In this document: piece after piece, positions 1 through 64,000 of the stretch
Layout of the letters: each line of letters opens with the position of its first letter
Numbering within the stretch: the stretch's first letter is position 1
Source of the DNA: a bacterium HR28
GTDB lineage: Bacteria > Chloroflexota > Chloroflexia > Thermomicrobiales > Thermomicrobiaceae
Direction: 5' to 3'
DNA: 64,000 nucleotides
Assembly (NCBI GenBank): GCA_002898255.1
Contig: BEIE01000002.1
Span: 186,001-250,000 of the forward strand
Made by a program: the position numbers and the translations under genes
The notes under the pieces: model-generated
Database searches by the model: none
What the model saw: only the letters and a program-made list of their open reading frames with translations
Told to the model about the DNA's origin: nothing

Positions 1-279
1 ATCGGCCCCCAGCCGAATGGTCACGGGGTCGGTGAGCCCGTTCGCCTCGATCACCGCCGCCCGCAGCGTCGGACAGGTGCGGCTCGTGCCCGAGCCTGTA
101 CACGATCCGGTACCATCTGCGGAGCGGGTCACGGTGATCACCACTTCCGCCGCCCCCGTTGCTGGCGCAAATAACAGCGCGCCCCCGCCCGCCGCCATCG
201 CCAGCGAACTCACGAGGAGTATGACCTGCCACCCTGGCCACCGCACCACAACAACCCTTCCCCCGCTCGCGCGGAGCAC
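1..279 (-). CDS. Secreted protein with CSLREA-like start, 3' truncated by window edge
   Basis: This reading frame has no stop from a GTG at 279 to the window edge; GTG codons at 249 and 246 are other possible starts. The product opens with basic residues, then a hydrophobic stretch ending in an Ala-Gly-Ala-Ala cleavage-like site, which is a Sec signal peptide. About 25 residues later comes a segment Thr-Cys-Pro-Thr-Leu-Arg-Ala-Ala-Val-Ile-Glu-Ala-Asn. It resembles the CSLREA motif at the start of right-handed beta-helix surface proteins, with a second cysteine nearby. It lies 53 nt after flgE on the same strand, so it may be read through from the flagellar operon, but nothing seen ties it to motility. 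Function unknown; export and a beta-helix fold are inferred. Confidence 0.5.
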   Translation of the reverse strand, partial: MLRASGGRVVVVRWPGWQVILLVSSLAMAAGGGALLFAPATGAAEVVITVTRSADGTGSCTGSGTSRTCPTLRAAVIEANGLTDPVTIRLGAD

Positions 280-332
280 CGCCTTCGGGCGCCTCTATGG
301 GGACGTGTGTCCCGATCTCTCGTTGAACTTCC

Positions 333-1610
333 CTATCGCCGCAGGTTGACGAGTTCTTGCAGGACCTCGTCGCTCGCTGTGATGACCCGCGAATTCGCCT
401 GGAAACCGCGCTGCGCCATGATCATGCTGGTGAACTCTTGGGCCAGGTCCACGTTGGACATCTCCAAGTACCCGCTCGCAATCTTCCCGCGCCCACCGGA
501 GTCGGCCGGGCCGATAATCGGCTCACCCGAGTTAACCGTCGGCAAGTAGGCATTTCCGCCCACCTTCATCAGGCCACCGGGGTTGGTGAAGAGCGCCAAC
601 GCCACCTGACCAATCACCTTGGTGACTCCATTGGAGTAGATCCCCAGCACTTCACCCGACTGACTCACTGTGAAGGTGGTCAGCGAGCCGGCCGGAGCTC
701 CATTCGCCGCCGCATTCGCCGTAGAGGGCGCCGCCAACTGGGTGAGTCGACTGAAGTCGACTGTCGCGGTAACTGACCCTGCACCACTGTTACTTGCGTC
801 AAGTGTCACAGTGATGGGTCCTGACGGTGAGATCAAATTCCCATCAGGGTCGAATTTGAGCGTCCCACTCGTCGACCCGCTAAGCGCGAACTCAGAACCA
901 GATCCTTCCTGAGTGGCTGTCCGTGGGTCATCTTCTTGTATTGTGTAGTTCCATTCGGATGGGTTCTGCGACGTCTTGTTGAACACGATGTAAAACTCAT
1001 GCCGCTTCCCTTGCGAGTCGACGATGCTCACCTTTGTCACATAATGCGGCGTTGGTGCCGCTGCATCCTGATTTGCATCCAGATTCCCCTGCACGGTGAT
1101 CTGCGTCGTTGGCACGGCATCGAGCTGCTGGCCAATCGGGATGGTGATCGGACCAACCGGTCCGGCTGTGTCAACATTCCCGTTCGCATCTGCCTGCCAA
1201 CCCAACACGTAGAACCCGTTCGATGAATTCACGAGCCGTAGGTCCGACCCGATATCAAAAGCGCCGTCCCGCGTGAAGAGCGTCTGTGATCCGTCACTCA
1301 CCACGAAAAACCCGTCGCCCTGGATCGCAAGGTCGCTCGGCTTCCCCGTCAGTTGCAACGCTCCCTGCGTGTGGATCGTGTCAACCGCTCCCACCACTGC
1401 ACCAAGCCCGATCTGGAGCGGGTTAATGCCGCCCCGCTGCTCGGTCGGCCCGCTCGCCCCACGCACTAACTGACTTAGGATGTCCGTGAAGCGCACTCGC
1501 CCGACCTTGAACCCGGTCGTGTTCACGTTAGCAATGTTGTTGCCAATGACATCCATCCAGGTCTGGTGTGCCCGCAACCCCGAGATCGCTGAGAACATCG
1601 ACCGCATCAT
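333..1610 (-). CDS. flgE: Flagellar hook protein FlgE
   Basis: This 425-residue protein is the structural subunit of the flagellar hook, assembled outside the cell after export through the flagellar type III apparatus. The N-terminus carries the rod/hook motif (MFSAISGL...NNIANVNTTGFK, residues 5-35). The C-terminus ends with the matching helix (YLEMSNVDLAQEFTSMI...) typical of FlgE/F/G. The middle holds a FlgE D2-type insertion (about residues 150-330), which makes hook protein likelier than the shorter rod proteins FlgF and FlgG. The start is an ATG-ATG pair; either codon is possible. It is the last recognised gene of the operon, 44 nt after flgD, which supplies its hook cap. Confidence 0.93.
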   Translation of the reverse strand: MMRSMFSAISGLRAHQTWMDVIGNNIANVNTTGFKVGRVRFTDILSQLVRGASGPTEQRGGINPLQIGLGAVVGAVDTIHTQGALQLTGKPSDLAIQGDGFFVVSDGSQTLFTRDGAFDIGSDLRLVNSSNGFYVLGWQADANGNVDTAGPVGPITIPIGQQLDAVPTTQITVQGNLDANQDAAAPTPHYVTKVSIVDSQGKRHEFYIVFNKTSQNPSEWNYTIQEDDPRTATQEGSGSEFALSGSTSGTLKFDPDGNLISPSGPITVTLDASNSGAGSVTATVDFSRLTQLAAPSTANAAANGAPAGSLTTFTVSQSGEVLGIYSNGVTKVIGQVALALFTNPGGLMKVGGNAYLPTVNSGEPIIGPADSGGRGKIASGYLEMSNVDLAQEFTSMIMAQRGFQANSRVITASDEVLQELVNLRR

Positions 1611-1654
1611 GGCTCGTCCCCCTTCGTCGTTCCATCACCCGTCATCACGCCCTG

Positions 1655-2185
1655 TCACATCTCGCCAGGCAGGGTCGGCGGCGCGGATTCCTCGGGGTTC
1701 CCAGCGCTTCCCGCCGCACCACCCGCACTATCTTCGGCCCCTTGCTGCTCCGACTCCGCGACGGCGACGCTCACCACGTCACGAACGTCGATCTGCTGTC
1801 CTCCGGCGAGCTCGAGCACCGCCGCACCGTCCAGGATCGTTGCCCGCACCACCGTGCCGCTCACCAGTTGACCGCTCGTCCGCTCAAGACCGCTCACGAC
1901 CTTCCCAAGGTATCCCGCCACCTGCCCCAGCGCCGCATGCTGCGCCATTGCTGCCACTGTCTCGTTCAGTTGTTGCAACTGCTCGAGCGCATTCAGCTGG
2001 GCCAGCTGCGCGATGAACTCACGGTCTTGCATCGGATTGAGCGGATCTTGGTTCTTCAGCTGCGCCACCAGCAGCATCAGAAACGCTTGCTTGTCGAGCC
2101 GTCCTCCCGGAGCGCTCCCGACCCCGGTTGCTTGCCCCGGCATCCCATTCCCAGTTGTGCTCCTGCCGATGCCGCTGACGCTCAT
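1655..2185 (-). CDS. flgD: Hook-cap assembly protein FlgD
   Basis: FlgD caps the growing hook and lets FlgE subunits polymerise. The conserved N-terminal core is clear at about residues 30-75 (DKQAFLMLLVAQLKNQDPLNPM...FIAQLAQLNALEQ). At 176 residues it is a short form: a small beta segment follows (about 85-145), then a low-complexity acidic and Ala/Gly-rich tail in place of the full FlgD Ig/tudor region of enteric bacteria. The gene lies 15 nt after fliK and 44 nt before flgE, the usual fliK-flgD-flgE order. Confidence 0.92.
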   Translation of the reverse strand: MSVSGIGRSTTGNGMPGQATGVGSAPGGRLDKQAFLMLLVAQLKNQDPLNPMQDREFIAQLAQLNALEQLQQLNETVAAMAQHAALGQVAGYLGKVVSGLERTSGQLVSGTVVRATILDGAAVLELAGGQQIDVRDVVSVAVAESEQQGAEDSAGGAAGSAGNPEESAPPTLPGEM

Positions 2186-2200
2186 TGCTTCACCTCACGC

Positions 2201-3619
2201 TCATGCCCAGGTATCAACAAGGCTGGCCGGCTGAAAACTTCGACGGCGCTCCTGCTCCGCAACCTCCCTTGGTGGCAGCTGGGACACCATCGCGTTCTCC
2301 CGCGCCCAACCAGGGTCACCAGCTGTCCCTTGCTGGCCACCGCTCCACCCGCTCCCACTAGGCATCCCACCGAGCAGGTCTTGTCCACTGCTCCCCATGA
2401 GCGGCTGGACCTCGAGCCGCTGCACGCTGAACCCACCTGCCGCCAAGGCCATTCGCAGTCCGTTGCGTCCATGTTCCAGTGCCTGCCGCACCTCCGGGTG
2501 CTCCGCGGCGAGCGTCACCTCCAGCCGCCCACCGATGTCTCGCACCCGCACATCCACCACGCCGAGCTCCGGTGGCTCCAAGCGCACTCGTACCTGCCGC
2601 ACGCCCCGCTCCAGCGCCTGCAGCACCTGCTCTTCGACCTGCGCTATCGGCTCCACCCAACCCCCAGGCTCACTCGTCTGCACCGTCGCTTGCTCCACGC
2701 CCCCTCTCGTCGTCGGCGACAAAGAGCCCACGAGCTCTGCCCCTTCCGCCGCGCCATGCCCCTGATCCCTGCGTCCAGTGCTCTTCACGGCGATCCCTGC
2801 ATGTTCAGCTGTGCTCACGCTCTCGCCGGCGCTGACATCACGCACCATCGCGGTTGACAACTCTTCTGATGGAACCTGCTGCTCAACCGCTACTGCTCGC
2901 AGCGCTCCCTCGACTTCCCGCGGTACGATTCCCTGAAAACGAGCGACAGGAGCCTTTCTCCCGCTCTGCCCCCCGTGATCAAGTTGTGCCGCCGAAACAA
3001 CTGCGCGAGCGCCGGTAGCATCAGGCGCGAGCGTACTCTGCACTGCTGTCAGGTCACTGATCAGCTGACCCTCGCGAACACTCGCCTGGCTCACCGGAGA
3101 CTGCACTTGAGGTTGCCCTCGACCCACCGCCGCATGTCCAGCAGTCGATGCCCCAGAGAGGAGCTGCTCACCCGCTGGCTCCGGCGAGCTCGTCTTAGAC
3201 ACCTGATCGGTACCCTTGGGTACCGACAGCATCACCCCCTGCTGAGCGGTCACTTGCCCGACGCCGGGCACCCCGCGCGCCACTTCACCCTCTGTCTCAT
3301 GAGGCACGACCACTCCCGGCTCCACCTGTTGCCCGGACACGGCAGCCGGCCATCCTGGGGCAGCTCCCAGCACCGCCAGCGCCCCTGCTAATGTGGGCGT
3401 TTCCCCCTCCACTTCACGTTTGTCCTGAAGTGATGCACGCAGAGACGCTGAGCCCTCGTCGCCCACCACCTGCTGCGCGCCAGTTGGCCACTGACTTTCG
3501 CTCAAAAGGGCGGCCAACAGTGCAAGGAAGACATCTGCAGCACCCTGTGCTCTTAGCAATCCAGGAGGCCCGGCAAACCCTTGTACTCCGCCCCTCTGAC
3601 CGACCACTGGAAAGACCAC
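2201..3619 (-). CDS. fliK: Flagellar hook-length control protein FliK
   Basis: FliK is an exported molecular ruler that measures hook length and switches export specificity from hook to filament subunits. Most of the 472 residues are low complexity (Ala, Gly, Gln, Glu), as expected for the extended ruler part. The conserved C-terminal Flg_hook domain lies at about residues 325-400. It reads as an amphipathic helix, then VRVRLEPPELGVVDVRV and a hydrophobic helix around EVRQALEHGRNGLRMAL. A Gln/Gly-rich tail follows. The N-terminal half is recognisable only by position and composition. It sits between flgB (22 nt) and flgD (15 nt). Confidence 0.88.
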   Translation of the reverse strand: MVFPVVGQRGGVQGFAGPPGLLRAQGAADVFLALLAALLSESQWPTGAQQVVGDEGSASLRASLQDKREVEGETPTLAGALAVLGAAPGWPAAVSGQQVEPGVVVPHETEGEVARGVPGVGQVTAQQGVMLSVPKGTDQVSKTSSPEPAGEQLLSGASTAGHAAVGRGQPQVQSPVSQASVREGQLISDLTAVQSTLAPDATGARAVVSAAQLDHGGQSGRKAPVARFQGIVPREVEGALRAVAVEQQVPSEELSTAMVRDVSAGESVSTAEHAGIAVKSTGRRDQGHGAAEGAELVGSLSPTTRGGVEQATVQTSEPGGWVEPIAQVEEQVLQALERGVRQVRVRLEPPELGVVDVRVRDIGGRLEVTLAAEHPEVRQALEHGRNGLRMALAAGGFSVQRLEVQPLMGSSGQDLLGGMPSGSGWSGGQQGTAGDPGWARENAMVSQLPPREVAEQERRRSFQPASLVDTWA

Positions 3620-3641
3620 CGCCGCACCTCCTCATCCGGCG

Positions 3642-4058
3642 TCAGCCGCCTTGCCCACCGCTTGCCATCGCGCGCAGCATCGCCAATCGCCGCGCCAGCA
3701 CTTCGCTCAGTGCGCTGTAGCGCAGCGTTGTCTCTGCGAGTAACCCCATCTCCCGCTCGATATCCACATTGTTGCCGTCGTTGCGGTACCGCGTTCCAGT
3801 CAATTCGACGACTTGCGGCTGCACCGCACTTGCGGAAACCGGCGTCGTCGCAATGTGTCGCGGGTCTGTCCGTGCCAGCGGCAGCGGAGCGAAGCGGCCG
3901 GTCAGCATCGACTCAAGCAACTCCTCGAAACGCACCGCCTGTGCCCGGAAGCCCGGCGTTTCGGCATTGGCCACGTTGCTCGCTGTCACCTGTTGCCGCA
4001 ACGCCAGTGCGTCAAGTGCTCGCGTGAGCACGCCAATCGGATCGACTGTCCCCGCCAT
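3642..4058 (-). CDS. flgB: Flagellar proximal rod protein FlgB
   Basis: FlgB forms the proximal rod joined to the MS ring. The 138-residue product has the rod signature near the N-terminus (ALRQQVTASNVANAETPGF, about residues 20-38). It also has the FlgB-specific tail with NDGNNVDIEREMG (about 92-105) and a final helix. Length is normal for FlgB. The position is odd: flgB normally lies directly before flgC and fliE at the head of such operons, but here it follows the fliJ/wall-lytic genes, about 6.5 kb downstream of flgC. The next gene upstream, the M23-SLT protein, ends 10 nt before it. Confidence 0.93.
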   Translation of the reverse strand: MAGTVDPIGVLTRALDALALRQQVTASNVANAETPGFRAQAVRFEELLESMLTGRFAPLPLARTDPRHIATTPVSASAVQPQVVELTGTRYRNDGNNVDIEREMGLLAETTLRYSALSEVLARRLAMLRAMASGGQGG

Positions 4059-4068
4059 GTCGCACCCC

Positions 4069-5052
4069 TCAGCTTCCCCGGCTCAGCATCTGCCAGGTCG
4101 CCATCACCGCTTCCACATAACGCTGCGTCTCTGGATACGGCGGAATCCCGCCGGCCTCCCGCACCGCATTCGGCCCTGCGTTGTAGGCCGCTAACGCCAG
4201 TCGCACATCACCGCCGAACCGCTGCAGGAGATCCCGGAAGTAGCGCGCTCCACCATCCAGGTTCTGCGCCGGGTCGAACGGATCCCGCACCCCGAGCGCT
4301 GCTGCTGTCCCATCCATCAGCTGCATTAGCCCCTTGGCCCCTGCCGATGACACGGCACGGGGATCGAAACCACTCTCCACCTTCACCATCGCAGCCAAGA
4401 GCGCGGCATCGAGCCCGTAGCGCTGCGCAGTTGCAACGATCAGGTTTCCGAATGGCAAACTCAGCACGCTCTGTCCACCACTACCAGCCGGTCCACTCGC
4501 TTGCAGCGACAACCACGGATCGATTGGCCGTCCGTTTTGCCGGATCTCGTAGTGGAGGTGCGGTCCTGTCGATGCTCCGGTATTCCCCGACTTGCCGATC
4601 GTCTGGCCACGCTCGACCCGCTGTCCGGGAACCACACTCGCCTCGCTAAGGTGCGCGTAGAGCGTGGTCACTCCGTTCCCGTGATCGATCTCGACTCGCA
4701 GCCCATACCCGTCTGTATTCCCGACGAACCGCACGACACCGCTCGCCGTCGCCCGTACCGGCGTCCCCTCCGGAACTCCAATATCAATGCCGGTGTGGAA
4801 CTGCTCGCCAGGTAGCAGCGACCGCGGCCCAAACGTCGAGGTCACTGGCCCATGAACCGGCCATACACCGCGTAGATCGGCCAGCGGATCACGGCCGGCG
4901 GATGTTGGCGAATCCGCCACAACTCCGCGCTGCGCCAAGAGTGCCCAGAACTGCGTGTTGTTCGCAGTCGGTCCCCCAAGCTGTGGTGAGCGGATGCCAA
5001 ACCGGGCCGGCATCGTCGCCAAGATCTCTGGAGGGATCGTGATCCCCGCCAT
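4069..5052 (-). CDS. Bifunctional peptidoglycan hydrolase: M23 endopeptidase fused to SLT lytic transglycosylase
   Basis: The 327-residue protein joins two wall-cutting domains. An M23/LytM zinc endopeptidase domain (about residues 64-180) shows ligands His86 and Asp90 in HTGID and His167 in HLH, with His134 also in place. A soluble-lytic-transglycosylase domain (about 200-320) has the likely catalytic Glu226 in KVESGFDP, the GLMQLM motif and AYNAGP. There is no signal peptide, so export through the flagellar apparatus is likely, as for the FlgJ muramidase. Its place between fliJ and flgB fits an enzyme that opens peptidoglycan for the rod; no separate flgJ is visible. The two activities are inferred from motifs, not shown. 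Confidence 0.88.
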   Translation of the reverse strand: MAGITIPPEILATMPARFGIRSPQLGGPTANNTQFWALLAQRGVVADSPTSAGRDPLADLRGVWPVHGPVTSTFGPRSLLPGEQFHTGIDIGVPEGTPVRATASGVVRFVGNTDGYGLRVEIDHGNGVTTLYAHLSEASVVPGQRVERGQTIGKSGNTGASTGPHLHYEIRQNGRPIDPWLSLQASGPAGSGGQSVLSLPFGNLIVATAQRYGLDAALLAAMVKVESGFDPRAVSSAGAKGLMQLMDGTAAALGVRDPFDPAQNLDGGARYFRDLLQRFGGDVRLALAAYNAGPNAVREAGGIPPYPETQRYVEAVMATWQMLSRGS

Positions 5053-5061
5053 ACCCGCCCC

Positions 5062-5538
5062 CTATCCCAGCCGCTCCGCGCCGAGCGTCCGCCGCGCCGC
5101 TTGGCCGTTCGCAATCTCGTCAAGAAGCTTCGCCTCGGCCGCGAGTTCGGCTCGCCGCACCTCGCCCAGCCAGCGCGCCCGCACGAGCTCCAACTTCTTC
5201 GCCTCGCGACGCTGTGCCACCAGCACCGCACGCGCAGCCTCCGCCCGGCGCTTTGCCTCCGCAAGCGCGGCCTCGCGCTCGTCACGCCGTTGCGACAACC
5301 ACGCCTGATACGCCTCAGCACCGCTCAGCAGCGTCGCATCCACTGATTTCCCAGCCAGGGTCGCGAGGCTCACTGCCAACGCTCGCTGCGACGCCTCAAG
5401 CTGAGCCAACGCTGCCTCGCAAGCCACAACGAAACGTTGCTCTTCTGCTAAGCGGCGCTGTGCCTCCTCAACCAGCTGCTCGCGGTACTCCAGCAACCGC
5501 TGCATCCGTGCTGCCCGCTGTCGTAAGGTCCGCACCAT
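5062..5538 (-). CDS. fliJ: Flagellar export chaperone FliJ
   Basis: FliJ is a small coiled-coil stalk-like protein that works with the FliI ATPase and escorts export chaperones. The chosen ATG at 5538 gives 158 residues that are almost entirely charged helix (rich in Ala, Arg, Glu and Leu), with the typical start MVRTLRQRAARMQRLLEYRE. A longer open frame extends upstream into fliI but reads as an out-of-frame shadow. The sequence family is weakly conserved, so the call rests on size, coiled-coil character and position 13 nt after fliI. Confidence 0.8.
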   Translation of the reverse strand: MVRTLRQRAARMQRLLEYREQLVEEAQRRLAEEQRFVVACEAALAQLEASQRALAVSLATLAGKSVDATLLSGAEAYQAWLSQRRDEREAALAEAKRRAEAARAVLVAQRREAKKLELVRARWLGEVRRAELAAEAKLLDEIANGQAARRTLGAERLG

Positions 5539-5551
5539 GCGCGCTGACCCC

Positions 5552-6916
5552 CTATGCCACCTGCATGTCCACAGACCGGATGCTGTCCACAGGCTTGCCG
5601 GTGAGGAGCTTCTCAAGCCAGGCCAGCGTCTCCTCAAACGTGGTGCACTCTTCCGGCCGCTGCTGCAGAAACCGTCGGAGTTCCGGCAACAGCGCCAACG
5701 CTCGATCAACCGTCGGATTCGTTCCGCTTACGTAAGCACCGATATCCACGAGATCTCGTGCGCTCTCGTATGCAGCGAGTAGCTCACGTAACTCCGCCGC
5801 CAGCGCCCGGTGCCGCTCCGACACCAGGTTGGGCATCAACCGGCTCACACTCGCCAAGATGTCGATTGCCGGGAAATGACCCCGATCAGCCAATGCCCGC
5901 GAGAGCACGATATGCCCGTCCAGAATGCCGCGCACCGTATCGGCAATCGGCTCATTCAGGTCGTCCCCTTCCACCAGCACGGTGTAGAACGCAGTGATGC
6001 TTCCGCGTTCGGAGTTCCCTGCTCGCTCAAGCAACCGTGGGAGCAAGGCAAAGACCGAGGGCGGATACCCACGGGTCGCTGGCGGCTCTCCCGCCGCCAG
6101 CCCCACTTCACGCTGCGCCATCGCCAAGCGTGTCACCGAATCCATCATCAGCACGACACTCGCCCCACGGTCGCGGAAGTACTCTGCAAGCAGGGTTGCC
6201 GTCCAGGCCGCCTTGATCCGCAGCAACGCCGGTTGGTCCGATGTCGAGACCACGACGACCGCCCGCTCCAGTCCTTCCGGCCCAAGATCGCGTTCAATGA
6301 ATTCCTGAACCTCGCGCCCGCGCTCACCAATCAGCGCGATCACCCGTACGTCGCAGACAGCCTTGCGGCTAATCATCCCGAGCAACGTGCTCTTCCCCAC
6401 TCCCGAGCCGGCGAAGATTCCCAGCCGCTGCCCGCGGCCACAGGTCAGAGCGGCGTCGATCGCCCGCACGCCAGTCGGGAGGATCTCCCGAATCGGCATC
6501 CGTTGCAGCGGGCTCGGTGGCGCGCCACCCAGCCGCACACGCCGCCGGCTGCGCAATGGCCCCTTCCCGTCGATCGGCCGTCCGAGTCCGTCGACCACGC
6601 GCCCCAAGAGCTCCGGGCCAACCGGTATGTGCAGCGCCTCTGGTGCTGGCACCACTCGGCTCCCATGTCGGACACCGCGCAGTTCGGCCAGCGGCACCAA
6701 CACCAACCGTTCGTCATGAAATCCCACTACCTCGGCTGCCAGCCGCCCCTCCTCTGCGAAGGTCGGAAAGATGTGGCACAGATCACCAATCTCGAGGTCG
6801 AGCCCGATCGCCTCCACCGTCAGGCCGATTCCGCGCACTACTCGCCCTTCGCGGCGGATCGGCTGCACCGCTCGCACCCGTTGCCGGAAGCGTTCGAGCA
6901 GCGCCTCAGGACTCAT
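5552..6916 (-). CDS. fliI: Flagellum-specific ATPase FliI
   Basis: FliI is the F1-beta-like ATPase of the flagellar type III export apparatus on the cytoplasmic face of the basal body. The 454-residue product has an F1-type N-terminal barrel and the linker LGRVVDGLGRPID. It has Walker A GSGVGKST at about residues 170-177, a following ALIGERGREVQEF, Walker B VVLMMDSVTR and the FliI-type ERAGNSERGSITAFYTVLVEGDD. The start ATG at 6916 overlaps the end of fliH by 11 nt, which suggests translational coupling with its partner. Confidence 0.96.
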   Translation of the reverse strand: MSPEALLERFRQRVRAVQPIRREGRVVRGIGLTVEAIGLDLEIGDLCHIFPTFAEEGRLAAEVVGFHDERLVLVPLAELRGVRHGSRVVPAPEALHIPVGPELLGRVVDGLGRPIDGKGPLRSRRRVRLGGAPPSPLQRMPIREILPTGVRAIDAALTCGRGQRLGIFAGSGVGKSTLLGMISRKAVCDVRVIALIGERGREVQEFIERDLGPEGLERAVVVVSTSDQPALLRIKAAWTATLLAEYFRDRGASVVLMMDSVTRLAMAQREVGLAAGEPPATRGYPPSVFALLPRLLERAGNSERGSITAFYTVLVEGDDLNEPIADTVRGILDGHIVLSRALADRGHFPAIDILASVSRLMPNLVSERHRALAAELRELLAAYESARDLVDIGAYVSGTNPTVDRALALLPELRRFLQQRPEECTTFEETLAWLEKLLTGKPVDSIRSVDMQVA

Positions 6917-7619
6917 CCGCCACCTCCAGGAGTGCGCGGCGCAGTTCGGCAAGTTGCGTCGAGAACCGCGCGTCCACGAATCCGACGGGTGTCCCCAGCA
7001 CACAACTTCCGCGATCCACGTGTGGATCGCCCACCACTTCCACCGACGGTCGGCCGTTCCAACTCAGCCGTACCCATTCCCGCGCCCGCTCGACGTCCTC
7101 TGGATGCACGATCAAATGCGTCACCGGCGCACTCGGTGCCTGCTCAAGTGCCACCTGTACCAGGCGCCCAAGCAGCGCTTCATCGCGAGCAACCTCCCGA
7201 CGCAGCACTGCCTCTGCGACGAGTACTGCCAGCTCGACAACGAGCCGCGCGTACGCCTGTCGCACTTCCTCCTCGCGCAGCACTGCCCGCTCAAGCAGTT
7301 CCCGTAACCTCGTCAGGAGCTCCCGCTGTTCCGCCGCCAGCTCCTGCTCAACTTGCGCCCGGGCCTCGACCAGCGCCGCCTCCCACAGCTGCTGCCGCAG
7401 CGTCTCGACCTCCCGCTGCGCAGCCTCCACGATCGCCGCTGCCTCCGCCTCCGCTGCAGCGATGATCGCCGCGGCCCGCTCTTCCGCCTCTGCGAGAAGT
7501 TGCACCGCCACCATTCGGTCGTGTGGGGAAGGCTGCGGGACCACCACCGCGCTTCCCACCGGCGCTGCTGCCTCCCGCTTGACCACGCGCGCGCTAGCCA
7601 AGGATCGCCTCCTCGCCAC
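6906..7619 (-). CDS. fliH: Flagellar assembly protein FliH
   Basis: FliH binds and restrains FliI and docks it to the export gate. The 237-residue protein has a long Ala/Glu-rich helix (about residues 40-150) and a C-terminal FliH/V-ATPase-E-like domain (LIVHPEDVERAREWV, then GDPHVDRGSCVLGTPVGFVDA), where the 'GSCVL...G.VDA' pattern is diagnostic. It overlaps fliG by 26 nt at its start and fliI by 11 nt at its end. Confidence 0.88.
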   Translation of the reverse strand: MARRRSLASARVVKREAAAPVGSAVVVPQPSPHDRMVAVQLLAEAEERAAAIIAAAEAEAAAIVEAAQREVETLRQQLWEAALVEARAQVEQELAAEQRELLTRLRELLERAVLREEEVRQAYARLVVELAVLVAEAVLRREVARDEALLGRLVQVALEQAPSAPVTHLIVHPEDVERAREWVRLSWNGRPSVEVVGDPHVDRGSCVLGTPVGFVDARFSTQLAELRRALLEVADES

Positions 7620-8628
7620 GCGAGATCACAATCTCCTCGGCCTCTTCCAGTCGCCGCACGACCGCCACAATTCGCTGTTGTGCCTCTTCCACCGCCCGGA
7701 TCCGCACCGGCCCCAGGTAACTGATCTCTTCCCGCAGGAGCTCCGCTGCTCGCTGCGACATGTTCCGGAAGATCTTCTCCTTCAGTTCGTCTCGCGCCGC
7801 CTTCAGCGCCAATGCCAAGTCGCGCATATCCACCTCGCGCAGCACCCGCTGCAGCGACCGGTCATCGAGCAGGATCAGGTCGTCGAACGTGAACATCAGC
7901 TTGCGGACTTCCTCCGCAAGCATCGGGTCAACCTCGGTGAGACGCTCCAGAATGTGCTTTTCAGTACTTCGATCGACCTTGCTCAGAATGGCAACCAGAT
8001 GCGGCACACCACCAACGGTGCGCGAGTCCTGAGTCAACAGCGACGACATACGACGCCGCATAATCTCCTCGACCCGCTTGATGATCTCCGACGGTGTCCG
8101 ATCAATCGTTGCGATGCGCCGCGCAACCTCCGCTTGCAGATCCTCATTCAGGTGACTGATCACTGCTGCTGCCTGAACCGGCGGCAGATGCGAGAGGATG
8201 AGCGCAATCGTCTGCGGATGCTCGTTCTGCAAGAACATCGCCATCTGTCGAGGGTCGGACTTCCGCAAGAACTCAAACGGAGTCGGTGGATTCATTGTGA
8301 CCACGCGGTCAATCAACGCATTCGCTCGTTCCAGCCCCATCGCCCGTGCGAGCATCTCACGCGCGTACTCGATGCCACCGACCGCGAGATATCGGTGCAC
8401 GACCGCCATCTCATGGGCCTCGTCGAGCACTTGCCGCACCTCGTCCTCGCTGAGACGCGGCATCGTCGCGACCTTCACCGTGATCGCCTCAATCTCGTGT
8501 TCTTGCAGATGCTGGAGCACCTTTGCCGAATAATCCGGCCCCAGTGCCATCAACAGCGCAGCTGCCTTCGCCGCTCCCTTGAGCGGTTGGGGCTGGTTCC
8601 CCTGCCTCAGCGATATCTGCGCCGTCAT
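7594..8628 (-). CDS. fliG: Flagellar motor switch protein FliG
   Basis: FliG forms the rotor ring that receives torque from the stator and links FliF to FliM. The 344-residue product is of normal length and has all three domains. The N-terminal domain starts near LKGAAKAAALLMALGPDYSAKVLQHL, the middle domain contains EHPQTIALILSHLPP (about residues 133-147), and the C-terminal domain carries the charged motor helix (FDDLILLDDRSLQRVLREVDMRDL, read in two parts). It starts 7 nt after fliF. Confidence 0.96.
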   Translation of the reverse strand: MTAQISLRQGNQPQPLKGAAKAAALLMALGPDYSAKVLQHLQEHEIEAITVKVATMPRLSEDEVRQVLDEAHEMAVVHRYLAVGGIEYAREMLARAMGLERANALIDRVVTMNPPTPFEFLRKSDPRQMAMFLQNEHPQTIALILSHLPPVQAAAVISHLNEDLQAEVARRIATIDRTPSEIIKRVEEIMRRRMSSLLTQDSRTVGGVPHLVAILSKVDRSTEKHILERLTEVDPMLAEEVRKLMFTFDDLILLDDRSLQRVLREVDMRDLALALKAARDELKEKIFRNMSQRAAELLREEISYLGPVRIRAVEEAQQRIVAVVRRLEEAEEIVISRGEEAILG

Positions 8629-8635
8629 TGCACCG

Positions 8636-10219
8636 CTACTCCTCGTTCAGCCAGGCCCGCACGACATGTGCCACTGTGGCGGGATCCTTTTTGGCCAGCT
8701 CCTGAAGTTCTCGCAACGTTGGCGGCGGGCCACTCGGTGGCTTGAGCGCTGCCTCTGCTTGCCCTGGCAGGCCGGCTGACGGCCCGGCTGCCCCTGCAGC
8801 AGCGGCCGCAGGCCCCGGTAGCACCTCCGTGGCCACCTCGTAGCGTGGCGCCGGAGGCAGCGCGGTACGCTGCGCGGCAAGCACACGCCAGGCAAAGAGC
8901 AGCGCGAGCAACGGAATCAGCACCATCGCGCCGATCCGTGCCGCTTCCAGAACGCGATCCATCAGCGCTGGACCAGCCACAGCTTCCTCCGCCGTCGCCG
9001 TTGTGAACGGCACGACGCTCACCGTGACCTGATCACCACGCTCCGGTACGATCCCTGCAGCAGCCGCCACCAGATCCCGTACCTGCTCGGCTACGGCAGG
9101 ATCCACCGCCGCGCTGTTCAGCACGACCGCCACCGAGAGCCTCTGAATCTTTCCTGGTGCTTGGACGACACGCTCCACCTGTCGGGAGAGTTCGTAGTTC
9201 ACCGTACTCTCCCGCAGCTCGCTGCGCTGCTGGTTCTGCCCAGCCGCTCCTTCTTGATAGGTGTCTACGTTACTGTCTACCCCAGGCACACCAATCGGGC
9301 CGGTCGTCGTCCCTTCCGTCGTCTGCACGCGCTCCTGTTGGCTGCGCACCTGCGGCTGGGTACCGTTCGGACTATAGATCTCACTGTCCACCTGCCGCTG
9401 GTCCCAGTCAAAGCTCGCACTGACTTGCACAGCCGCGTTGTTGTTCCCGACCACTCGCGCTACGATCGTCTGGAGCTGCGTCGCCATCGCCGTCTCGAAC
9501 GCTCGCTGTGCCTTGAGGTGATCGCTCATCCCACCAGCCGCCGCTACGCCGCCACCCGACCAGAGCGCATTCCCGCTCTCGTCCACCACCGTGACGTGCT
9601 CCGGCTGAAGTCCCGGTACAGCGGCTGAGACCAGGTGCACCACACCGCGCACCTGCTCATCAGTCAGCCGACTCCCCGGTTTCAGCTGCAGGACCACCGC
9701 TGCCGTCGTCGGCTGCTGCTGCTCGGTGAACAGCGACTGCTCCGGGATGACCAGGTGTACGCGTGCCGACCGCACCCCGTCGAGCTGGCTGATCGTCCGC
9801 GCCAACTCTCCTTCCAACGCCCGCTGGTAGTTCACCCGCTGCTGGAAGTCGGTCACCCCAAACGAGGAGCGGTCGAACAGCTCAAAGCCAAGTGTCCCGC
9901 TCTTAGGTAACCCCTGTGCTGCCAGGGCTAGTCGCAGCTTCGCAACCTGATCGACCGGTACACTGATCGCAGTTCCGTCATTCGAGAGCTTGTAAGGCAC
10001 TCCCTGCTGCCGAAGCTGCTCGATAATCGCAGCCGCATCGTCCGCCGAAAGCCCCGAGTAGAGCGGCGCATACTGCTGCGGCGGCTGAATGAGGAGCAGA
10101 AGCGCGACGGCAAAGATCGCCGTCAGACCAACGGCGACAATCGCCACCCGCCGGTTCTGGCTGAGCCCGTCCCAGCGCTCTCGTAGGAGCTCCCAGTATG
10201 GTGCAAACCGTCGCAGCAT
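8636..10219 (-). CDS. fliF: Flagellar MS-ring protein FliF
   Basis: FliF builds the MS ring in the cytoplasmic membrane, the base on which rod, switch and export gate assemble. The 527-residue product has two membrane helices (about residues 26-44 and 430-450). Between them lie ring-building motifs of the YscJ/FliF family (YAPLYSGLSADDAAAIIEQL and GFELFDRSSFGVTDF) and a FliF C-terminal domain. The cytoplasmic tail after the second helix ends with the FliG-binding region (PATVAHVVRAWLNEE). Gaps are 25 nt to fliE and 7 nt to fliG. Confidence 0.96.
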   Translation of the reverse strand: MLRRFAPYWELLRERWDGLSQNRRVAIVAVGLTAIFAVALLLLIQPPQQYAPLYSGLSADDAAAIIEQLRQQGVPYKLSNDGTAISVPVDQVAKLRLALAAQGLPKSGTLGFELFDRSSFGVTDFQQRVNYQRALEGELARTISQLDGVRSARVHLVIPEQSLFTEQQQPTTAAVVLQLKPGSRLTDEQVRGVVHLVSAAVPGLQPEHVTVVDESGNALWSGGGVAAAGGMSDHLKAQRAFETAMATQLQTIVARVVGNNNAAVQVSASFDWDQRQVDSEIYSPNGTQPQVRSQQERVQTTEGTTTGPIGVPGVDSNVDTYQEGAAGQNQQRSELRESTVNYELSRQVERVVQAPGKIQRLSVAVVLNSAAVDPAVAEQVRDLVAAAAGIVPERGDQVTVSVVPFTTATAEEAVAGPALMDRVLEAARIGAMVLIPLLALLFAWRVLAAQRTALPPAPRYEVATEVLPGPAAAAAGAAGPSAGLPGQAEAALKPPSGPPPTLRELQELAKKDPATVAHVVRAWLNEE

Positions 10220-10244
10220 GGTGCTCGCTCGTTCCGTCTACCAA

Positions 10245-10550
10245 TTAGATCGGCATCGACATGACTTCACGGTAGGCCTCGAGCGCCCGGTTGCGGATCT
10301 GCAGCGCTGCCTGCAACCCAATCGACGCCGTCTCCAAGGCCACCATGACCTGGTGCAGGTCAACGTCTTCTCCGGCTGCCAGTGCCAGTGCTAGCCGGTC
10401 AGCCTCGTTCAACTGCTCGTTCAACGCTCCAAAAGCCTTCTCTAACACCTCGCCGAAGGATGGACCGCTCGGTTTCGACGCCGGCGATGCTGTCCCACTT
10501 CCGACCGGCGCAATCTCTCCCGTGATCGGTGCAACTGGCGCGATGCTCAT
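10245..10550 (-). CDS. fliE: Flagellar hook-basal body protein FliE
   Basis: FliE is the small rod component that joins the MS ring to the rod. The 101-residue protein has a variable N-terminus and the conserved helical C-terminal half (SFGEVLEKAFGALNEQLNEA, then LHQVMVALETASIGLQAALQIRNRALEAYREVMSM in two stretches), with the FliE-typical 'IRN...AY.E.M.M' ending. It lies between flgC and fliF as in most bacteria. Confidence 0.95.
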   Translation of the reverse strand: MSIAPVAPITGEIAPVGSGTASPASKPSGPSFGEVLEKAFGALNEQLNEADRLALALAAGEDVDLHQVMVALETASIGLQAALQIRNRALEAYREVMSMPI

Positions 10551-10581
10551 CTTGTCCCCCTCTCCACCGTGCGCGTGAGGC

Positions 10582-11037
10582 TCACGCTCGGCCGATGCTC
10601 AATGCCCGCATCGCCATCGCCTTCAGTGACTCCAGTACCGTCACGTTCGCCTCATACGCCCGGGTTGCAGCGATAAGATTCGTCATCTCGCTCACCACAT
10701 CGATGTCCGGGTAGCGCACAATCCCGTTCGCATCAGCGTCCGGGTGGCTCGGATCGTAAACCTCGCGCACCGCCTGCTGGTCGACGACGATGCCAGCGAC
10801 GTGAACGCCGCGCGCAACGCTTGGGGGCGTCTGCACGATCCCGGTCCGTGTCTGCAGAAGACGAGCAAAGGGACTTGGCTGCTCCGCAGCAAAGACGACC
10901 TGTCGTCGCAGGTACGGTCCCCCTTGTGGCGTCCGCGTCGTGTCGACATTCGCCAAATTCGACGCTGTGACATCCATCCGCACTCGTTGTGCCGTCAGAG
11001 CCGACAGGCTTACCCGCATCGTCTCGAAGATCCCCAT
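10582..11037 (-). CDS. flgC: Flagellar proximal rod protein FlgC
   Basis: FlgC is a proximal rod subunit. The chosen ATG at 11037 gives 151 residues beginning MGIFETMRVSLSALTAQRVRM and is preceded by an AGAAGGGCGG ribosome site; the upstream extension of the open frame is probably untranslated. The rod motif DVTASNLANVDTTRTP and the C-terminal helix (VSEMTNLIAATRAYEANV) are clear. VRYPDIDVV before the last helix is typical of FlgC. It is the first gene of the operon, with no flgB in front of it. Confidence 0.95.
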   Translation of the reverse strand: MGIFETMRVSLSALTAQRVRMDVTASNLANVDTTRTPQGGPYLRRQVVFAAEQPSPFARLLQTRTGIVQTPPSVARGVHVAGIVVDQQAVREVYDPSHPDADANGIVRYPDIDVVSEMTNLIAATRAYEANVTVLESLKAMAMRALSIGRA

Positions 11038-12215
11038 CGGCAACCGCCCTTCTGCTTCCCTGCCCCTCGTTTGCATGACCAACACTACGCATCGGTCGGC
11101 AACTTGCCGATATCCTGACGGTCGGAAGCAGGGGAGGGACGGAAGTCCACACTACCCCGGTACCGAGGGGCGAGCCGCGCACGCATGGGCTTGCAATTTT
11201 CCTCCCAACCCCCAGGCCGCTGTGCTTCCAAGGAACACGGCACCGCAGCGGCAAAGCCCCCCGCATCCTGCAGCCAGGGACACAGGCTCAATCGACGACA
11301 GTGCGTCTCCGCTCGGTCGGCAACAGGACCACCTGCCTGCCAAACGAGCGATGTGCTGCTGTTGAAGGAGAGACATCCCCTACGCTCTGACAGAGAGGGA
11401 AACGATAAGGAGGAGCACACGGGAAGAGCTGTGCGAGACCGCTCGCTTCACACCCTGCTCAACAAAACCATCCCTGCCACCCCTTCTAGCCGAGGATCAC
11501 GCACTGCCTTCTGCATTCCCGATGAAGGGGCCGACCCTGCCCATGCCTTTCTCCCGCGAGCACGGCGCCCTATGTCCCCGTTAGGACACCGCCCGCCTTC
11601 CGTGCAATAGCGAGAAATACCGTCTCGCCTCGCCTGTATGATCGAAACGGCCTTTACATCGTCCCGGAGAAGATACCAGGCCGACCGGCGCGGGCCAGCA
11701 ATGCTCGTTTCGCACCGACCGATCGCCTGAGAATCCGGTGGCCTCGGGTGGGGTACACCACGCAGTATCCGTCCAACCTAAAGGGATCCTCTATCCGTGA
11801 CGCAAGGAGTTGGTCTGTCTCGCCTCCAGGGGACAGATTGCCGCTACCAGCAAGATTCCGCAGGATCGAGCACTACTGATCCTTCCCCACAACCACAGTG
11901 AGAACAGCGCGCAGGACAGCCACACTGCCTGTGAGTGACAGGATGAGCATCCTCCGAGGAAACCACAGCCACTCACCCCCGCCCTGCCCAGTCAAGAACT
12001 CGAAGCAGAGTCCGACCTTCCGCACCTGGCCACACTGTACCCAACACGATGACTTCGCCTGCTTCCTGTTGCGTCTCCCGCGCATGACGCCGGAACGGAG
12101 AGGTGCCCTTTCCCAGCACTGTGCTTTCTCTGTGAATCCGATACCCAGTCTGCCACAGTGAAAGAGAATGACTATGGCTTCTATGCTGACAACTGCCGTC
12201 TCGGTACGATTCCGC
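11038..12215. other. Intergenic region upstream of the flagellar operon, no gene recognised
   Basis: This stretch of nearly 1.2 kb has only short open frames without family resemblance. It must hold the promoter of the flagellar operon on the minus strand, but no clear sigma-28 or sigma-70 site could be picked out by eye. Confidence 0.5.
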
Positions 12216-12521
12216 TCATGCCTCCGGCTTCGGCACGAGATAGATCCGCACACCTTGGTGAATGAGGTAGTTCAAGAGGCGGACGCGGGTCTCCAGACCA
12301 ATCCGCCCCAACGGCGGGATTAGCGGCACCCCATGCAGCGCCGCCTTCGCCACAATCCATTCACGGAACTGCCGGTCAGTCATTTCGGCCACCGTAATGT
12401 TTTCATCGCCGCGACCATCCTCCCGCGGTACCAGAACGTAGACGCGCCGCAGATCCTCTACTGTGAGGTCCGGCTGCGGAGCTCGCGCGTATCGGCCGTA
12501 CGGAAAGCGCCCGATATACAT
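12216..12521 (-). CDS. Conserved-looking hypothetical protein
   Basis: The frame gives 101 residues from an ATG at 12521 preceded by GGGGGAAA at normal spacing; an upstream ATG pair at 12569 would add 16 residues. Composition is soluble and mixed alpha/beta, with a patterned middle (LTVEDLRRVYVLVPRED, then TDRQFREWIVAKA) and a basic hydrophobic end (LLNYLIHQGVRIYLVPKPEA). There is no signal peptide, membrane helix or metal motif. Third-position GC and the heptad-like pattern look like real coding sequence. No family recognised. It stands alone between two long non-coding stretches. Confidence 0.5.
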   Translation of the reverse strand: MYIGRFPYGRYARAPQPDLTVEDLRRVYVLVPREDGRGDENITVAEMTDRQFREWIVAKAALHGVPLIPPLGRIGLETRVRLLNYLIHQGVRIYLVPKPEA

Positions 12522-12928
12522 GCCGTTTCCCCCATTTGTGCCCACTGCGTCAACCCCCTCGATCATCACTGACTGTCCGGGAAGGCGTCACATTGCTCTT
12601 CATGTCCCCTGATCCAAGGCCTGGGCTACCAGCCATGCCACTGTCTATCAGTTTCCCGCACCGTCACTCCTGCTCGTCTCGTCACCGGAACGCACTTTCC
12701 ACCAGTCCCATAAACACGACCAGGAGGCGATCAGCGCGCTCGGCACCTCGTGTTACCGGAATACTTCGCGGCGCATCCCACTCCGCACAGCTCTACTCGG
12801 AACCATTGCCAATCACCTGCCTACCCCCAACTTCTGACTCGCCTTCCCGTGCCTGACAGAATGATCGCAGAGCACCCTGACAAACACCACCGCCACTGTT
12901 TTCCGGTAAGCACCGCTCCTCAAGCGTT

Positions 12929-12959
12929 CCCCCTCTCGCGCCACGCACGGGAGAGGGGG
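12929..12959. repeat. Inverted repeat, 9-bp perfect stem
   Basis: CCCCCTCTC at 12929-12937 pairs perfectly with GAGAGGGGG at 12951-12959 around a 13-nt loop. G-rich sequence follows directly. It resembles REP/MITE-like intergenic hairpins; no gene end lies nearby that would make it a terminator. Confidence 0.55.
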
Positions 12960-13105
12960 TCAGGGGCTGAGGGGAGTGACTGCGGGAGACTGGGTGAGGG
13001 TTGCACCGGAGTGAGGGCAGCGAGGGCTGGCCAACGGTCAAGGGGGTCTTTTGCACACCTACGGCGCTCGGTGATTGCCGCGTCATCCCGGCCGTCCGGG
13101 ACGGC

Positions 13106-13125
13106 GGGCGCGATACATCGCCCCC
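13106..13125. repeat. Inverted repeat sharing a core with 41661-41680
   Basis: GGGCGCGAT and ATCGCCCCC form an imperfect stem (8 of 9 pairs) around AC. The core GCGATACATCGCCCCC differs by one base from the hairpin at 41661, GCGATACGTCGCCCCC, so the two may be copies of one dispersed element. Confidence 0.45.
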
Positions 13126-13419
13126 TACGAAGCGGTGACCCAATCCCGCAAGCCCCTCGTAATAGCATCCCGTCACGGCCCCTTCCGGACGCACCTGACC
13201 CGGCACTGGAGTAGACGTTTGCGCTGCCCCACGCTGCCGAACGATCGCGTGACTTTCCCCTCTCTCCTTGACACCAGGCTTTGCTCCAAGCCGCACCCTG
13301 GGCAGCGTGATCCGAAAGTCCAGGCTCCGCACGCCCCCTTTTCACCTCCCAAACCATTCGCCCTACCGACGGTCTCGGATGGTACGATCAGCCCGGACAT
13401 GCGACGAAGGGAGAGCGCG

Positions 13420-14682
13420 ATGCAGTGGGACGAACTGGTTCGAGTCACACCGGAGCTCGACGCCTGGTTGCGCGAGACGCGCCGCTATCTTCACATGAAC
13501 CCGGAACTCTCCTTGCAAGAAGTCAACACAGCGCGTCTCGTTGCCGGACATCTGCGCGAACTCGGGATCGAGCACCGGACGGGCCTCGGTGGTGACGGGC
13601 GCCCGCTGTTCATGTCACCGGAGGCACTACGGGCTGCCGGAATTCAACCGGGGCCGACAACGGGAGGAAACGGGATTCTCGCCTTGATCCGCGGCGAGCG
13701 AGGCCCAGGCCGTACCGTTCTCCTCCGCGCTGACATGGACGCGCTCCCGATCGACGAGCAGAACGACGTCCCCTATCGATCGACCCGCCCCGGCGTCATG
13801 CACGCCTGCGGCCATGATGCTCACACCACCATTCTGCTCGGCGTAGCCGAACTCCTGCATGCCTTGCGTGATCGTTTCGCTGGCACCGTCAAGCTCATGT
13901 TCCAGCCGGCCGAGGAGGGACCCGGTGGTGCTGCCGCCATGGTTGCCGACGGCATTCTCGACGATCCTCCAGTCGATGCTGCCTTCGCCCTTCACGTCGA
14001 CAGTACCCATCGGGCCGGCGAGGTCGCCATCTCACCCGGTCCCGCTACGGCCGCGGCCGATACCTTCCGCATCGTCGTGCGCGGCATCGGCGGTCACGCT
14101 GCGAAGCCCCAAACCGCGGTCGATCCGATCGTCGTCGCCGCGCAGATTGTCATCGCGCTCCAGACACTCGTCAGCCGAGAAACCAACCCGCTTGACTCAG
14201 CAGTGATCACCGTCGGCAAGCTCCACGCCGGAACGGCGACCAATATCATCCCCGACCACGCTATCCTGGAGGGCACTGTGCGGACATACTCACCCGCCGT
14301 TCGTGATCACCTCGAGCAGCGCATCGGTGAGCTTGCGTCCGGCATTGCCCGAGCGATGCGTGCTGAGGCCGAAACGGTCTACCTGCGCGGCTATCCAGCA
14401 ATGCACAACGACCCCACGCTCACAGCCTTGGCACGGCAAGTGGCAACAGAACTCCTGGGGCCAGAGCGCGTCTATGACCGCGAGCCGCTCATGGCAGGGG
14501 AGGACTTCGCTTTTGTCGCTCAACGCGTGCCCGTCTGCATGATCAGTCTTGGGGTGGCGAATCCGGAACGCGGCATTATCTATCCACCTCATCACCCACG
14601 TTTCGACCTTGATGAGGATGCGCTGGCGGTTGGCGTCCGGCTCATGACTGCAATCGCCCTGCGCTATCTCGGAGCTGCGTGA
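13420..14682 (+). CDS. M20 family metallo-amidohydrolase (N-acyl amino acid / hippurate hydrolase type)
   Basis: The 420-residue product is a cytosolic zinc-dependent amidohydrolase of the M20D group, which cleaves acyl groups from amino acids or related amides. Motifs in order are RRYLHMNPELSLQE, VLLRADMDALPI, GVMHACGHDAHTT with the metal-binding Cys and His, MFQPAEEGPGGA with the general-base Glu pair, GGHAAKPQ in the lid domain, and MAGEDFAFVAQRVP near the C-terminus. The ATG at 13420 follows GAAGGGAGAG at good spacing and is preferred over ATG 13399. The true substrate cannot be told from sequence. The dehydrogenase gene follows after 16 nt and may be co-transcribed. Confidence 0.9.
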   Translation: MQWDELVRVTPELDAWLRETRRYLHMNPELSLQEVNTARLVAGHLRELGIEHRTGLGGDGRPLFMSPEALRAAGIQPGPTTGGNGILALIRGERGPGRTVLLRADMDALPIDEQNDVPYRSTRPGVMHACGHDAHTTILLGVAELLHALRDRFAGTVKLMFQPAEEGPGGAAAMVADGILDDPPVDAAFALHVDSTHRAGEVAISPGPATAAADTFRIVVRGIGGHAAKPQTAVDPIVVAAQIVIALQTLVSRETNPLDSAVITVGKLHAGTATNIIPDHAILEGTVRTYSPAVRDHLEQRIGELASGIARAMRAEAETVYLRGYPAMHNDPTLTALARQVATELLGPERVYDREPLMAGEDFAFVAQRVPVCMISLGVANPERGIIYPPHHPRFDLDEDALAVGVRLMTAIALRYLGAA

Positions 14683-14698
14683 CGAAGGGAAGGCAGCA

Positions 14699-16021
14699 AT
14701 GCACTCAGGACCGCATCGAGCGCGAATCCTCCGCCAGCCTAAGAAGCAGCGACTCACACGCCGCTCGTTCCTGCTCGCAACGCTTGCTTTACCGGGTTGT
14801 GCCATCGGTATTAGCCGCCAGGAAAGCGGCCCACCAACCCGTCCTCCGCTTCCCAGCCCATCGCCAGCAGCTACGGTGACGGCCCCCGTCATCACACCGA
14901 CACCTGCTGCCACTGCAGGACCGAGCCCCACTGTCGCTTCCAGCCCGGCTACCCCTGTGCCAACGCCGACCGTGCCAACCTCCGGCCCTGTTGCCATTCG
15001 AGTCGAAACGGTACTTACCGGCCTGGAGGCACCGTGGGAGGTGGCCTTTGCCCCTGACGGCCGTCTCTTCCTGACGGAGCGGCCTGGACGGGTGCGCCTG
15101 GCCGTGAACGGTGAACTCCTTGCGGAACCAGCGCTCACGCTCCCAGTTGCCGCTGTTGGCGAGGGTGGCTTGCTGGGCCTGGCACTCCACCCAAACTTTG
15201 GCGAGACGCACTGGGTTTACCTCTATTACACCTACAGCGAGGGAAATCAGCTGTGGAACCGCGTCGTTCGCTACACGGAGTCAAATGGGCGTCTGGTCGA
15301 ACCTCAGGTGATCATCGATCGTATCCCTGGCGCCTCCATCCATGACGGCGGTCGTATCGCCTTTGGCCCGGATGGGAGACTGTACATCACGACTGGTGAC
15401 GCGCGGAATCCGCCAGCTGCTCAGGACCGGACATCGCTCTCTGGCAAGATCCTTCGTGTCGAACCCGATGGTTCAATTCCTCCTGACAACCCGTTCCCTG
15501 GCTCACCCGTATGGAGTTATGGCCACCGAAATCCCCAGGGGCTCGCTTGGTCACCCGATGGGCGCCTCTATGCCACTGAGCACGGTCCCACCGGCGATCT
15601 GGGCCTTGCTGCACACGATGAAGTCAACCTGATCGAGCCCGGCCGCAACTACGGCTGGCCCTTCGTTGTGGGCACTCTTGTGCGTCAGGAGCTCCCTGAT
15701 GCTGTCCCACCTCTCATCGAGAGCGGAAACGACACCTGGGCACCCAGCGGTGCCACATTTGTCACTGCTGGGCGCATCCCGCAGTGGCAAGGGAACCTGC
15801 TCTTCGCCGGACTGCGAAGCCAGGCACTCTGGCGAGTTGTCCTGGCACCAGACGGCCAGACAGTTACACAGCTTGAGCCCCTCTATCGGGGCGAGTTCGG
15901 TCGTCTCCGCACCGTCGTCGAAGGTCCAGATGGCGCGCTGTACGTCTTGACCAGCAACCGCGATGGCCGCGGTAGCCCACAGCGTGGTGATGATCGTCTG
16001 CTCCGCCTTGTTCCCGGGTGA
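14699..16021 (+). CDS. Tat-exported lipoprotein, PQQ-dependent aldose sugar dehydrogenase family
   Basis: The 440-residue protein belongs to the six-bladed beta-propeller soluble glucose/aldose dehydrogenase family (YliI/Asd type), which oxidises sugars with pyrroloquinoline quinone. The N-terminus has a twin-arginine signal (TRRSFLLATLALPGC) whose last residue is a lipobox cysteine, so it is probably anchored on the outer face of the membrane. A Pro/Thr/Ala-rich linker (about residues 45-98) leads to the propeller, with APWEVAFAPDGRLFLTERPG, GLLGLALHPNF, GASIHDGGRIAFGPDGRLYITTGD and YGHRNPQGLAWSP. No PQQ synthesis genes are seen in the window. Confidence 0.88.
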   Translation: MHSGPHRARILRQPKKQRLTRRSFLLATLALPGCAIGISRQESGPPTRPPLPSPSPAATVTAPVITPTPAATAGPSPTVASSPATPVPTPTVPTSGPVAIRVETVLTGLEAPWEVAFAPDGRLFLTERPGRVRLAVNGELLAEPALTLPVAAVGEGGLLGLALHPNFGETHWVYLYYTYSEGNQLWNRVVRYTESNGRLVEPQVIIDRIPGASIHDGGRIAFGPDGRLYITTGDARNPPAAQDRTSLSGKILRVEPDGSIPPDNPFPGSPVWSYGHRNPQGLAWSPDGRLYATEHGPTGDLGLAAHDEVNLIEPGRNYGWPFVVGTLVRQELPDAVPPLIESGNDTWAPSGATFVTAGRIPQWQGNLLFAGLRSQALWRVVLAPDGQTVTQLEPLYRGEFGRLRTVVEGPDGALYVLTSNRDGRGSPQRGDDRLLRLVPG

Positions 16022-16282
16022 GGCCTCCGTCTAGCGGGACACGGAGCGGAGACCAGCTTGACGCAGCAATCACGGTAACGCCCGAAGAGTTGGCCACCTC
16101 CCGCGGGCGCCTCGCCTCATCGAACCAAATATTCCCTGGAATCTTGTCCACAATCGCGAGCCAACGCGCTCGCTGAGACTGTATACTGCTCTCGAAGCAA
16201 CATCCGTCAGCGAACCGAACGCGATGTAGTACTGCACGACGGCTCGCCTGGCGGGAGCAGGGCTGCTTTTCTGGAGAGAGCC

Positions 16283-16831
16283 ATGCTGATCTATTTCCTC
16301 TACCTGGCTATCGCTCTCCTTGGTCTCCTCTTTCTCGCCGCCACCTTCCTCGTCGGGGAGATCGCTGACGCCTTCGATGTGGACGCTGGTGAGGGAGTCG
16401 GCCCTTTCAACGGCAAGGTGATCGCTGTCGCCCTGACTGCCTTTGGTGCCACCGGCCTCATCGCAACCTACCTCAACACAGCACCGCTCCTGAGCGCGCT
16501 CCTCGCAGCGGCTAGTGCGCTCCTCTTCGGCGCCGCCGCCTGGTGGCTCGTCGCCTTCTTCTATCGCCAGCAGGCGACCACCACTTTCTCGCTCCAGGAA
16601 CTCCGCGGACGACTGGCTGAGGTCAGCGTTGCCATTCCAGCTGACGGCCTTGGTTACGTCGTCGTCCGCGATGCCACTGGCAGCCGCCAGCTACTGGCCC
16701 GTAGCACCCACAGCACGCCTATCCCGACCGGGCATCTTGTCCGCATTACTGACATCGTTGGAACCACCGTCGTCGTCGAACCGACCGAAGTCGCGGCTCA
16801 CGAGGTCAAGCACGAGGGAGGCATTCCATGA
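16283..16831 (+). CDS. NfeD-like membrane protein
   Basis: The 182-residue protein has a membrane helix at the N-terminus, one or two further helices (about residues 45-95), and a C-terminal OB-fold NfeD domain (about 100-175; ELRGRLAEVSVAIPADGLGYV and GHLVRITDIVGTTVVVEP). Short NfeD proteins partner flotillins in membrane microdomains. The stop overlaps the start of the flotillin gene in ATGA, which supports a common transcript and paired function. Confidence 0.85.
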   Translation: MLIYFLYLAIALLGLLFLAATFLVGEIADAFDVDAGEGVGPFNGKVIAVALTAFGATGLIATYLNTAPLLSALLAAASALLFGAAAWWLVAFFYRQQATTTFSLQELRGRLAEVSVAIPADGLGYVVVRDATGSRQLLARSTHSTPIPTGHLVRITDIVGTTVVVEPTEVAAHEVKHEGGIP

Positions 16832-18444
16832 CCATCCTCGAGGTGCTCTTTGCTCTCGCTGCTGTCCTCTTCATCCTCCTCGCCCTCGCTGCGCTCTTAG
16901 CTATTGTCAGTCGCAATATCGTTAAGGTCCCACCTAACATGGTCGCCGTTTTCTCCGGACGCAAGCGCTCCATCATCGATCCCGAGACTGGCCAACGGCG
17001 AACCGTCGGGTATCGTCTCGTCAAAGGCGGCTCCAGCGTCCGCATCCCGATCATTGAGCGCGTCGACTTCCTTTCCCTCAACGTCATGACCATCCCACTG
17101 AAGATCACCTCGGCATACACCAAGGAAGGCGTGCCTGTTTCAGTCGACGCGGTCGCCAACGTCAAGGTCGGTTCCGACGATATTATGTTGATGAACGCCA
17201 TCGAACGCTTTCTCGGTATGTCACAAGACCAAATCCGGAGTGTCATCTTCCAAACCCTCGAGGGACACCTCCGCTCCATCCTCGGCACACTGACAGTCGA
17301 GCAGATCAATGCCGATCGGCAAGCCTTTGCCCAGCGACTGGCCGCTGAGTCCGCCGCCGACCTCTCCCGCATGGGAATTGAGATCGACGTTCTCACCATC
17401 CAGCAGATCAGCGACCCGCAGGGCTACCTCGACGCACTTGGCCAGCGCCGGACCGCCGAAGTAAAGCGGGATGCCGAGGTCGGCAAAGCTGAGGCCGAGC
17501 GTGATGCGCGCGTCCGCCGCGCCCAGGCAATGCAGCAAGCCGCCATTGCAGAGGCCATGGCCGACGCAGAAACCGCCGCGGCCCAAAAGGAAGCCGAGGT
17601 CCGCAAGGCCCGCTATGCCGCCGAAATCGAAGCCGAACGCGCCCGTGCCACCCAGGCCGGACCCCTCGCTGAAGCCGAGGCTCGCCGTCAGGTCGTCGTC
17701 GCCGAGCAACAGGTGGAGCTCGCTCGGACGGAGGCAGCCATCGCTGTCCAGGAGATGGAGGCACGCCGTCGCGAGAAGGAACTCGAGGCGACCGTCCTCA
17801 AAGGTGCTCAGGCCGAGCGTGAGGCAACTGTTATTCGGGCAGAGGGGGAAAAGCAAGCGGCTATATTGCGTGCCGAAGGTGATCGCCAAGCCACGATTGT
17901 GCGTGCCGAAGCCGCCTCCCGAGAGCGCGAACTCCTCGGTGCCGGCGAGGCCGCCCGTATCCGCCAAGTTGGTCAGGCCGAAGCCGACGCCAAGAAGGCC
18001 CTCGCCGAGGCACTCCAGGCCGAGCTCGTTGCACAAGCGGAGGGCCAACGTGCCGCGATGCTCGCGGAAGCAGATGGCAAGCGCGCTCTTGCTGAGGCAC
18101 TCAACGCCTACGGCCCCGTGGCAATGCAACTGCTCATGTACCAAGCCTTCGTCGAGCAACTGCCCAAGGTCGTCGAGGCTGCCGCACGCCCGCTCACACA
18201 GGTTGAGCGCGTCGTTGTCTTCGACTCCGGTACCGGCCCCGACGGGGCGAGTGGTCTCGGCCGCTATGCCACCCAACTCCCCATCATCGTCCAGCAGCTT
18301 GTCGAGAGCTTCAGTGCCATGACTGGCATCGACCTCACCACCGCCGTCCGTGAACGCCTCGGCCACGCCACCCCGGATGGTGCAGCGACCGTCAGTCCGC
18401 CCGCTGACCCGCCGGATCCGCCACCCGAACCGCCGGCTGCGTGA
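16828..18444 (+). CDS. Flotillin (SPFH/band 7 scaffold protein)
   Basis: Flotillins assemble on the inner membrane face and organise membrane domains. The 538-residue product has an N-terminal membrane helix (about residues 5-27) and an SPFH domain (about 35-200) containing VPPNMVAVFSGRKR and RMGIEIDVLTIQQISDPQGYLDALG. A long Ala/Glu/Arg-rich coiled coil follows (about 205-430; many AEA..A.R.A repeats), then a Pro-rich tail. Coupling to the NfeD gene is by a 4-nt overlap. The last 53 nt overlap the convergent EamA gene. Confidence 0.93.
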   Translation: MTILEVLFALAAVLFILLALAALLAIVSRNIVKVPPNMVAVFSGRKRSIIDPETGQRRTVGYRLVKGGSSVRIPIIERVDFLSLNVMTIPLKITSAYTKEGVPVSVDAVANVKVGSDDIMLMNAIERFLGMSQDQIRSVIFQTLEGHLRSILGTLTVEQINADRQAFAQRLAAESAADLSRMGIEIDVLTIQQISDPQGYLDALGQRRTAEVKRDAEVGKAEAERDARVRRAQAMQQAAIAEAMADAETAAAQKEAEVRKARYAAEIEAERARATQAGPLAEAEARRQVVVAEQQVELARTEAAIAVQEMEARRREKELEATVLKGAQAEREATVIRAEGEKQAAILRAEGDRQATIVRAEAASRERELLGAGEAARIRQVGQAEADAKKALAEALQAELVAQAEGQRAAMLAEADGKRALAEALNAYGPVAMQLLMYQAFVEQLPKVVEAAARPLTQVERVVVFDSGTGPDGASGLGRYATQLPIIVQQLVESFSAMTGIDLTTAVRERLGHATPDGAATVSPPADPPDPPPEPPAA

Positions 18445-19336
18445 TAGCCGCTCGCTGCGCGACCAGCACACCAGCGAACACAGCCAGCAAGCCCACTATC
18501 TGGGTGAGTCGCACACTCTCGTCGAGGAATACGACACCCAGTACCATCGCGATCCCCGGCTGTAGGTAGTAGTAGACCAAGGTCGTCGCTGCTCCCAACC
18601 GCTGCACCGCTCGCTGCCAGAACACGTTGGCCCCCACCATCGCCAGGACTCCCGTGTACAGCAGCGCTCCCCACGCGCCCCACCCTGGTGGATCTCCCAC
18701 GCTCTGCACCGCGTCCCGAGCTCCGACGAGCCCAACCACGACCAGGCTCCCCATCAGCATCCACGTCGTGACCGGCACTGCTCCGTATCGCGCGACCAGC
18801 GGCCGCGGGATCAGCGTCACCCCGACCCAACAGATCGCCGCGCCCAGCGTCAAGAGATCTCCGAGTAACGTCGTACGGGCCGTCGCGTCCGGCTGACCAA
18901 CCATGAGCACCACACCAATAAACCCGAGCAGCGCCCCAATCATCCCCCCGGTCCGCGGCCGTTGCCGCTCGATCAGCCACGAGATCGGTAGCGCCCATAA
19001 CGGACTTGTGTTCAAAAAGAGCGCGCTGTGCGTCGAGGTGGTATGCCGCATGCCAACAAGAAACACGATCTGGAAGATTCCCATCGCCCCAAAACCCGCC
19101 ATCGCTAGTCGCGGAAGATCCTGTCGCCTCACCCGCAACGACTCGCCACGCAGGCGCAGCCACACCAGGAGGCAGCCGATCGCCACGATCAGACGCCACA
19201 CCGCAAACGACAGTGGCCCGAACGAGTCCACGCCGTGCTTCACGATCGGAAACGATGCACCCCAAATGAGCACGGCCAAAAACGCCTCGCCGTCGATCCA
19301 CTGCCGCCAGCCCCCGTTTCCTGATCGACCCGCCAT
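18392..19336 (-). CDS. EamA/DMT family permease
   Basis: This 314-residue membrane protein of the drug/metabolite transporter superfamily has ten predicted helices in two EamA repeats (first from FLAVLIWGASFPIVKHG, second from GDLLTLGAAICWVGVTL). The substrate cannot be told. The ATG at 19336 is preferred because AGAGGAG lies 7 nt upstream; ATG 19342 is too close to it. The 3' end overlaps flotillin on the other strand by 53 nt. Confidence 0.88.
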   Translation of the reverse strand: MAGRSGNGGWRQWIDGEAFLAVLIWGASFPIVKHGVDSFGPLSFAVWRLIVAIGCLLVWLRLRGESLRVRRQDLPRLAMAGFGAMGIFQIVFLVGMRHTTSTHSALFLNTSPLWALPISWLIERQRPRTGGMIGALLGFIGVVLMVGQPDATARTTLLGDLLTLGAAICWVGVTLIPRPLVARYGAVPVTTWMLMGSLVVVGLVGARDAVQSVGDPPGWGAWGALLYTGVLAMVGANVFWQRAVQRLGAATTLVYYYLQPGIAMVLGVVFLDESVRLTQIVGLLAVFAGVLVAQRAAITQPAVRVADPAGQRAD

Positions 19337-19342
19337 GACCAT

Positions 19343-20125
19343 GCTCCTCTTTTGTCACTCGCTTCCCGGTATGCCGTACCGACGTGGTGCGGCCACCGTC
19401 TCCCCACGCATTCTCGCGCGACCGCCCTCGCTTGACGAGTGAACTGTCCTGACGAGTCCGTCAACCTGGTCGTCCTTTCTCCCCGTCCTCCCGCCGAAGC
19501 GCTCCGGTGACCACGCTGCTTCTTCGCGTGGGGCCATTACTCGTGGCCGTGTTGCGGGTGGGCAACCAAAAGGCAATGAAGCGCCCGGCAGAAGTAGCCA
19601 GCGGTGAGTCCCCCAGCACAATGCGTGTGTCCCCGGTCACATCGAAAGGTACGGCACTCGATGCCCCACAGCCATCGCTACCCGCAGAGGTAGCATCGCC
19701 GCGGCCAACCTGGCGGGCCGACTGGCAGAGAAGCTGCCAAACCCGCGCACTCAGAACACTGTGGCCACCAGGCTTACATTTCCTGCCTGTCGAAGGCGCT
19801 CTGTCTCCCCTAGGATGCAAGAGTCCCGCCCTATCCCTCTTCACACCCCTATCACAAACCAAAGATTTCGGTCAACAGGTCACAAGATCGAGCACTGCAA
19901 TTCGGCTGGCTGAACCGGAAGTGCGAGTCACTCACACCTGCCAGGGACAGCTGGGCGTCTCCCGGCAGCTCGAAGTCGTGTTACTGAAGGAACCCGTTCA
20001 CCCAATCCTTTAGCGTGAACCATTTTGCCTGTCTCCATCCCTCCACTCGGGCGACTTGCGAGGGACTTCTTGGTCGTCCATACTTGCGCGAGGAGTTACC
20101 TCGACGGATTGAATGGCTTTCACCC
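19343..20125. other. Intergenic region, no gene recognised
   Basis: Short open frames here show no family features. The right end carries a good sigma-70-like promoter (listed at 20056) for the MoaD/AOR genes. No riboswitch-like conserved stem set was recognised. Confidence 0.45.
20056..20084 (+). promoter_or_regulatory. Sigma-70-like promoter of the MoaD/AOR operon
   Basis: TTGCGA (20056-20061) and CATACT (20079-20084) are separated by exactly 17 nt. The predicted transcript start near 20091 lies about 35 nt before the ATG at 20126. Confidence 0.45.
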
Positions 20126-20413
20126 ATGACGGTTGAAGCGACACGCTATGCGGTCGAACTATATGGGCTTCCTGCCCTGCTGGCAGGGAAGCGGCGCATT
20201 GAGATTGATGCTGCCGTGGAGACACTCGGTGATCTGGCGCGCGCCCTGCTCCAAGCCTGTCCACAGCTCGCAGGCCCCGTTATTGATCCCGAGTTGGGGT
20301 GGCTCCAGCGGGGGTATGTCTTCGTGGTGAACGCCCGTTTCACTCGCGAACCGACCACACCGCTCTCACCCGGCAGCGAGGTACTCCTCGTTGCCGCCCA
20401 GGCTGGAGGCTGA
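20126..20413 (+). CDS. MoaD/ThiS-like ubiquitin-fold sulfur carrier
   Basis: The 95-residue protein shows the beta-grasp pattern of MoaD: a first strand with VELYGLPALLAGKRRIEI, a helix with LGDLARALLQACPQLAG, VFVVNARFT, then LSPGSEVLLVAAQAGG. It ends in Gly-Gly, as needed for adenylation and thiocarboxylation, a feature of molybdopterin-type carriers. It lies 4 nt before an AOR gene. In such pairs the carrier is thought to serve the tungsto-/molybdopterin of the oxidoreductase, which is an inference here. The start lacks a clear ribosome site; an upstream ATG at 20015 in frame is less likely. Confidence 0.78.
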   Translation: MTVEATRYAVELYGLPALLAGKRRIEIDAAVETLGDLARALLQACPQLAGPVIDPELGWLQRGYVFVVNARFTREPTTPLSPGSEVLLVAAQAGG

Positions 20414-20417
20414 GGTC

Positions 20418-22226
20418 ATGAACGCTGTCCACGGCAAAGCATTGGTCATCGATCTCTCAACCGGGCAGGCCGAGCCATTCCCGATCCCGCAAGAAGTCTC
20501 CTCACTACTTCTCGGCGGCGCCGGCCTGGCCGCCTGGCTTCTCCTTCACTTCGCCCCTCCGCATGTTGATCCCTGGGCACCAGAGAACCCATTTGTCGTC
20601 GCCACGGGCCCATTCATCGGCACCGGCATCACGACTTCCTGCAAACTCGCTATCGCCACGACCTCGCCTCAGACCGGCTTCATCGCTGATTCCCTCACCT
20701 CCAGCTACCTCGCCCTTGTCCTCCGTCGCACCGGCTTCGATGCGCTCGTGGTACTCGGGCAGGCCCCCCGCTGGTCTGTTCTGGTTGTCGAGAACCATCG
20801 CGCGTACCTACGCCCGGCCGATGACCTTCTCGGCCACGACCCCGAAGCCACCGCTGCCGCGCTCCGCACCGAACTCGGGCGAGATGTCCGCGTCGCCGCC
20901 ATCGGCCGCGCCGGCGAGCGACTCGTCCGCTACGCTGCCGTAGTGAACGATGGCCGACTCGCTGGTCGAACCGGCCCTGGTGCAGTCCTCGGGGCTAAGC
21001 GCCTCAAAGCGATTGCGGTGCGCGGCACAGGACGATTCCCTCCCGTTGCCGATCCAGCCGGTGTGGCAGCCGCCGCCCGGCGGCTTGCCGCACGGAGCCT
21101 CGGGCCGGAGACTGCCAAGTACCGCGAACTGGGCACAGTTGCGAACCTCGCCTTCTTCAGCCGGCTTGGTGTGCTCCCAACACGCAACTTCCAAACCGGC
21201 AGTTTCCCCGCCGCCGAGGCGCTCGCTGGTGAACGCCTCGCCCTTCACCAGCGCGCTGACCGCCAGGCCTGTGCCGCCTGCACCGTCGGCTGCGAGCATC
21301 ACTTCCGCACCACCGATGCCGGGCCAGAGGTCACGGTCCGCCTGGAGTACGAGACGCTCTTCGCCCTCGGATCCCTCTGCGGCATTGAGGACCCGAATGT
21401 TGTCCTCCGCGCGGCCGCACTTTGCGATCACTACGGGATGGATGCCATCAGCGCTGGCGGCACCATCGCCTGGGCAATGGAATGTGTAGAGCGTGGTGTC
21501 CCTCTCCCTGGTGATCCCGCGGAGTGGCCGCGCTTCGGCGACGGGGTAAGCCTCCTCCGCACGCTGGAGTTGATCGGCGAACGGCGGGGTCCCCTTGGGG
21601 AACTCCTCGCCGAGGGCTCGCGTCGCGCCGCCGAGATTGTCGGTCAGGGAAGCCACGAATGGGCCATGCATGTCAAAGGCCTCGAACTCCCCGGCTATCA
21701 CCCCAAGAACCTCCGTGCCATGGCACTTGGCTTCGCTGTCACTCCGCGCGGCGCTTGCCACAACCGAACCTCCGCCTACGAGGTCGACTTCTCTGAGCAT
21801 GCGGGTGATCCCGTCGAGCAACTGGCACGAGCAACCGCGCGGAGTGAAGACCGCTCGGCCGTCCTTGATGCTCTACCGATCTGCAAGTTTCTCCGCCATT
21901 GCTTCGACGACTTCTTTGCTGAGGCTGCTGAACTTGTACGGCTAGTGACCGGACTACCAGTGGACGCTGACGAACTCCAACGCGCCGGTGAACGGATCGT
22001 GACGCTCAAGAAGCTCTTCAACCTCCGGCAGGGGTGGACCCGTGCCGACGATACACTCCCCGATCGGCTACTCGGCCCTGGAGGCATCGATCGAGCAGAA
22101 CTCGAGACGCTGATCGCGGCATACTACCGTATACGGGGCTGGACACCGGATGGACAGGTGCCAGCCACTCGGCTGCACGAACTCGGACTTGCTTCCCTGC
22201 TCGTGCACGCTCCTATCGGATCGTGA
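20418..22226 (+). CDS. Aldehyde:ferredoxin oxidoreductase family protein (tungstopterin enzyme)
   Basis: The 602-residue cytosolic protein has the AOR domain order: an N-terminal bis-pterin-binding domain (LLLGGAGLAAWLLL, then the FVVATGPFIGTGI region) and the downstream helical domains. The [4Fe-4S] ligands are visible as Cys285, Cys288 and Cys292 (CAACTVGC), with Cys489 in LPICKF as the likely fourth; spacing closely matches archaeal AOR. AOR enzymes oxidise aldehydes to acids with ferredoxin as acceptor; the substrate here is unknown. It sits between a MoaD-like carrier and a small coiled-coil protein with gaps of 4 and 3 nt. Confidence 0.9.
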   Translation: MNAVHGKALVIDLSTGQAEPFPIPQEVSSLLLGGAGLAAWLLLHFAPPHVDPWAPENPFVVATGPFIGTGITTSCKLAIATTSPQTGFIADSLTSSYLALVLRRTGFDALVVLGQAPRWSVLVVENHRAYLRPADDLLGHDPEATAAALRTELGRDVRVAAIGRAGERLVRYAAVVNDGRLAGRTGPGAVLGAKRLKAIAVRGTGRFPPVADPAGVAAAARRLAARSLGPETAKYRELGTVANLAFFSRLGVLPTRNFQTGSFPAAEALAGERLALHQRADRQACAACTVGCEHHFRTTDAGPEVTVRLEYETLFALGSLCGIEDPNVVLRAAALCDHYGMDAISAGGTIAWAMECVERGVPLPGDPAEWPRFGDGVSLLRTLELIGERRGPLGELLAEGSRRAAEIVGQGSHEWAMHVKGLELPGYHPKNLRAMALGFAVTPRGACHNRTSAYEVDFSEHAGDPVEQLARATARSEDRSAVLDALPICKFLRHCFDDFFAEAAELVRLVTGLPVDADELQRAGERIVTLKKLFNLRQGWTRADDTLPDRLLGPGGIDRAELETLIAAYYRIRGWTPDGQVPATRLHELGLASLLVHAPIGS

Positions 22227-22229
22227 GCG

Positions 22230-22583
22230 ATGTTTGACGACGACGAACTGTTGTGGCTCGAACTAGAACGCGTACGGCTTCCTTCGCCGGTCCTCGCGCG
22301 TATCGAGGAACTGGCCGAGGAGCGTCGTCGTCTCCTGCAGGCGCTGCCCGATATGCTCTTCGAGCGTGAGCGCGCCTTGCAGCGAGTTGCGGAGATTAAT
22401 GTGGAACTCGAGCGGCTCTGGGACCTGCGCCGCCGCGAGCTCCTCTTCGTCCGCCAAATGTTGAGCCCGGAACGCCCGGAAGAGCCAACAACACTCGAGG
22501 AAGTCGAAGAACAAGCCTCACGGAACGAGGCCGAGAGTTCACCGGCTGAGGAGCCTTCGACCCCGTCACAAGCCGGGTCATGA
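22230..22583 (+). CDS. Small charged coiled-coil protein of unknown function, coupled to AOR
   Basis: The 117-residue product starts 3 nt after the AOR stop. Residues 10-80 form a Leu/Arg/Glu heptad pattern (LARIEELAEERRRLLQALP and ALQRVAEINVELERLWDLRRRELL), and the tail is acidic and Ser/Pro-rich. There are no cysteines, so it is not an iron-sulfur electron partner. The tight spacing suggests an assembly or partner role for AOR, which is inference only. No known family was recognised. Confidence 0.65.
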   Translation: MFDDDELLWLELERVRLPSPVLARIEELAEERRRLLQALPDMLFERERALQRVAEINVELERLWDLRRRELLFVRQMLSPERPEEPTTLEEVEEQASRNEAESSPAEEPSTPSQAGS

Positions 22584-22591
22584 TCGGGAGA

Positions 22592-23050
22592 TCACTCAAC
22601 CTCCACAATCGCCTCGATCTCGACGGTGATGTTCCGCGGCAAGGATCCCATGCCCACAGCCGAACGCGCGTGACGTCCCCGCTCACCGAAGACTTGGACG
22701 AACAGATCTGAGCATCCGTTGATCACCTCCGGATGCCGCTCGAACTCGGGCACCGCGTTGACCATGCCCAACACTTTCACGATCCGCTTGACGCGGTCCA
22801 GGTCACCAAGTTCCTGTTTGAGCACCGCAAGGAGTACCAGCCCGACCGAGCGCGCATGCTGGTATGCCTCCTCCACCGTCACGTCGCGGCCTACTTTGCC
22901 CGTCGGCATCGTCCCGTCGGGATTCCACGGTCCCTTGCCAGCAAGGAACAACAGATTCCCAGTGCGCACAGCATGCACATAATTCCCCGCCGGCGACGGT
23001 ACCGGTGGCAGTTCGATCCCGAGCTCTGCGAGCCTCCGTTCGATCTCCAT
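22592..23050 (-). CDS. RidA/YjgF/UK114 family protein
   Basis: RidA proteins hydrolyse reactive enamines/imines released by PLP enzymes; this long subfamily often has unassigned substrates. The 152-residue protein shows GNLLFLAGKGPWNPDG, VEEAYQHARSVGLVLLAVLKQELGDLD (in two stretches), and the C-terminal GMGSLPRNITVEIEAIVEV. The trimer-site residues are only partly canonical, so catalysis is uncertain. The ATG at 23050 follows AAGGGGGCG. The gene converges on the AOR operon with an 8-nt gap. Confidence 0.85.
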   Translation of the reverse strand: MEIERRLAELGIELPPVPSPAGNYVHAVRTGNLLFLAGKGPWNPDGTMPTGKVGRDVTVEEAYQHARSVGLVLLAVLKQELGDLDRVKRIVKVLGMVNAVPEFERHPEVINGCSDLFVQVFGERGRHARSAVGMGSLPRNITVEIEAIVEVE

Positions 23051-23437
23051 CACGCCCCCTTTTCGCCTCCGGTTTGCGGTCCTCCAACGTACAACGCAGT
23101 GAGGAATGGCAGAACGATGGCTCGTTGTCAACGCCTTGGTTACTCCGATGCACTCACGCGGCTCTTCGATGCCACAGCTCGTCGAACCGGCTGAATTCCA
23201 ATACCGATCCATCACATTCAGCCCACACCCTCGCCACGCAGTGACACTCCGCAAGCACACCGGTGGCGTCCCATTTGTGACCTAACCCCTTAAAAGCGAT
23301 CAGCGCACCCTCTCAGCGAGTCACTGCGAGCGTCGGCCACCCGACCTGAAGCGAATGGGGATCCTACCATCCCACTGTCTGTCCGCCGCTCTGCACCACT
23401 GATCCGCTACACTCCACCCAACAGGAAAGGAGGATGT
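23051..23437. other. Divergent intergenic region between RidA-like and DedA genes
   Basis: No open frame here has coding character. It should contain promoters for both divergent genes; no convincing boxes were picked out. A strong AAAGGAGG ribosome site at 23426-23433 belongs to the DedA gene. Confidence 0.4.
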
Positions 23438-24133
23438 GTGCCACACCTCGACCTCGCCACGATCATCCGCACTATCGGCCTCCTCGGCGTGGCCGCAATC
23501 GTTTTCACCGAGAGTGGTCTCCTCATCGGTCTCTTTCTTCCCGGCGATTCGCTCCTTTTCACTGCCGGGTTTCTCGCTTCTCAGGGTTACCTCGACATCC
23601 GTTGGCTTGTCGCCGCTTGCTTCCTCGCCGCTGTTGCTGGTGACCAGGTTGGATATGCCTTCGGCTTCCGCGTCGGCCGTGCGCTCCTGCAGCGCGAGGA
23701 CTCCCGCTTCTTCAAGAAGCGCTACCTCTATCGGGCGGAACAGTTCTTCGCGCGGCATGGCGGCAAGGCGGTTATCCTTGCCCGCTTTATCCCGATTGTT
23801 CGCACCTGCACACCCATCGTTGCCGGCATGGGTCGCATGCGCTATCGCCGCTTCGTACTCGCCAATGTCTGTGGTGCAGCACTCTGGGCTGTCGGCGTCA
23901 CTCTCGCCGGCTACTGGCTCGGCAGTGTCATTCCCGGAGTCGATCGCTATCTTCTTCCGATCGTCCTGGGGATCATCCTCCTTTCGCTCGCCCCCTCCGC
24001 TGTGCACGTTTGGCAAGAGCGCCGAGCTGTCCGCTCCGCCCAGCGTCCGATCGAGCAGTACGGGAGTCACGATCCTCACATGCCCCGAGCGCCGCTCGAC
24101 CCGACAGCATCGGGAGGTCGCCGCACCTCTTGA
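23438..24133 (+). CDS. DedA family membrane protein
   Basis: DedA proteins are inner-membrane proteins linked to undecaprenyl-phosphate or lipid flipping. The 231-residue product has about five hydrophobic segments and the family motifs ESGLLIGLFLPGDSLLFTAG, AGDQVGYAFG and ILARFIPIVRTCTPIVAGMG, including the conserved arginines. It begins with GTG after GGAAAGGAGG. The C-terminal tail is polar and lengthened (about 35 residues). Confidence 0.9.
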   Translation: MPHLDLATIIRTIGLLGVAAIVFTESGLLIGLFLPGDSLLFTAGFLASQGYLDIRWLVAACFLAAVAGDQVGYAFGFRVGRALLQREDSRFFKKRYLYRAEQFFARHGGKAVILARFIPIVRTCTPIVAGMGRMRYRRFVLANVCGAALWAVGVTLAGYWLGSVIPGVDRYLLPIVLGIILLSLAPSAVHVWQERRAVRSAQRPIEQYGSHDPHMPRAPLDPTASGGRRTS

Positions 24134-24150
24134 GTCGGTAAGGCCCCCTC

Positions 24151-24181
24151 TTGCCGAACCGGCCCTGCCTCTCGGTATACT
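24151..24181 (+). promoter_or_regulatory. Candidate promoter for the glutamine-synthetase-like gene
   Basis: TATACT at 24176-24181 is a strong -10 box; TTGCCG at 24151-24156 is a reasonable -35 box but with a long 19-nt spacer. The implied leader to the ATG at 24301 is about 110 nt. Confidence 0.35.
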
Positions 24182-24300
24182 CGCGCCGTATGGGTCGGTC
24201 GGGAGGACAGAGAGACATCGCGGTGTACGCGTTGTCCTCGCAGAGTGGCGTGATCCAACGCGCCCAAAAGCCTCGCCATATCGGTTTGCTGGGAGGATAT

Positions 24301-25650
24301 ATGGATATCGCAACCGTGACGCGTCTGTTGCGAGCGGCTGGGGTACGCTGGGTCCGCTTCGAGATGGCCGATACCCACGGCATCGCGCGTTCCAAGAGCG
24401 TACCCCTCGCCAAGTTCCCGTTGTACGCAAAGAAAGGGCTCAACTTTTACGGCGGCATGTTGCTGCAGGACGCCTCCGGCTGGGACATCCCCCTCGAAGA
24501 ACGCCTGCCACCCCCCGACTACCTTCTCCGCCCCGATCTAGACACGCTCGTCGTCCTACCCTATGCGCCCGGCGAAGCCCGCGTCCTCGGTGATCTCTAT
24601 CGCAACGATGCCCCGGCTCCCGAAGATCCCCGCGTCGTCTGTCGCCGCATCGTCGAACTCTACCGTTCCCACGGCTGGATCCCTCGCAGTGGCTTCGAAT
24701 ACGAGTTTTACCTCTTGCACGCGGAAACTCGCGAGCCTGTCTTCCACGATAAGCAGATCTGTTCGACCGTCCGGAACAATTTCGATCCGGCATGGCGCGA
24801 CGAACTTCTCACCGCGCTCGAGGCGCATGGCATCGAGGTCTCAACCCTTAGCGTTGAAAACGCTCCCGGTCAGTTCGAGATCACCTTCAGCCCCGCCGAC
24901 GGCCTGACCGCTGCTGACCAGGCCTTCTCCTTCCGCACCGCCGTCAAGGAGGTCTCACGGAAACACGGCTATCTCGCCCCGTTCATGACTAAGCCGTTCA
25001 TTGACCAAGCAGCCTCCGGAACCCACCTGCACCACAGCCTGATCGATCCACACACCGGTGACAATCTGTTCGCTGACCCGAATGGACGCTATGGTCTCTC
25101 GGAGCTCGCGTGGCATTTCCTCGGTGGCCTCTTCCACCATGCCCGTGCGCTCATCGCGTTGTTCTCTCCAACCCCCAACGACTATAAGCGCTATCAACCT
25201 GGCCTCTTCGCCCCGACTTGCATCTGCTGGGGATACGACAATCGCTCCGCTGCCTTCCGGATTCCAGCTGACGCACAGGGGGCAAAAGCTCGGATCGAAA
25301 ACCGACTGGGTGGTGCAGCCGCCAATCCCTATATCGCTTTAGCTGCTTCGCTCGCCGCCGGCTGGGACGGTATCCAGCGACGCCTCCAGCCACCTGCACC
25401 GATCCAGAAGGATGTTGGCTGGCTCGAAGGACTTCCTCCTCTCCCACGTTCGCTCGAGGAAGCGCTTGACGCGCTCGAGGCCGATACCGTTCTCTGCGAA
25501 CTCCTCGGACGGCCCTTTATCGAGACCTACGTTGCTGTGAAGCGTTGGGATGCAGAGAAGTGTCGTCGCCACTGCCCTGACTACGGTACAGCGGAGTGGC
25601 AACGTCGCATCGATCCCTATGAATGGGAGGAGTACGGCGAGCTCATCTAG
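24301..25650 (+). CDS. Glutamine synthetase-like ligase (GlnA/GlnT family)
   Basis: The 449-residue protein has the GS beta-grasp N-domain (VRFEMADTHGIARSKSVPL) and the full catalytic domain. Motifs are the metal-site GFEYEFYL, ENAPGQFEITF, a GTHLHHSL version of the usual HxH ATP/metal loop, NDYKRYQPG, and RIENRLGGAAANPYIALAA near the end. The short length and variant loops suggest a GS-like gamma-glutamyl ligase (amine- or amino-acid-specific) rather than the main ammonia-assimilating enzyme, but this cannot be settled by eye. The ATG follows GGGAGGAT. The debranching-type gene begins 60 nt later. Confidence 0.85.
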   Translation: MDIATVTRLLRAAGVRWVRFEMADTHGIARSKSVPLAKFPLYAKKGLNFYGGMLLQDASGWDIPLEERLPPPDYLLRPDLDTLVVLPYAPGEARVLGDLYRNDAPAPEDPRVVCRRIVELYRSHGWIPRSGFEYEFYLLHAETREPVFHDKQICSTVRNNFDPAWRDELLTALEAHGIEVSTLSVENAPGQFEITFSPADGLTAADQAFSFRTAVKEVSRKHGYLAPFMTKPFIDQAASGTHLHHSLIDPHTGDNLFADPNGRYGLSELAWHFLGGLFHHARALIALFSPTPNDYKRYQPGLFAPTCICWGYDNRSAAFRIPADAQGAKARIENRLGGAAANPYIALAASLAAGWDGIQRRLQPPAPIQKDVGWLEGLPPLPRSLEEALDALEADTVLCELLGRPFIETYVAVKRWDAEKCRRHCPDYGTAEWQRRIDPYEWEEYGELI

Positions 25651-25710
25651 CTCGGCCGTCCCGCTACACTTGCTCCAAGTCGGGCGGCCCTGCCTGGATC
25701 GGATGGCACG

Positions 25711-27951
25711 ATGGGGCTGGCACGCGATGCACGTATTCTGAAGGATGGTGAACTCTTCGTCGTCAGCGACGAACGGGGAGACTTGCGCCGTACCTTCCCT
25801 GGTGCTGGCGTTTACGCGCGCGATACCCGATTCCTCAGCGAGCTCTGGCTGCTCCTGAATGGCGAGGAACCAGAGTTCTTCGACTCGTCAGCCGAGCGGA
25901 CTGATATTGCGGTCTTCGAGTTCGGCAACACCGTTTTTCGTGACCACGCAGGCCGCGATATCCTCGCCCACACTATCGCCCTCCGGCGCTGCCGAACCGT
26001 TCGCCGCGGAACACTCGAAGAAGAACTCGCCCTCGAAAACTACAACCCCTTCCCCGTCTCGGTCGAACTGGCACTCGTCTTCGCTGCTGACTTTCTCGAT
26101 ATCTTCGAGGTACGCGGCTTCCCGCGAGAACGCCCGCGCGGGCACATCCTGCTCCCACACCATGATGGCCGGCAGCTTCGCCTCGCCTATCGCGCCCCTG
26201 ACGACGTCGTGCTCGAGACCGAAATCGTTTTTAGCCGCGCACCAGACGTCGTGACCACCGAAGCCGGCACCACGCACCTCGCTGATCTGGCCATTCCCCG
26301 CATGCTCCTCCCTGGCCACGATCAGTTGATCCGTGCCTCCGGAGCTGCTCACCCTCCACGCGCATTTGCGCTCTTCCGGTTCACGCTCCCAGCGCACGGC
26401 GGCGAGCGTCTCACTTTCCGTGCCGTACCACGCGAACTCCTGGAACGCCGCATCGCCGTACGCATTCCCGATGTCTCGCGGCTCACTGAACCAGCCGAGG
26501 GCGCTGCGATCTCTTTCGCCCGCGTCCGCACCGATCACGAGTTCCTCGATCGTGTGCTGCAACGGAGTCTCGAGGATTTACGTGCTTTGCTCACCCCCTT
26601 TCCAGGAGGTCGTCTGGTCGCCGCAGGGATCCCATGGTTTGTCGCCCCCTTCGGCCGCGACAGTCTCATTGTCAGCTTGCAGATGATGCTGTTCTCGCCA
26701 CAGCTCGCGCTCGAAACGCTCCGCTTCTTGGCACGCTACCAGGGCAAGAAGGTCGACCCCTGGACCGAAGAAGAACCTGGCAAGATCCTCCACGAACTCC
26801 GTTTCGGGGAGATGGTCCGGCTCGGTGAAACTCCCCACAGCCCCTACTACGGTACGGTCGATGCGACACCACTTTTCATCGTCACTTTTTGTGAACTGAT
26901 GGACTGGCTTGGCACACCGGCTCTCTTCGACGAGCTCTTCCCCGCCGTCGAGGCTGCGCTCCACTGGATCGACCACTATGCCGATCATAACGGCGACGGG
27001 TTTGTCGACTACGGGAAGGTCTCCCCGCGCGGCCTCGAGCACCAGAACTGGAAGGACAGCCATAACTCGCTCCTTTTCCCAGACGGTAGCGAACCTGTCC
27101 CACCCATCGCCGCAGTTGAGGTCCAGGGCTATGTCTTCCAGGCGAAGCGCATGCTGGCCGCCGTGCTTCAACGCTTCGGTGGGAACACTCGCCAAATGCT
27201 CGTCGCCCGCCTGCGGGCTGAGGCTGAGCAACTCCGTGAGCGTTTTGAACGGTTCTTCTGGAACGAAGCCGAGCACTTCTACGGGCAGGCGATCGATGGC
27301 CGCGGTCGTCTGGTCACCGCTATCTCTTCGAATCCCGGCCACTGTCTCTGGAGTGAGATCGTTAGTCCGGCTCGCGCCGCCCAGCTCGTCGAACGACTAT
27401 TCCAGCCCGACCTCTACTCGGGCTGGGGTATCCGCACCCTCGCGCGCGGGATGCCCCATTACAATCCCATGAGCTACCACAATGGCAGCATCTGGCCCCA
27501 CGACAACGCACTCATCGTCGCCGGTCTACGCCGCTATGGCTTTGACCGTCAGGCCCTTCAGTTGGTCAGCGACCTGCTCGAGGTGGCAACGAGCTTCCCC
27601 TACTATCGGCTCCCCGAATTGTTCTGCGGTTTCGGTCGCGATGAAGCCGAGTGTATGGTGCCCATCTCCTATCCTGTCAGCTGTAGCCCCCAGGCGTGGG
27701 CAGCCGGTACCATGCCTTTCCTCCTCCGCATCGTGCTTGGCGCAGAGGCCCGCGCTGCCGAGCGCCGGCTTACCCTGCGTCCTGCCTTTCCACAATGGCT
27801 CAACGAAGTCGAGTTGGAGGGCGTGTCATTCGCTGGTTCTCGGATCGACCTTGCGGTTCGCCGCCACAACGGACGCTATCTGCTTGAGGTCGAGTGCGAC
27901 CCAGATATCACGGTCGTCCTCGCAGCAGCATCCGCTGAACCTCGGAGGTGA
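25711..27951 (+). CDS. Glycogen-debranching-type glycoside hydrolase (amylo-alpha-1,6-glucosidase family)
   Basis: The 746-residue cytosolic protein has a GDE N-terminal beta-sandwich domain (about residues 10-210; FVVSDERGDLRRTFPGAGVYARDTRFLS is its hallmark, read in two parts). An (alpha/alpha)6 barrel follows (about 275-690) with PWFVAPFGRDSLIVSLQMML, NWKDSHNSL, GWGIRTLARGMP and NGSIWPHDNALI. The Asp in GRDS and acidic residues of the barrel are typical of inverting debranching-type hydrolases. Many homologues act on trehalose-like, mannosylglycerate or other compatible solutes rather than glycogen, so the substrate is open. The next gene starts 3 nt downstream. Confidence 0.85.
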   Translation: MGLARDARILKDGELFVVSDERGDLRRTFPGAGVYARDTRFLSELWLLLNGEEPEFFDSSAERTDIAVFEFGNTVFRDHAGRDILAHTIALRRCRTVRRGTLEEELALENYNPFPVSVELALVFAADFLDIFEVRGFPRERPRGHILLPHHDGRQLRLAYRAPDDVVLETEIVFSRAPDVVTTEAGTTHLADLAIPRMLLPGHDQLIRASGAAHPPRAFALFRFTLPAHGGERLTFRAVPRELLERRIAVRIPDVSRLTEPAEGAAISFARVRTDHEFLDRVLQRSLEDLRALLTPFPGGRLVAAGIPWFVAPFGRDSLIVSLQMMLFSPQLALETLRFLARYQGKKVDPWTEEEPGKILHELRFGEMVRLGETPHSPYYGTVDATPLFIVTFCELMDWLGTPALFDELFPAVEAALHWIDHYADHNGDGFVDYGKVSPRGLEHQNWKDSHNSLLFPDGSEPVPPIAAVEVQGYVFQAKRMLAAVLQRFGGNTRQMLVARLRAEAEQLRERFERFFWNEAEHFYGQAIDGRGRLVTAISSNPGHCLWSEIVSPARAAQLVERLFQPDLYSGWGIRTLARGMPHYNPMSYHNGSIWPHDNALIVAGLRRYGFDRQALQLVSDLLEVATSFPYYRLPELFCGFGRDEAECMVPISYPVSCSPQAWAAGTMPFLLRIVLGAEARAAERRLTLRPAFPQWLNEVELEGVSFAGSRIDLAVRRHNGRYLLEVECDPDITVVLAAASAEPRR

Positions 27952-27954
27952 TTG

Positions 27955-28626
27955 GTGACGTTCCCCCGTCTTCGTTGGGTTATCTTCGTCCGTTCGCTCG
28001 TCGCCGTTGAGGAGCACCCACCCGCTCAGGTTTTCCGTCTCCTTGGCCGCTTTCTCGCCCAGCACGATCAGGAGGCTGTCTTCCTGGAGGAACGCGGGAA
28101 TCCTCTCACCGTTCAGGCGCTGCGTCGCCGCGGGGCAGCCGCCCTCCGCGAGCTGGCTACCGCGTGGCCCGAACTCCGGTACCACACAGTCGAGCACCGC
28201 ACCGGTGCGGATCTCGTCGAGTGGCTGGGCCGCACCCTCGCCACCGCCGACCTCGCGCTGGTTGAGCTGGGCGTCGACGAAAACCTCGCGTACTGGGTCG
28301 GGCAGCTCACACGCCCACACTTGCACACCATACTCGTCGATCTCCTCCCGGACGTTCCCGAACTCGAGGCCCTCCGACGCCGGCTCGACCCATCCCCCTT
28401 CACTGCGGTGATCTGTCACCCGATGAACGTCCCTGCCTACCGCGGCCGGACCTCGGCACGCCGTATCGTTGTGGTTGAGGGCCCTCCGGAACAGCTCGCC
28501 GCCGCCATTGCCGAGGCCGCGATCGCTGCGCTTTTGCAGGCCGCCGAGGATCTCCGAGTAATATCGACAGACGAGAACGGTAGCGGACCAGCTCCCTCTC
28601 AGCGGGCAAACGGTGGCAGCGGATAA
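27955..28626 (+). CDS. Hypothetical protein coupled to the debranching-type enzyme
   Basis: The 223-residue product starts at GTG 27955 behind GGAGGTGATT (a TTG three bases earlier is the alternative). It has an alternating alpha/beta pattern with hydrophobic strands (LRWVIFVRSLVAV, HTILVDLLPDVPELEAL, RRIVVVEGPPEQLAAAIAEA) and a polar, disordered-looking C-terminus. No signal peptide, membrane helix, P-loop or cysteine cluster is present. No family was recognised. Co-transcription with the hydrolase is likely. Its last 28 nt overlap the convergent small zinc-protein gene. Confidence 0.6.
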   Translation: MTFPRLRWVIFVRSLVAVEEHPPAQVFRLLGRFLAQHDQEAVFLEERGNPLTVQALRRRGAAALRELATAWPELRYHTVEHRTGADLVEWLGRTLATADLALVELGVDENLAYWVGQLTRPHLHTILVDLLPDVPELEALRRRLDPSPFTAVICHPMNVPAYRGRTSARRIVVVEGPPEQLAAAIAEAAIAALLQAAEDLRVISTDENGSGPAPSQRANGGSG

Positions 28627-28856
28627 GGCTCGCGTACGTCGAGCCGATCCGGTGGGACACCGCACACCTGCAGGACGGTGCTCCGTTCCACAAGTTCCTG
28701 AAACTCCGCCTCGCTCAAGACGAAGCAGCAGCCACAGTCCGGACAGGTCACGACGTACACACAGTCGTACCGCGATTCGCACCACTGCCGAACGTCGCCA
28801 AAAAGCCCCTTGCTGCAAAGATGCGCGAGCACCCGCTCGACCTGGCGAGCGTCCAT
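28599..28856 (-). CDS. Small cysteine-rich protein, probable zinc ribbon
   Basis: The 85-residue product from the ATG at 28856 (strong GAGGAGG site) contains CPDCGCC in its middle and further cysteines at LCSKG, WCESRYDCVYV and VCGVP. It probably binds one zinc. It is acidic and soluble with no DNA-binding fold evident. No family was recognised. It converges with the preceding unknown gene with a 28-nt overlap. Confidence 0.6.
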   Translation of the reverse strand: MDARQVERVLAHLCSKGLFGDVRQWCESRYDCVYVVTCPDCGCCFVLSEAEFQELVERSTVLQVCGVPPDRLDVREPYPLPPFAR

Positions 28857-29361
28857 CGTGGTACCTCCTCGGTGGGGGATTTTGGATGTAGCACTATTTT
28901 CCCAGCGTTGGATCACAGCGTCAACTGCGATCCGATAGGGCTACCGTCGCAATCCCCTCTCTTGTGCCGCCGAGCGTCCACCCAACCACGGACTGTCGCT
29001 TCAGCTTCTTTCACCGGCCCTCGTTCACGTCTGAGCCCTCTTGTCATCTGCCGTGTCATCCGTTCTTTGCCAGAGCCCAATTTCGAATTGGAAGAGGAGA
29101 GAACTCGCGCTGAGAAGGAGCCTATGTTGTCTTGAGAGGGTAATGCAGCCACCAATCCCCAGCCGTCGTCTGCCCCCACAAGCTTTCGCACGAGACAGTG
29201 CTACCGTGCACATCGCTGCACTCCCGTTCGAGCCACACTCCCCGTCTAATACGCAGCGCCCATTGTCGTTTGGCGTGGTGAACCGGTAGCATCCCTTGCA
29301 GCGCCCGTGGGAACTGCAGAAGCACGCAGGTTCCGCGCAGGCGCAAGGTGAAGACACAAAC
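28857..29361. other. Divergent intergenic region upstream of the F420 operon
   Basis: No gene is supported. It lies between divergent genes and must carry promoters for both. On the minus strand TTGACG followed by AAAATA with an 18-nt spacer lies upstream of the zinc-protein gene, a weak candidate. Confidence 0.4.
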
Positions 29362-30348
29362 ATGGAGGAGCACCTCTTGACCCAGGAATCCGGGACGACC
29401 GGCTCCGTTGTTGTTCTTGCCGGCGGCGTCGGCGGGGCCAAGCTCGCCCACGGCCTCGCCCTACTCGGACTCGGCGACCGGCTCTGCGTCGTTGTCAACA
29501 CCGCCGACGACTTCGAACTCTACGGCCTCGCCATTTCGCCTGACCTGGATACAGTTCTTTACACGCTTGCTGGCATTGCGAATCCAGTGACCGGATGGGG
29601 TATTCTCGGCGACACCGCCCACACACTCGGTATGCTCGGCCGATATGGTCGCCCTACCTGGTTCTGGCTCGGGGACCGCGACCTCGCAACGCACATTCTC
29701 CGCACCGAACGCCTCCGGCAGGGTGCCCGCCTCACCGAGGTCACCGCTGAACTCGCCGCTGCCCTCGGCGTCACCGCACGGATCCTCCCCATGTGCGATG
29801 AACCAGTCCGCACCATTGTCGAAACGCCCCATGGCCCTCTGCCGTTCCAGGAATACTTTGTCCGGCGTCGCCAGCAGGACACAGTCCTTGCTGTTCGTTT
29901 CGAGGGAATCATGCAGGCCCACCCCACCCCCGAAGTCGAGCAAGCACTCCTGCATGCCGATGCAGTCATCCTTGCCCCGTCGAACCCGATCGTGAGTATC
30001 GGTCCGATCCTTGCTCTCTCTGGAATCCGTCAGCTGCTGCAGCAACTCGCCGCTCCCATTGTCGCGGTCAGCCCGATCGTCGCCGGTCGTGCGCTCAAAG
30101 GGCCCGCCGATCGCATGCTGGCCAGTCTTGGTCATGAGGTGTCACCCCTCGGTATCGCCCGCCTCTACCAGGACTTCCTCGACGGTTTGGTTATCGACCA
30201 GGCCGATACCGAACTCGCTCCTGCAGTCGCTGAACTTGGTATCCGTCCGTTCGTCACCGATGCGATCATGCGCGACGAGGCCGATCGCGCTCGCCTTGCT
30301 CGCGAGACATTGGCTTTTGCCCTCGACCTTCGCGGAGCCCGCCCCTGA
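29362..30348 (+). CDS. cofD: CofD/FbiA, 2-phospho-L-lactate (or PEP) transferase of F420 biosynthesis
   Basis: CofD joins the deazaflavin FO to the activated phospho-three-carbon unit made by CofC, forming F420-0 (or dehydro-F420-0). The protein of about 328 residues opens with the Rossmann-like [18 protein letters not shown]. It continues with the FO-site region [26 protein letters not shown] (two stretches), [19 protein letters not shown], and [15 protein letters not shown] near the middle. The ATG at 29362 has an AAGGTGAA site; TTG 29377 behind GGAGGAG is an equally good start and would shorten it by five residues. The stop overlaps the cofC start in TGATG. Confidence 0.93.
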
Positions 30349-30977
30349 TGCGCACGCTCGCAGTGATCCCTATCCAACAGCTCGAGCATGCCAAGAGCCG
30401 CCTCGCCTCAGCCCTCGATCCTGCGAAGCGGCAGTCGCTGGTCTTGGAGCTCGCGCGGCGGACCATCGAGGTGCTCCGGAGCGTTCCCGACGTCGCAGAG
30501 GTGCTCGTCGTGACACCTGACGCCCAAGTCGCCTCCGCAGTCACCAGGTGGGGAGCACGCCCTCTGCTCCAGGCCCAGCCAGGGCTCAACCGCGCGGTTC
30601 GCTCCGCACAGAGCGTTGCGCTGCGCGCGGGCTATGCAGCGCTGTTGGTTGTCCTCGGGGATCTTCCCCTCCTTGTCGCCCAGCATGTGCAGACTGCGCT
30701 CGCCCTCCTCGAACCGCGCGGCATCGTACTCGCGCCCGATCGGCGCGGCACTGGTACGAACCTGCTTGCCCTCGCGCCCCCAAATGTCATCGCGCCGGCT
30801 TTCGGCTCGGAGAGTCGCCGTCACCACCGCCTCGCAGCAGTCCGCGCTCGGTGTACCCTTCGGGAGCTATGGGCTTTGCCGCTCGCGTTCGACCTCGACA
30901 CACCGGACGACCTCGCCGATGTTCGTCTGGTGACGGGGGGAGAGGGGGACAAGTGGCGAACCGACGAACCACTGTGA
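30348..30977 (+). CDS. cofC: CofC/FbiD, phospholactate or PEP guanylyltransferase
   Basis: CofC activates 2-phospholactate or, in bacteria, phosphoenolpyruvate with GTP, feeding CofD. The 209-residue nucleotidyltransferase starts [20 protein letters not shown] (the lysine-containing GTP loop). It has [22 protein letters not shown] with the metal-binding Asp, and a conserved [17 protein letters not shown] stretch, then FGSESRRHH, all typical of CofC. Overlaps are 1 nt with cofD and 25 nt with the next gene. Confidence 0.92.
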
Positions 30978-31909
30978 CACGGTGGGGAGTATTCGTCGTC
31001 GCATTGGGGGCTTCGCTCTGGGCTATCGACGCGCCAATCCGTAAGCCACTCACCGAGACGCTCCCGGCAACGTCGATCGTGCTCGCCGAGCACCTCTTCT
31101 TAGCTCTTTACGCACTGCCGGTCCTCCTCTGGCAGCGTCGTGCCTTCGCCGCGCTTTCTCTCCGCTCCTGGCTCGCACTCGTCGCTATCGCCTGGGGAGC
31201 TTCCGGCCTGGCTACGGTACTGTTCACCACCGCCTTCCGTATCGGCAACCCAACCACCGTCATTCTGCTCCAAAAAGTCCAGCCGCTCGTCGCTGTACTT
31301 CTCGCCGCTTTCCTGCTGCGGGAACGGTTACCTCGACTCTACTGGCCCTGTTTTGTGGTCGCACTCGCCGGAGCTTATCTTGTCTCCTTCGGCCGCGCTG
31401 CGTTCGAGCCGATCTGGCTCCTCCCCCAAGAACGGATCCTCACCGCACTGCTCGCCCTTGCTGCTGCAGCACTCTGGGGCAGCGCCACGGTCCTCGGCCG
31501 CTACATGCTTGGTGCTCTTCCCTTCCCGACGCTCGCCGCGGCCCGCTTTCTCCTTGCGTTACCTTTCCTGGCCGTGCTCGCTCTCCTAGAGGGCACTTTC
31601 GCTCGTACCTGGGCGGTTGGGCTCGCCCAGGAGGCACCGCGCCTCTTCCTCCTTGCCCTTGTGCCCGGCCTCCTGGCCATGCTCGTGTACTACGCCGGCC
31701 TTCGGCAAACGCGTGCCTCTTACGCGACGCTCGCCGAGCTCGCTTTCCCCGCTCTGGCGATCGTTGTCAACTGGTTGACGCTCGGCACAACCATCGACGC
31801 CTGGCAGCTCGCCGGCTTTGTCCTGCTCTGGGGCGCAATCACCACGCTCAGCTGGATCCCGGCGCCTGCACCCGTCCCTGCGACCCGTCCTGCAACCCCG
31901 GTATCGTGA
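30953..31909 (+). CDS. EamA/DMT family permease inside the F420 operon
   Basis: The 318-residue product starts at GTG 30953 behind a G-rich ribosome site and overlaps cofC by 25 nt. It has about ten membrane helices in two EamA repeats ([23 protein letters not shown] and [21 protein letters not shown]). DMT permeases carry varied metabolites. Its location suggests, but does not show, a link to F420 or its precursors; it could equally be a passenger. The next gene follows after 10 nt. Confidence 0.85.
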
Positions 31910-31919
31910 GGAGCCCGCC

Positions 31920-32597
31920 ATGCGAGTTACATCGCCTGTCCCACCACCACTCACTCCTCTCCCGGATATCACCGGAATTCCCGGTGCCCGCCCCTTGGAC
32001 CTTCCGGAACTTGTCCGCGGGCGCCGCTCGGTGCGTCGTCTGCGCCCCGACCCTGTACCACCCGAGCTCGTCACTACAATCCTCGAAGCCGCCGCTTGGG
32101 CTCCCTCGCCACACGGTACGCAGCCGTGGCGCTTTGTCGTTCTTACCCACCCCGAACGCAAGCGCGCACTCGCCGAGGCCATGGCCGATGCCTGGCGCCA
32201 TCACCTCGCGATGGACGGTGAGGACGAGGAGACGATTGCACGGCGGCTCACCGGATCACAGCGACGTCTCCTTGAAGCCCCCGTGCTCATTCTCGTCTGC
32301 CTCGATCCGAGCGACCTCGACCGCTATCCAGACCCCGACCGTCAGGCCGCCGAGCGGACAATGGCGATCCAGAGCCTCGGCGCCGCCGTACAGAACGCCT
32401 TACTCATGGCCTATCGCCTCGGTCTCGATACCGGCTGGATGTGCGCCCCACTCTTCTGCCCGGACGTTGTTCGCCGGACGCTCGAACTTCCGTCCCATCT
32501 CGAACCACAGGCGCTTATCACGCTCGGTTATGCCGCTGCCGACCCCCAGCGGCGCCCACGAAGACCGTTGGAAACGTTGATCGTTGCCTGGGAGTGA
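31920..32597 (+). CDS. FMN-dependent nitroreductase, likely dehydro-F420-0 reductase (FbiB C-terminal type)
   Basis: The 225-residue nitroreductase-fold protein has RGRRSVRRLRPDPVPPELV and AAAWAPSPHGTQPWRFVVL (FMN phosphate and ring contacts), IQSLGAAVQNALLMAYRLGLDTGW at the dimer core (read in two parts), and TLGYAAADPQRRPRRPLE at the end. These match the C-terminal domain of actinobacterial FbiB, which reduces dehydro-F420-0. Here it is a separate protein, co-operonic with cofD and cofC, so the same role is inferred. A generic nitroreductase remains possible. The ATG at 31920 follows TGAGGAGC. Confidence 0.82.
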   Translation: MRVTSPVPPPLTPLPDITGIPGARPLDLPELVRGRRSVRRLRPDPVPPELVTTILEAAAWAPSPHGTQPWRFVVLTHPERKRALAEAMADAWRHHLAMDGEDEETIARRLTGSQRRLLEAPVLILVCLDPSDLDRYPDPDRQAAERTMAIQSLGAAVQNALLMAYRLGLDTGWMCAPLFCPDVVRRTLELPSHLEPQALITLGYAAADPQRRPRRPLETLIVAWE

Positions 32598-32599
32598 CG

Positions 32600-33400
32600 A
32601 TGGCCCGCTGGCTCCTCTTGCTCGTCGTCTTGCTCACCGTTGGTTGTGTCGCTCCGACCTCCTCTGGTGGGAACCGGTCCAGTGCGACCGTCCAGCCAAC
32701 CGACACGAGTGCGCCCCCCAACCCATCGGTTTCCGCATCACCACAGGCGCGTAGGCCTTCACCCACTGCGCTTCCGGAGATTCCTGTCCCAGGGGAACCG
32801 GCGCTCGTCGTGAACGTGATTGACGGCGACACGCTCACCGTCCGCACTGAGCACGGCGAAGCGATCGTCCGCCTTATTGGCATCGATGCTCCTGAGCGGG
32901 GAGATCAGGATCGGCCCGCGGAGTGTTTCTTCGAGGCCTCAACCGCCGCTCTGGCCCAGCTCACACCACCCGGCAGTACCGTCTACCTCGAACGAGATGT
33001 CAGTGAGACCGATCGGTATGGGCGGCTCCTGCGCTACGTCTGGATCGTGCGTGCACGTTCGTGGCTTCTGGTCAACGAGGAACTCGTTCGGCAGGGGGCG
33101 GCTATCGCTCGCCAATACCCACCAGACGTCCGCTACTCCGACCGTCTCGCTGCGGCCCAACGAGACGCGCAACGCACCCGTGCTGGTCTTTGGGGTGCCT
33201 GCACCTCCTCACCGACCAGTTCCCCACCAGCACCGCCACCTCAAGCTGGCTGCGATCCCAGCTATCCAGACATTTGCCTTCCTCCCCCTCCGCCGGACCT
33301 CGACTGCCGCGACATCCCGTACCGCCGCTTTCGCGTCTTGCCACCCGACTCGCACCGCCTCGACTCCGATCGCGACGGCATCGGCTGCGAAGCAGGCTAA
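32600..33400 (+). CDS. Thermonuclease-like lipoprotein with excalibur calcium-binding domain
   Basis: The 266-residue product has a lipoprotein signal (LLLLVVLLTVGC), a Ser/Thr/Pro-rich linker, and an SNase domain (about residues 75-200). The SNase domain shows DGDTLTVRTEHG, RLIGIDAPE and RYGRLLRYVW, which include the calcium-site Asp and catalytic Arg positions. After a Pro-rich stretch an excalibur motif closes the protein with DSDRDGIGCE. It should act outside the cell as a membrane-anchored nuclease. It begins 2 nt after the nitroreductase stop. Confidence 0.87.
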   Translation: MARWLLLLVVLLTVGCVAPTSSGGNRSSATVQPTDTSAPPNPSVSASPQARRPSPTALPEIPVPGEPALVVNVIDGDTLTVRTEHGEAIVRLIGIDAPERGDQDRPAECFFEASTAALAQLTPPGSTVYLERDVSETDRYGRLLRYVWIVRARSWLLVNEELVRQGAAIARQYPPDVRYSDRLAAAQRDAQRTRAGLWGACTSSPTSSPPAPPPQAGCDPSYPDICLPPPPPDLDCRDIPYRRFRVLPPDSHRLDSDRDGIGCEAG

Positions 33401-34029
33401 ACCGGACGGCGTGGCAGCTTCTGCTCGACACTTGAAGCTCCTACACCACCGCCGAGAACAGATCCTTTTGCGGCGACATCCACCCACCGCAGCCCGGCGA
33501 CACGTCCGCTCTGCCTCATCCCACCCATCGCGACGGCACCCTGACCGGCAGAACTCTCGCGTGCCGATCCCTCACGCGGCAGAACTACTCTTTCTCAAGC
33601 ACTCGCGGCTCATTCCGGCTCACAGAGATCGCAACATCCCACGCGCACTGAGTTGTCCTGAAAGCCGTTACTGCACTGGACGGGTCGCATCGGTCGGTAG
33701 CAGCGCCGCTCAGCAAGAGTGGTCTTTCGTGGGCTTCATAGCGGATCCGCGCTCATTTTGTGCCCATATCCCCTGCCGCCGCTTCGACTCCCCGTTCTTC
33801 CGTTCCTGCCACAAGCGGGAGCGACAGGCAATCGGAGCGGCAAGTGAAGACCTTCTCTACCCGAAACCGTAGGATCGCCACTGCTGGCTGTCGTCATCGC
33901 CGCGAGCACCCGGAGCCAGACCGGAGAACGCCAAGATCTCCGGACCAGGTTCTCACTTGCTCCGCTGCTACCGTGTCGTGTCGCTCTCTCGCCCACACGA
34001 CCCATTCCAAGAGAGGTTCCCTCTACCCC

Positions 34030-34045
34030 CTACCAGTATAGGTAG
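34030..34045. promoter_or_regulatory. Inverted repeat upstream of nosZ, possible operator
   Basis: CTACC (34030-34034) and GGTAG (34041-34045) form a perfect inverted repeat around AGTATA, in a C-rich left flank. The shape resembles CsoR-type copper operators, but this is suggestive only. Confidence 0.35.
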
Positions 34046-34084
34046 TTGCTTCGTATCCCCATGGCGGAGGTGATGAGATCCCCG

Positions 34085-34103
34085 TACCCCACCCGTGCGG
34101 GTA
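34085..34103. promoter_or_regulatory. Second inverted repeat upstream of nosZ, CsoR-like
   Basis: TACCC (34085-34089) and GGGTA (34099-34103) are inverted. Within them ACCCG and CGGGT (34091-34102) form a perfect stem around TG. CsoR copper-sensing repressors bind sites of the TACCC...GGGTA kind. It lies about 130 nt before nosZ. Confidence 0.4.
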
Positions 34104-34236
34104 GGCCGACAAACCACCCTAGCGGATAGTCGCGAAACTACCCAATCGGTCGTGTTCGCTACACCGGCTCGCGCAGAAACTGCGAGTAGGACAACGGATG
34201 GGGCAGGCCCCGCAAGGGGACAAGGAGGGACGGACC

Positions 34237-36264
34237 ATGGCCGAAAACCGTGAGCGACCACCGTTCCAGATCGGTCAGCAGAAGGTTAGTCGGCGTGGGC
34301 TCCTCGGTGCAGCGGCAGGACTTTCAGCTGGTGCGTTGCTAGCGAGCTGCAGCGTCCTGCAGCGCAAAGAGGAGACACCAAAGCTGGGTGCCACAGCTGA
34401 GGAGATCATCAAGCAGCGCCAGCTGACGCCCGAAGATGTTACAGCAGCCCTGATGACCTACGTGCCATCGGGCAAATATGACGAGTTTCTCATGTTCTCC
34501 TCAACAGGCCACGGCGGGCAGGTGTTAGTCCATGGTCTGCCGTCGATGCGCCTTCTCAAGGTCATCGCCGTCTTCAGCCCAGAGCCGTGGCAGGGCTATG
34601 GCTATGGGGGTTACACCAGCGAGGTCCTCGAGGGCGGCTACTTCAAGGGCAAGCCGATCCTGTGGGGCGATACGCACCACCCGGCCTTGAGCGAGACGAA
34701 TGGCGAATATGACGGCGAGTTCCTGTTCATCAACGATAAGGCGAATGGGCGCATCGCAGTCATCGACCTCCGCGACTTCGAGACCAAGCAAATCGTCAAG
34801 AACCCCCTCCTGGTCAACGAGCACGGTGGCTGCTTCGTGACGCCCAACACCGAGTACGTGCTCGAGGCTGACCAGTACTCAGTGCCGCTCGGCGGCGTCT
34901 ACGCGCCGATCACTGAGTACAAGGAGAAGTACCGCGGCGTCCTCACCTTCTGGAAGTTCGACCGCCAGAAGGGCCGCATCGTCCCAGAGGAGTCGTTCGC
35001 CATTGAGACACCACCGTACTGGCACGACTTGGCCGACGCGGGCAAGGGGCCATCGCACGGCTGGGCTTTCTGGAACTCGTTCAACACTGAGCTTGCCATT
35101 CCCGGCATAGCAGAAGGTCGACCAGCGCTCGAAATTGCCACGACCCAGCGCGACATGGACTATCTCCATGTCGTCAATTGGAAGAAGGCCGAAGAACTCA
35201 TCGCGGCGGGCAAATATGAGACAATCAACGGCTTCAAGGTTATCCGCATGGATGTCGCAGCAAAGGAAGGTGTCCTCTTCCTGATCCCAGAGCCGAAGAG
35301 CCCGCACGGTGTGGATGTGACGCCAGGTGGGGATTACATCATTGTGGCAGGGAAGCTCGACCCGCACGTGACCGTATACAGCTTCGCCAAGATTCAGCAG
35401 GCCATCCAGGCTGGCAACTGGGACACTGACGAGTACGGCATCCCGGTTCTTCCCTTCGACCAATGCGTCGAGGTACAAGTCGAGCTTGGGCTCGGCCCCT
35501 TGCACACCCAGTTTGACGATCAGGGCTACGCCTACACCAGCTTGTTCCTCGATAGTGCGGTCGCCAAGTGGTCACTGGGCAAGCCGTACCGCGAGGACGG
35601 CTGGAAGCTGGTTGAGAAACTGCCGGTCCAGTACAACATCGGGCACCTCGCTGCTGCTGAGGGGGATACCGCAAAGCCGGCCGGCCGCTTCCTCGTCGCG
35701 CACAATAAGTGGTCGGTCGACCGGTACGCCAGCCTCGGACCTCTGCTGCCGCAGAACGCGCAGCTGATCTCAATTGCACCGAATCAACCGATGCGCGTTC
35801 TTTACGACAGCCCGATCGGAATCGGCGAGCCACATTACGCGCAGATCATCAAGCGCGAACGGATCAAGGCTTGGGATATCTATCCTGAGGTGGGTTGGAA
35901 CCCGCATACCCAGAGTGTCGATCCCAACGCTGTCATCAAGGTCGGTGACGAGCGGATTGAGCGACGCGGCAAGACCGTGGAGATCTGGGGCGTCCTGCTG
36001 CGCAGCCAGATTCGCCCAGATCTCATCGAGGTCGAGCAGGGCGACGAGGTCATCTGGCACCTCACCAACATCGAGCGCGCCAAGGACGCGACGCACGGCT
36101 TCGCCCTCGGTGGCTACAACATCAACTTGAGCCTCGAGCCGGGCGAAACGCAGACCATTCGCTTCGTCGCGGACATTCCAGGCACCTTCCCGTTCTACTG
36201 CACTGAGTTCTGCTCCGCCCTGCACCTCGAGATGGTGGGCTACTTCCTGGTGAAGCCGACCTGA
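34237..36264 (+). CDS. nosZ: Nitrous oxide reductase NosZ, Tat-exported lipoprotein form
   Basis: NosZ reduces N2O to N2 outside the cytoplasmic membrane using the copper centres CuA and CuZ. In the 675-residue protein all seven expected CuZ histidines are visible: His147-His148 in DTHHPA, His196, His357 in SPHG, His423 in PLHTQF, His470 and His533 in EPHYA. The C-terminal cupredoxin domain has an intact CuA set: His620, Cys655, Cys659, His663 and Met666. The N-terminus has a twin-arginine motif (SRRGLLG, residues 18-24) and then LLASC with Cys38 as lipobox, so the enzyme is probably membrane-anchored. The ATG at 34237 follows AAGGAGGGA. It heads the nos operon. Confidence 0.97.
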   Translation: MAENRERPPFQIGQQKVSRRGLLGAAAGLSAGALLASCSVLQRKEETPKLGATAEEIIKQRQLTPEDVTAALMTYVPSGKYDEFLMFSSTGHGGQVLVHGLPSMRLLKVIAVFSPEPWQGYGYGGYTSEVLEGGYFKGKPILWGDTHHPALSETNGEYDGEFLFINDKANGRIAVIDLRDFETKQIVKNPLLVNEHGGCFVTPNTEYVLEADQYSVPLGGVYAPITEYKEKYRGVLTFWKFDRQKGRIVPEESFAIETPPYWHDLADAGKGPSHGWAFWNSFNTELAIPGIAEGRPALEIATTQRDMDYLHVVNWKKAEELIAAGKYETINGFKVIRMDVAAKEGVLFLIPEPKSPHGVDVTPGGDYIIVAGKLDPHVTVYSFAKIQQAIQAGNWDTDEYGIPVLPFDQCVEVQVELGLGPLHTQFDDQGYAYTSLFLDSAVAKWSLGKPYREDGWKLVEKLPVQYNIGHLAAAEGDTAKPAGRFLVAHNKWSVDRYASLGPLLPQNAQLISIAPNQPMRVLYDSPIGIGEPHYAQIIKRERIKAWDIYPEVGWNPHTQSVDPNAVIKVGDERIERRGKTVEIWGVLLRSQIRPDLIEVEQGDEVIWHLTNIERAKDATHGFALGGYNINLSLEPGETQTIRFVADIPGTFPFYCTEFCSALHLEMVGYFLVKPT

Positions 36265-36274
36265 TCCCGCAGCT

Positions 36275-36310
36275 GAAGGGCCGGTGGGGAGATCTCCTCA
36301 CCGGCCCTTC
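36275..36310 (+). terminator. Long hairpin between nosZ and the nosB-like gene
   Basis: The 36 nt starting GAAGGGCCGGTG and ending CACCGGCCCTTC are almost a perfect palindrome; the 12-bp outer arms match fully. It begins 10 nt after the nosZ stop and no T-run follows. It is more likely an attenuator or 3'-end stabiliser, giving more nosZ than downstream mRNA, than a full terminator. Confidence 0.7.
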
Positions 36311-36355
36311 GACCCGAGAATTGGCTACCTTCGGAGTCGAGAAAGGATTGTGACC

Positions 36356-36991
36356 ATGGCAACTCCCGTTGTTCGAACACCCGCTAGATCCCGCATCCCG
36401 CGGCCACTCGCCGCAGTGCTCGCTCGCATCGGTGACCGCGTTCCTTTTTTCCTTGCTGCCATCATGCTTGGAGCTTCACTGGCACTCCCATACTGGCACA
36501 TGACGCTGCTCGCCCCACAGTACCCTGGCGGTCTCCGTGTCGTGATCTATCTCACGAAGCTCGCTGGTGACGTGCAAGAAGTGAACGGGCTCAATCACTA
36601 CATCGGAATGATGAAGCTCGAAGAGGCAGCGACCTTCGAGCGCGCCATCGCCCCCTACGGCGTCGCCGCTCTGGCGCTCCTCGCTCTTCTCGCCGGACTA
36701 CTCCGGCGACGGTGGACCGCGCTTCTCGCCACGCTTGTTGTTAGCTTCCCAATTATCTTCGTCGCTGACCTCCAGTACTGGCTCTGGTACTTCGGCCATA
36801 ACCTCGATCCACACGCTGCACTCTCAAGCGCGATTAAGCCCTTTACACCACCCGTGCTCGGTACCGGACGCGTTGGACAATTCGTGGTCGAGACGCGTTT
36901 CGGCAGCGGACTCTACCTCGCCATCCTCGCCGCTCTAAGTGCACTCGTCGGCATCACCACGCGTCTGCGCGGCTCCGCCGAACGGGGGTGA
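36356..36991 (+). CDS. Membrane protein of the nos operon, NosB-like
   Basis: The 211-residue product has four membrane helices (about residues 25-45, 95-117, 122-145 and 180-200). An outer segment carries LPYWHMTLLAPQYPGGL and LNHYIGMMKL, followed by DLQYWLWYFGHNLDPHAAL; conserved His and aromatic residues lie near the membrane surface. A membrane protein in this slot between nosZ and nosD is usual in clade II-type nos clusters and is called NosB there. Its role is unproven. The ATG at 36356 has an AAAGGA site; nosDF starts 4 nt after its stop. Confidence 0.72.
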   Translation: MATPVVRTPARSRIPRPLAAVLARIGDRVPFFLAAIMLGASLALPYWHMTLLAPQYPGGLRVVIYLTKLAGDVQEVNGLNHYIGMMKLEEAATFERAIAPYGVAALALLALLAGLLRRRWTALLATLVVSFPIIFVADLQYWLWYFGHNLDPHAALSSAIKPFTPPVLGTGRVGQFVVETRFGSGLYLAILAALSALVGITTRLRGSAERG

Positions 36992-36995
36992 CGCC

Positions 36996-39350
36996 ATGCG
37001 CCGGCTTGTTCTCGCCGCAACACTGACGATGCTCCTGCTCGTCACGCCGCCCCAGGTCCGCGCCAGCGAACTCCTCGTCTGCCCCGAGTGCCCGCTACGT
37101 GATATCCAGGAAGCCATCGCCACCGCACCGGTCGGCGCAACGATCCGCGTCCGTGGCGGCGTCTATGCCGGCCCGGTCGTCGTCGACCGCCCGCTTACGC
37201 TGTACGGCGAGAACTGGCCGGCAATCGATGGCGGCGGGCAAGGTACCGTCCTTCATGTCGCCGCACCCGATGTCCGTGTCGAGGGATTCATCGTCCGCGG
37301 CAGCGGCACGAATCACGACCGCGAGGACACCGGCATCCTTGTCACCGCACCACGAGCCCAGATCGTCGGCAACCAGGTTCTTGACAGCCTCTTCGGCATC
37401 CAGCTCCTTAACGCCCCCGATGGACTTGTCAAAGGGAACCTTGTGGTTGGTAAGCCGCTTCCCGAACCACAACGTGGTGACGGCATTAAGCTCTGGTATA
37501 GTCCACGTGCCCAAATACTCAATAACCACGTACGCGACAGCCGTGATGTAATCGTCTGGTACTCCGATCAGACACTCCTGCGAGGAAATGTCGTTGAGCG
37601 CGGGCGTTACGGCCTGCACTTCATGTACTCGAGCGACAGCCTCGTCGAGCAGAACGTGCTCCGCGACAATTCGGTTGGAATCTACCTTATGTACGGAGCC
37701 CGGCAGATCGTCCGCAACAACGTCTTTTTCCACAACCGTGGGCCCTCCGGATATGGGCTAGCCATCAAAGAAACCGACGGGGTCGTTGCTGAGGCAAACC
37801 TCATGCTGCGCAACCGTGTCGGACTCTACATCGATAATTCCCCGATCTCTGAGGGAGTCATCAACCAGATCACAGGCAATTGGATCGCCTATAACGACGT
37901 TGGCCTCCTCATCAGCCCGGCGACCCGCTCCAATCTCATCACCGGCAATACGCTCTTGGAAAATCTCGAGCAAGCAGCACCGCAAGGCGGCGGGACGCTC
38001 GACCATATCACCTGGGCCGAATCCGGGCGTGGCAACTTCTGGAGCGACTACGCCGGCTATGATGCCGACCGCAACGGCATTGGCGATCTCCCGTACCAGA
38101 ACCGTGCACTTTCGAGTGTTCTCACTGACCGCTCCCCGTTGCTCGCCTTTTTCCGCTTCAGCCTTGTCGCTTCCGCGCTCGATCTGGCTGCACGTGCTGT
38201 TCCTCTCTTCCAGCCAGCACCACGCTTCACCGATCCCGCTCCACTCGTTCAGCCAACGCCGTTGCCGGAGCTCCCATGGAGCGTCTCTCCACCATCCCGC
38301 ACCGACGCATTCCTCTCGCTGGCCCTGCTCACTGCCGCCGCTCTGCCTTTCCTCTTTGCCCTCCGTGGATCGCCGCGGTTCGCGCTCGCACAAGCAGCCA
38401 AGGCTCCCCGCGCATCTGCGCCAGTGGTACTCGCTTCTACGGCCCCCTCCACCGCAACCGCTGCGTGTACTGTCACGGACGCAGCCGTTGTGCAGGTCCA
38501 TGGGCTCACCAAGCGTTTCGGGGATCGCCTCGTTCTCGATAACGTGAGCTTCAGCGTCCGACCAGGCGAGGCAGTCGCCCTCTGGGGACCAAACGGTGCC
38601 GGCAAGACTACCATCCTTCGCTGCTTGCTTGGCCGAACTGCCTACACCGGTACAGTCACTGTCTTCGGCCACTCACCGCTACAGGACGGTCCAGCCGTAC
38701 GGGCACAAATCGGGTATGTGCCACAGCAACTGCCGCTCCTCGACCTTACAGTTGGCGAGCTCTTGACAACCGTTGCGCGCCTGCGTGGCGAGCCACTCGA
38801 GCGCGCATGGGAACGACTTGGTGTCTTTGGCCTCCAGCACACTTGGCATCAGCCCGTACGCACACTCTCGGGCGGCATGCAGCAACGACTTGCTCTCGCC
38901 CTGGCAACGATTGGTGATCCGCCGCTGCTTCTACTCGACGAGCCAACCGCGAACCTGGACGCGACCGCGCGCGAGGAACTCTTGGCCGCGCTTCGACAAC
39001 TTCGCGAGGCGGGACGCACGATCATCTTCGCCTCGCACCGTCCCGATGACGTCTGGCGCCTCGCCACGCGCGTCTTGCGACTCGAGGCAGGCCGCGTCGT
39101 CGCTGAGTCACGCGCAGCAGCCCTGCCGGTACGCCACGACATCCACCAATCACTCATCCTCGAACTCGATGCCGATGCCCTGCAGCCAGCCACACACCTC
39201 CTCACTGCGCACGGCTTCGCTGTTTATCGCGAGGACCAGCGACTCCGCGTCCTCGTTCCACCCCAGCGGAAGGCAGAGCCGTTCTTCCTGCTTGCCCGGC
39301 TGGGTATCCAAGTTCGAGATTTCCAGTTGGAGGTCACCGATGGCTGGTAA
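36996..39350 (+). CDS. nosDF: NosD-NosF fusion: copper-maturation beta-helix protein joined to ABC ATPase
   Basis: NosD, NosF and NosY normally form an ABC complex that matures the CuZ centre of NosZ. Here NosD and NosF are one 784-residue chain. Residues 1-23 are a signal peptide. Residues about 25-370 are a right-handed beta-helix with carbohydrate-binding/NosD repeats (GIQLLNAPDG, GLHFMYSSDSLVEQN, VGIYLMYG) and the NosD ending GRGNFWSDYAGYDADRNGIGDLPY. A membrane helix at about 437-457 returns the chain to the cytoplasm. Residues about 498-784 are NosF, with Walker A GPNGAGKTT (531-539), LSGGMQQ (624-630), Walker B LLLLDEP (644-650) and His681. The reading frame is continuous, with no frameshift. 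It overlaps nosY by 11 nt. Confidence 0.95.
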   Translation: MRRLVLAATLTMLLLVTPPQVRASELLVCPECPLRDIQEAIATAPVGATIRVRGGVYAGPVVVDRPLTLYGENWPAIDGGGQGTVLHVAAPDVRVEGFIVRGSGTNHDREDTGILVTAPRAQIVGNQVLDSLFGIQLLNAPDGLVKGNLVVGKPLPEPQRGDGIKLWYSPRAQILNNHVRDSRDVIVWYSDQTLLRGNVVERGRYGLHFMYSSDSLVEQNVLRDNSVGIYLMYGARQIVRNNVFFHNRGPSGYGLAIKETDGVVAEANLMLRNRVGLYIDNSPISEGVINQITGNWIAYNDVGLLISPATRSNLITGNTLLENLEQAAPQGGGTLDHITWAESGRGNFWSDYAGYDADRNGIGDLPYQNRALSSVLTDRSPLLAFFRFSLVASALDLAARAVPLFQPAPRFTDPAPLVQPTPLPELPWSVSPPSRTDAFLSLALLTAAALPFLFALRGSPRFALAQAAKAPRASAPVVLASTAPSTATAACTVTDAAVVQVHGLTKRFGDRLVLDNVSFSVRPGEAVALWGPNGAGKTTILRCLLGRTAYTGTVTVFGHSPLQDGPAVRAQIGYVPQQLPLLDLTVGELLTTVARLRGEPLERAWERLGVFGLQHTWHQPVRTLSGGMQQRLALALATIGDPPLLLLDEPTANLDATAREELLAALRQLREAGRTIIFASHRPDDVWRLATRVLRLEAGRVVAESRAAALPVRHDIHQSLILELDADALQPATHLLTAHGFAVYREDQRLRVLVPPQRKAEPFFLLARLGIQVRDFQLEVTDGW

Positions 39351-40167
39351 CACCGTCCTCGTTCTCGCCCAAAAGGAGCTCCGCGACGCGCTGCGCAATC
39401 GCTGGTTTCTGGCCGATGCCGTCGCGCTCCTCGTCCTGAGCAGTGCGCTCTCGCTCTTAGTTTTTCTTACCGGTGCCACGAGTCCGGTCAGCGGCTTCGG
39501 ACGTACCGCAGCAAGCCTAGTGAACCTCATGCTCCTCCTCGTCCCACTTATGGGGCTTACACTCGGGGCTCTCGCACTGGCTAGCGACCGTGAACGCAGT
39601 GCCCTTGAGTTCTGGCTGGCCCAGCCAGTCGGAACAGGCGCGTACTTTCTCGGCAAGGCGCTTGGCATCGGCCTTGCACTCGCCGCCGCAGTAGCGCTCG
39701 GCTTCGGCGCAAGCGCGGTCTTCTTGCTCTTCGTCGGCGCTACCGACCCGCTTGCTTTCCTTGCCCTCACCGGCCTGACCATCCTGCTGGCCTGGGCTTC
39801 TCTCACGCTCGGCCTTCTCCTCTCCAGTCGCTGCAGTCGGACCAGTACCGCAGTCAGCCTAGCACTCGGTCTCTGGCTTGTGCTTGTGCTACTCGGCAAT
39901 CTCGGACTTATGGGCACCGCACTCGCCGTACGCCTACCCCCCTCTTGGCTCCTTGGCATCGCGCTCGTGAATCCCACCGAGGCCTACCGCATCGCCGCCT
40001 TACGCCTCCTGGCCGGCACGCTGGAACTCCTCGGGCCTGCCGGTCTCTACGCCGACGAGCGCTTCGGTGCCACGCTGCCGCTCCTCCTCGCGAGCATGCT
40101 CCTTCTCTGGAGCCTCGTTGGTGGCGTCGCCGCCTACGCCGTCCTGCGCCGGGAGGTCTTGCGATGA
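39340..40167 (+). CDS. nosY: NosY, ABC permease of copper-site maturation
   Basis: NosY is the membrane subunit that works with NosF and NosD. The 275-residue product has six membrane helices, the typical start VLAQKELRDALRNRWFL and the family motifs SDRERSALEFWLAQPVGTG and NPTEAYRIAALR. The gene starts within the end of nosDF (11-nt overlap) and its stop overlaps the nosL start (ATGA). A single nosY with one fused ATPase implies a complex of two NosDF chains and two NosY chains. Confidence 0.93.
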   Translation: MAGNTVLVLAQKELRDALRNRWFLADAVALLVLSSALSLLVFLTGATSPVSGFGRTAASLVNLMLLLVPLMGLTLGALALASDRERSALEFWLAQPVGTGAYFLGKALGIGLALAAAVALGFGASAVFLLFVGATDPLAFLALTGLTILLAWASLTLGLLLSSRCSRTSTAVSLALGLWLVLVLLGNLGLMGTALAVRLPPSWLLGIALVNPTEAYRIAALRLLAGTLELLGPAGLYADERFGATLPLLLASMLLLWSLVGGVAAYAVLRREVLR

Positions 40168-40622
40168 CGCGCCGTCAGCTTCTTGTTGCACTCCTCGTCA
40201 CCATACCGCTTGCCGCCTGCCAGCGGAAGCGCGAGCTTTCCCCGCCCGAGATCCGCTACGGCCGCGATACCTGCGCCGAGTGCGGGATGATCCTTTCCGA
40301 CCCCCGCTTCGCCGCAGCAGCGACCACAGCCGACGGTGAGACGGTTCTGTTCGACGATATCGGGTGTCTCCTCACCTACCGGCAGAAGCACAGCCCCTCC
40401 TGGGCAGCTATATGGGTTCATGATCTTGACACTCAGTCCTGGCTCCAGGCCGAGAACGCCTGGTATCTCGTGAGTCCCAGCATCCGTTCACCAATGGGCT
40501 ACGGCATCGCCGCCTTTGCTGGTCAAGACGCTGCGCAGCGGCGCCAGGCGGAACTCGGCGGTGATCTTCTGCAGTGGGGGGACCTCCTTGCTCACCCCCC
40601 AGAACGGCCGCGACAGTATTGA
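40164..40622 (+). CDS. nosL: NosL copper chaperone lipoprotein
   Basis: NosL is an outer-face lipoprotein that hands Cu(I) to the Nos maturation complex. The 152-residue product has a lipoprotein signal (LVTIPLAAC) and then the copper-binding Cys-Ala-Glu-Cys-Gly-Met motif in RDTCAECGMILSDPRFAA. GETVLFDDIGCLL and a C-terminal MGYGIAAFA segment are typical of NosL. The ATG overlaps the nosY stop. It is the last gene of the operon. Confidence 0.94.
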   Translation: MTRRQLLVALLVTIPLAACQRKRELSPPEIRYGRDTCAECGMILSDPRFAAAATTADGETVLFDDIGCLLTYRQKHSPSWAAIWVHDLDTQSWLQAENAWYLVSPSIRSPMGYGIAAFAGQDAAQRRQAELGGDLLQWGDLLAHPPERPRQY

Positions 40623-41256
40623 CGCGTCATCCAACGGCAGCAGCGCTCTAAGAGTACGAGCGTCGCGTCGTTTCACCAAAAGATGGACCAGGTACTAGAG
40701 AGAATTCGGTGGCACTTGAGAACCTCGTACATTCGGCACAACGCCTGAGGGATCCTTGACTGACTAGCTGGTAGTCAATCCCCTTCGTCGCAGATGATCC
40801 ACGCCCCAGCCATTGCTTTCCGCTTCCTCAAACGGTGCTCTCTGATCAACACAATGCCGACTACGGCCATTGCCACACTTCTGGCACCTGGCAGTGTCGC
40901 TGCCAAAGTGCGACAGCTTTTCCTCGTGTCATGTCCATGCACAGGAATGCGCTCATCTTCGATGAGCGCTTCCCCAAACAAATCCGGCTGATCGCCCTTG
41001 CAACGTGTCAGCATCTGCACTACCTTCTGGCCTAACTCGCCACCGGTACTGCTTGGCGGCTGCGATGCACGCCTCAGAATGAAGAAGCAATGCAGTGAAG
41101 GAGGCTCGTTATGAATATCTGTGGTCTTCTGGTTTTGCCACTTGCAGCCATGGCAACCACGCTCTTGAGATTCGCCTGCCGCTGGGCAACACGTTGCAGG
41201 GCGTAACTCCATGCAGGCAACGTCTGAACTCGTGACTAAGGAGAGGGAGCACGCGT
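40623..41256. other. Intergenic region with one small-ORF candidate
   Basis: No gene longer than about 60 codons is supported. A 31-codon frame with an excellent ribosome site is listed at 41111. The rest shows nothing recognised. Confidence 0.4.
41111..41206 (+). CDS. Candidate 31-residue membrane/cationic peptide
   Basis: ATG 41111 follows a near-perfect GAAGGAGG (41097-41104) at 6-nt spacing. The peptide begins with a hydrophobic run (MNICGLLVLPLAAMATTLL) and ends in a cysteine- and arginine-rich tail (RFACRWATRCRA). It could be a small membrane protein or a leader peptide for the DUF6069-type gene 50 nt downstream. It has no homologue I recognise and could be chance. Confidence 0.3.
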   Translation: MNICGLLVLPLAAMATTLLRFACRWATRCRA

Positions 41257-41652
41257 ATGCTGATTTGGCGCTATGGAATTTTGGCGACGCTCGCCGCTGC
41301 GATCCTCAACGCTGCACTCTGGGGGCTCGCTCGGGCGCTAGGAGTCTCACTCCAGGTTCAGCCACCAGGCCAACCGGTGGCAGTAGTGGGACTACCGCAA
41401 GTTATCCTCCTGACCGTTATCCCTTTGCTCGTTGGCACCGCCTTCTACACGCTGTTACGGCGTTGGACACGCCGTCCCTTCCTGACTTTCCTGATCCTTG
41501 CGCTCCTGATCTTTGTCATTTTGCTTATCCCGCCCTTTGCTGCAACGGAGCGCGCTGGCACGCGCTTTGTGCTCATCCTCATGCACCTGGTTGCAACCAC
41601 TGCCCTCTTAGCAGGGCTTTATCGCGCTGAGGTTCGCCGCGCACGGCCGTAA
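41257..41652 (+). CDS. Four-helix membrane protein, DUF6069-like
   Basis: The 131-residue product has four hydrophobic helices (residues about 5-25, 44-65, 75-95 and 103-123) with few polar residues between them. The pattern ILNAALWGLARALG at the first helix and VGTAFYTLLRRWTRRP at the second matches small DUF6069-type membrane proteins. Function unknown. The ATG at 41257 has an AAGGAGAGGGAG site. A hairpin lies 9 nt after the stop. Confidence 0.65.
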   Translation: MLIWRYGILATLAAAILNAALWGLARALGVSLQVQPPGQPVAVVGLPQVILLTVIPLLVGTAFYTLLRRWTRRPFLTFLILALLIFVILLIPPFAATERAGTRFVLILMHLVATTALLAGLYRAEVRRARP

Positions 41653-41660
41653 ACAGCGAA

Positions 41661-41680
41661 GGGGGCGATACGTCGCCCCC
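41661..41680. terminator. Hairpin after the DUF6069-like gene
   Basis: GGGGGCGA (41661-41668) and TCGCCCCC (41673-41680) form a perfect 8-bp stem closed by a TACG loop. No T-run follows, so termination efficiency is uncertain. It shares its core with the repeat at 13106 and may be a dispersed element. Confidence 0.55.
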
Positions 41681-41762
41681 GACAGAACTCCCTTCAGCAG
41701 AGCCATGCGGCGCGCAGAATCTATCACAAGCCCTTACCACAAAGAAGGTGCTGATCCGTTCC

Positions 41763-42167
41763 TCACAGTGTGATCACCTGATCCGGAGGATTCTGCGCCA
41801 GCGCCGCGTAGAGATCGGGGAAGCAGCCGACCTGAACACCCTCGACCGTGTTCACCGGCTGAATCTCAGCCGGCTCTCGCCGCCCAAGCCCGGTCACCGG
41901 ATCGCACCAGCGCGGCTGCCCCTGCGCGAGGTTCCGTTCCAGCGCGCACATGTCGCACATCATGAGCAGAATCCCCTGCTCCTTTGCGATGCGCGCCAGC
42001 CGTTCGCCGATCGGGTCGCCCTTCCGCAGGACAAAGACGTTGTCATCGAAAAAGAACATGCCGACGACCTCAACCCCATGCGTCCCCGCCTCAAGTTGTG
42101 GCAGGATCATCTGGCCCAGCTTGTAGCTTGCCGCCCGTGGTGTTGCAAACACATAGGCCACGCGCAT
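41763..42167 (-). CDS. DsrE-like protein
   Basis: The 134-residue cytosolic protein shows the DsrE/F alpha/beta pattern: VAYVFATPRAASYKLGQMILP at the start, VEVVGMFFFDDNVFVL as the second strand, GILLMMCDMCALERNL with two cysteines, and GCFPDLYAAL near the end. DsrE-type proteins carry sulfur or persulfide groups, and the CDMC pair could serve that, but the pathway is unknown. It converges with the DUF6069-like gene; its own promoter lies in the next gap. Confidence 0.65.
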   Translation of the reverse strand: MRVAYVFATPRAASYKLGQMILPQLEAGTHGVEVVGMFFFDDNVFVLRKGDPIGERLARIAKEQGILLMMCDMCALERNLAQGQPRWCDPVTGLGRREPAEIQPVNTVEGVQVGCFPDLYAALAQNPPDQVITL

Positions 42168-42563
42168 CTTTGTCCCTTCCTCTCCTCGACGGTATCAGAT
42201 CCCTTGACCAACAGCCTTCCACCCCACGCCCTTCACTCCACCATAGTGATCCTCCGTTCCATCATGCCCCGACTCATCGGGGTGAAGTCCCTCTACCCCT
42301 TCGAACGGAAGTCATGATACTTCGTCTCATTTATGTATGCCGCTGCTGTACCCCACTTGGGACTCCCAGAGCCTGAGCAGCAGCCTGGGGCGGACCGTTC
42401 AGCCCTGGAGAGAAGTCACGGTAAGGCGAAGCCTCGAACACCTTCGAGGCACGCAGTGCCTCGCACATCCTGACTCGTAGAGAATCAGATCACACTATTG
42501 ATCCCTACAGAACGGACTCTACCTTCAGAACAAACCAGACGGATGTCATCGCCTCCTGCACCG
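42168..42563. other. Intergenic region between znuB and the DsrE-like gene
   Basis: No gene is supported. The stretch contains one strong hairpin (42431-42450) that may end znu transcription and otherwise shows nothing recognised. Confidence 0.45.
42431..42450 (-). terminator. Hairpin downstream of znuB
   Basis: GCCTCGAA (42431-42438) and TTCGAGGC (42443-42450) form a perfect 8-bp stem with loop CACC, about 110 nt past the znuB stop. There is no T-run on either side, so its role is uncertain. Confidence 0.4.
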
Positions 42564-43421
42564 CTACCGGTACGCCGCCATTAGCCGTCGCCAGGCACCG
42601 CGCCCCCGTACCAGCGCTGCCACCAGTACAAACAGCACCGTCGCCACGAGCACGATAGCGCCTCCCGAGGGGACACTCGCATAGTAGCTGAGATAGAATC
42701 CCACCAGCGCTGCCAATGCCCCAAAGAGCACTGCGAGGATCATCATCGCTGGCAGCCGCCGCGCTACCAACGCTGCCGTCGCCGCGGGCGTCACCAGCAT
42801 CGCCAGCACCAGGACCACGCCCACCGCCTGTACCGAAACCACGACTGTCACCGAGAGCAAGAGCAACAAGAGCAGCTGCAGTGCCCCCACCGGGAGCCCT
42901 GCTGCTTCGGCCACCACAGGATCGAAGTGCGCAAAGAGGAGCTCCTTGTAGAGTGCCACAATCGTCCCCACCACAAGGAGCCCCGCAAGGGCAATCGCCC
43001 AGAGATCACGTGCGCGCACCGCCAAGATATCGCCGAACACGTAACTGAAGAGATCAACCGTGTATGTCCGGATGCCGATCGCCATCAGCACCACGCCAAG
43101 GGCAAAGACCCCGCTAAACACGATGCCGATCGCCGTATCCGTGCTCAAGCCCACCCGCCGCGTTACCCAGCCGATCCCCAGCCCAGCCGCGATCGCCGCC
43201 GCCAGCGCACCGATGTAGAAACTGAATCCAGCCAGGAAGGCCACAACGATCCCGGTAAAGGCGACGTGCGCAAGCGCATCCCCGATAAACGCCAACCCTT
43301 TGAGCACCACGTAGCTCCCAACCATGGCGCAGATCGCCCCAACGAGGACAGCGGCGACGAGCGCCCGTAGGAGAAAGCCATACCGCAACGGTTCGATAAG
43401 CAATTCAACAGCTCCGTTCAT
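42564..43421 (-). CDS. znuB: Zinc/manganese ABC transporter permease
   Basis: This is the membrane channel of a zinc-type metal importer. The 285-residue protein has eight to nine membrane helices and the ABC-3 family motifs: VLKGLAFIGDALAHVAFTGI early on, GLSTDTAIGIVFSGVFALGV in the middle, and VQAVGVVLVLAMLVTPAATA near the ATPase-coupling loop. The ATG at 43421 is chosen because GAGG lies about 6 nt upstream. It overlaps znuC by 17 nt. Zinc rather than manganese is favoured by the neighbouring Fur-family regulator and the His-rich binding protein. Confidence 0.92.
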   Translation of the reverse strand: MNGAVELLIEPLRYGFLLRALVAAVLVGAICAMVGSYVVLKGLAFIGDALAHVAFTGIVVAFLAGFSFYIGALAAAIAAGLGIGWVTRRVGLSTDTAIGIVFSGVFALGVVLMAIGIRTYTVDLFSYVFGDILAVRARDLWAIALAGLLVVGTIVALYKELLFAHFDPVVAEAAGLPVGALQLLLLLLLSVTVVVSVQAVGVVLVLAMLVTPAATAALVARRLPAMMILAVLFGALAALVGFYLSYYASVPSGGAIVLVATVLFVLVAALVRGRGAWRRLMAAYR

Positions 43422-44229
43422 CCCCATCCTCGCCCTCGACCACGATAACCCGATCACCGTACCGCAGGAGCAAAAGGTGAGACTGGAAAGTGCGGTGGAG
43501 CAGTGCCTCGGTGAACACCTCCTGCGGCGGACCGTAGGCAATCACCTCGCGGTTCAGGAGCAGCACCCGGTCGAACCGTTGCGCGACACACGAGAGATCA
43601 TGCGTTGCAACCAGCGCCGTCTTTCCTTGCCGGCAGAGACGCTCGAGAAGCTCAAAGACAAAGTGCTGAGTCGGTGCATCGACCCCACTCACCGGTTCAT
43701 CGAGAAGAAATAACTCTGGCTCCTGCGCAAGCGCACGCGCCAAAAACACGCGCTGCCGTTGACCACCGGAGAGTTCGGCGATGAGCCGATCTCGCTGGTC
43801 AACCAATCCCACCTGCTCCAGCGCCCAGAGCGCCAGCTCCCGATCAGCCTTGCCCGGGCGCCGGAACAGCCCGAGTCGCGGATAGCGTCCCATCAGTGCG
43901 ACGTCGAACACCGTGACGGGAAAGTCCCAGTCGATCGTCTCCCGCTGCGGGATGTAGGCAATGTCGGGGTTCGGCCGTGCCGGCTGTCCCTCGACCAACA
44001 CTCTCCCTTCCCAGGGAGGGAGGAGCCCGAGGAGCGCACGGAAGAGCGTTGACTTACCACTGCCATTTGGTCCGAGGACCCCAACCAGCGCGCCACGCTC
44101 GACCGCGAACCGCACGTTCCGAAGTACTGGCTCGCCGCGCCGGTAACCCGTCGTCAACCCTTCGACCTGGATTACCGGCATCGTCGTCGCTCGCGCCGCT
44201 CGCTCAACCGCGACGACTCCGCTGCCCAT
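43405..44229 (-). CDS. znuC: Zinc/manganese ABC transporter ATPase
   Basis: The 274-residue ATPase has Walker A GPNGSGKST, the Q-loop in YIPQRETIDWDFPVTV (the 'IDWDFP' stretch is typical of metal-ion importers), signature LSGGQRQR, Walker B LFLLDEP and the H-loop His in VATHDLSC. The ATG at 44229 shares its A with the znuA stop (TGATG), so the two are translationally coupled. Confidence 0.93.
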   Translation of the reverse strand: MGSGVVAVERAARATTMPVIQVEGLTTGYRRGEPVLRNVRFAVERGALVGVLGPNGSGKSTLFRALLGLLPPWEGRVLVEGQPARPNPDIAYIPQRETIDWDFPVTVFDVALMGRYPRLGLFRRPGKADRELALWALEQVGLVDQRDRLIAELSGGQRQRVFLARALAQEPELFLLDEPVSGVDAPTQHFVFELLERLCRQGKTALVATHDLSCVAQRFDRVLLLNREVIAYGPPQEVFTEALLHRTFQSHLLLLRYGDRVIVVEGEDGDERSC

Positions 44230-45197
44230 CACCCACGCAACCCTTCGACCACGTTGGTCACGTTCTGCCGCATCATCCCGAGGTAGTCCATCCCCGCTGG
44301 CGCTGCATCACTATAGAGCTCCAACACCCGCACTCCGGCTTCTTGCGCAATCGTCTGCGCCAACTTTGGATTAAACTGCGGTTCGACAAAGATCGCTGGT
44401 ACCCCCTCGGCCCGAATCCGCGCCACCAGTTGCGCCACCTCCTGTGGTGAGGGCTCGCGGCCCGGGCTCAGCACGACAACGCCGACAAGCTCTAGCCCAT
44501 AGTGTGCCGCGAAGTACGGGAATGCGTCGTGGAAGGTCACCAACTTGCGCCGCTCGGGCGGAATCGTTGCAATCTGCTCCTTTGCCCAGGCATCAAAGTT
44601 GCGGATCTCGTCAATGTAGCGTGCGGCGTTGGCCCGATAAATCTCGGCATGGGCTGGGTCAGCCTCCACGAGCCCTGCCGTGATGCGCTCGATGTAGATC
44701 ACCGCAAAGTCGGGATCAAGCCAAAAGTGCGGATTGATGCCATGCTCCTGGTCATGCTCCGGCTCGGGTGTCCCCAGCACGTGCTCTTCCTCAACAGCTA
44801 CGCCCTCCGGCGGCTTTAGGCCCTCAGAAAGGACGATGACCTTCGCCTTGCTCCCAACCGCCTCCAGTTGGCGTTCCATCCAGGGATCGAGCTCGCCGCC
44901 GTTGTACACCACTACCTGTGCCTCGGCAAGCGTGGCAACATCTCGCGGTGTCGGCTGGTAGGTATGCGGGTCAGCTCCTGCCGGCATCACCGCGCTCACC
45001 TCGACGAGTTCCCCGCCCACCGCCTTGACCATACTGGCAAAGATCGGCAGACTCGCCACCACAACCAAGCGGCTCGCTGCCACTCCCGTCACAGCCTCTC
45101 CACCCACCGGCGACTGCACCGTCGGCCGTGGAGCCCGCCCACAAGCTGCCGCGACGAGCCCGAGCAGCACGATGATCGTCACGAGCCATCGCCGCAT
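44229..45197 (-). CDS. znuA: Zinc-binding lipoprotein of ABC importer (ZnuA/TroA family)
   Basis: The 322-residue metal-binding protein has a lipoprotein signal (VLLGLVAAAC) and the cluster A-1 fold: SLPIFASMVKAVGG, MPAGADPHTYQPTPRDVATL with the first metal His, NPHFWLDPDFA with the second, TFHDAFPYFAAHYGL with the third, and a final acidic ligand in ELYSDAAP. A loop with several His and Glu residues (EEEHVLGTPEPEHDQEHG) is the hallmark of zinc-type members. The ATG at 45197 follows GGGAGGAG; a promoter and Fur-family operator lie upstream. Confidence 0.93.
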   Translation of the reverse strand: MRRWLVTIIVLLGLVAAACGRAPRPTVQSPVGGEAVTGVAASRLVVVASLPIFASMVKAVGGELVEVSAVMPAGADPHTYQPTPRDVATLAEAQVVVYNGGELDPWMERQLEAVGSKAKVIVLSEGLKPPEGVAVEEEHVLGTPEPEHDQEHGINPHFWLDPDFAVIYIERITAGLVEADPAHAEIYRANAARYIDEIRNFDAWAKEQIATIPPERRKLVTFHDAFPYFAAHYGLELVGVVVLSPGREPSPQEVAQLVARIRAEGVPAIFVEPQFNPKLAQTIAQEAGVRVLELYSDAAPAGMDYLGMMRQNVTNVVEGLRG

Positions 45198-45219
45198 CGT
45201 CTCCTCCCTGTTGGCTGAA

Positions 45220-45234
45220 TGATACGCCGTCTCA
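45220..45234. promoter_or_regulatory. Second Fur/Zur-like box in the znuA leader
   Basis: TGATACG-C-CGTCTCA has the 7-1-7 inverted-repeat form with one mismatched pair and shares TGATAC with the upstream box. Centre-to-centre distance from that box is 60 nt. It lies about 23 nt before the znuA start codon. Confidence 0.45.
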
Positions 45235-45277
45235 CTCATTAGCGACGTGACCACCCCACACCGACCACATGCTCCTT

Positions 45278-45306
45278 ATGATACTCAGTATCAACTAATC
45301 AGACAA
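45278..45306 (-). promoter_or_regulatory. znuA promoter overlapped by a Fur/Zur-like operator
   Basis: Read on the minus strand, TTGTCT (45306-45301) and TATCAT (45283-45278) are spaced exactly 17 nt. The perfect 15-bp palindrome TGATACT-C-AGTATCA (45279-45293) covers the -10 box and matches the 7-1-7 pattern of Fur-family operators. Zinc-dependent repression by the neighbouring regulator is the natural reading. Confidence 0.65.
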
Positions 45307-45628
45307 CGGAATCGCGTGGGGACACTGCGTTTCTCTCCTGCCCCGAGGGCTACTGGAGGCGACTGCAAATCGCTGAGTTATGGCCGTCGACTCACCTGCA
45401 CGCCCCTCTTCACCCTTACCCTGTTGGATTCCTGTCCCGTCCACCCACCTCGACCCACCACGCCGACTCGCCCACAAGAACGCACGAACGCGCGTGCGAC
45501 AGCGCCCCAAGGCACTTACAGGTCCTTCCAGGCCAAGGGATCGACGCAGCATCCCGCTCTCCCTCGGGAGTACCTCCGTGGCGCGATTCATCTTTTTGCG
45601 CATCGCTGTTCTCAGCGGGGGAACAATC
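45307..45628. other. Gap between the zur-like gene and the znu promoter
   Basis: About 320 nt with no credible gene; a 102-codon minus-strand frame has no domain pattern. The znu operon thus has its own promoter rather than being read from the regulator gene. Confidence 0.45.
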
Positions 45629-46072
45629 CTAGCGGCTCACCGCCATCGTCTCTCCTTGACACGCCTGGCAGAGGCCGCTCAGCTCCAGCCAGTGATCGAG
45701 GATTCGGAATCGCGTCTGATCAGCAATGGAGGCGAGGATCGGCTCCAAGTTGCACCCAGAGAATGCGGCGACCCGGCCACAGCGGACACAGACAACATGA
45801 TGGCGGTGCCCATCACTCGACACAACGTACCGGTGTGTTCCGGATGGATGATGCACCCGCTCGACGACGCCCAGCTCAGCCAGAAGGTCAAGCGTACGAA
45901 ACACCGTGGCCCGCCCGATCGTCGGCTGCACGCGGCGCAGCGCTCGGAAGACGTCCTCGGCCGAGAACGGTTCGCACTGTTCCAAAACGAACTCCACAAT
46001 CGCGCGTCGCGGCCCGGTCACCCGACAGCCACGTTCGTGCATCGTCTCGAGAATCGCCTCTGCCGTTCGCAT
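45629..46072 (-). CDS. zur: Fur family regulator, probably zinc-responsive (Zur)
   Basis: The 147-residue repressor has a winged-helix DNA-binding half (residues 1-80; RVTGPRRAIVEFVLEQCEPFSAEDVF and TIGRATVFRTLDLLAELGVV, read in parts). The dimer/metal half has HRHH (89-92) and the structural zinc cysteines Cys95, Cys98, Cys135 and Cys138. Fur and Zur cannot be separated by sequence alone. Its position directly upstream of znuACB, with two 7-1-7 boxes between them, makes Zur the best name. The ATG at 46072 follows GTGAGGTCGG. Confidence 0.85.
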   Translation of the reverse strand: MRTAEAILETMHERGCRVTGPRRAIVEFVLEQCEPFSAEDVFRALRRVQPTIGRATVFRTLDLLAELGVVERVHHPSGTHRYVVSSDGHRHHVVCVRCGRVAAFSGCNLEPILASIADQTRFRILDHWLELSGLCQACQGETMAVSR

Positions 46073-46771
46073 GACCGACCTCACCGGCTTCAGTATACCT
46101 GTCCCATCGACCATGTCCTCGCATTGCTCGTGTCAACGAGCGGCACGCCGCTCACAGCGCTTACTGCTCGCCACCTGTCCCGGCACGAGCAACAACAAAC
46201 ATATTGCCGCTCCGCGCTGCCCGTTATTGTACGCCGCACCTGCCGGTACGGCATACCGACCATCTCTCCGGCGCTACGAACGCAGTCAGGACTCTCCTCC
46301 TCAGCGTTCTGAAATCGAATCTGAAACCGAAATCAAAGCCACCTCTTTATCAGTCCTCGCCCCCACCATCGATATTGTTGTCTTCTTCTGAATCGGACGC
46401 ATGGTCAGGCACGGGCGCGTAGCGAGGTGAGCATACTGCCCCATTGCAATCTCCCAGCAAGACAACTCTCCAGAATAGAAAACGGTCGGCCCGGGGGTAG
46501 GCAGATTAAGAATGACTGGACATTTGTTACCTAACTTCTCTCGTGTATCGTTTCTCACCGAAACACCAGTGACGAGCGAAAGCTGTTAATTGTTCATCAC
46601 CCCAGCCTCTTTCCCCTGGCGCACGAAACCGGGTGATCGCCACCTACGCGGGGTCAGCACCTGCCCGATCGCCTACTCGCACCGACCCAGGACAGATCGT
46701 CACCCCCTTCCCGGTCGGCAACAAGCCCGCTATCCTCGAGAGCGGACGGATAGCGGACAAGGGGGCGCGCC
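46073..46771. other. Intergenic region with an AT-richer pocket
   Basis: About 700 nt without a supported gene. Positions roughly 46300-46600 are clearly less GC-rich than the surroundings, which may reflect promoter DNA or old insertion. On the minus strand TATACT near 46092 could be the -10 box of the zur-like gene. Confidence 0.4.
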
Positions 46772-47467
46772 ATGCATATCGAACTCGGGCGGCCAGTGAT
46801 GAGTCGCGACGGCAAACGGATCGGTACAGTGGACCAGCTGGTGCTCGACCCCAATACCCGCGAGGTGCAAGCGATCATCGTGCACCGCGGCTGGCTGCTC
46901 AGCGAAGACCGGATCGTCGACCGCGAGCTGATCGACGCGGTTGCACCAGACGGAACAGTGTGGCTTACCCTCGACGCCGAGCGAACCGGAGAACTCCCGC
47001 TTTTCGTTGAGGCCGAGTTCGTGCGCCTCACTGCGGAAGAAGCCGCCAGTCTCCCCTATGTCTGGCCCAGTGGTGGCGGGCTTGGCCCTATCCCGCTATT
47101 GTGGGGCACCCCGGCCCGTGAACCCGTCGTTCCCGACCTCGGTGCTGCACCCTACGAGCCCGGCGGCGGCACTCTGCCGAGCTCGGTTCCCCCTATCACT
47201 CCACCCGTTGAGGTCGAGAGTAATCTCCCTCGAGAGGCTGTTCGCATCGACCGCGGAACTGCTGTCATCGCTAGCGACGGCGAACGGCTTGGCAAGGTCG
47301 AGCATGTGCACCTCAACGAGGATGGCGAAATCGTGAGTCTTGCCGTTGACCCGGGACTCTTTGGAGGTGAGCACCTGCATATCCCAGCCGAATGGATCGC
47401 CGAGATCACCGAGGACGCCGTCCGCCTCTCCGTCGACGCGGCCACGGCCCGTCGCAGGAAGCGATGA
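46772..47467 (+). CDS. Two-domain PRC-barrel protein
   Basis: The 231-residue cytosolic protein holds two PRC-barrel domains: residues about 5-85 (GRPVMSRDGKRIGTVDQLVLDPNTREVQAIIVHRGWL in parts) and about 148-225 (GTAVIASDGERLGKVEHVHLNEDGEIVSLAVDPG in parts). A Pro/Gly-rich linker joins them. PRC barrels bind RNA or protein partners; single-gene copies like this one are often stress-related but no function is assigned. The ATG follows AAGGGGGCG. A hairpin lies just after the stop. Confidence 0.85.
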   Translation: MHIELGRPVMSRDGKRIGTVDQLVLDPNTREVQAIIVHRGWLLSEDRIVDRELIDAVAPDGTVWLTLDAERTGELPLFVEAEFVRLTAEEAASLPYVWPSGGGLGPIPLLWGTPAREPVVPDLGAAPYEPGGGTLPSSVPPITPPVEVESNLPREAVRIDRGTAVIASDGERLGKVEHVHLNEDGEIVSLAVDPGLFGGEHLHIPAEWIAEITEDAVRLSVDAATARRRKR

Positions 47468-47470
47468 GTT

Positions 47471-47506
47471 CTCTCAGGATCCTGCCCTTCAGCCGGGCAG
47501 GCTGAG
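47471..47506 (+). terminator. Hairpin terminator after the PRC-barrel gene
   Basis: CCTGCCC (47480-47486) and GGGCAGG (47494-47500) make the inner stem; TCTCAG (47471-47476) and CTGAGA (47501-47506) extend it past a 3-nt bulge. It begins 4 nt after the stop. There is no long T-run. Confidence 0.55.
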
Positions 47507-47527
47507 AAATGCTCGGCAGAGTAGGGT

Positions 47528-47974
47528 TCAGAAGTGCTCAAGGATGTGGTTGAGGTAGTCGTACACGAGTCCTCGGCGCAGGTCGCTATGCAGTGACTGA
47601 TTGCGGTATGTTCGGAGACACGCGTAGCAGCTCCCGTCGGGCCCGCACCCGCAGCTTCCATTGAGGCGGTCACGTGCATGTTCTAGAACACTGCGGAGGA
47701 CCGTCGGCTCCTCTAGCCGTGCTACCACACCACCGCCTCCTGGGACATCATCGAAGAGCATAATGGCAGGGAAACCGTCACCATAGACCGGTGCTCCACC
47801 GACTTCTATCCCAGGAATTTCCAGGACAAGACTCACACCAGCAACTATGGCTGCAACCAACCCATGACTTAAGGCGAAGACATCGCGACCAGGTACCGGA
47901 AGCAGAAAATCGAGGCGCACGACATCCGTCAGAAAGGAGTGCCCCAAGGCAACGCGCATTGGTTGTCCGCCCAA
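47528..47974 (-). pseudogene. Remnant of a DEAD/DEAH helicase C-terminus (DUF1998)
   Basis: The open frame of about 148 codons reads as only the last part of a DUF1998-containing helicase: LGHSFLTDVVRLDF, then ALSHGLVAAIVAGVSLVLEIPGIEVGG. The zinc site follows, with Cys-Gly-Cys, SCYACLRTYRNQSLHSDLRRG and a final helix. No helicase domains precede it; upstream DNA is non-coding, so it is a 5'-truncated relic. Such proteins include MrfA-like repair helicases and DrmB of DISARM defence systems; the relic alone cannot tell which. Confidence 0.7.
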
Positions 47975-48238
47975 CTCCCTTCGTCACTCACGAGGTCGCA
48001 CAAAGCCCTCGCAAGTGCTCGCTTCTTCGCACCGCACCTCTGTTTCCTGCTCCCGACTCCCCGTGTGATTCATGAAAAAAACCGCGCATGCCCCGCGGAA
48101 CCCACTACGCGATTCGCCGAGGTCAGTGATCACCACAATGTCCCACGCACTCCCGGGATCTCCACCCCGCCCATTCCACGCTCCGGGCAGAACGCCGTGT
48201 GCAACTCCCACGGCATCCTGACCAGCCAGGCGCGAACC

Positions 48239-49150
48239 CTACCCCTGCCACTCCGGCAACGTCGACCGTGCTAGCGTCGCGTCAAACTCCTCGTACGCAA
48301 AGTAGCCGAGAAGCTCATACAGCTCCGCCCGTGTCTGCATCTCGCCCACCAGGCTCCGCGTCGTCCCCTCCGCAGCCAGAGTCCGGTACAACCGCTCCAT
48401 CGCCTTGGCAGCCACCCGCAACGCTGAAACCGGGAACAGCGCAATCCGGTACCCCCACGCGGCCACCTCTGCCGCCGAAAAGGCTGGTGTCTTCCCAAAT
48501 TCCGTTAAGTTAGCGAGCAGCGTCACACCAGGCAGCGCCGCTGCCACCGCACGAAATGCCTCCTCACTCGGCAGCGCCTCCGGGAAAATCGCATCGGCGC
48601 CAGCCGCAAGATACCGCCGTGCCCGCGCCACGACCCCCTCAATCCCCTCCCGCTCATACGCATCGGTCCGGGCAATGACGTACAGGTCTGGTGCCACCTG
48701 TTTGATCGCCCGTACCTTTTGCTCGAGCTCCTCCGGAGGTGCCAGTAGCTTCGCAGAAAGGTGTCCACACTTCTTGGGCTGCTGCTGGTCCTCGATCTGC
48801 ACACCCGCTACCCGCGCCTCAGCCAGCTCCCGCGCAGCACGCGCCGCATTGAGCACACCCCCATACCCCGTGTCGATGTCCACGATCAGCGGGAGCTCGC
48901 TGGCCCGCACAATCTCGCGCGCCCGTTCAACCACTTCCTCCAGACCAACAATTCCCAGATCGGGTAGCCCTCGACTCGCCGTGTACGCCGCCCCCGAAAG
49001 GTACACAGCACGGAATCCCGCGGCCCGCGCCAGCAGCGCCGAAAGTCCATCCCACACCCCGGGAAGCACCACCAACCCCGCAGCCACCAACTCACGGAAT
49101 GTCTGCGCCTGCTCCGCCTGAGACCGCGGCGGCGCGCTGAGCCAGCTCAT
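48239..49150 (-). CDS. prpB: Methylisocitrate lyase PrpB
   Basis: PrpB splits 2-methylisocitrate to pyruvate and succinate, the last step of the methylcitrate cycle for propionyl-CoA. The 303-residue member of the ICL/PEP-mutase family has LPGVWDGLSALLARAAGF, VDIDTGYGG, GVQIEDQQQPKKCGHL with the catalytic Cys loop, and ARTDAYEREGIEGVVARARRY (in parts). It is last in prpC-prpD-prpB, 3 nt after prpD. Confidence 0.92.
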   Translation of the reverse strand: MSWLSAPPRSQAEQAQTFRELVAAGLVVLPGVWDGLSALLARAAGFRAVYLSGAAYTASRGLPDLGIVGLEEVVERAREIVRASELPLIVDIDTGYGGVLNAARAARELAEARVAGVQIEDQQQPKKCGHLSAKLLAPPEELEQKVRAIKQVAPDLYVIARTDAYEREGIEGVVARARRYLAAGADAIFPEALPSEEAFRAVAAALPGVTLLANLTEFGKTPAFSAAEVAAWGYRIALFPVSALRVAAKAMERLYRTLAAEGTTRSLVGEMQTRAELYELLGYFAYEEFDATLARSTLPEWQG

Positions 49151-49153
49151 CGC

Positions 49154-50605
49154 CTACCCCCGGTGCAGCACGTCCATGAAGCGGTCAACCGCCCAGTCTG
49201 GCAGAGTCGGATCATCCAGGAGCAGATACTCAAGCCTCTCGGCACGTCGCTCCGGATAGACCAGCCGCAGCGCCCGGGCCAGCTTCTGGCGCAGAAGCGG
49301 CAATCCCTCCGCCCGCCGCCGCGGATGCCCAATCGGATACTCGACCACCACCCGCTCCGTTTGGCTCCCGTCACGGAATGTCACCTGTACCGCATTGGCG
49401 ATCGACCGCTTTTCCGGATCCAAGTAGTCGCGACTGAACTCCGGGCGCTCCACCACGCGCATCTTGGCAATGAGTGCCGGAATGCGCGGATCGGAGGCCA
49501 CCGGCTCCAAATAGTGCTCATAGCGCAATTCGCCATACAGCAGCGCGACGGCCGTCATATACTGCAGCGAGTGGTCGCGATCTGCCGGGTTAGCAAACGG
49601 ACCCGGCTTGTCGATGATCCGCTTCGCTGACTCCTGTGTCTCAATAACGATTTCCTCGATCTCCTCCCACCGTTCGCGCACCTCGGGGTGGAGTCGCAGT
49701 GCTGCCTCTACGGCCGTTTGACCATGGAACTCCGCCGGGAAGGCGATCTTGAACAGCACATTCTCCATCACGTAGCTACCCAGCGGCCGTGCCAAGACAA
49801 CGGGCTGCCCACGCAGCACCACGTCCTGGAATCCCCACTGCGGCGCACTCAGCGCCGTCGGATATCCAGGCTCTCCACGCAGCGCCAGCCACGCCAAGCG
49901 TACCGCCCGACTCGTTGCGTCAGCTGCCGCCCACGACTTGCGCGGCCCTGTGTTGGGGAAATGCCGGTAGGTGCGCAAGGCCGGCCCATCGATCCAGGCG
50001 TTGGACACCGCGCTGAGTACCTCGTCGAACCCACCTCCCCACAGCGCAGCCGCAACTGCCGCCGAGGCCACCTTGACAAACTGCACGTGGTCGAACCCAA
50101 CGCGGTTCAGGCTGTTCTCGAGCGCGAGAACGCCCTGAATCTCGTAGGCCTTGATCGCCGCGGTCAAGACGTCACGAACCCGATACGGCTCTTCGCCACG
50201 TGCCCTCCGCTGCCGGCTGACAAAGTCGGCCACCGCAAGAATCGCGCCAAAGTTATCCGACGGGTGACCCCACTCCTTGGCCAGCCAGGTATCGTTGTAG
50301 TCCAGCCAGCGGATCAGCGCACTAATCGCAAACGCCCCCTGCACTGGATCAAGCACCAACCGTGTCCCTGGCACCTTCACCCCATCCGGGACCAGCATCC
50401 CGGGGACCACCGGGCCAATCAGCTCCGTACAGTCAGGATGTGTCAACGCCTCACAAGCACAGGCCAGCGAATCCGCCAGAGCCAGTCGCGCCGTCTCGTA
50501 AGCCTTCTCACTCGTAATCTCCGTCTCCACGACGTAGCGCACCAGCTCCACCAGCACCGCATCTGGGGCCGGACGGGCGCCACTACCTCCTTGGCCCACG
50601 CTCAC
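49154..50605 (-). CDS. prpD: 2-methylcitrate dehydratase PrpD
   Basis: PrpD dehydrates 2-methylcitrate in the methylcitrate cycle. The 483-residue protein belongs to the MmgE/PrpD family, with ETARLALADSLACACEAL, ISALIRWLDYNDTWL, GHPSDNFGAILAVADF, then YRHFPNTGPRKSWAAADATS and the C-terminal VEYPIGHPRRRAEGLPLL. Length is normal. prpB begins 3 nt after its stop, and prpC ends 32 nt upstream. Confidence 0.93.
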   Translation of the reverse strand: MSVGQGGSGARPAPDAVLVELVRYVVETEITSEKAYETARLALADSLACACEALTHPDCTELIGPVVPGMLVPDGVKVPGTRLVLDPVQGAFAISALIRWLDYNDTWLAKEWGHPSDNFGAILAVADFVSRQRRARGEEPYRVRDVLTAAIKAYEIQGVLALENSLNRVGFDHVQFVKVASAAVAAALWGGGFDEVLSAVSNAWIDGPALRTYRHFPNTGPRKSWAAADATSRAVRLAWLALRGEPGYPTALSAPQWGFQDVVLRGQPVVLARPLGSYVMENVLFKIAFPAEFHGQTAVEAALRLHPEVRERWEEIEEIVIETQESAKRIIDKPGPFANPADRDHSLQYMTAVALLYGELRYEHYLEPVASDPRIPALIAKMRVVERPEFSRDYLDPEKRSIANAVQVTFRDGSQTERVVVEYPIGHPRRRAEGLPLLRQKLARALRLVYPERRAERLEYLLLDDPTLPDWAVDRFMDVLHRG

Positions 50606-50637
50606 CCCTCCTCTTCACGTCATCCCTCTGCTCACCG

Positions 50638-51759
50638 TTATGGCTTTAAGCCCCGTGGCCCGGTGTACAGCACACGCGGCCGGAAGAGACGATTGTGTGC
50701 ATGCTGCTCGACCACATGCGCAACCAGTCCTGCTGTCCGTGCCGCGAAGAAGATCGGTGTATAGAGATCAATTGGGATGCCGAGCACCCAGTACACCGGC
50801 GCCGCGTAGTAATCGAGGTTCGGGAACAGTCCCTTCTCGCTCCGCATCACATCTTCACCACGCTGGCACATCCGGAGTAGCTTCTCCCCTTCCGGATCGC
50901 CCCGCTCGGTAACCAGCTGGGCCAGCGTCTCTTTGAGGAGCTGAGCCCGCGGATCCATGCGGCGCATGTAGACCCGGTGCCCAAAGCCCATAATCCGTTC
51001 CTTGCGCGCCAGCTTGGCACGAATCAATCGCTCCAAACCCTCCTCATCCCCCGCTTCCAATAACATCTCCATCACTGCTTCGTTCGCACCACCGTGCAGC
51101 GGCCCCTTGAGTGAAGCAACCGCCCCCGTAAGTGCCCCATACAGGTCAGCTAACGTCGACGCAATAACCCGCGCCGCAAACGTCGAGTTGGGCAGCTCGT
51201 GCTCGCTATACGCAATCAGGGTCTGATCAAAGGCCCGCACCTCAGCCGCACTTGGCTCGCGACCGGTGATCATCCAGAGAAAGTTCTCCGGATAGGAGCG
51301 CCGGTCGTCGGGCAGGAGCGGCTCATTCCCCTCAGCCACTCGAATGAGGTTCGCCACAATCGTCGCTGACTGCGCGATGACACGTAGCCCGCTCGCTCGG
51401 TCCTGTTCCGGATCGGCCGAGTTCGCCGCCTGATCCCAGCCGCCAAGCGCAGAAATCGCCGTGCGCAGTCGATCCATAGCATCCATCTGACGCGGTAGAA
51501 GGCGGAGAATCTGCCAGAGCTCCGCTGGCACGTTGGCAGCAGCCAGCAACTGACGCTCGAGTTCCGCTCGCCCCCTCTCGTCCGGCAGGGAACCGTGTAC
51601 CAAAAGGCCGACCACATCGACGTACGTCCGCTGACGAGCCAGGTCGAGGAGGTTGTAACCGCGAACAACGATTTCCTCGTGATCGACGTCCAGATATGAG
51701 ATGCTCGTTTCAGTGGCAATGACCCCCTCAAGCCCGGGGCGGTACTCTACAGCACCCAT
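50638..51759 (-). CDS. prpC: 2-methylcitrate synthase / citrate synthase PrpC
   Basis: PrpC condenses propionyl-CoA with oxaloacetate. The 373-residue type II citrate-synthase-fold protein has GLEGVIATETSISYLD at the start, the catalytic His in LKGPLHGGANEAVMEML, the second His in GFGHRVYMRRMDPR, and the C-terminal Arg segment of the family. It cannot be told from plain citrate synthase by eye, but the operon with prpD and prpB favours 2-methylcitrate synthase. On the minus strand TAGAAT about 54 nt upstream of the ATG is a possible -10 box. Confidence 0.9.
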   Translation of the reverse strand: MGAVEYRPGLEGVIATETSISYLDVDHEEIVVRGYNLLDLARQRTYVDVVGLLVHGSLPDERGRAELERQLLAAANVPAELWQILRLLPRQMDAMDRLRTAISALGGWDQAANSADPEQDRASGLRVIAQSATIVANLIRVAEGNEPLLPDDRRSYPENFLWMITGREPSAAEVRAFDQTLIAYSEHELPNSTFAARVIASTLADLYGALTGAVASLKGPLHGGANEAVMEMLLEAGDEEGLERLIRAKLARKERIMGFGHRVYMRRMDPRAQLLKETLAQLVTERGDPEGEKLLRMCQRGEDVMRSEKGLFPNLDYYAAPVYWVLGIPIDLYTPIFFAARTAGLVAHVVEQHAHNRLFRPRVLYTGPRGLKP

Positions 51760-52861
51760 CGTGCGTCTCCCCTACGTGCCTCGCGCATGCCTCCTGCCCC
51801 CATTCTAACGCCAAGGACGAGGATGATTGAGAACGCGGTCGGCAGGTTGCCCGCTCACAGCACGTGAGACAGCGTCTCCATGCACGCCACCGCCTCCAGA
51901 TGCCCCCAAACCACCCACACGCCCACAAGAGCCAGCACGTCACCACTGCTGCCCATGCTCGTCCAGATGACCCGAAGAGCGCGAGGAATTGCACCCCGAT
52001 AACAGGGGACAGTGTGCCCACTCACGCAGAGCGATCCGGGAGACCGCATTCTACGCCACGATGCAATGTCCGGCACCCACGCACCCGAGAGGGACTGACA
52101 TGCACCAGAGATGATCTCGTGTCGGCGCGCAATTGCTTACACCCACAGCAGCTCCCACACGCCCACTAGGCCACGGCACTTCGCCCCAATCATCAATGCA
52201 GGAGCGCCATTTATGGCGCCCGCGCACCCGCCAGGGCACGACGTGTCCTCGTACTCCTCCGACAACAAGACGCAGTCCGTGGCACCCGCGCTCCCACCAG
52301 CCGCGGCCGACCACCGCTCCTCACCGAGCCACGATGCGTGGCACCTGCACGCGCACGTGGCCATGGCAGGTTCCCACACTCACCCTCGTCAAGACACAAT
52401 CTCGGCACTCGCACGCCAGCCAGGGGCGCCCTATCACCCCGCCGATCCTCCACCGTCACACCATGGCCTTCTGCCTCCACACCCACCTGGGTACCCCGCG
52501 CCCCTCCTGCGACAGGACACAATCCATCGCACCCCATTTCGCCAGGCGCAGTAACCGCCCTTTGTCAGATCTGCCAACAACCAGAATCGCAAGACACGCA
52601 GCCCGTCGCTGCACCGCGCCACGACCTCTTCTGCAGCCATACCCCGTTAAACATCTTTTAGCCACGGGAGGAGCTAGCACGATGATACGTGCCCCGAGAG
52701 ATGAGACACGCGAGATATAGGGCCGCAACCAGACCCCTGGTCGTCCACGGTGATCGTCGGGGAACTTTGAGAGAAGCTTGGCTAGCGAATCTTTCTCACC
52801 CGAGCGAAACAGACAGCAACGCGCATCACAGCCGCGCCAGTACCAAATAAGCCCCCGTCCG
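51760..52861. other. Long non-coding accessory region with a periodic array
   Basis: No gene is supported in about 1.1 kb. The plus strand is strikingly C-rich and G-poor in the middle. Its main content is the degenerate array listed at 52050. The long open frames crossing it have no domain pattern. Confidence 0.5.
52050..52545. repeat. Degenerate tandem array, period about 62 nt
   Basis: A core of the form GACACAATnn-n-GGCACccgC recurs: atgcaatgtccggcaccc at 52061, gacgcagtccgtggcacccg at 52269, acgatgcgtggcacctgcac at 52331, gacacaatctcggcactcgc at 52393 and gacacaatccatcgcacccc at 52516. GGCACC-like cores near 52215, 52281, 52340, 52404, 52465 and 52529 are 59-66 nt apart. Copies have diverged widely, unlike CRISPR repeats. 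Confidence 0.45.
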
Positions 52862-53977
52862 CTACGCCACCCAGCGCTGACGCGTCCGCTCCCAACCCTC
52901 AGTCCGCACCGAAGCGAAGTCCGCCTCAATGATCAGCACGCCTTCCTGCTCGGCGAACTCACGTGCCCCAGGAGTCAGGCGCGATCCCACCACCACTGGC
53001 AGAGCAACGAGACCATCTCGGCGCATAAGCCACGCCCACTCGATCGCCCGATTCACATCGCGCTCATCGATGACGTGCGACACCTCAACTACGAGCCAGA
53101 CCGCCGACTCCTCACCACCGTTGAACCGTCCGCGCGCTAGAAGATCGGCGTCAAGCAGGCGCTCAAAAGCCTCGTGTCGAAGCTTAGGCCGCAGCTCAAG
53201 ACTCCAATCCCCTGGTGCCCGCACCCGCAGTCCGCGTACCAATCGCCCCAACCAGGAGCTCAGTCGCCGCTGTACCCGAAGCTCCAACTCCGCCCCGACC
53301 AACATGTCCACGCGATCGGAGACCTTATCAAGCCGCTGAGCGAGAAACTGCACCGTTTCCCGTAGTTCCACAATTTGTCGCGTATGCTCCCGCACGATCT
53401 CCCGCAGCTCGACAATCTGCCGGCTATGCTCTTGGACCGTCTCCCGGAGTTCGATCAGCTGCCGAGTATGCGCCTGTACGGTTTCGCGCAGTTCCACAAT
53501 CTGCCGCGTGTGCTCCTGCACAATCTCCCGCAGCTCCACAATCTGCCGCGTGTGTTCCTGCACAATCTCCCGCAGCTCCGCAATCTGTCGCGAGTGCTCC
53601 TGCACCGTCTGCCGAAGCTCACTAATCTGCCGACTGTGCTCTTGCACCATCTCCCGGAGCTCCGCAATCTGCCGCGAGTGTTCCTGTACCGTCTGGCGGA
53701 GCTCGCTGATTTGCCGACTGTGCTCCTGCACCGTCTCCCGGAGCTCAGTAATCTGCCGGGAGTTGTCACGGACTGCCGCGACCAGTTCCTCCAGAAGCGC
53801 GTTCTGCCGTTCGTCCCGTTGCGCAAGCTCCGCTAAGAGCTGCTCGACATGAGCCATGCGTTCAGGCACAGCGAGGAGTTCCTCGGTCAACAGGACCCGC
53901 CGGAGCTGGCTCCGCCACTCCGGGTGAAGCTCTAACAACCGAAGCAGATCCTCAAAGTCCTGAACAGTGAACGGCAC
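52862..53977 (-). CDS. Coiled-coil protein with ten 14-residue repeats and a nuclease-like C-terminal domain
   Basis: The 371-residue protein starts at GTG 53977 behind GGAGGGG. Residues 1-70 are helical (VQDFEDLLRLLELHPEWRSQL, LLTEELL). Residues 71-210 are ten near-identical 14-mers (EHSRQIAELRETVQ type), two heptads each, a long coiled coil. The C-terminal part (about 230-371) has a PD-(D/E)XK-like pattern: ERLLDADLLARG, then a strand AVWLVVEVSHVID, and LPVVVGSRLTPGAREFAEQEGVLII. The Asp and the Glu-Val-Ser position resemble a nuclease site, though the usual lysine is not obvious. Related architectures are common in Chloroflexota and cyanobacteria (DUF3782-like). Function unknown; it stands alone. 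Confidence 0.75.
   Translation of the reverse strand: MPFTVQDFEDLLRLLELHPEWRSQLRRVLLTEELLAVPERMAHVEQLLAELAQRDERQNALLEELVAAVRDNSRQITELRETVQEHSRQISELRQTVQEHSRQIAELREMVQEHSRQISELRQTVQEHSRQIAELREIVQEHTRQIVELREIVQEHTRQIVELRETVQAHTRQLIELRETVQEHSRQIVELREIVREHTRQIVELRETVQFLAQRLDKVSDRVDMLVGAELELRVQRRLSSWLGRLVRGLRVRAPGDWSLELRPKLRHEAFERLLDADLLARGRFNGGEESAVWLVVEVSHVIDERDVNRAIEWAWLMRRDGLVALPVVVGSRLTPGAREFAEQEGVLIIEADFASVRTEGWERTRQRWVA
53348..53767 (-). repeat. Ten 42-nt in-frame tandem repeats
   Basis: These 420 nt encode the ten 14-residue coiled-coil repeats of the nuclease-like protein. Neighbouring units differ mostly at third positions and at Ser/Thr, Ala/Val and Thr/Ile/Met sites, so copy number could change by slippage or recombination without breaking the frame. 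Confidence 0.85.
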
Positions 53978-54550
53978 AGGAACCCCTCCAATCCGCCATA
54001 ACCATAACACAATGTTGCATCGCTTGGCCCGAACTGAAGGATCGCTCACCGGCTCAACGGACGACAACGTTCCTCAGTAACCGTCACCGCTCGCTCGCCG
54101 GTTTGTCGATTGCCGCTCTTCACGCCAGTAATCCGGGCACACGAAGGATCGCCCATCACACTGAAGGAATCGTGTCGCACCTCTGGAGAGTTCGAGAGCC
54201 ACGACGAAGAAAACTCCACGCACCCCCCCTGGATGACATCGCTAGTCCCGCCGCATCGTACCCCGGTCGTCGCTTGGCGCACAGCAGCAAATCACTGTGC
54301 ATGAAACCAGTCCACACAGAGGAAACTGTCTCGCCGCGAATGTGCGGGGAGAGCGATACGCCTGCTGCACAGGGCGGTCAACTTCATCCTCGGTCACTCA
54401 CAGATCGAACCGTTCTGCACCAACGTCTCCTCTCCACCTTATTGCCGATCAGCGTGGGCCTCGGTGAGGTCGTTTTGGTCACCCGTATCATAGCGGCTTA
54501 CGTCCCAATGGGCATCGCTGAACACCAGCGATGGGAATTATCGGCTTATC
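53978..54550. other. Intergenic region next to a decayed operon
   Basis: No intact gene is seen. The right end probably includes unreadable 5' remains of the membrane protein whose last 39 codons survive at 54551. Confidence 0.35.
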
Positions 54551-54670
54551 GGCGCCCTGGTGACGGCTCTTGCACTTGTTGCTTTTCTCGGCCGATATGC
54601 GCTGTTTGCGCACCTTGTCGGCGTACTCGGTAGCGGTACCCTCATTGCCGATAGCATCTGGCTCTGGTGA
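54551..54670 (+). pseudogene. 3' remnant of a membrane protein
   Basis: Thirty-nine codons plus stop read as membrane helices (GALVTALALVAFLGRYALF and a second hydrophobic run ending in ADSIWLW). No start or upstream coding part survives in frame. The stop overlaps the start of the regulator pseudogene in GTGA, a relic of tight coupling. Confidence 0.55.
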
Positions 54671-55041
54671 AAGCCCGAACGATGACGTTCGCCGGGCTCG
54701 TTCACCAACCGACTCCTCTCCGCCTCCTGGCTGGCTTGGCCCCTCTCCCAGCCGAGGCAGAGGTCGAGTTCACCAACCTCCGCGACCTGCTCGGTCTGAC
54801 AGACGGCAACCTCTCCGCCCACCTTAGCCGCCTGGACGAAGCCGGTTATGTCAGTTTTCTCAAAACCGTTGTTGGGCGTAAAGCGCGCACCTTTATCTGA
54901 TTGACTCCACGCGGCCACGTGGCAATGACCGAATATCGCACAGCAATCCAGCGGCTACTTCCTGGCGAGGGCTTCGCACCCGCGGTTGGGAATCATCTTC
55001 ACCTGCTCGATGAGCCACAGCGGACGCCACCAGACGCATGA
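54667..55041 (+). pseudogene. Winged-helix regulator with in-frame stop
   Basis: The frame encodes an HTH_34/MarR-like regulator: PLRLLAGLAPLPAEAEVEF, TNLRDLLGLTDGNLSAHLSRLDEAGYV (recognition-helix region, in parts), then VVGRKARTF. A TGA at 54898-54900 interrupts it where homologues read on into LTPRG, and the same frame continues with LTPRGHVAMTEYRTAIQRLL to a final stop at 55039-55041. One base (C to T in CGA) would explain the break. It overlaps the ABC pseudogene in ATGA. Confidence 0.8.
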
Positions 55042-56002
55042 TCCCCAGAGGGTGCCTGATCTGCCCCGTCGTTGAAGCCACCGACCTCTACCAGGCGTAC
55101 GGGTCAGCCGTCGCCGTGAACAGCATCAGCTTCGAGGACGGAGAGGGTGAAGTCTTCGATATCGTCCGTCCCAATGGCGCGTGCAAGACGACCACTTTCG
55201 CATGTCTCGAGGAGTTCCGCCACCTAAATTCTGGCACCGTCCGCATGCTCGGTCACAATCCCTGGCGCGCGACGTCAGCTCGCTTGCGCGAGCGCCGTGC
55301 AACTTCAGGAGAGTGCACTTCCCGACCGACTTCGGGTGGGTGAGGCCCTGGCCCTTTTTGCCGCCCTCTATCGCCGCTCACCCGATCAACACGAACTCCT
55401 CAGCCAACTTGGGCTCGCCGACCAGATCCATACCCCTTTTCGCCAAACTAAGCGGCGGGCAAAAACAACGCCTCTTTCTCGTACTCGCCCTCGTGCATGA
55501 TCCACGCGTCCTCTTCCTTGACGAACTGACTACTGGACTTGACCCGCACGCTCGCCGCTTCGTCTGGGAACTCATTCGCACGATTCGCAACCGCGGGAAG
55601 ACCATTTTCCCAGGTACCGATCTGATCGAGGAGGCGAAAGCACTGTGTGATCGCGTCGCGGTTTTCTTCCACGGGCAGATCGTTGCCCGTGATACCCCCT
55701 CACGTCTCATCGCACACGTCGGCGAACTCCATATCAGTCTCCGGCTCCCTAGAGCTACTTCCCTCCCGCCCCTTCTCCAGCTTCCCGGGATCCGCACCGT
55801 CGAAACCCGGAACGAGACCCTGTCCAATCGGGCCGAGGACGGCCGCGCGGTTGCTGCTGTCGTCCAAGTCCTTGTCCAGGTGGGCGCACCCCTACGCGAA
55901 CTTCGGGTCACCAGGGGACGTCACAAAGACGCCTACCTTGCCTTGACCGGTGCAGTCGCCCCACGGGAGGATAGGAAGCCATGCACAGCGTTGCACGCTT
56001 GA
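55038..56002 (+). pseudogene. ABC transporter ATPase, frameshifted
   Basis: An ABC-2 type efflux ATPase is spread over three frames. Frame one (from 55038) has the start and a damaged Walker A, RPNGACKTTT, in which two glycines are lost. Near 55290 it shifts to a second frame (VQLQESALPDRLRVGEALALFAALYRR, in parts). Near 55440, at a run of C and T, it shifts to a third frame with FAKLSGGQKQRL, a Walker B with Pro changed to Leu (LFLDELTTGLDP) and the C-terminal domain. At least two frameshifts plus active-site losses make it non-functional. Confidence 0.85.
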
Positions 56003-56577
56003 TCTGGGCCGAGGTACTACTCCAGTGGTGCCAGCCCTTGGCACTGTTCTTCACACTCATCTTCCCGCCACTTCTGATCGTCCTCTTCGGCTACGACTCC
56101 TTACCCGAAACGAACGGACTCGGCAGCATCGCTACCCGTGTCCCCTGCCACACCGCCCTGGGGCTACTCAGGGCGTCGTCCTTCAACCTGCCCTTCGCCG
56201 GGGTCAGCTAACGAGTGCAGGGTGTCCTCCGGCGACTGACTATGACTCACTCTCTCCGCTAACCCTGTTCTTTGCGTAACTTGCCTCAATGGTCAGCCTG
56301 AGCATCTCAGGTATAACGCTCCTCGTTGTCGCAGCCAAACTAGGCTACGGTGTTCGTTTCCCTGGCTTATTCCTTTCTGCCGTCCTCGCAGGGGCATTTG
56401 GCGGTGGCACTGTTTGCCTGTGGTTGTGCTCTTGCTGCAGTGCTCCCAGGCGTGCGTCACTACCGCTGCTGTCCTCGCCCTGACCTAGCCGGTGATGTCC
56501 GTCTCCGGTGCAGCACTCCCCGCAAGATCTTCTCAGAGCGCGTGCGCGAGTTCGCTGCGGTCGTCCCAGCCCGGTAA
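55981..56577 (+). pseudogene. ABC-2 type permease, degraded
   Basis: The ATG at 55981 opens a permease-like frame (SVARLIWAEVLLQWCQPLALFF, then IFPPLLIVLFGY) that stops at 56209-56211. Hydrophobic pieces continue in other frames to about 56577, including GAALP and ERVREFAAVVPA pieces typical of the end of drug-efflux ABC-2 permeases. Several frameshifts and stops are needed to join them. It completes a dead regulator-ATPase-permease operon. Confidence 0.75.
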
Positions 56578-56596
56578 TACCGAACCACTTCCATGC

Positions 56597-57220
56597 CTAC
56601 AGTTCACTCGAAGCGCGCCGCTCAAACGCATCCCGCAACGTCGCAAACCAACGCACAAGTCGAGGAGCCTGCCTCTGCGCCGGTTCATACCCGAGCTCCC
56701 GCCGCAGGTCGGCCAGCGCTCGATGCTGGAGCACTGCCACCGCCGACTCACTCTTCCCGAGCGCAGCCGCCACTTCAGCGAGGGAGAGCCCATGGACGAA
56801 GCGCAGCACCAGCACCTGCTGCCGTTCTGGCCGCAACCGTGCAAGAGCAGTCCGCACAGCATCTGAGGCAAGCGCGCCGAGTGCTTCCTCCTCTGCATCG
56901 ACGAACTCGCTGTGTCGCTCAGCAACTGCGTCATCGATAACCACCCGGCGACGTGACCGCTGCTGGCTCAGGACCAGCCGATCGCTGATCGTCAAAAGCC
57001 AAGCCAGAAACGGTGCTTCTGTTCGCCGATAGCGGCCAATCGCTCGCCAGGCCCTGAGAAATGTCTCCTGCGTCACATCCTCCGCATCGGCGCGTCGCCC
57101 TATCCGGTAGTAACAGTGCCGATAAACCCGGTCGACATATCGGTCATAGAGAGTCGCAAACGCTTCGGCATCTCCATGTGCCGCCGCCTCGATGAGGAGA
57201 GCATCCGGTGCTGAATCCAT
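56597..57220 (-). CDS. ECF-family RNA polymerase sigma factor
   Basis: The 207-residue protein has sigma region 2 (AEAFATLYDRYVDRVYRHCYYRIG, ADAEDVTQETFLRAWRAIGRY; read in parts) and region 4 (LARLRPERQQVLVLRFVHGLSLAEVAAALGKSESAVAVLQHRALADLR; in parts), joined by a short linker, as in ECF sigma factors. The ATG at 57220 has no strong ribosome site; a GTG about 18 nt upstream is an alternative. It follows, by 92 nt, the gene for a membrane protein that is the likely anti-sigma partner. Confidence 0.9.
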   Translation of the reverse strand: MDSAPDALLIEAAAHGDAEAFATLYDRYVDRVYRHCYYRIGRRADAEDVTQETFLRAWRAIGRYRRTEAPFLAWLLTISDRLVLSQQRSRRRVVIDDAVAERHSEFVDAEEEALGALASDAVRTALARLRPERQQVLVLRFVHGLSLAEVAAALGKSESAVAVLQHRALADLRRELGYEPAQRQAPRLVRWFATLRDAFERRASSEL

Positions 57221-57312
57221 CGCGGCTGGACACGTCACGCCGCCGTGATGCGCTGTCGAGACCCGAGCGTTGCGCAACCGAGCACTAATTGATCGCACTG
57301 CCCACTCACCGC

Positions 57313-58203
57313 TCATCGGCCTTCCGCCCCGCGCCGTCCGCCACCAGCGCCTCCCCCATGCTCTTGCGAGTGCGCGGCCTCGCGAACTTGTGCCCCGTGA
57401 TTGTCACGCGCGACATCGGGGACCGCTTCGGAAGATTCTTCGCTCTCTTCACTCCTCTTCGCTGCCTCGGAGACCTCTCGACCGTGATTGTCCCGTGCCA
57501 CCTCGCGCACCTCTTGGCCGTGGTTCCCCTCACCATCGTTTGACTTGGCAACCTCTGACACTGCACGACCGTGATTGTCGCGAGCCACGTCCCCCACCGG
57601 AGCTGGTGTGGGCTCGGCCGTCTCTGTCGGTTCCGGCGTCGGTTCCACCGTCTCGGTCGGCTCAATCGTCGGTGTCGGTTCCACTGTCTCCGTTGGTTCA
57701 ACCGTTTCAGTCGGCTCGACAGTTGGCGAGGGCTCCACCGTCTCCGTGGGTTCTACGGTCGGAGACGGCTCGACTGTCTGGGTCGGCTCCACCGTCGCTG
57801 TCGGTTCCGCCGTCTCCGTAGGCTCAACCGACTCCGTTGGCTCGACCGTTTCACTTGGCTCCGGCGTTACTTCTTGCAGGACAATCACTCGATCATCATC
57901 TGAAGCGGCGGCAAACACATGCCGTACGCTTTCCGTCACTGTGCCACTCAGGCCACCTGGCCCGGCTAGCGCTGGCATCCCTGCTAAGAGGAACGCGAGC
58001 CCGGTCACTGCCACCGCCCACCGTCGGCCGAACCAAGCACGGCCTGGCCAGCGAGAGCGCCTCGCCGCCATCAGGAGCGCCGCGCGAGCCCGCTGTCGGA
58101 ACGCCGGGCTCGGTCGGGAGCAGGGATCCGCATCGAGCCGGTCCACCGACCGAGCGAGCGCTTCCAAAACCCGATCATGTTCAGCACCGTGCGGTTCCGA
58201 CAT
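57313..58203 (-). CDS. Single-pass membrane protein with VEPTET repeats, probable sigma-factor partner
   Basis: The 296-residue protein has a cytosolic, Arg-rich N-terminus (residues 1-60), one membrane helix (about 61-82), and an outer part. That outer part contains about 13 hexapeptide repeats of the V-E-P-T-E-T type (113-201). Three copies of V-A-R-D-N-H-G follow (206-212, 235-241, 264-270) in an acidic, polar tail. Upstream placement before an ECF sigma gene suggests an anti-sigma or sensing role, but no ZAS-type zinc motif is seen. The Pro/Thr stalk would hold the tail away from the membrane. Confidence 0.75.
   Translation of the reverse strand: MSEPHGAEHDRVLEALARSVDRLDADPCSRPSPAFRQRARAALLMAARRSRWPGRAWFGRRWAVAVTGLAFLLAGMPALAGPGGLSGTVTESVRHVFAAASDDDRVIVLQEVTPEPSETVEPTESVEPTETAEPTATVEPTQTVEPSPTVEPTETVEPSPTVEPTETVEPTETVEPTPTIEPTETVEPTPEPTETAEPTPAPVGDVARDNHGRAVSEVAKSNDGEGNHGQEVREVARDNHGREVSEAAKRSEESEESSEAVPDVARDNHGAQVREAAHSQEHGGGAGGGRRGAEGR
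57601..57867 (-). repeat. 18-nt tandem repeats encoding the Pro/Thr stalk
   Basis: About 13 in-frame copies of an 18-nt unit encode V/A/I-E-P-T/S-x-T hexapeptides. Copies vary mainly at third positions and at the fifth residue. Confidence 0.8.
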
Positions 58204-58860
58204 TGCGTTCTCCTTCGCTCTGCCTTCGGTCCGTCGTCATCCTGAACAACGCAGCATCGCTGACTCCTTTACACCGCCCATTTCTCCTAGGCAGGTTGGT
58301 TCCTTGTACCAGTCAATACCCCCACCGTTTCGTCCTTCCCGGCGCTGCGAGAGTGCAGCTCGCAGATACCCCCACGCCCCGCTTAGCCCTGATGCAGGCT
58401 GTCACAGCCCGATAAGATCCTTCACGGCTGAACACACGAACAATCGATAGCCACATATCCTGCACGTGCAGCAAGATATGCGCGCCTGTCCGAGCACCGA
58501 CTTCGCTCTTGATTTCGCAGGCCCGTGGCGTGCTCTCTCGCTCTATCTCGGCATGAATCGATCCACAGAGCACCGTTGGCCTGTGGCTGAGCCCGCCCCA
58601 TCCCCACCGCTGCTCGTTGGCGCAACGCGAAGCAGCACTGAGGGTGTTGAGCCCCTGATGCATTCCTGCCAGTCTTCCTCTTCCGTAGCCCCTTGACGCA
58701 CACCGCGCACCCTGCTACCCTCGCCGCGGTAAATGTGTTGCGGGGGAGGGAGCGCTGTGCTCGTTCGCATGCCCGGTCGTGCCAGGTGACGCCGAGTCAC
58801 CATTTCCGTCAATTCGTAAGGTCTGGCGATCAGGGTTCATGACTGCGAGAGGAGCACGGC
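58204..58860. other. Divergent intergenic region upstream of argG
   Basis: No gene is supported. The right part carries the argG promoter (58693) with a leader of about 130 nt before the GTG; no known riboswitch was recognised in it. GGAACCAAC on the minus strand (58295-58303) resembles an ECF -35 element but lacks a matching -10. Confidence 0.45.
58693..58721 (+). promoter_or_regulatory. Sigma-70-like promoter of argG
   Basis: TTGACG (58693-58698) and TACCCT (58716-58721) are spaced exactly 17 nt. The predicted start near 58728 leaves a leader of about 130 nt before the argG GTG. Confidence 0.5.
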
Positions 58861-60081
58861 GTGCCCAAGAAGAAAGTTCAGAAGGTTGTCCTCGCCTACT
58901 CCGGCGGGCTCGATACATCGGTCATCCTCAAGTGGATCAAAGAAACCTACGACTGCGAGGTCATCACTGTCACTGCCGACGTTGGCCAAGGTGAAGATCT
59001 CTCCGGCATCGAGGCCAAGGCTCTCGCCACCGGTGCCTCCAAGGCGTACGTCCTCGATCTCCGCGAGGAATTCCTCACGCAGTACGCCTTCCCTGTCCTT
59101 CGCTCCGGCGCCGTTTACGAGCGCAAATACTTGCTCGGCACCAGCTTCGCTCGACCGCTCATCGCCAAATACCAGGTCGAGATCGCCAAGCGTGAGGGAG
59201 CTGACGCCGTCGCCCACGGGTGCACCGGCAAGGGGAATGATCAAGTCCGCTTCGAACTCACCTATAAGGCGCTCGCCCCGGAACTCACCGTCATCGCCCC
59301 ATGGCGTGAGTGGGATCTCTCTGGCCGCGAAGCCCTGCTCGAGTACGCCGCCTCACGTGGCATCCCCGTCTCGCAGTCCAAAGAGAACATTTATAGCCGT
59401 GACCAGAATCTTTGGCACCTCTCGCATGAGGGCGGCGAACTGGAGGATCCCTGGCAAGCCCCGAACGAGCGTGTCTACCAGATCACCGCGAGCCCTCAGG
59501 CTGCCCCTGATCAGCCTGAGGAGATCGTTGTCGGCTTCGAACAGGGCTACCCCGTCAGTCTGAATGGCGAGCGACTCCCCCCGGTCTCTCTTATGCAACG
59601 CCTCAACGAACTTGGCGGACGCCATGGCATCGGCCGCATCGATCTTGTCGAGAACCGTCTCGTTGGCATGAAGTCTCGGGGCGTCTATGAGCAGCCCGGT
59701 GCAACCATCCTTTCCATCGCCCACAAGGAACTCGAGTCGCTCACCCTCGACCGCGAGACGATGCACTTCAAGGACATGCTCGCTCTAAAATACGCCGAAC
59801 TTGTGTACTATGGCCTCTGGTACACCCCGCTACGCGAAGCGCTCGATGCCTTTGTGGACGTCACCCAACGCCCCGTCACCGGCGAGGTGCGCCTTGTCCT
59901 CTACAAAGGCAACTGCATCCCCACCGGTCGCCGCTCGCCACATAGCCTCTATAGCATCGAACTGGCGACCTTTGGCGCGGATGCCATCTATGACCAGCGC
60001 GATGCCGAGGGCTTCATCAATCTGTTCGGGCTCCCGCTGAAGGTCGCCGCGCTGCTCCGGCAGCGGAGCCCGAACTCTTGA
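58861..60081 (+). CDS. argG: Argininosuccinate synthase
   Basis: ArgG condenses citrulline and aspartate with ATP in arginine biosynthesis. The 406-residue protein has the PP-loop [14 protein letters not shown] near the start, then [52 protein letters not shown] (in parts) and [14 protein letters not shown]. All are standard, and the length is normal. The start is GTG behind GAGAGGAGC. It is monocistronic here, with a hairpin 25 nt after the stop. Confidence 0.97.
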
Positions 60082-60106
60082 CACGTGGCTCAACTTCGAG
60101 GTGACA

Positions 60107-60137
60107 AAACGGGGGTGCCCCAGGGCACCCCCCGTTT
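60107..60137. terminator. Bidirectional hairpin terminator between argG and a convergent gene
   Basis: AAACGGGGGTGCCC (60107-60120) pairs with GGGCACCCCCCGTTT (60123-60137) with one bulged C. The A-rich left and T-rich right ends suit termination in both directions. Confidence 0.8.
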
Positions 60138-60158
60138 ACCCGTGTCGCTTTCTTCAAC

Positions 60159-60356
60159 TCAGCCCCAGGGATGGATCGTCGGCGAGTTGATGGCAATGAT
60201 CATCCAGATGATCAGCCCAAGGACGTTGAGCCCAACGAACGATACAAATGCCAGGAATCCCCACCCGTACCGGAACTCGTACCCAAAGAGCGGCTGCTGC
60301 GCCGCCACTACCTCCACCCGCTCCTCGACCAGCTGGCTCGTCTGTCCCTTGGCCAC
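60159..60356 (-). CDS. Small single-pass membrane protein
   Basis: The 65-residue product starts with GTG behind GGGAGGAG. After a polar N-terminus (residues 1-30) it has one long hydrophobic helix (GFLAFVSFVGLNVLGLIIWMIIAI) and a short outer tail. It is convergent with argG across a bidirectional hairpin. No family was recognised; the strong ribosome site and clean helix support a real gene. Confidence 0.6.
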   Translation of the reverse strand: MAKGQTSQLVEERVEVVAAQQPLFGYEFRYGWGFLAFVSFVGLNVLGLIIWMIIAINSPTIHPWG

Positions 60357-60607
60357 GCTTCACTCCTCCCGTGCCAGGATGCTTGACCAATTGTCATCGC
60401 TTATCCTACCACGCGCACACGACTTTGCGAAACCCTTCACGAGCCAATCGTGCGTTCGCTTTTTATGCCCTTCGACGGCCACTGTGTCCTTCCCGCGTCC
60501 GCCACTCCTGGCGCCGAGCACCAACTGTGAACTTGCTCCTGCAAACGTGAGGCACCATCCTGCCACCTTGGTACACCGCCTCGCACCGCATCACGCAGGG
60601 CGAGGCA

Positions 60608-61540
60608 CTACCCTGACCCCACCACCTTCTCGCTCTTCCCACCCCCGCAGTTGTCAGCCGTCTCCCCACCACCCGGCAGCCGCACCACATATTCGCCCCG
60701 CTCCTCCGCCGCCTCAACCAGCCCCTCACGGGCCAAGTCCGTCACGAGCCGTTCCAACCATTCACGATGCGCGGGCGTGTAGTCTTCCCGTACCGCCCAC
60801 CCGAGCTCGTCAAGCCGCATGCCACCCCATCGTCCACGCAACGCCTCGATGATCCGCCCTCGGTAGTAGCGGCGCGACCCCATGAACCGCTCGCTCCGGC
60901 GTCGAGGCTCGCCGGTTGTTCCGACTGAGCGGCACAACCCACGCACCGGACACGCTCCACAGCGTGGCCGACGGGCCAGACAAACCCGCGCACCCAACTC
61001 CATGAGCGCTTGGTTCCACTCATACGCACGATCGGGCGGCAACACACTCTCCGCAAGCTGATCTAGTTCCCGGGAAGTCGGTCGTGCCTCGTGACCAAGA
61101 AAGATGCGCGTCAGAACGCGCGCAATGTTCGTGTCCCAAAATGCGACCGGTTCCCCAAAGGCAAAGCACACCACCGCACCCGCTGTGTAGCGTCCGATTC
61201 CCGGCAGACGCTGGAGTTCCCGCCGATCCTTCGGTATGGCCCCACCATAGCGCTCCATCACTTCGCGTGCCGCTCGCCACAGATACACTGCACGGCGGTT
61301 GTAGCCAAGACCACCCCAAAGGCTAATCACTTCTGCGAGTGAGGCTCGCGCCAGCGACTCAACCGTAGGAAAGCGCGCGATAAAACGTTCGTAGTACGGG
61401 ATCACTCGCTCGACCTGCGTCTGCTGCAACATCACCTCGCTCAGTAAGATCTGGTACGGATCGCGCGTTCGCCGCCACGGCAAGTCGCGCGCCTCCATGC
61501 GGTACCATTCGATCAGTCGCTCTTGAACCGCAGCGATCAC
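60608..61540 (-). CDS. mutY: A/G-specific adenine glycosylase MutY, short form
   Basis: MutY removes adenine mispaired with 8-oxoguanine. The 310-residue protein has the catalytic Glu in SEVMLQQTQVERV, the helix-hairpin-helix LPGIGRYTAGAV and the catalytic Asp in FWDTNIARVL. An intact [4Fe-4S] set C-x6-C-x2-C-x5-C follows in CLARRPRCGACPVRGLC. After the cluster only about 100 residues remain and no NUDIX-like 8-oxoG-recognition domain is seen; instead a short winged-helix-like segment (LVTDLAREGLVEAAEERGEY) closes it. Related short thermophile enzymes may have altered mismatch choice. Confidence 0.93.
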   Translation of the reverse strand: MIAAVQERLIEWYRMEARDLPWRRTRDPYQILLSEVMLQQTQVERVIPYYERFIARFPTVESLARASLAEVISLWGGLGYNRRAVYLWRAAREVMERYGGAIPKDRRELQRLPGIGRYTAGAVVCFAFGEPVAFWDTNIARVLTRIFLGHEARPTSRELDQLAESVLPPDRAYEWNQALMELGARVCLARRPRCGACPVRGLCRSVGTTGEPRRRSERFMGSRRYYRGRIIEALRGRWGGMRLDELGWAVREDYTPAHREWLERLVTDLAREGLVEAAEERGEYVVRLPGGGETADNCGGGKSEKVVGSG

Positions 61541-61877
61541 CGACCCTGCTCCCCCACATCACTCAGGAGCATCCTACCCCGACGTTGCCTGCCTTCCCAC
61601 GCCGTGACTACTTGTGCTCGGTCCAGCATCGGCTCACCGATCCGTTCAAGCGGGTCAAGCCTCCACCCTCTTCCAACCTCTCTCGACGAACGATCGCCAC
61701 ACACGCTGGCACTGTCTCTCCAGGTCCCTCTTGACCTTCGTGTCCGCTCCAACACACCTCTGCTCATCACGCAACAACGGTCTCACACCGCCAGGACCCG
61801 CCGCTCTCGGCGGCGAGCCCAACCGCACCAAGACAACACGAAGGCGGCCGATACAGGCCGCCCTCCGTGCCTCCTCC
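61541..61877. other. Gap between mutY and miaA
   Basis: No gene is supported. It holds the miaA terminator hairpin at 61843 and presumably the mutY promoter. Confidence 0.45.
61843..61862 (-). terminator. miaA terminator hairpin
   Basis: GGCGGCC (61843-61849) and GGCCGCC (61856-61862) form a perfect 7-bp stem around GATACA, 15 nt after the miaA stop. On the minus strand it is followed by a T-rich stretch (TTCGTGTTGTCTT). Confidence 0.55.
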
Positions 61878-62867
61878 TCACGCGCGAGGCGTTCTCTTTC
61901 CTCCTCCGTTCTGGTGTACGGCGGCATCCCCCTCATCGGTTTCGTCCGCCAGAAACGTTCGCACTCGCTCCCGCATCGCCTCATACCACCCAGGCTGCGT
62001 GACGTCGTACCACTCCACTTGCTTCATCCGTCGCAGCCAAGTCAGCTGGTGTCGCGCGTACCGATGCGTGTCGTACTTGATTCGTGCGATCGCTTCTTCC
62101 AACGTGAGCTTCCCCCTGAGATACAGCACTATTTGGCGGTACCCCAGCGCAGTCATCGCCGGCACGTCCGGCGGAACACCTTCCCTCAGCAACCGCCGCA
62201 CCTCATCCACCAGGCCACGCGCAATCTGCCGTTCTACCCGTTCGTCAATCCGCCGGTAGAGCTCCTCGCGCGGCATCGTCAACCCAAGCCATAAGACCCG
62301 CCATGGCGGAGACTCCTTCCCCTCGAGCTCGGTCATGCGTCGCCCGGTTGCGTGAAAGATCTCCAGCGCCCGGATCACCCGCCGTACGTTTTCCGGTGGG
62401 ATCCGCGCCGCAGCCAGTGGGTCAACTCGTTCCAATTCACGATGCAGCACCTCTGGCCCTTCAACACGCGCTCGGAGTTCCAACTGCGCTCGGAGCTCCG
62501 GGTTCGGCGGTGCCGGTGGGATCCGCCACCCTTCTAGCAAGGCTCGGAGATAGAGTGGTGTCCCACCGGCCACAATCGGTAACCTGCCACGGGCATGGAT
62601 CGCCTCGATCGCCGCACGAGCATCCCGCTGGTAAAGCGCCAGCGAGTAGTCGTCACGCGGATCCACGATATCGATCAGATGGTGTGGCACACCCTTGCGC
62701 TCCTCAAGCGAAGGCTTGTCTGTACCAATGTCCATTCCGCGGTATAAGTACCGCGAATCCGCCGAGACCACCTCGCCGCCAAACTCCAGCGCCAGCCGGA
62801 TCGCCGTCGCCGTCTTCCCCACCGAAGTCGGCCCAACCAACGCGATCACCGGTTTCCGCTTGCCCAT
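61878..62867 (-). CDS. miaA: tRNA dimethylallyltransferase MiaA
   Basis: MiaA adds a dimethylallyl group to A37 of tRNAs reading codons that begin with U. The 329-residue protein has the P-loop GPTSVGKTATAIRLA, then SADSRYLYRGMDIGTDKPS (the Asp and target-tRNA contacts), IVAGGTPLYLRALLEG, ENVRRVIRALEIFHATG and MTALGYRQIV, all normal. Length is normal for the family. Diverges from mltG across 75 nt. Confidence 0.96.
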   Translation of the reverse strand: MGKRKPVIALVGPTSVGKTATAIRLALEFGGEVVSADSRYLYRGMDIGTDKPSLEERKGVPHHLIDIVDPRDDYSLALYQRDARAAIEAIHARGRLPIVAGGTPLYLRALLEGWRIPPAPPNPELRAQLELRARVEGPEVLHRELERVDPLAAARIPPENVRRVIRALEIFHATGRRMTELEGKESPPWRVLWLGLTMPREELYRRIDERVERQIARGLVDEVRRLLREGVPPDVPAMTALGYRQIVLYLRGKLTLEEAIARIKYDTHRYARHQLTWLRRMKQVEWYDVTQPGWYEAMRERVRTFLADETDEGDAAVHQNGGGKRTPRA

Positions 62868-62889
62868 CCCAATCGCCCCCTGGTAGACT
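62860..62889 (+). promoter_or_regulatory. mltG promoter with extended -10
   Basis: TTGCCC (62860-62865) and TAGACT (62884-62889) are spaced 18 nt, with TGG directly before the -10 box (extended -10). It overlaps the first codons of the divergent miaA. Confidence 0.45.
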
Positions 62890-62942
62890 CACCGCCGGTC
62901 GCGCGCCCCGTTACGTCCAGCGCCGACGGGAGGCCACCGTTC

Positions 62943-63995
62943 GTGCTCCGGGTCATGGTACAGGCTCTGAAGCTCGCTGCCGTACTCGTTCTCGCCGCCG
63001 TTATCGTCATCGCGGCACAACGAGCTCTCGTCGCTCGGCTCGAAGCCACGAGCCAACCGGCAGGTACCCCTGTCGTCTTCCAAGTCCAGGAGGATGAGTC
63101 GATCGACTCAATTGCGGAGCGCCTCCACGAGGCTGGACTCATCCGTTCACCAACCTACTTCAAATTGCGAGTTCGCCTCAGCAACGCCGACACGCGCATC
63201 CGCGCCGGTCGCTTCACTCTCTACACCGGCATGTCGGTCGACCAGATTATTCGCACTTTGACGACCGCACCTGGTGTCCAGGTCGTCCGCGTCCGCTTCC
63301 AGGAAGGATGGCGTGCGGAACAGTACGCCGACGAACTCGTCCGAGTGGGGATCCTCTCCAGCCCTCAGCAATTCCTTGATGTTCTTCAGGCCAGCCGCTG
63401 GCAGACACGGTTTCCCTTCCTCGCCGACGTCCCCTCGACAGCAACCGTCGAGGGGTTCCTTTTCCCTGACACCTATGAGTTCCGCATCGATGCGACACCC
63501 GAAGAGATCGTCGAAGCACTTCTCCAAAACTTCGACCGCCGTGTGCCAGCGGAAGATCGCGCGCGTGCCCAGGAACTCGGTCGCACTTTCTACCAGGTGC
63601 TCATCATCGCGTCAATCGTCGAACGCGAGGCTGTTATTCCCGAAGAACGCCCGATCATCGCGTCCGTCTTTTACAATCGTCTGCGTGAGAACATGCCGCT
63701 CCAGGCCGATCCCACGGTGCAGTATGCTCTCGGTTCCGCACAAGATTGGTGGCCATCTCTCGACAATCTCCCCGATCTGGCAACCGTCGATAGCCTCTAC
63801 AACACCTATCGCTATGCAGGGTTCCCGCCTGGGCCAATCTGTAATCCGAGTCGTGCCTCGATCGAGGCAGCCCTCTCACCAGCTCAGACTGACTATCTCT
63901 ACTTCGTGACGCGTGGCGACGGCAGCGGCGCCCATGTCTTCGCTCGTACCTATGAGGAGCATGTTCGCAATATTCGGGAGCAGCACGGCGGATGA
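62943..63995 (+). CDS. mltG: Endolytic transglycosylase MltG (YceG-like)
   Basis: MltG cuts nascent glycan strands at the membrane. The 350-residue product has an N-terminal membrane helix (residues about 8-28), a LysM-like segment (VVFQVQEDESIDSIAERLHEAGLI, in parts), and the YceG domain. The catalytic-region motifs are TVEGFLFPDTYEF, LIIASIVEREAV with the key Glu, and FYNRLRENMPLQADPTVQYAL, then YNTYRYAGFPPGPICNPSRASIEA. It starts with GTG. The last bases (ATGATGA) overlap the likely start of a further gene. Confidence 0.95.
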   Translation: MLRVMVQALKLAAVLVLAAVIVIAAQRALVARLEATSQPAGTPVVFQVQEDESIDSIAERLHEAGLIRSPTYFKLRVRLSNADTRIRAGRFTLYTGMSVDQIIRTLTTAPGVQVVRVRFQEGWRAEQYADELVRVGILSSPQQFLDVLQASRWQTRFPFLADVPSTATVEGFLFPDTYEFRIDATPEEIVEALLQNFDRRVPAEDRARAQELGRTFYQVLIIASIVEREAVIPEERPIIASVFYNRLRENMPLQADPTVQYALGSAQDWWPSLDNLPDLATVDSLYNTYRYAGFPPGPICNPSRASIEAALSPAQTDYLYFVTRGDGSGAHVFARTYEEHVRNIREQHGG

Positions 63996-64000
63996 TGAAG
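63992..64000 (+). CDS. Start of the next gene, cut by window edge
   Basis: ATG-ATG-AAG begins at 63992 and overlaps the mltG stop in ATGA form, the usual coupled junction in this genome. Only three codons are visible, so nothing can be said of its product. Confidence 0.35.

Follow-up and report, generated by a model that had tools for sequence, protein, structure and literature searches.

The window, the whole 64,000-nucleotide stretch of DNA analysed here, belongs to a heat-loving Chloroflexota bacterium related to Thermomicrobium. It carries a nos cluster in the order nosZ - nosB-like - nosDF - nosY - nosL. The third gene is one unbroken open frame on the forward strand (36996-39350) that runs from an ATG at 36996 to a stop codon ending at 39350 and encodes 784 aa. 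From N- to C-terminus the predicted protein, 95% identical to that of one Thermomicrobium strain, consists of a signal peptide, the full NosD beta-helix, one membrane helix, a disordered cytoplasmic linker and the full NosF ATPase. The features, all on the forward strand, are:

34198-36264, forward: nosZ, clade II nitrous oxide reductase with the twin-arginine-type signal SRRGLLGAAAG (TIGR04246, 928 bits; translation)
36356-36991, forward: nosB-like membrane protein (from its position between nosZ and nosD)
36996-37067, forward: N-terminal signal peptide of NosDF, residues 1-24 (hydrophobic N-terminus; helix 2-14 in the AlphaFold2 model)
37068-38255, forward: NosD beta-helix domain, residues 25-420 (TIGR04247, 407 bits; PF05048, 146 bits; fold match 7o0y_A)
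38298-38360, forward: single transmembrane helix, residues 435-455, running from outside to inside (hydropathy 2.25; AlphaFold2 helix; positive charge on the C-terminal side)
38361-38486, forward: cytoplasmic linker, residues 456-497 (pLDDT below 50 at 469-494; fast-evolving)
38487-39350, forward: NosF ATPase and C-terminal domain, residues 498-784, with the stop codon (ABC_tran; 7o0y_B by sequence and fold)
38586-38612, forward: Walker A GPNGAGKTT, residues 531-539 (unchanged or almost so across the 30 fused proteins)
38865-38885, forward: ABC signature LSGGMQQ, residues 624-630 (translation; alignment of fused relatives)
38925-38945, forward: Walker B with catalytic Glu649, residues 644-650 (translation; alignment of fused relatives)
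39340-40167, forward: nosY, ABC-2 type permease, overlapping the end of nosDF (PF12679, 75 bits)
40164-40622, forward: nosL copper chaperone (PF05573, 53 bits)

The order nosZ-nosB-nosD(F)-nosY is identical across the compared clusters, fused or not, and nosL comes next in most of them. The window NosZ (34198-36264) is "Sec-dependent" clade II by TIGR04246, yet its N-terminal signal is of the twin-arginine type (VSRRGLLGAAAG...). Tat signals have been reported earlier for clade II NosZ of Chloroflexota (PMC11409646), in a paper on unusual Tat and nosB features of Chloroflexota nos clusters that makes no mention of NosD or NosF. The nosB-like protein (36356-36991) is conserved across all the Chloroflexota clusters that were compared, yet nothing in Pfam or NCBIfam matches it, and it seems to lack a curated family. 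The NosY permease and NosL of a NosDFY system are encoded beside the window nosDF, and separate NosD and NosF chains are not; because NosD and NosF share one frame, the gene is classed as a NosDFY variant.

The identity of the two halves was established by profile, sequence and fold searches. The NosD half matches TIGR04247 with 407 bits (cut-off 300) over residues 37-419, covering positions 1-377 of the 377-position profile, and all 30 fused members match the same model. Its signal peptide, the beta-helix in the predicted structure, the fold match to 7o0y_A and the nosZ gene upstream likewise mark it as NosD. The NosF half matches ABC_tran with 105 bits (residues 514-652); a NosF-specific curated model gave no match for the window chain in Pfam or NCBIfam. 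All the catalytic motifs of NosF are present (Walker A, Q577 of the Q-loop, LSGGM, D648/E649 and the switch H681), and Walker A, the Q-loop, the signature, Walker B with its Glu and the switch His are invariant or nearly so across the 30 fused relatives. A sequence search of the PDB matched the two halves to Pseudomonas stutzeri NosD (7o0y chain A) and NosF (chain B). An AlphaFold2 model built from the 30 fused relatives (mean pLDDT 87) contains the beta-helix, a lone helix at 435-455, disorder at 469-494, the ABC domain and a C-terminal alpha/beta domain at 717-781. In fold searches the NosD half retrieved 7o0y_A at a TM-score of 0.83 by target length, and 7osf_B, 7o14_B and 7o0y_B were among the top matches of the NosF half. 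H208, M210 and M232 of the window NosD are invariant in the fused set and align with identical P. stutzeri residues; they are candidate copper-site residues.

Thus the claim of an earlier sequence-only reading that a complete NosD and a complete NosF lie in one frame is borne out, with domain and motif coordinates correct to within a few residues, as is the single membrane helix that it placed between them (AlphaFold2 helix 435-455, hydropathy 2.25). The topology that it proposed, NosD outside and NosF inside, is supported by the distribution of charge: 34 of the 36 fused proteins carry more K/R after the membrane helix than before it.

A gene was counted as fused when the frame that encodes NosD goes on to encode a NosF domain. 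By this measure all 10 assessable genes of the window's own family are fused. Two further families of its order were sampled: in f92 one gene is fused, another is separate and a third is probably frameshifted, and in f2 none of seven is fused. Both genes of class f46 are fused. A second, larger Chloroflexota class, presumably Anaerolineae, has 22 fused genes out of 33 assessable (34 examined, one excluded as cut by a contig end), and four genes from other Chloroflexota families have separate nosD and nosF. The search across Chloroflexota that the sequence-only reading had suggested therefore did find the NosD-membrane helix-NosF architecture; it is not peculiar to this genome, however, but common and recurrent. 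Outside the phylum, none of the nine Actinomycetota genes examined and one of the 16 Acidobacteriota genes is fused. No fusion was found in Bacteroidota (80 genomes with NosD) or Pseudomonadota (46 genomes), where the NosD open frames, all 644 aa or less, are too short for one.

Several individual loci deserve mention. L161 (3768-6812, reverse strand) is a fused NosDF from a genome sampled as Acidobacteriota; it clusters with Chloroflexota sequences, through either gene transfer or a misbinned contig. In L163 (2942-4198, reverse strand) NosD loses its reading frame immediately ahead of the membrane helix, which is instead encoded in frame with NosF; the break is probably a frameshift, and the sister L162 has the gene in fused form. 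An apparent 1258-aa NosB-NosD-NosF-NosY chain in genome G472 (L102, 1378-5151, reverse strand) was set aside as a quadruple fusion: the contig has N bases where nosB meets nosD and where nosF meets nosY, the places at which stops are expected, and the longer chain is probably an artefact of assembly. A set of divergent NosD-like proteins (L030-L033, family f27) have open frames of 750-830 aa with several N-terminal membrane helices and possibly represent NosB joined to NosD.

The same architecture is found in T. roseum DSM 5159 as one CDS of 783 aa (WP_012643063.1) in a complete plasmid record. It is the same fused protein, about 76% identical to the window NosDF, in the same gene order and with nothing essential different; its annotation is NosD only, and the NosF half is unnamed. 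The T. roseum nos cluster (L164, NC_011961.1) lies on a 918-kb plasmid and, like that of the window, is followed by metal ABC transporter genes. When the window gene was compared with four Thermomicrobium-type genes, dN/dS was about 0.1 in both NosD and NosF and 0.2 to 1.4 in the linker. Linker identity is 23-28% in the two more distant comparisons, with L018 and with T. roseum. The five genes hold no stop or frameshift, although dS exceeds 1 in the farther pairs, and indels in the junction of fused relatives are in-frame and confined to the linker. An open frame would be expected to survive in a drifting linker only if the segment has to be translated through, and the fused chain is presumably made as one stable protein. 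The sequence-only reading had staked its claim on the absence of a missed frameshift or stop between 38100 and 38500, which would leave nosD and nosF as separate genes. Assembly errors do occur here, as the probable frameshift of L163 illustrates, but the single CDS in the complete T. roseum plasmid record and the in-frame junction in many independent assemblies contradict such an error and make its likelihood negligible. The fusion in the window is real and no sequencing artefact.

How the two genes came to be joined is suggested by the unfused clusters. The unfused NosD of Chloroflexota, Actinomycetota, Acidobacteriota and some Bacteroidota generally already ends in one membrane helix, and the C-terminal membrane helix of Bacillus azotoformans NosD is known (PMC3475470). 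Being present in unfused NosD too, the helix is no feature made for the fusion. In unfused clusters whose NosD has the helix, the nosF start often lies inside the nosD stop (ATGA, a 4-nt overlap), and in unfused Chloroflexota the overlap of nosD and nosF is usually 4 nt. An overlapping junction of this kind may have lost both its stop and its shift of frame to yield nosDF; a small indel at the overlap would join the genes and give the observed topology without further invention. On a tree built from the joined NosD and NosF domains, from which L041 (at a contig end) and L163 (probably frameshifted) were left out, the fused or separate label changes at least nine times, at least six of them forced by well-supported branches. 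The same tree rejects one common origin for the fused forms (p-AU 2e-67). The changes may be gains or losses, that is, either repeated fusion or fusion plus splits; the separate state is favoured as ancestral because the outgroups are separate.

The fused protein can be compared with two known arrangements. The P. stutzeri NosDFY (PDB 7o0y and others) resembles it in having a NosD beta-helix, a NosF with a C-terminal domain, a NosY-type permease and NosL in the cluster, but its NosD and NosF are separate, its NosD lacks the membrane helix, and one NosD is present per two NosF. The unfused NosD of B. azotoformans and of Chloroflexota loci L010, L011 and L013 is likewise followed by one membrane helix in the same place, but the chain ends shortly after the helix and nosF is a separate gene, which in Bacillus is placed after nosY. 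The contrast with one-NosD complexes drawn in the earlier reading is supported by the deposited NosDFY structures in the PDB, where NosD occurs as 16 chains across 16 entries and NosF as 30 chains across 15.

In the proposed mechanism, the signal peptide would direct export of the NosD beta-helix, transfer would halt at the single membrane helix, and the NosF ATPase would remain in the cytoplasm. NosDF and NosY would then form a NosDFY-type ABC machine in which, by homology, Cu(I) would pass from NosL via NosD to apo-NosZ, driven by ATP hydrolysis by NosF. ABC machines work with two ATPase domains. Since two NosF domains are needed, a fused chain is expected to bring two NosD per complex, and the assembly would be (NosDF)2(NosY)2, with two tethered NosD domains versus the single one of P. 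stutzeri. We regard it as probable that the window encodes one NosDF chain that acts with NosY, as (NosDF)2(NosY)2, as a NosDFY-type copper loader and arose through loss of the stop and frame shift at the overlapping nosD/nosF junction.

Three alternatives would keep the complex at one NosD. If the fused chain were cut in the juxtamembrane region or linker, an ordinary NosD1F2Y2 would result, with the surplus NosD released or membrane-anchored. The linker, disordered and fast-evolving, would be an easy protease target, the solved complexes have one NosD per two NosF, and a cut in so variable a segment would restore the usual 1:2:2 and leave no conserved motif. Against it, residues 417-497 have no conserved motif across the 30 fused proteins, and the repeated evolution and long retention of a fusion that is always undone would be odd, if conceivable; cleavage is thus unlikely, though the strongest of the three. 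A free NosF might also be made from the old nosF start, so that NosDF pairs with NosF. A Met at that position is kept in about a third of the fused genes other than the window's, and about a dozen second-class fused genes have an in-frame ATG at or next to it, several of them preceded by a Shine-Dalgarno-like stretch. Over all 36 fused genes, however, Shine-Dalgarno strength ahead of the retained ATGs averages -3.1, hardly above the -2.9 of synonymous shuffles, and the window has no ATG there: its nearby start-type codons are only GTGs, with no or a weak Shine-Dalgarno (-3.2 kcal/mol). An internal NosF start is therefore unlikely in the window and possible in some relatives, and as an explanation of the stoichiometry it is decidedly improbable. 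Less probable still is a heterodimer in which one NosDF partners a free-standing NosF-like ATPase from another locus. The genome does encode dozens of further ABC ATPases, but the closest (40% identity) adjoins its own ABC-2 type permease in an ordinary operon with no nos context. A second NosF-like gene in a nos setting was not found in the genome, and the nos cluster contains none.

Whether the reductase of N2O, a greenhouse gas, becomes active depends on maturation by NosDFY. By a search of the open-licence literature, the NosD-NosF fusion is apparently undescribed, while the fused protein is already in databases under the name NosD. Since fused genes can carry the label NosD only, as in T. 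roseum, surveys may miss NosF in many Chloroflexota N2O reducers. NosDF is a real, recurrent and moderately surprising architectural variant of NosDFY, and, as a single gene, it also provides a handle by which the complex could be purified from T. roseum and other thermophiles. The solved NosDFY is asymmetric (one NosD, two NosF, two NosY), and a natural 1:1 fusion is a test of whether this asymmetry is essential. The chances seem evenly balanced that Chloroflexota have repeatedly evolved a covalently locked 1:1 NosD:NosF loader, (NosDF)2(NosY)2, with two NosD arms per permease, unlike the one-arm NosDFY. If so, the two NosD arms could serve both subunits of the NosZ dimer or alternate.

Follow-up and report, generated by a model that had tools for sequence, protein, structure and literature searches.

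The window (the whole stretch of DNA that was analysed, 64,000 nucleotides) carries on its minus strand a Fur-family regulator gene followed by znuA, an ABC ATPase gene, an ABC-3 permease gene and dsrE, which we read as a zur-znuACB-dsrE operon (Table 1). The sequence-only reading that preceded this work had placed a Fur-family gene upstream of two palindromic boxes, and the PF01475 match agrees with it (96.3 bits, cut-off 23.1, which puts the protein in the Fur superfamily). A promoter-like site at 46119..46092 (minus strand) shares sequence with the opening codons of zur as annotated, so that the gene possibly starts at the ATG at 46072, 42 nt further in. Three terminator-like hairpins were found in the scanned stretch as compared with 0.3 expected, one of them between zur and the znuA promoter, while the other two fall within zur. 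The same five-gene order was read in six other genomes (G009, G012, G015, G017, G019 and G020), and in G014 and G018 a contig end carries the last part of zur and then the other four genes. The order is not universal, since in G006 dsrE and zur lie about 4.9 kb apart on one contig, with znuA on other contigs. The window belongs to a Thermomicrobium genome, a genus assignment based on the named relatives L115 and L118; the nearest of the named relatives is Thermomicrobium sp. CFH 73360, with 95% identity in the regulator. NCBI places Thermomicrobium in the phylum Thermomicrobiota; 'class' and 'phylum' in the genome counts below follow the taxonomy of the search tool.

Table 1. Coordinates of the genes and control elements of the zur-znuACB-dsrE locus in the window
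Feature	Position	Strand	Evidence and remarks
Fur-family regulator gene (Zur-type), first gene of the cluster	45629..46114	-	PF01475, E 1.8e-27; coordinates from the longest start
Terminator-like hairpin, between zur and the znuA promoter	45481..45498	-	consensus scan alone
-35 hexamer TTGTCT	45301..45306	-	17 nt from the -10; TTG here in 5/6 Thermomicrobium promoters
Box 1, TGATACTGAGTATCA on the minus strand, perfect 7-1-7 palindrome	45279..45293	-	palindrome search; 12/15 columns invariant
-10 hexamer TATCAT	45278..45283	-	5/6 bases within box 1
Box 2, TGAGACGGCGTATCA, one arm mismatch, in the znuA leader	45220..45234	-	13/15 columns invariant, 6/6 genomes
znuA, zinc-type substrate-binding protein	44229..45197	-	PF01297, E 1.2e-89; third metal ligand His
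ABC transporter ATPase (znuC-like)	43405..44232	-	PF00005, E 4.4e-30
ABC-3 permease (znuB-like)	42564..43541	-	PF00950, E 2.2e-72
Box 3, TGAGACGAAGTATCA	42315..42329	-	starts 162 nt before the dsrE ATG
dsrE, SaoD/DsrE family protein, fifth gene of the cluster	41763..42167	-	NF040913, 211 bits, cut-off 152

The perfect palindrome TGATACTCAGTATCA that had been described upstream of znuA was recovered with both of its 7-bp arms matching, and an independent scan gave the minus-strand promoter TTGTCT-17-TATCAT (45306..45278, 9 of 12 matches), confirming that box 1 covers the -10 of a 17-nt-spaced promoter. In the scanned region (45100-46200) this promoter and that of zur were the two promoter-like sites found, as compared with a mean of 0.1 in shuffled sequences. 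The second 7-1-7 box with one mismatch is also present in the leader, 59 bp from box 1 (start to start) and 22 bases before the znuA ATG. With transcription predicted to start at about 45271, box 2 would lie at about +38 to +52 of the transcript, and because it lies inside this putative transcript a dimer bound to it would act on elongation. Box 3 had not been included in the sequence-only reading. At up to three mismatches the window held five box matches as compared with 0.35 expected, a number reached in none of 100 shuffles. A search of Rfam over 41500-46800 gave no match at the gathering score, and folding of the stretch between the boxes in six Thermomicrobium genomes gave z-scores from -1.8 to +0.5 with no U tract; we therefore claim neither a riboswitch nor a terminator for the leader in the window.

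Across 21 genomes of the family, the pattern TGAKACNNNGTMTCA occurred at 28 sites as compared with one for the reversed control, 23 of them preceding a znuA-type gene, 3 preceding dsrE and 2 lying elsewhere. By the exact pattern, 17 of the 21 genomes had a box before a znuA-type gene, including G001, although its znuA match is only 31% identical, and G012 added one with a single mismatch. No site of the exact pattern was found in G002, G008 or G016. A close orthologue of the regulator was missing from G008 and G016, the latter being 54% complete and without a znuA match; in G002 the sole znuA match is 31% identical, and its locus was read without a site at up to one mismatch. At the extra exact-pattern sites G014:C174 (near a contig end) and G020:C1:568753, inspection by eye of the DNA read revealed no zinc gene.

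In the six Thermomicrobium genomes with the locus (its own and five others), two separate conserved boxes were found in the promoter and leader, box 1 keeping 12 and box 2 keeping 13 of its 15 columns. The flanks have diverged: 1 of the 22 columns preceding each box is kept, and of the 23 that begin at the second base downstream of the box, none is kept for box 1 and 1 for box 2. The possibility that the boxes are chance palindromes in an AT-richer intergenic stretch, which has nothing in its favour beyond the shortness of the motif, is refuted by the 28 sites against a single reversed control in 21 genomes and by this conservation amid diverged flanks, and we regard its probability as negligible. 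Box 2 reads TGAGACRRCGTATCAT in all six genomes, so that its broken symmetry is itself conserved, and its distance from an in-frame ATG remains at 16-22 bases, whereas the spacing to box 1 varies (59, 57, 50, 50, 49 and 59 bp). None of 12 single-box promoters of other genera carried a second box at up to two mismatches within 150 nt; at three mismatches, five of the 12 gained one match (one of which overlaps the box), as compared with about 0.28 expected per 300 nt. On the promoters compared, box 2 is a genus-level addition in Thermomicrobium.

We took the -10 to consist of the final five bases of the box and the one base that follows. By this convention TTG stood at exactly 17 nt before box 1 in five of the six Thermomicrobium promoters and was missing in G019; among the five single-box promoters of genera g5 and g6 it stood at 17 nt in four and at 18 nt in one, and all seven COG0523 promoters of genus g10 had TTGACA at 17 nt. 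A T directly follows the box in all 18 Thermomicrobium, g5/g6 and g10 promoters, and in the six Thermomicrobium genomes this holds after both box 1 and box 2. The seven loci read in genera g2-g4 (L048, L049 and L068-L072) had TTGAC 18-19 nt before the box, an A after it and no clean -10, so that the covering of the promoter by the box is not universal and the promoter is overlapped differently there.

The identity of the metal was approached from both the regulator and the transporter. The regulator scored below the NCBIfam cut-offs for the Zur equivalog NF008646 (56.9 of 167 bits) and for Fur (106 of 220 bits). We take NF008646 to be an enterobacterial model, so that its low score weakens the name Zur and not the function. 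Like Escherichia coli Zur and Mycobacterium tuberculosis FurB, the protein belongs to the Fur family, has two CxxC pairs and a His-rich sensor stretch, and is encoded beside znu; unlike in classical Zur, the Cys at the C76 position of FurB is missing, and an invariant Cys in a GCN motif is present instead. This sensor position, which we presume to be C76 in FurB numbering and equate with C84 of Bacillus subtilis Zur, is Ser in the window protein, and the 16 orthologues in the alignment have Ser, Val, Ala or Arg there (the alignment was made without G014, which is split, and G018, which is partial), while the GCN Cys is invariant in all 16. A C84S mutant of B. subtilis Zur still represses a target (PMC5007448). 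The description of the region as a Zur control region thus holds by context, as palindromic boxes precede zinc uptake genes here, and COG0523 and znu genes are given as standard Zur targets in a review (PMC6103462); it does not hold by protein model. Since the protein lies under the Zur and Fur cut-offs and lacks the usual sensor Cys, we name it Zur-type by context.

In ZnuA, the His of the TFHDAF motif aligned to the Glu of MntA and YfeA (SEGAF), and the structure 5w56, which we take to be the zinc protein AztC, also has His at this position (HNAF). If the aligned ZnuA, MntA and YfeA residues have the usual metal-ligand roles, the third ligand is His, as in zinc-type cluster A-I substrate-binding proteins, as opposed to Glu in the manganese and iron types, and in the alignment this His-type ligand points to zinc. 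We considered whether the regulator might be a Fur-family manganese or iron sensor and the transporter a manganese or iron importer. The best NCBIfam matches of the binding protein and ATPase were Deinococcus manganese proteins (below cut-off), the best PDB match of the binding protein was a manganese protein, and the usual Zur Cys is absent from the regulator; however, the third ligand is not Glu, and class-wide the boxes precede COG0523 GTPases, a known type of Zur target, so that a manganese or iron system seems to us quite improbable. The regulator protein itself does not prove the metal, and zinc is the presumed co-repressor.

Before dsrE, the Thermomicrobium genomes G000, G014 and G019 have an exact box, G015 and G017 one with one mismatch, and G018 none. 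The gap between the permease and dsrE matches was 189-416 nt in all five genomes with a dsrE box; where it was 34-122 nt (G018, G012, G013, G009 and G020), none of the five had a box at up to two mismatches. The dsrE box was also absent in G004, G005, G006, G007, G010 and G011. The NF040913 family was found in 33 of the 301 genomes of the phylum sample, and among the 30 dsrE loci read, which include the window and L136-L161, znu lay within about 1.5 kb in 5 (4 of them Thermomicrobium) and COG0523 in 11, with neither in 14. Because of these 14 loci, we rejected the view of dsrE as strictly a zinc gene. Cys71, Cys74 and Cys115 were present in all 34 DsrE homologues aligned. The structure model of DsrE had a mean pLDDT of 50, too poor for a structure search, and 'SaoD' in the literature returned unrelated uses among the matches listed.

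In its own genome, the motif had 28 sites at up to three mismatches as compared with 13 in the reversed control. When these 28 were ranked by a weight matrix built from 24 family sites, with boxes 1 and 2 included and box 3 not, the top three were box 1, box 3 and box 2. The next-best sites after those of the locus were C8:5322 and C7:29136, which both lie within long open reading frames, and C1:1292824, where no zinc gene was recognised by eye. The own genome has one PF02492 (COG0523) match (69.8 bits, a 259-aa frame).

Among 158 genomes of the class, the pattern TGATACNNNGTATCA occurred at 81 sites as compared with 4 in the reversed control, 13 of the 81 within the family. Outside the family, neighbours were called by tblastn with six queries and by eye, and a COG0523 GTPase, znu or Fur-family gene lay beside the box at 9 of the 29 loci read. 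No such gene was seen at the other 20, so that the motif may also serve other Fur-family regulators, or chance may account for some of the sites. Separately, a FAD-like GGGIHG protein was seen at three loci (L170, 1018-1534; L171, 881-1014; L140, 1-1042), a possible further member of the regulon. Its gene and a Fur-family gene are divergent, the intervening DNA carrying two boxes at a distance of 24 bp; in L140 the gene comes after dsrE.

Pairs of boxes were also found in genus g10. In its seven COG0523-dsrE promoters the promoter box has one mismatch to TGAKACNNNGTMTCA in six and is exact in one, and a second box (one mismatch in six, two in one) follows 57-64 bp on, a few bases before the start codon. 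A GC hairpin and a U-rich tract lie between the boxes in six of these seven promoters and also in G333 of another genus; they were read at L140, L142, L143, L146, L147, L149 (upstream of COG0523) and L173, and were absent at L148. The terminator scan reported the hairpin for L147, the one of these loci to which it was applied. By hand count the tract ends 12-14 nt before box 2. Support from folding was uneven, the z-scores of the stretch between the boxes ranging from -0.3 to -3.3 in these six g10 promoters and reaching -5.3 in G333. These pairs might form a two-stage switch that recurs in the class, in which box 1 would block initiation and the leader box would act on elongation. The position of the hairpin is roughly that expected of a polymerase halted by repressor on box 2, and a weak terminator might become strong once metal-loaded regulator occupies the leader box; in Thermomicrobium the same leader operator would then be used without a terminator, and DsrE, with its three invariant Cys, might be a new part of the zinc-starvation response. 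We regard this switch as a speculative proposal with a low chance of being correct.

For the window, the best reading is a Zur-type repressor with a promoter-blocking box 1 and an independent leader operator at box 2, to which we give a probability of about three in four. The Fur-family sensor, probably made from its own promoter, would bind the TGAKACNNNGTMTCA boxes when zinc is plentiful. With box 1 bound, the -10 (TATCAT) would be covered and RNA polymerase excluded, shutting off znuACB. Box 2, which lies about 40-50 nt into the predicted transcript, shortly before the ribosome site of znuA, would be a second operator, occupied on its own, and would make repression tighter, most likely by halting polymerases that escaped at box 1, and box 3 would give the distal dsrE its own control where this gene lies far behind the operon.

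The sequence-only reading had suggested that two boxes six helical turns apart could allow cooperative binding or block elongation. The phasing was not borne out, as 59 bp amounts to 5.6 turns of 10.5 bp each; cooperativity as argued there fails with these non-integral turns and with spacings of 49-59 bp. A Zur-type control region, with box 1 over the -10 and a second, constrained box in the leader, is supported. We nevertheless evaluated whether dimers at the two boxes bind cooperatively or the DNA between them is looped, either of which would make helical phase matter. The spacings in Thermomicrobium do group around one phase (with 10.5 bp to the turn, R is 0.78 and P is about 0.02 when compared with uniform spacings of 45-66, or about 0.014 for four lineages), and spacings of 59 and of 49-50 differ by about one turn. 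However, the phase they share, 0.43-0.76 of a turn, is not integral and lies about half a turn away, the genomes are few and related, the phase test was made post hoc, and the COG0523 pairs of g10 (57-64 bp) show no phase (P 0.63). We consider cooperative binding unlikely, and less likely than an independent second operator.

Box 2 might also cover the -10 of a second znuA promoter near the start codon, each box guarding one promoter. The T after box 2 in all six genomes gives TATCAT, which resembles a -10, the asymmetry of box 2 always spares its downstream half, and in G019, where no -35 could be recognised upstream of box 1, TTGGCG lies 18 nt upstream of the box 2 TATCAT, so that this species may have shifted its promoter to box 2. 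In the other five genomes, however, no TTG hexamer was found at 16-18 nt before box 2, the best hexamers of all six average 2.7 matches to TTGACA as compared with 2.3 in random sequence, and the promoter scan gave only the box 1 and zur promoters. A second promoter thus seems to us improbable, and the independent leader operator is the reading carried forward.

Arrangements of this kind have precedents. Two-box Zur promoters have been published for B. subtilis yciC and Streptomyces coelicolor znuA (PMC6103462), and as in these, the Zur-type boxes here overlap the core promoter of zinc-starvation genes. In the review that describes them the two boxes most likely act independently, the downstream one being proposed as a backup for stringency (PMC6103462), which is similar to the role we propose for box 2. 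In those promoters one box lies over the -35 and one over the -10 (PMC6103462), whereas here the second lies in the leader, 40-50 nt downstream of the predicted start, the box has the form TGATAC-N3-GTATCA and the second one is a genus-level addition. As in Paracoccus denitrificans, zur lies beside znuA with two motifs between them, but there the two genes are divergent (PMC5387054), while here they run in the same direction and no box was found before zur. A block of elongation was raised in a B. subtilis study, which describes a box-dependent effect independent of zur (PMC4324032).

In a survey of COG0523 proteins, the Zur sites named are mainly those of Firmicutes, proteobacteria and cyanobacteria, and the main text does not contain 'chloroflex' or 'thermomicrobi' (PMC2770081). 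Among the literature matches listed, we found no description of a Zur box in Chloroflexi, Chloroflexus or Thermomicrobium, nor any that places DsrE in a zinc regulon; the search covered open papers, so that a prior description in subscription papers or regulon databases is possible.

Taken together, the control region is real, conserved, Zur-type and ordinary in kind, a largely known type of switch, and its unusual parts, the genus-specific leader box and the extra dsrE target, are modestly interesting. The motif is a testable candidate for the zinc regulon of a bacterial class without a described Zur box in the literature found, and an uncharacterised DsrE/SaoD-type family is linked with zinc genes time and again (16 of the 30 loci read). 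Natural promoters with and without the leader operator would allow a test of whether Fur-family repressors block elongation.
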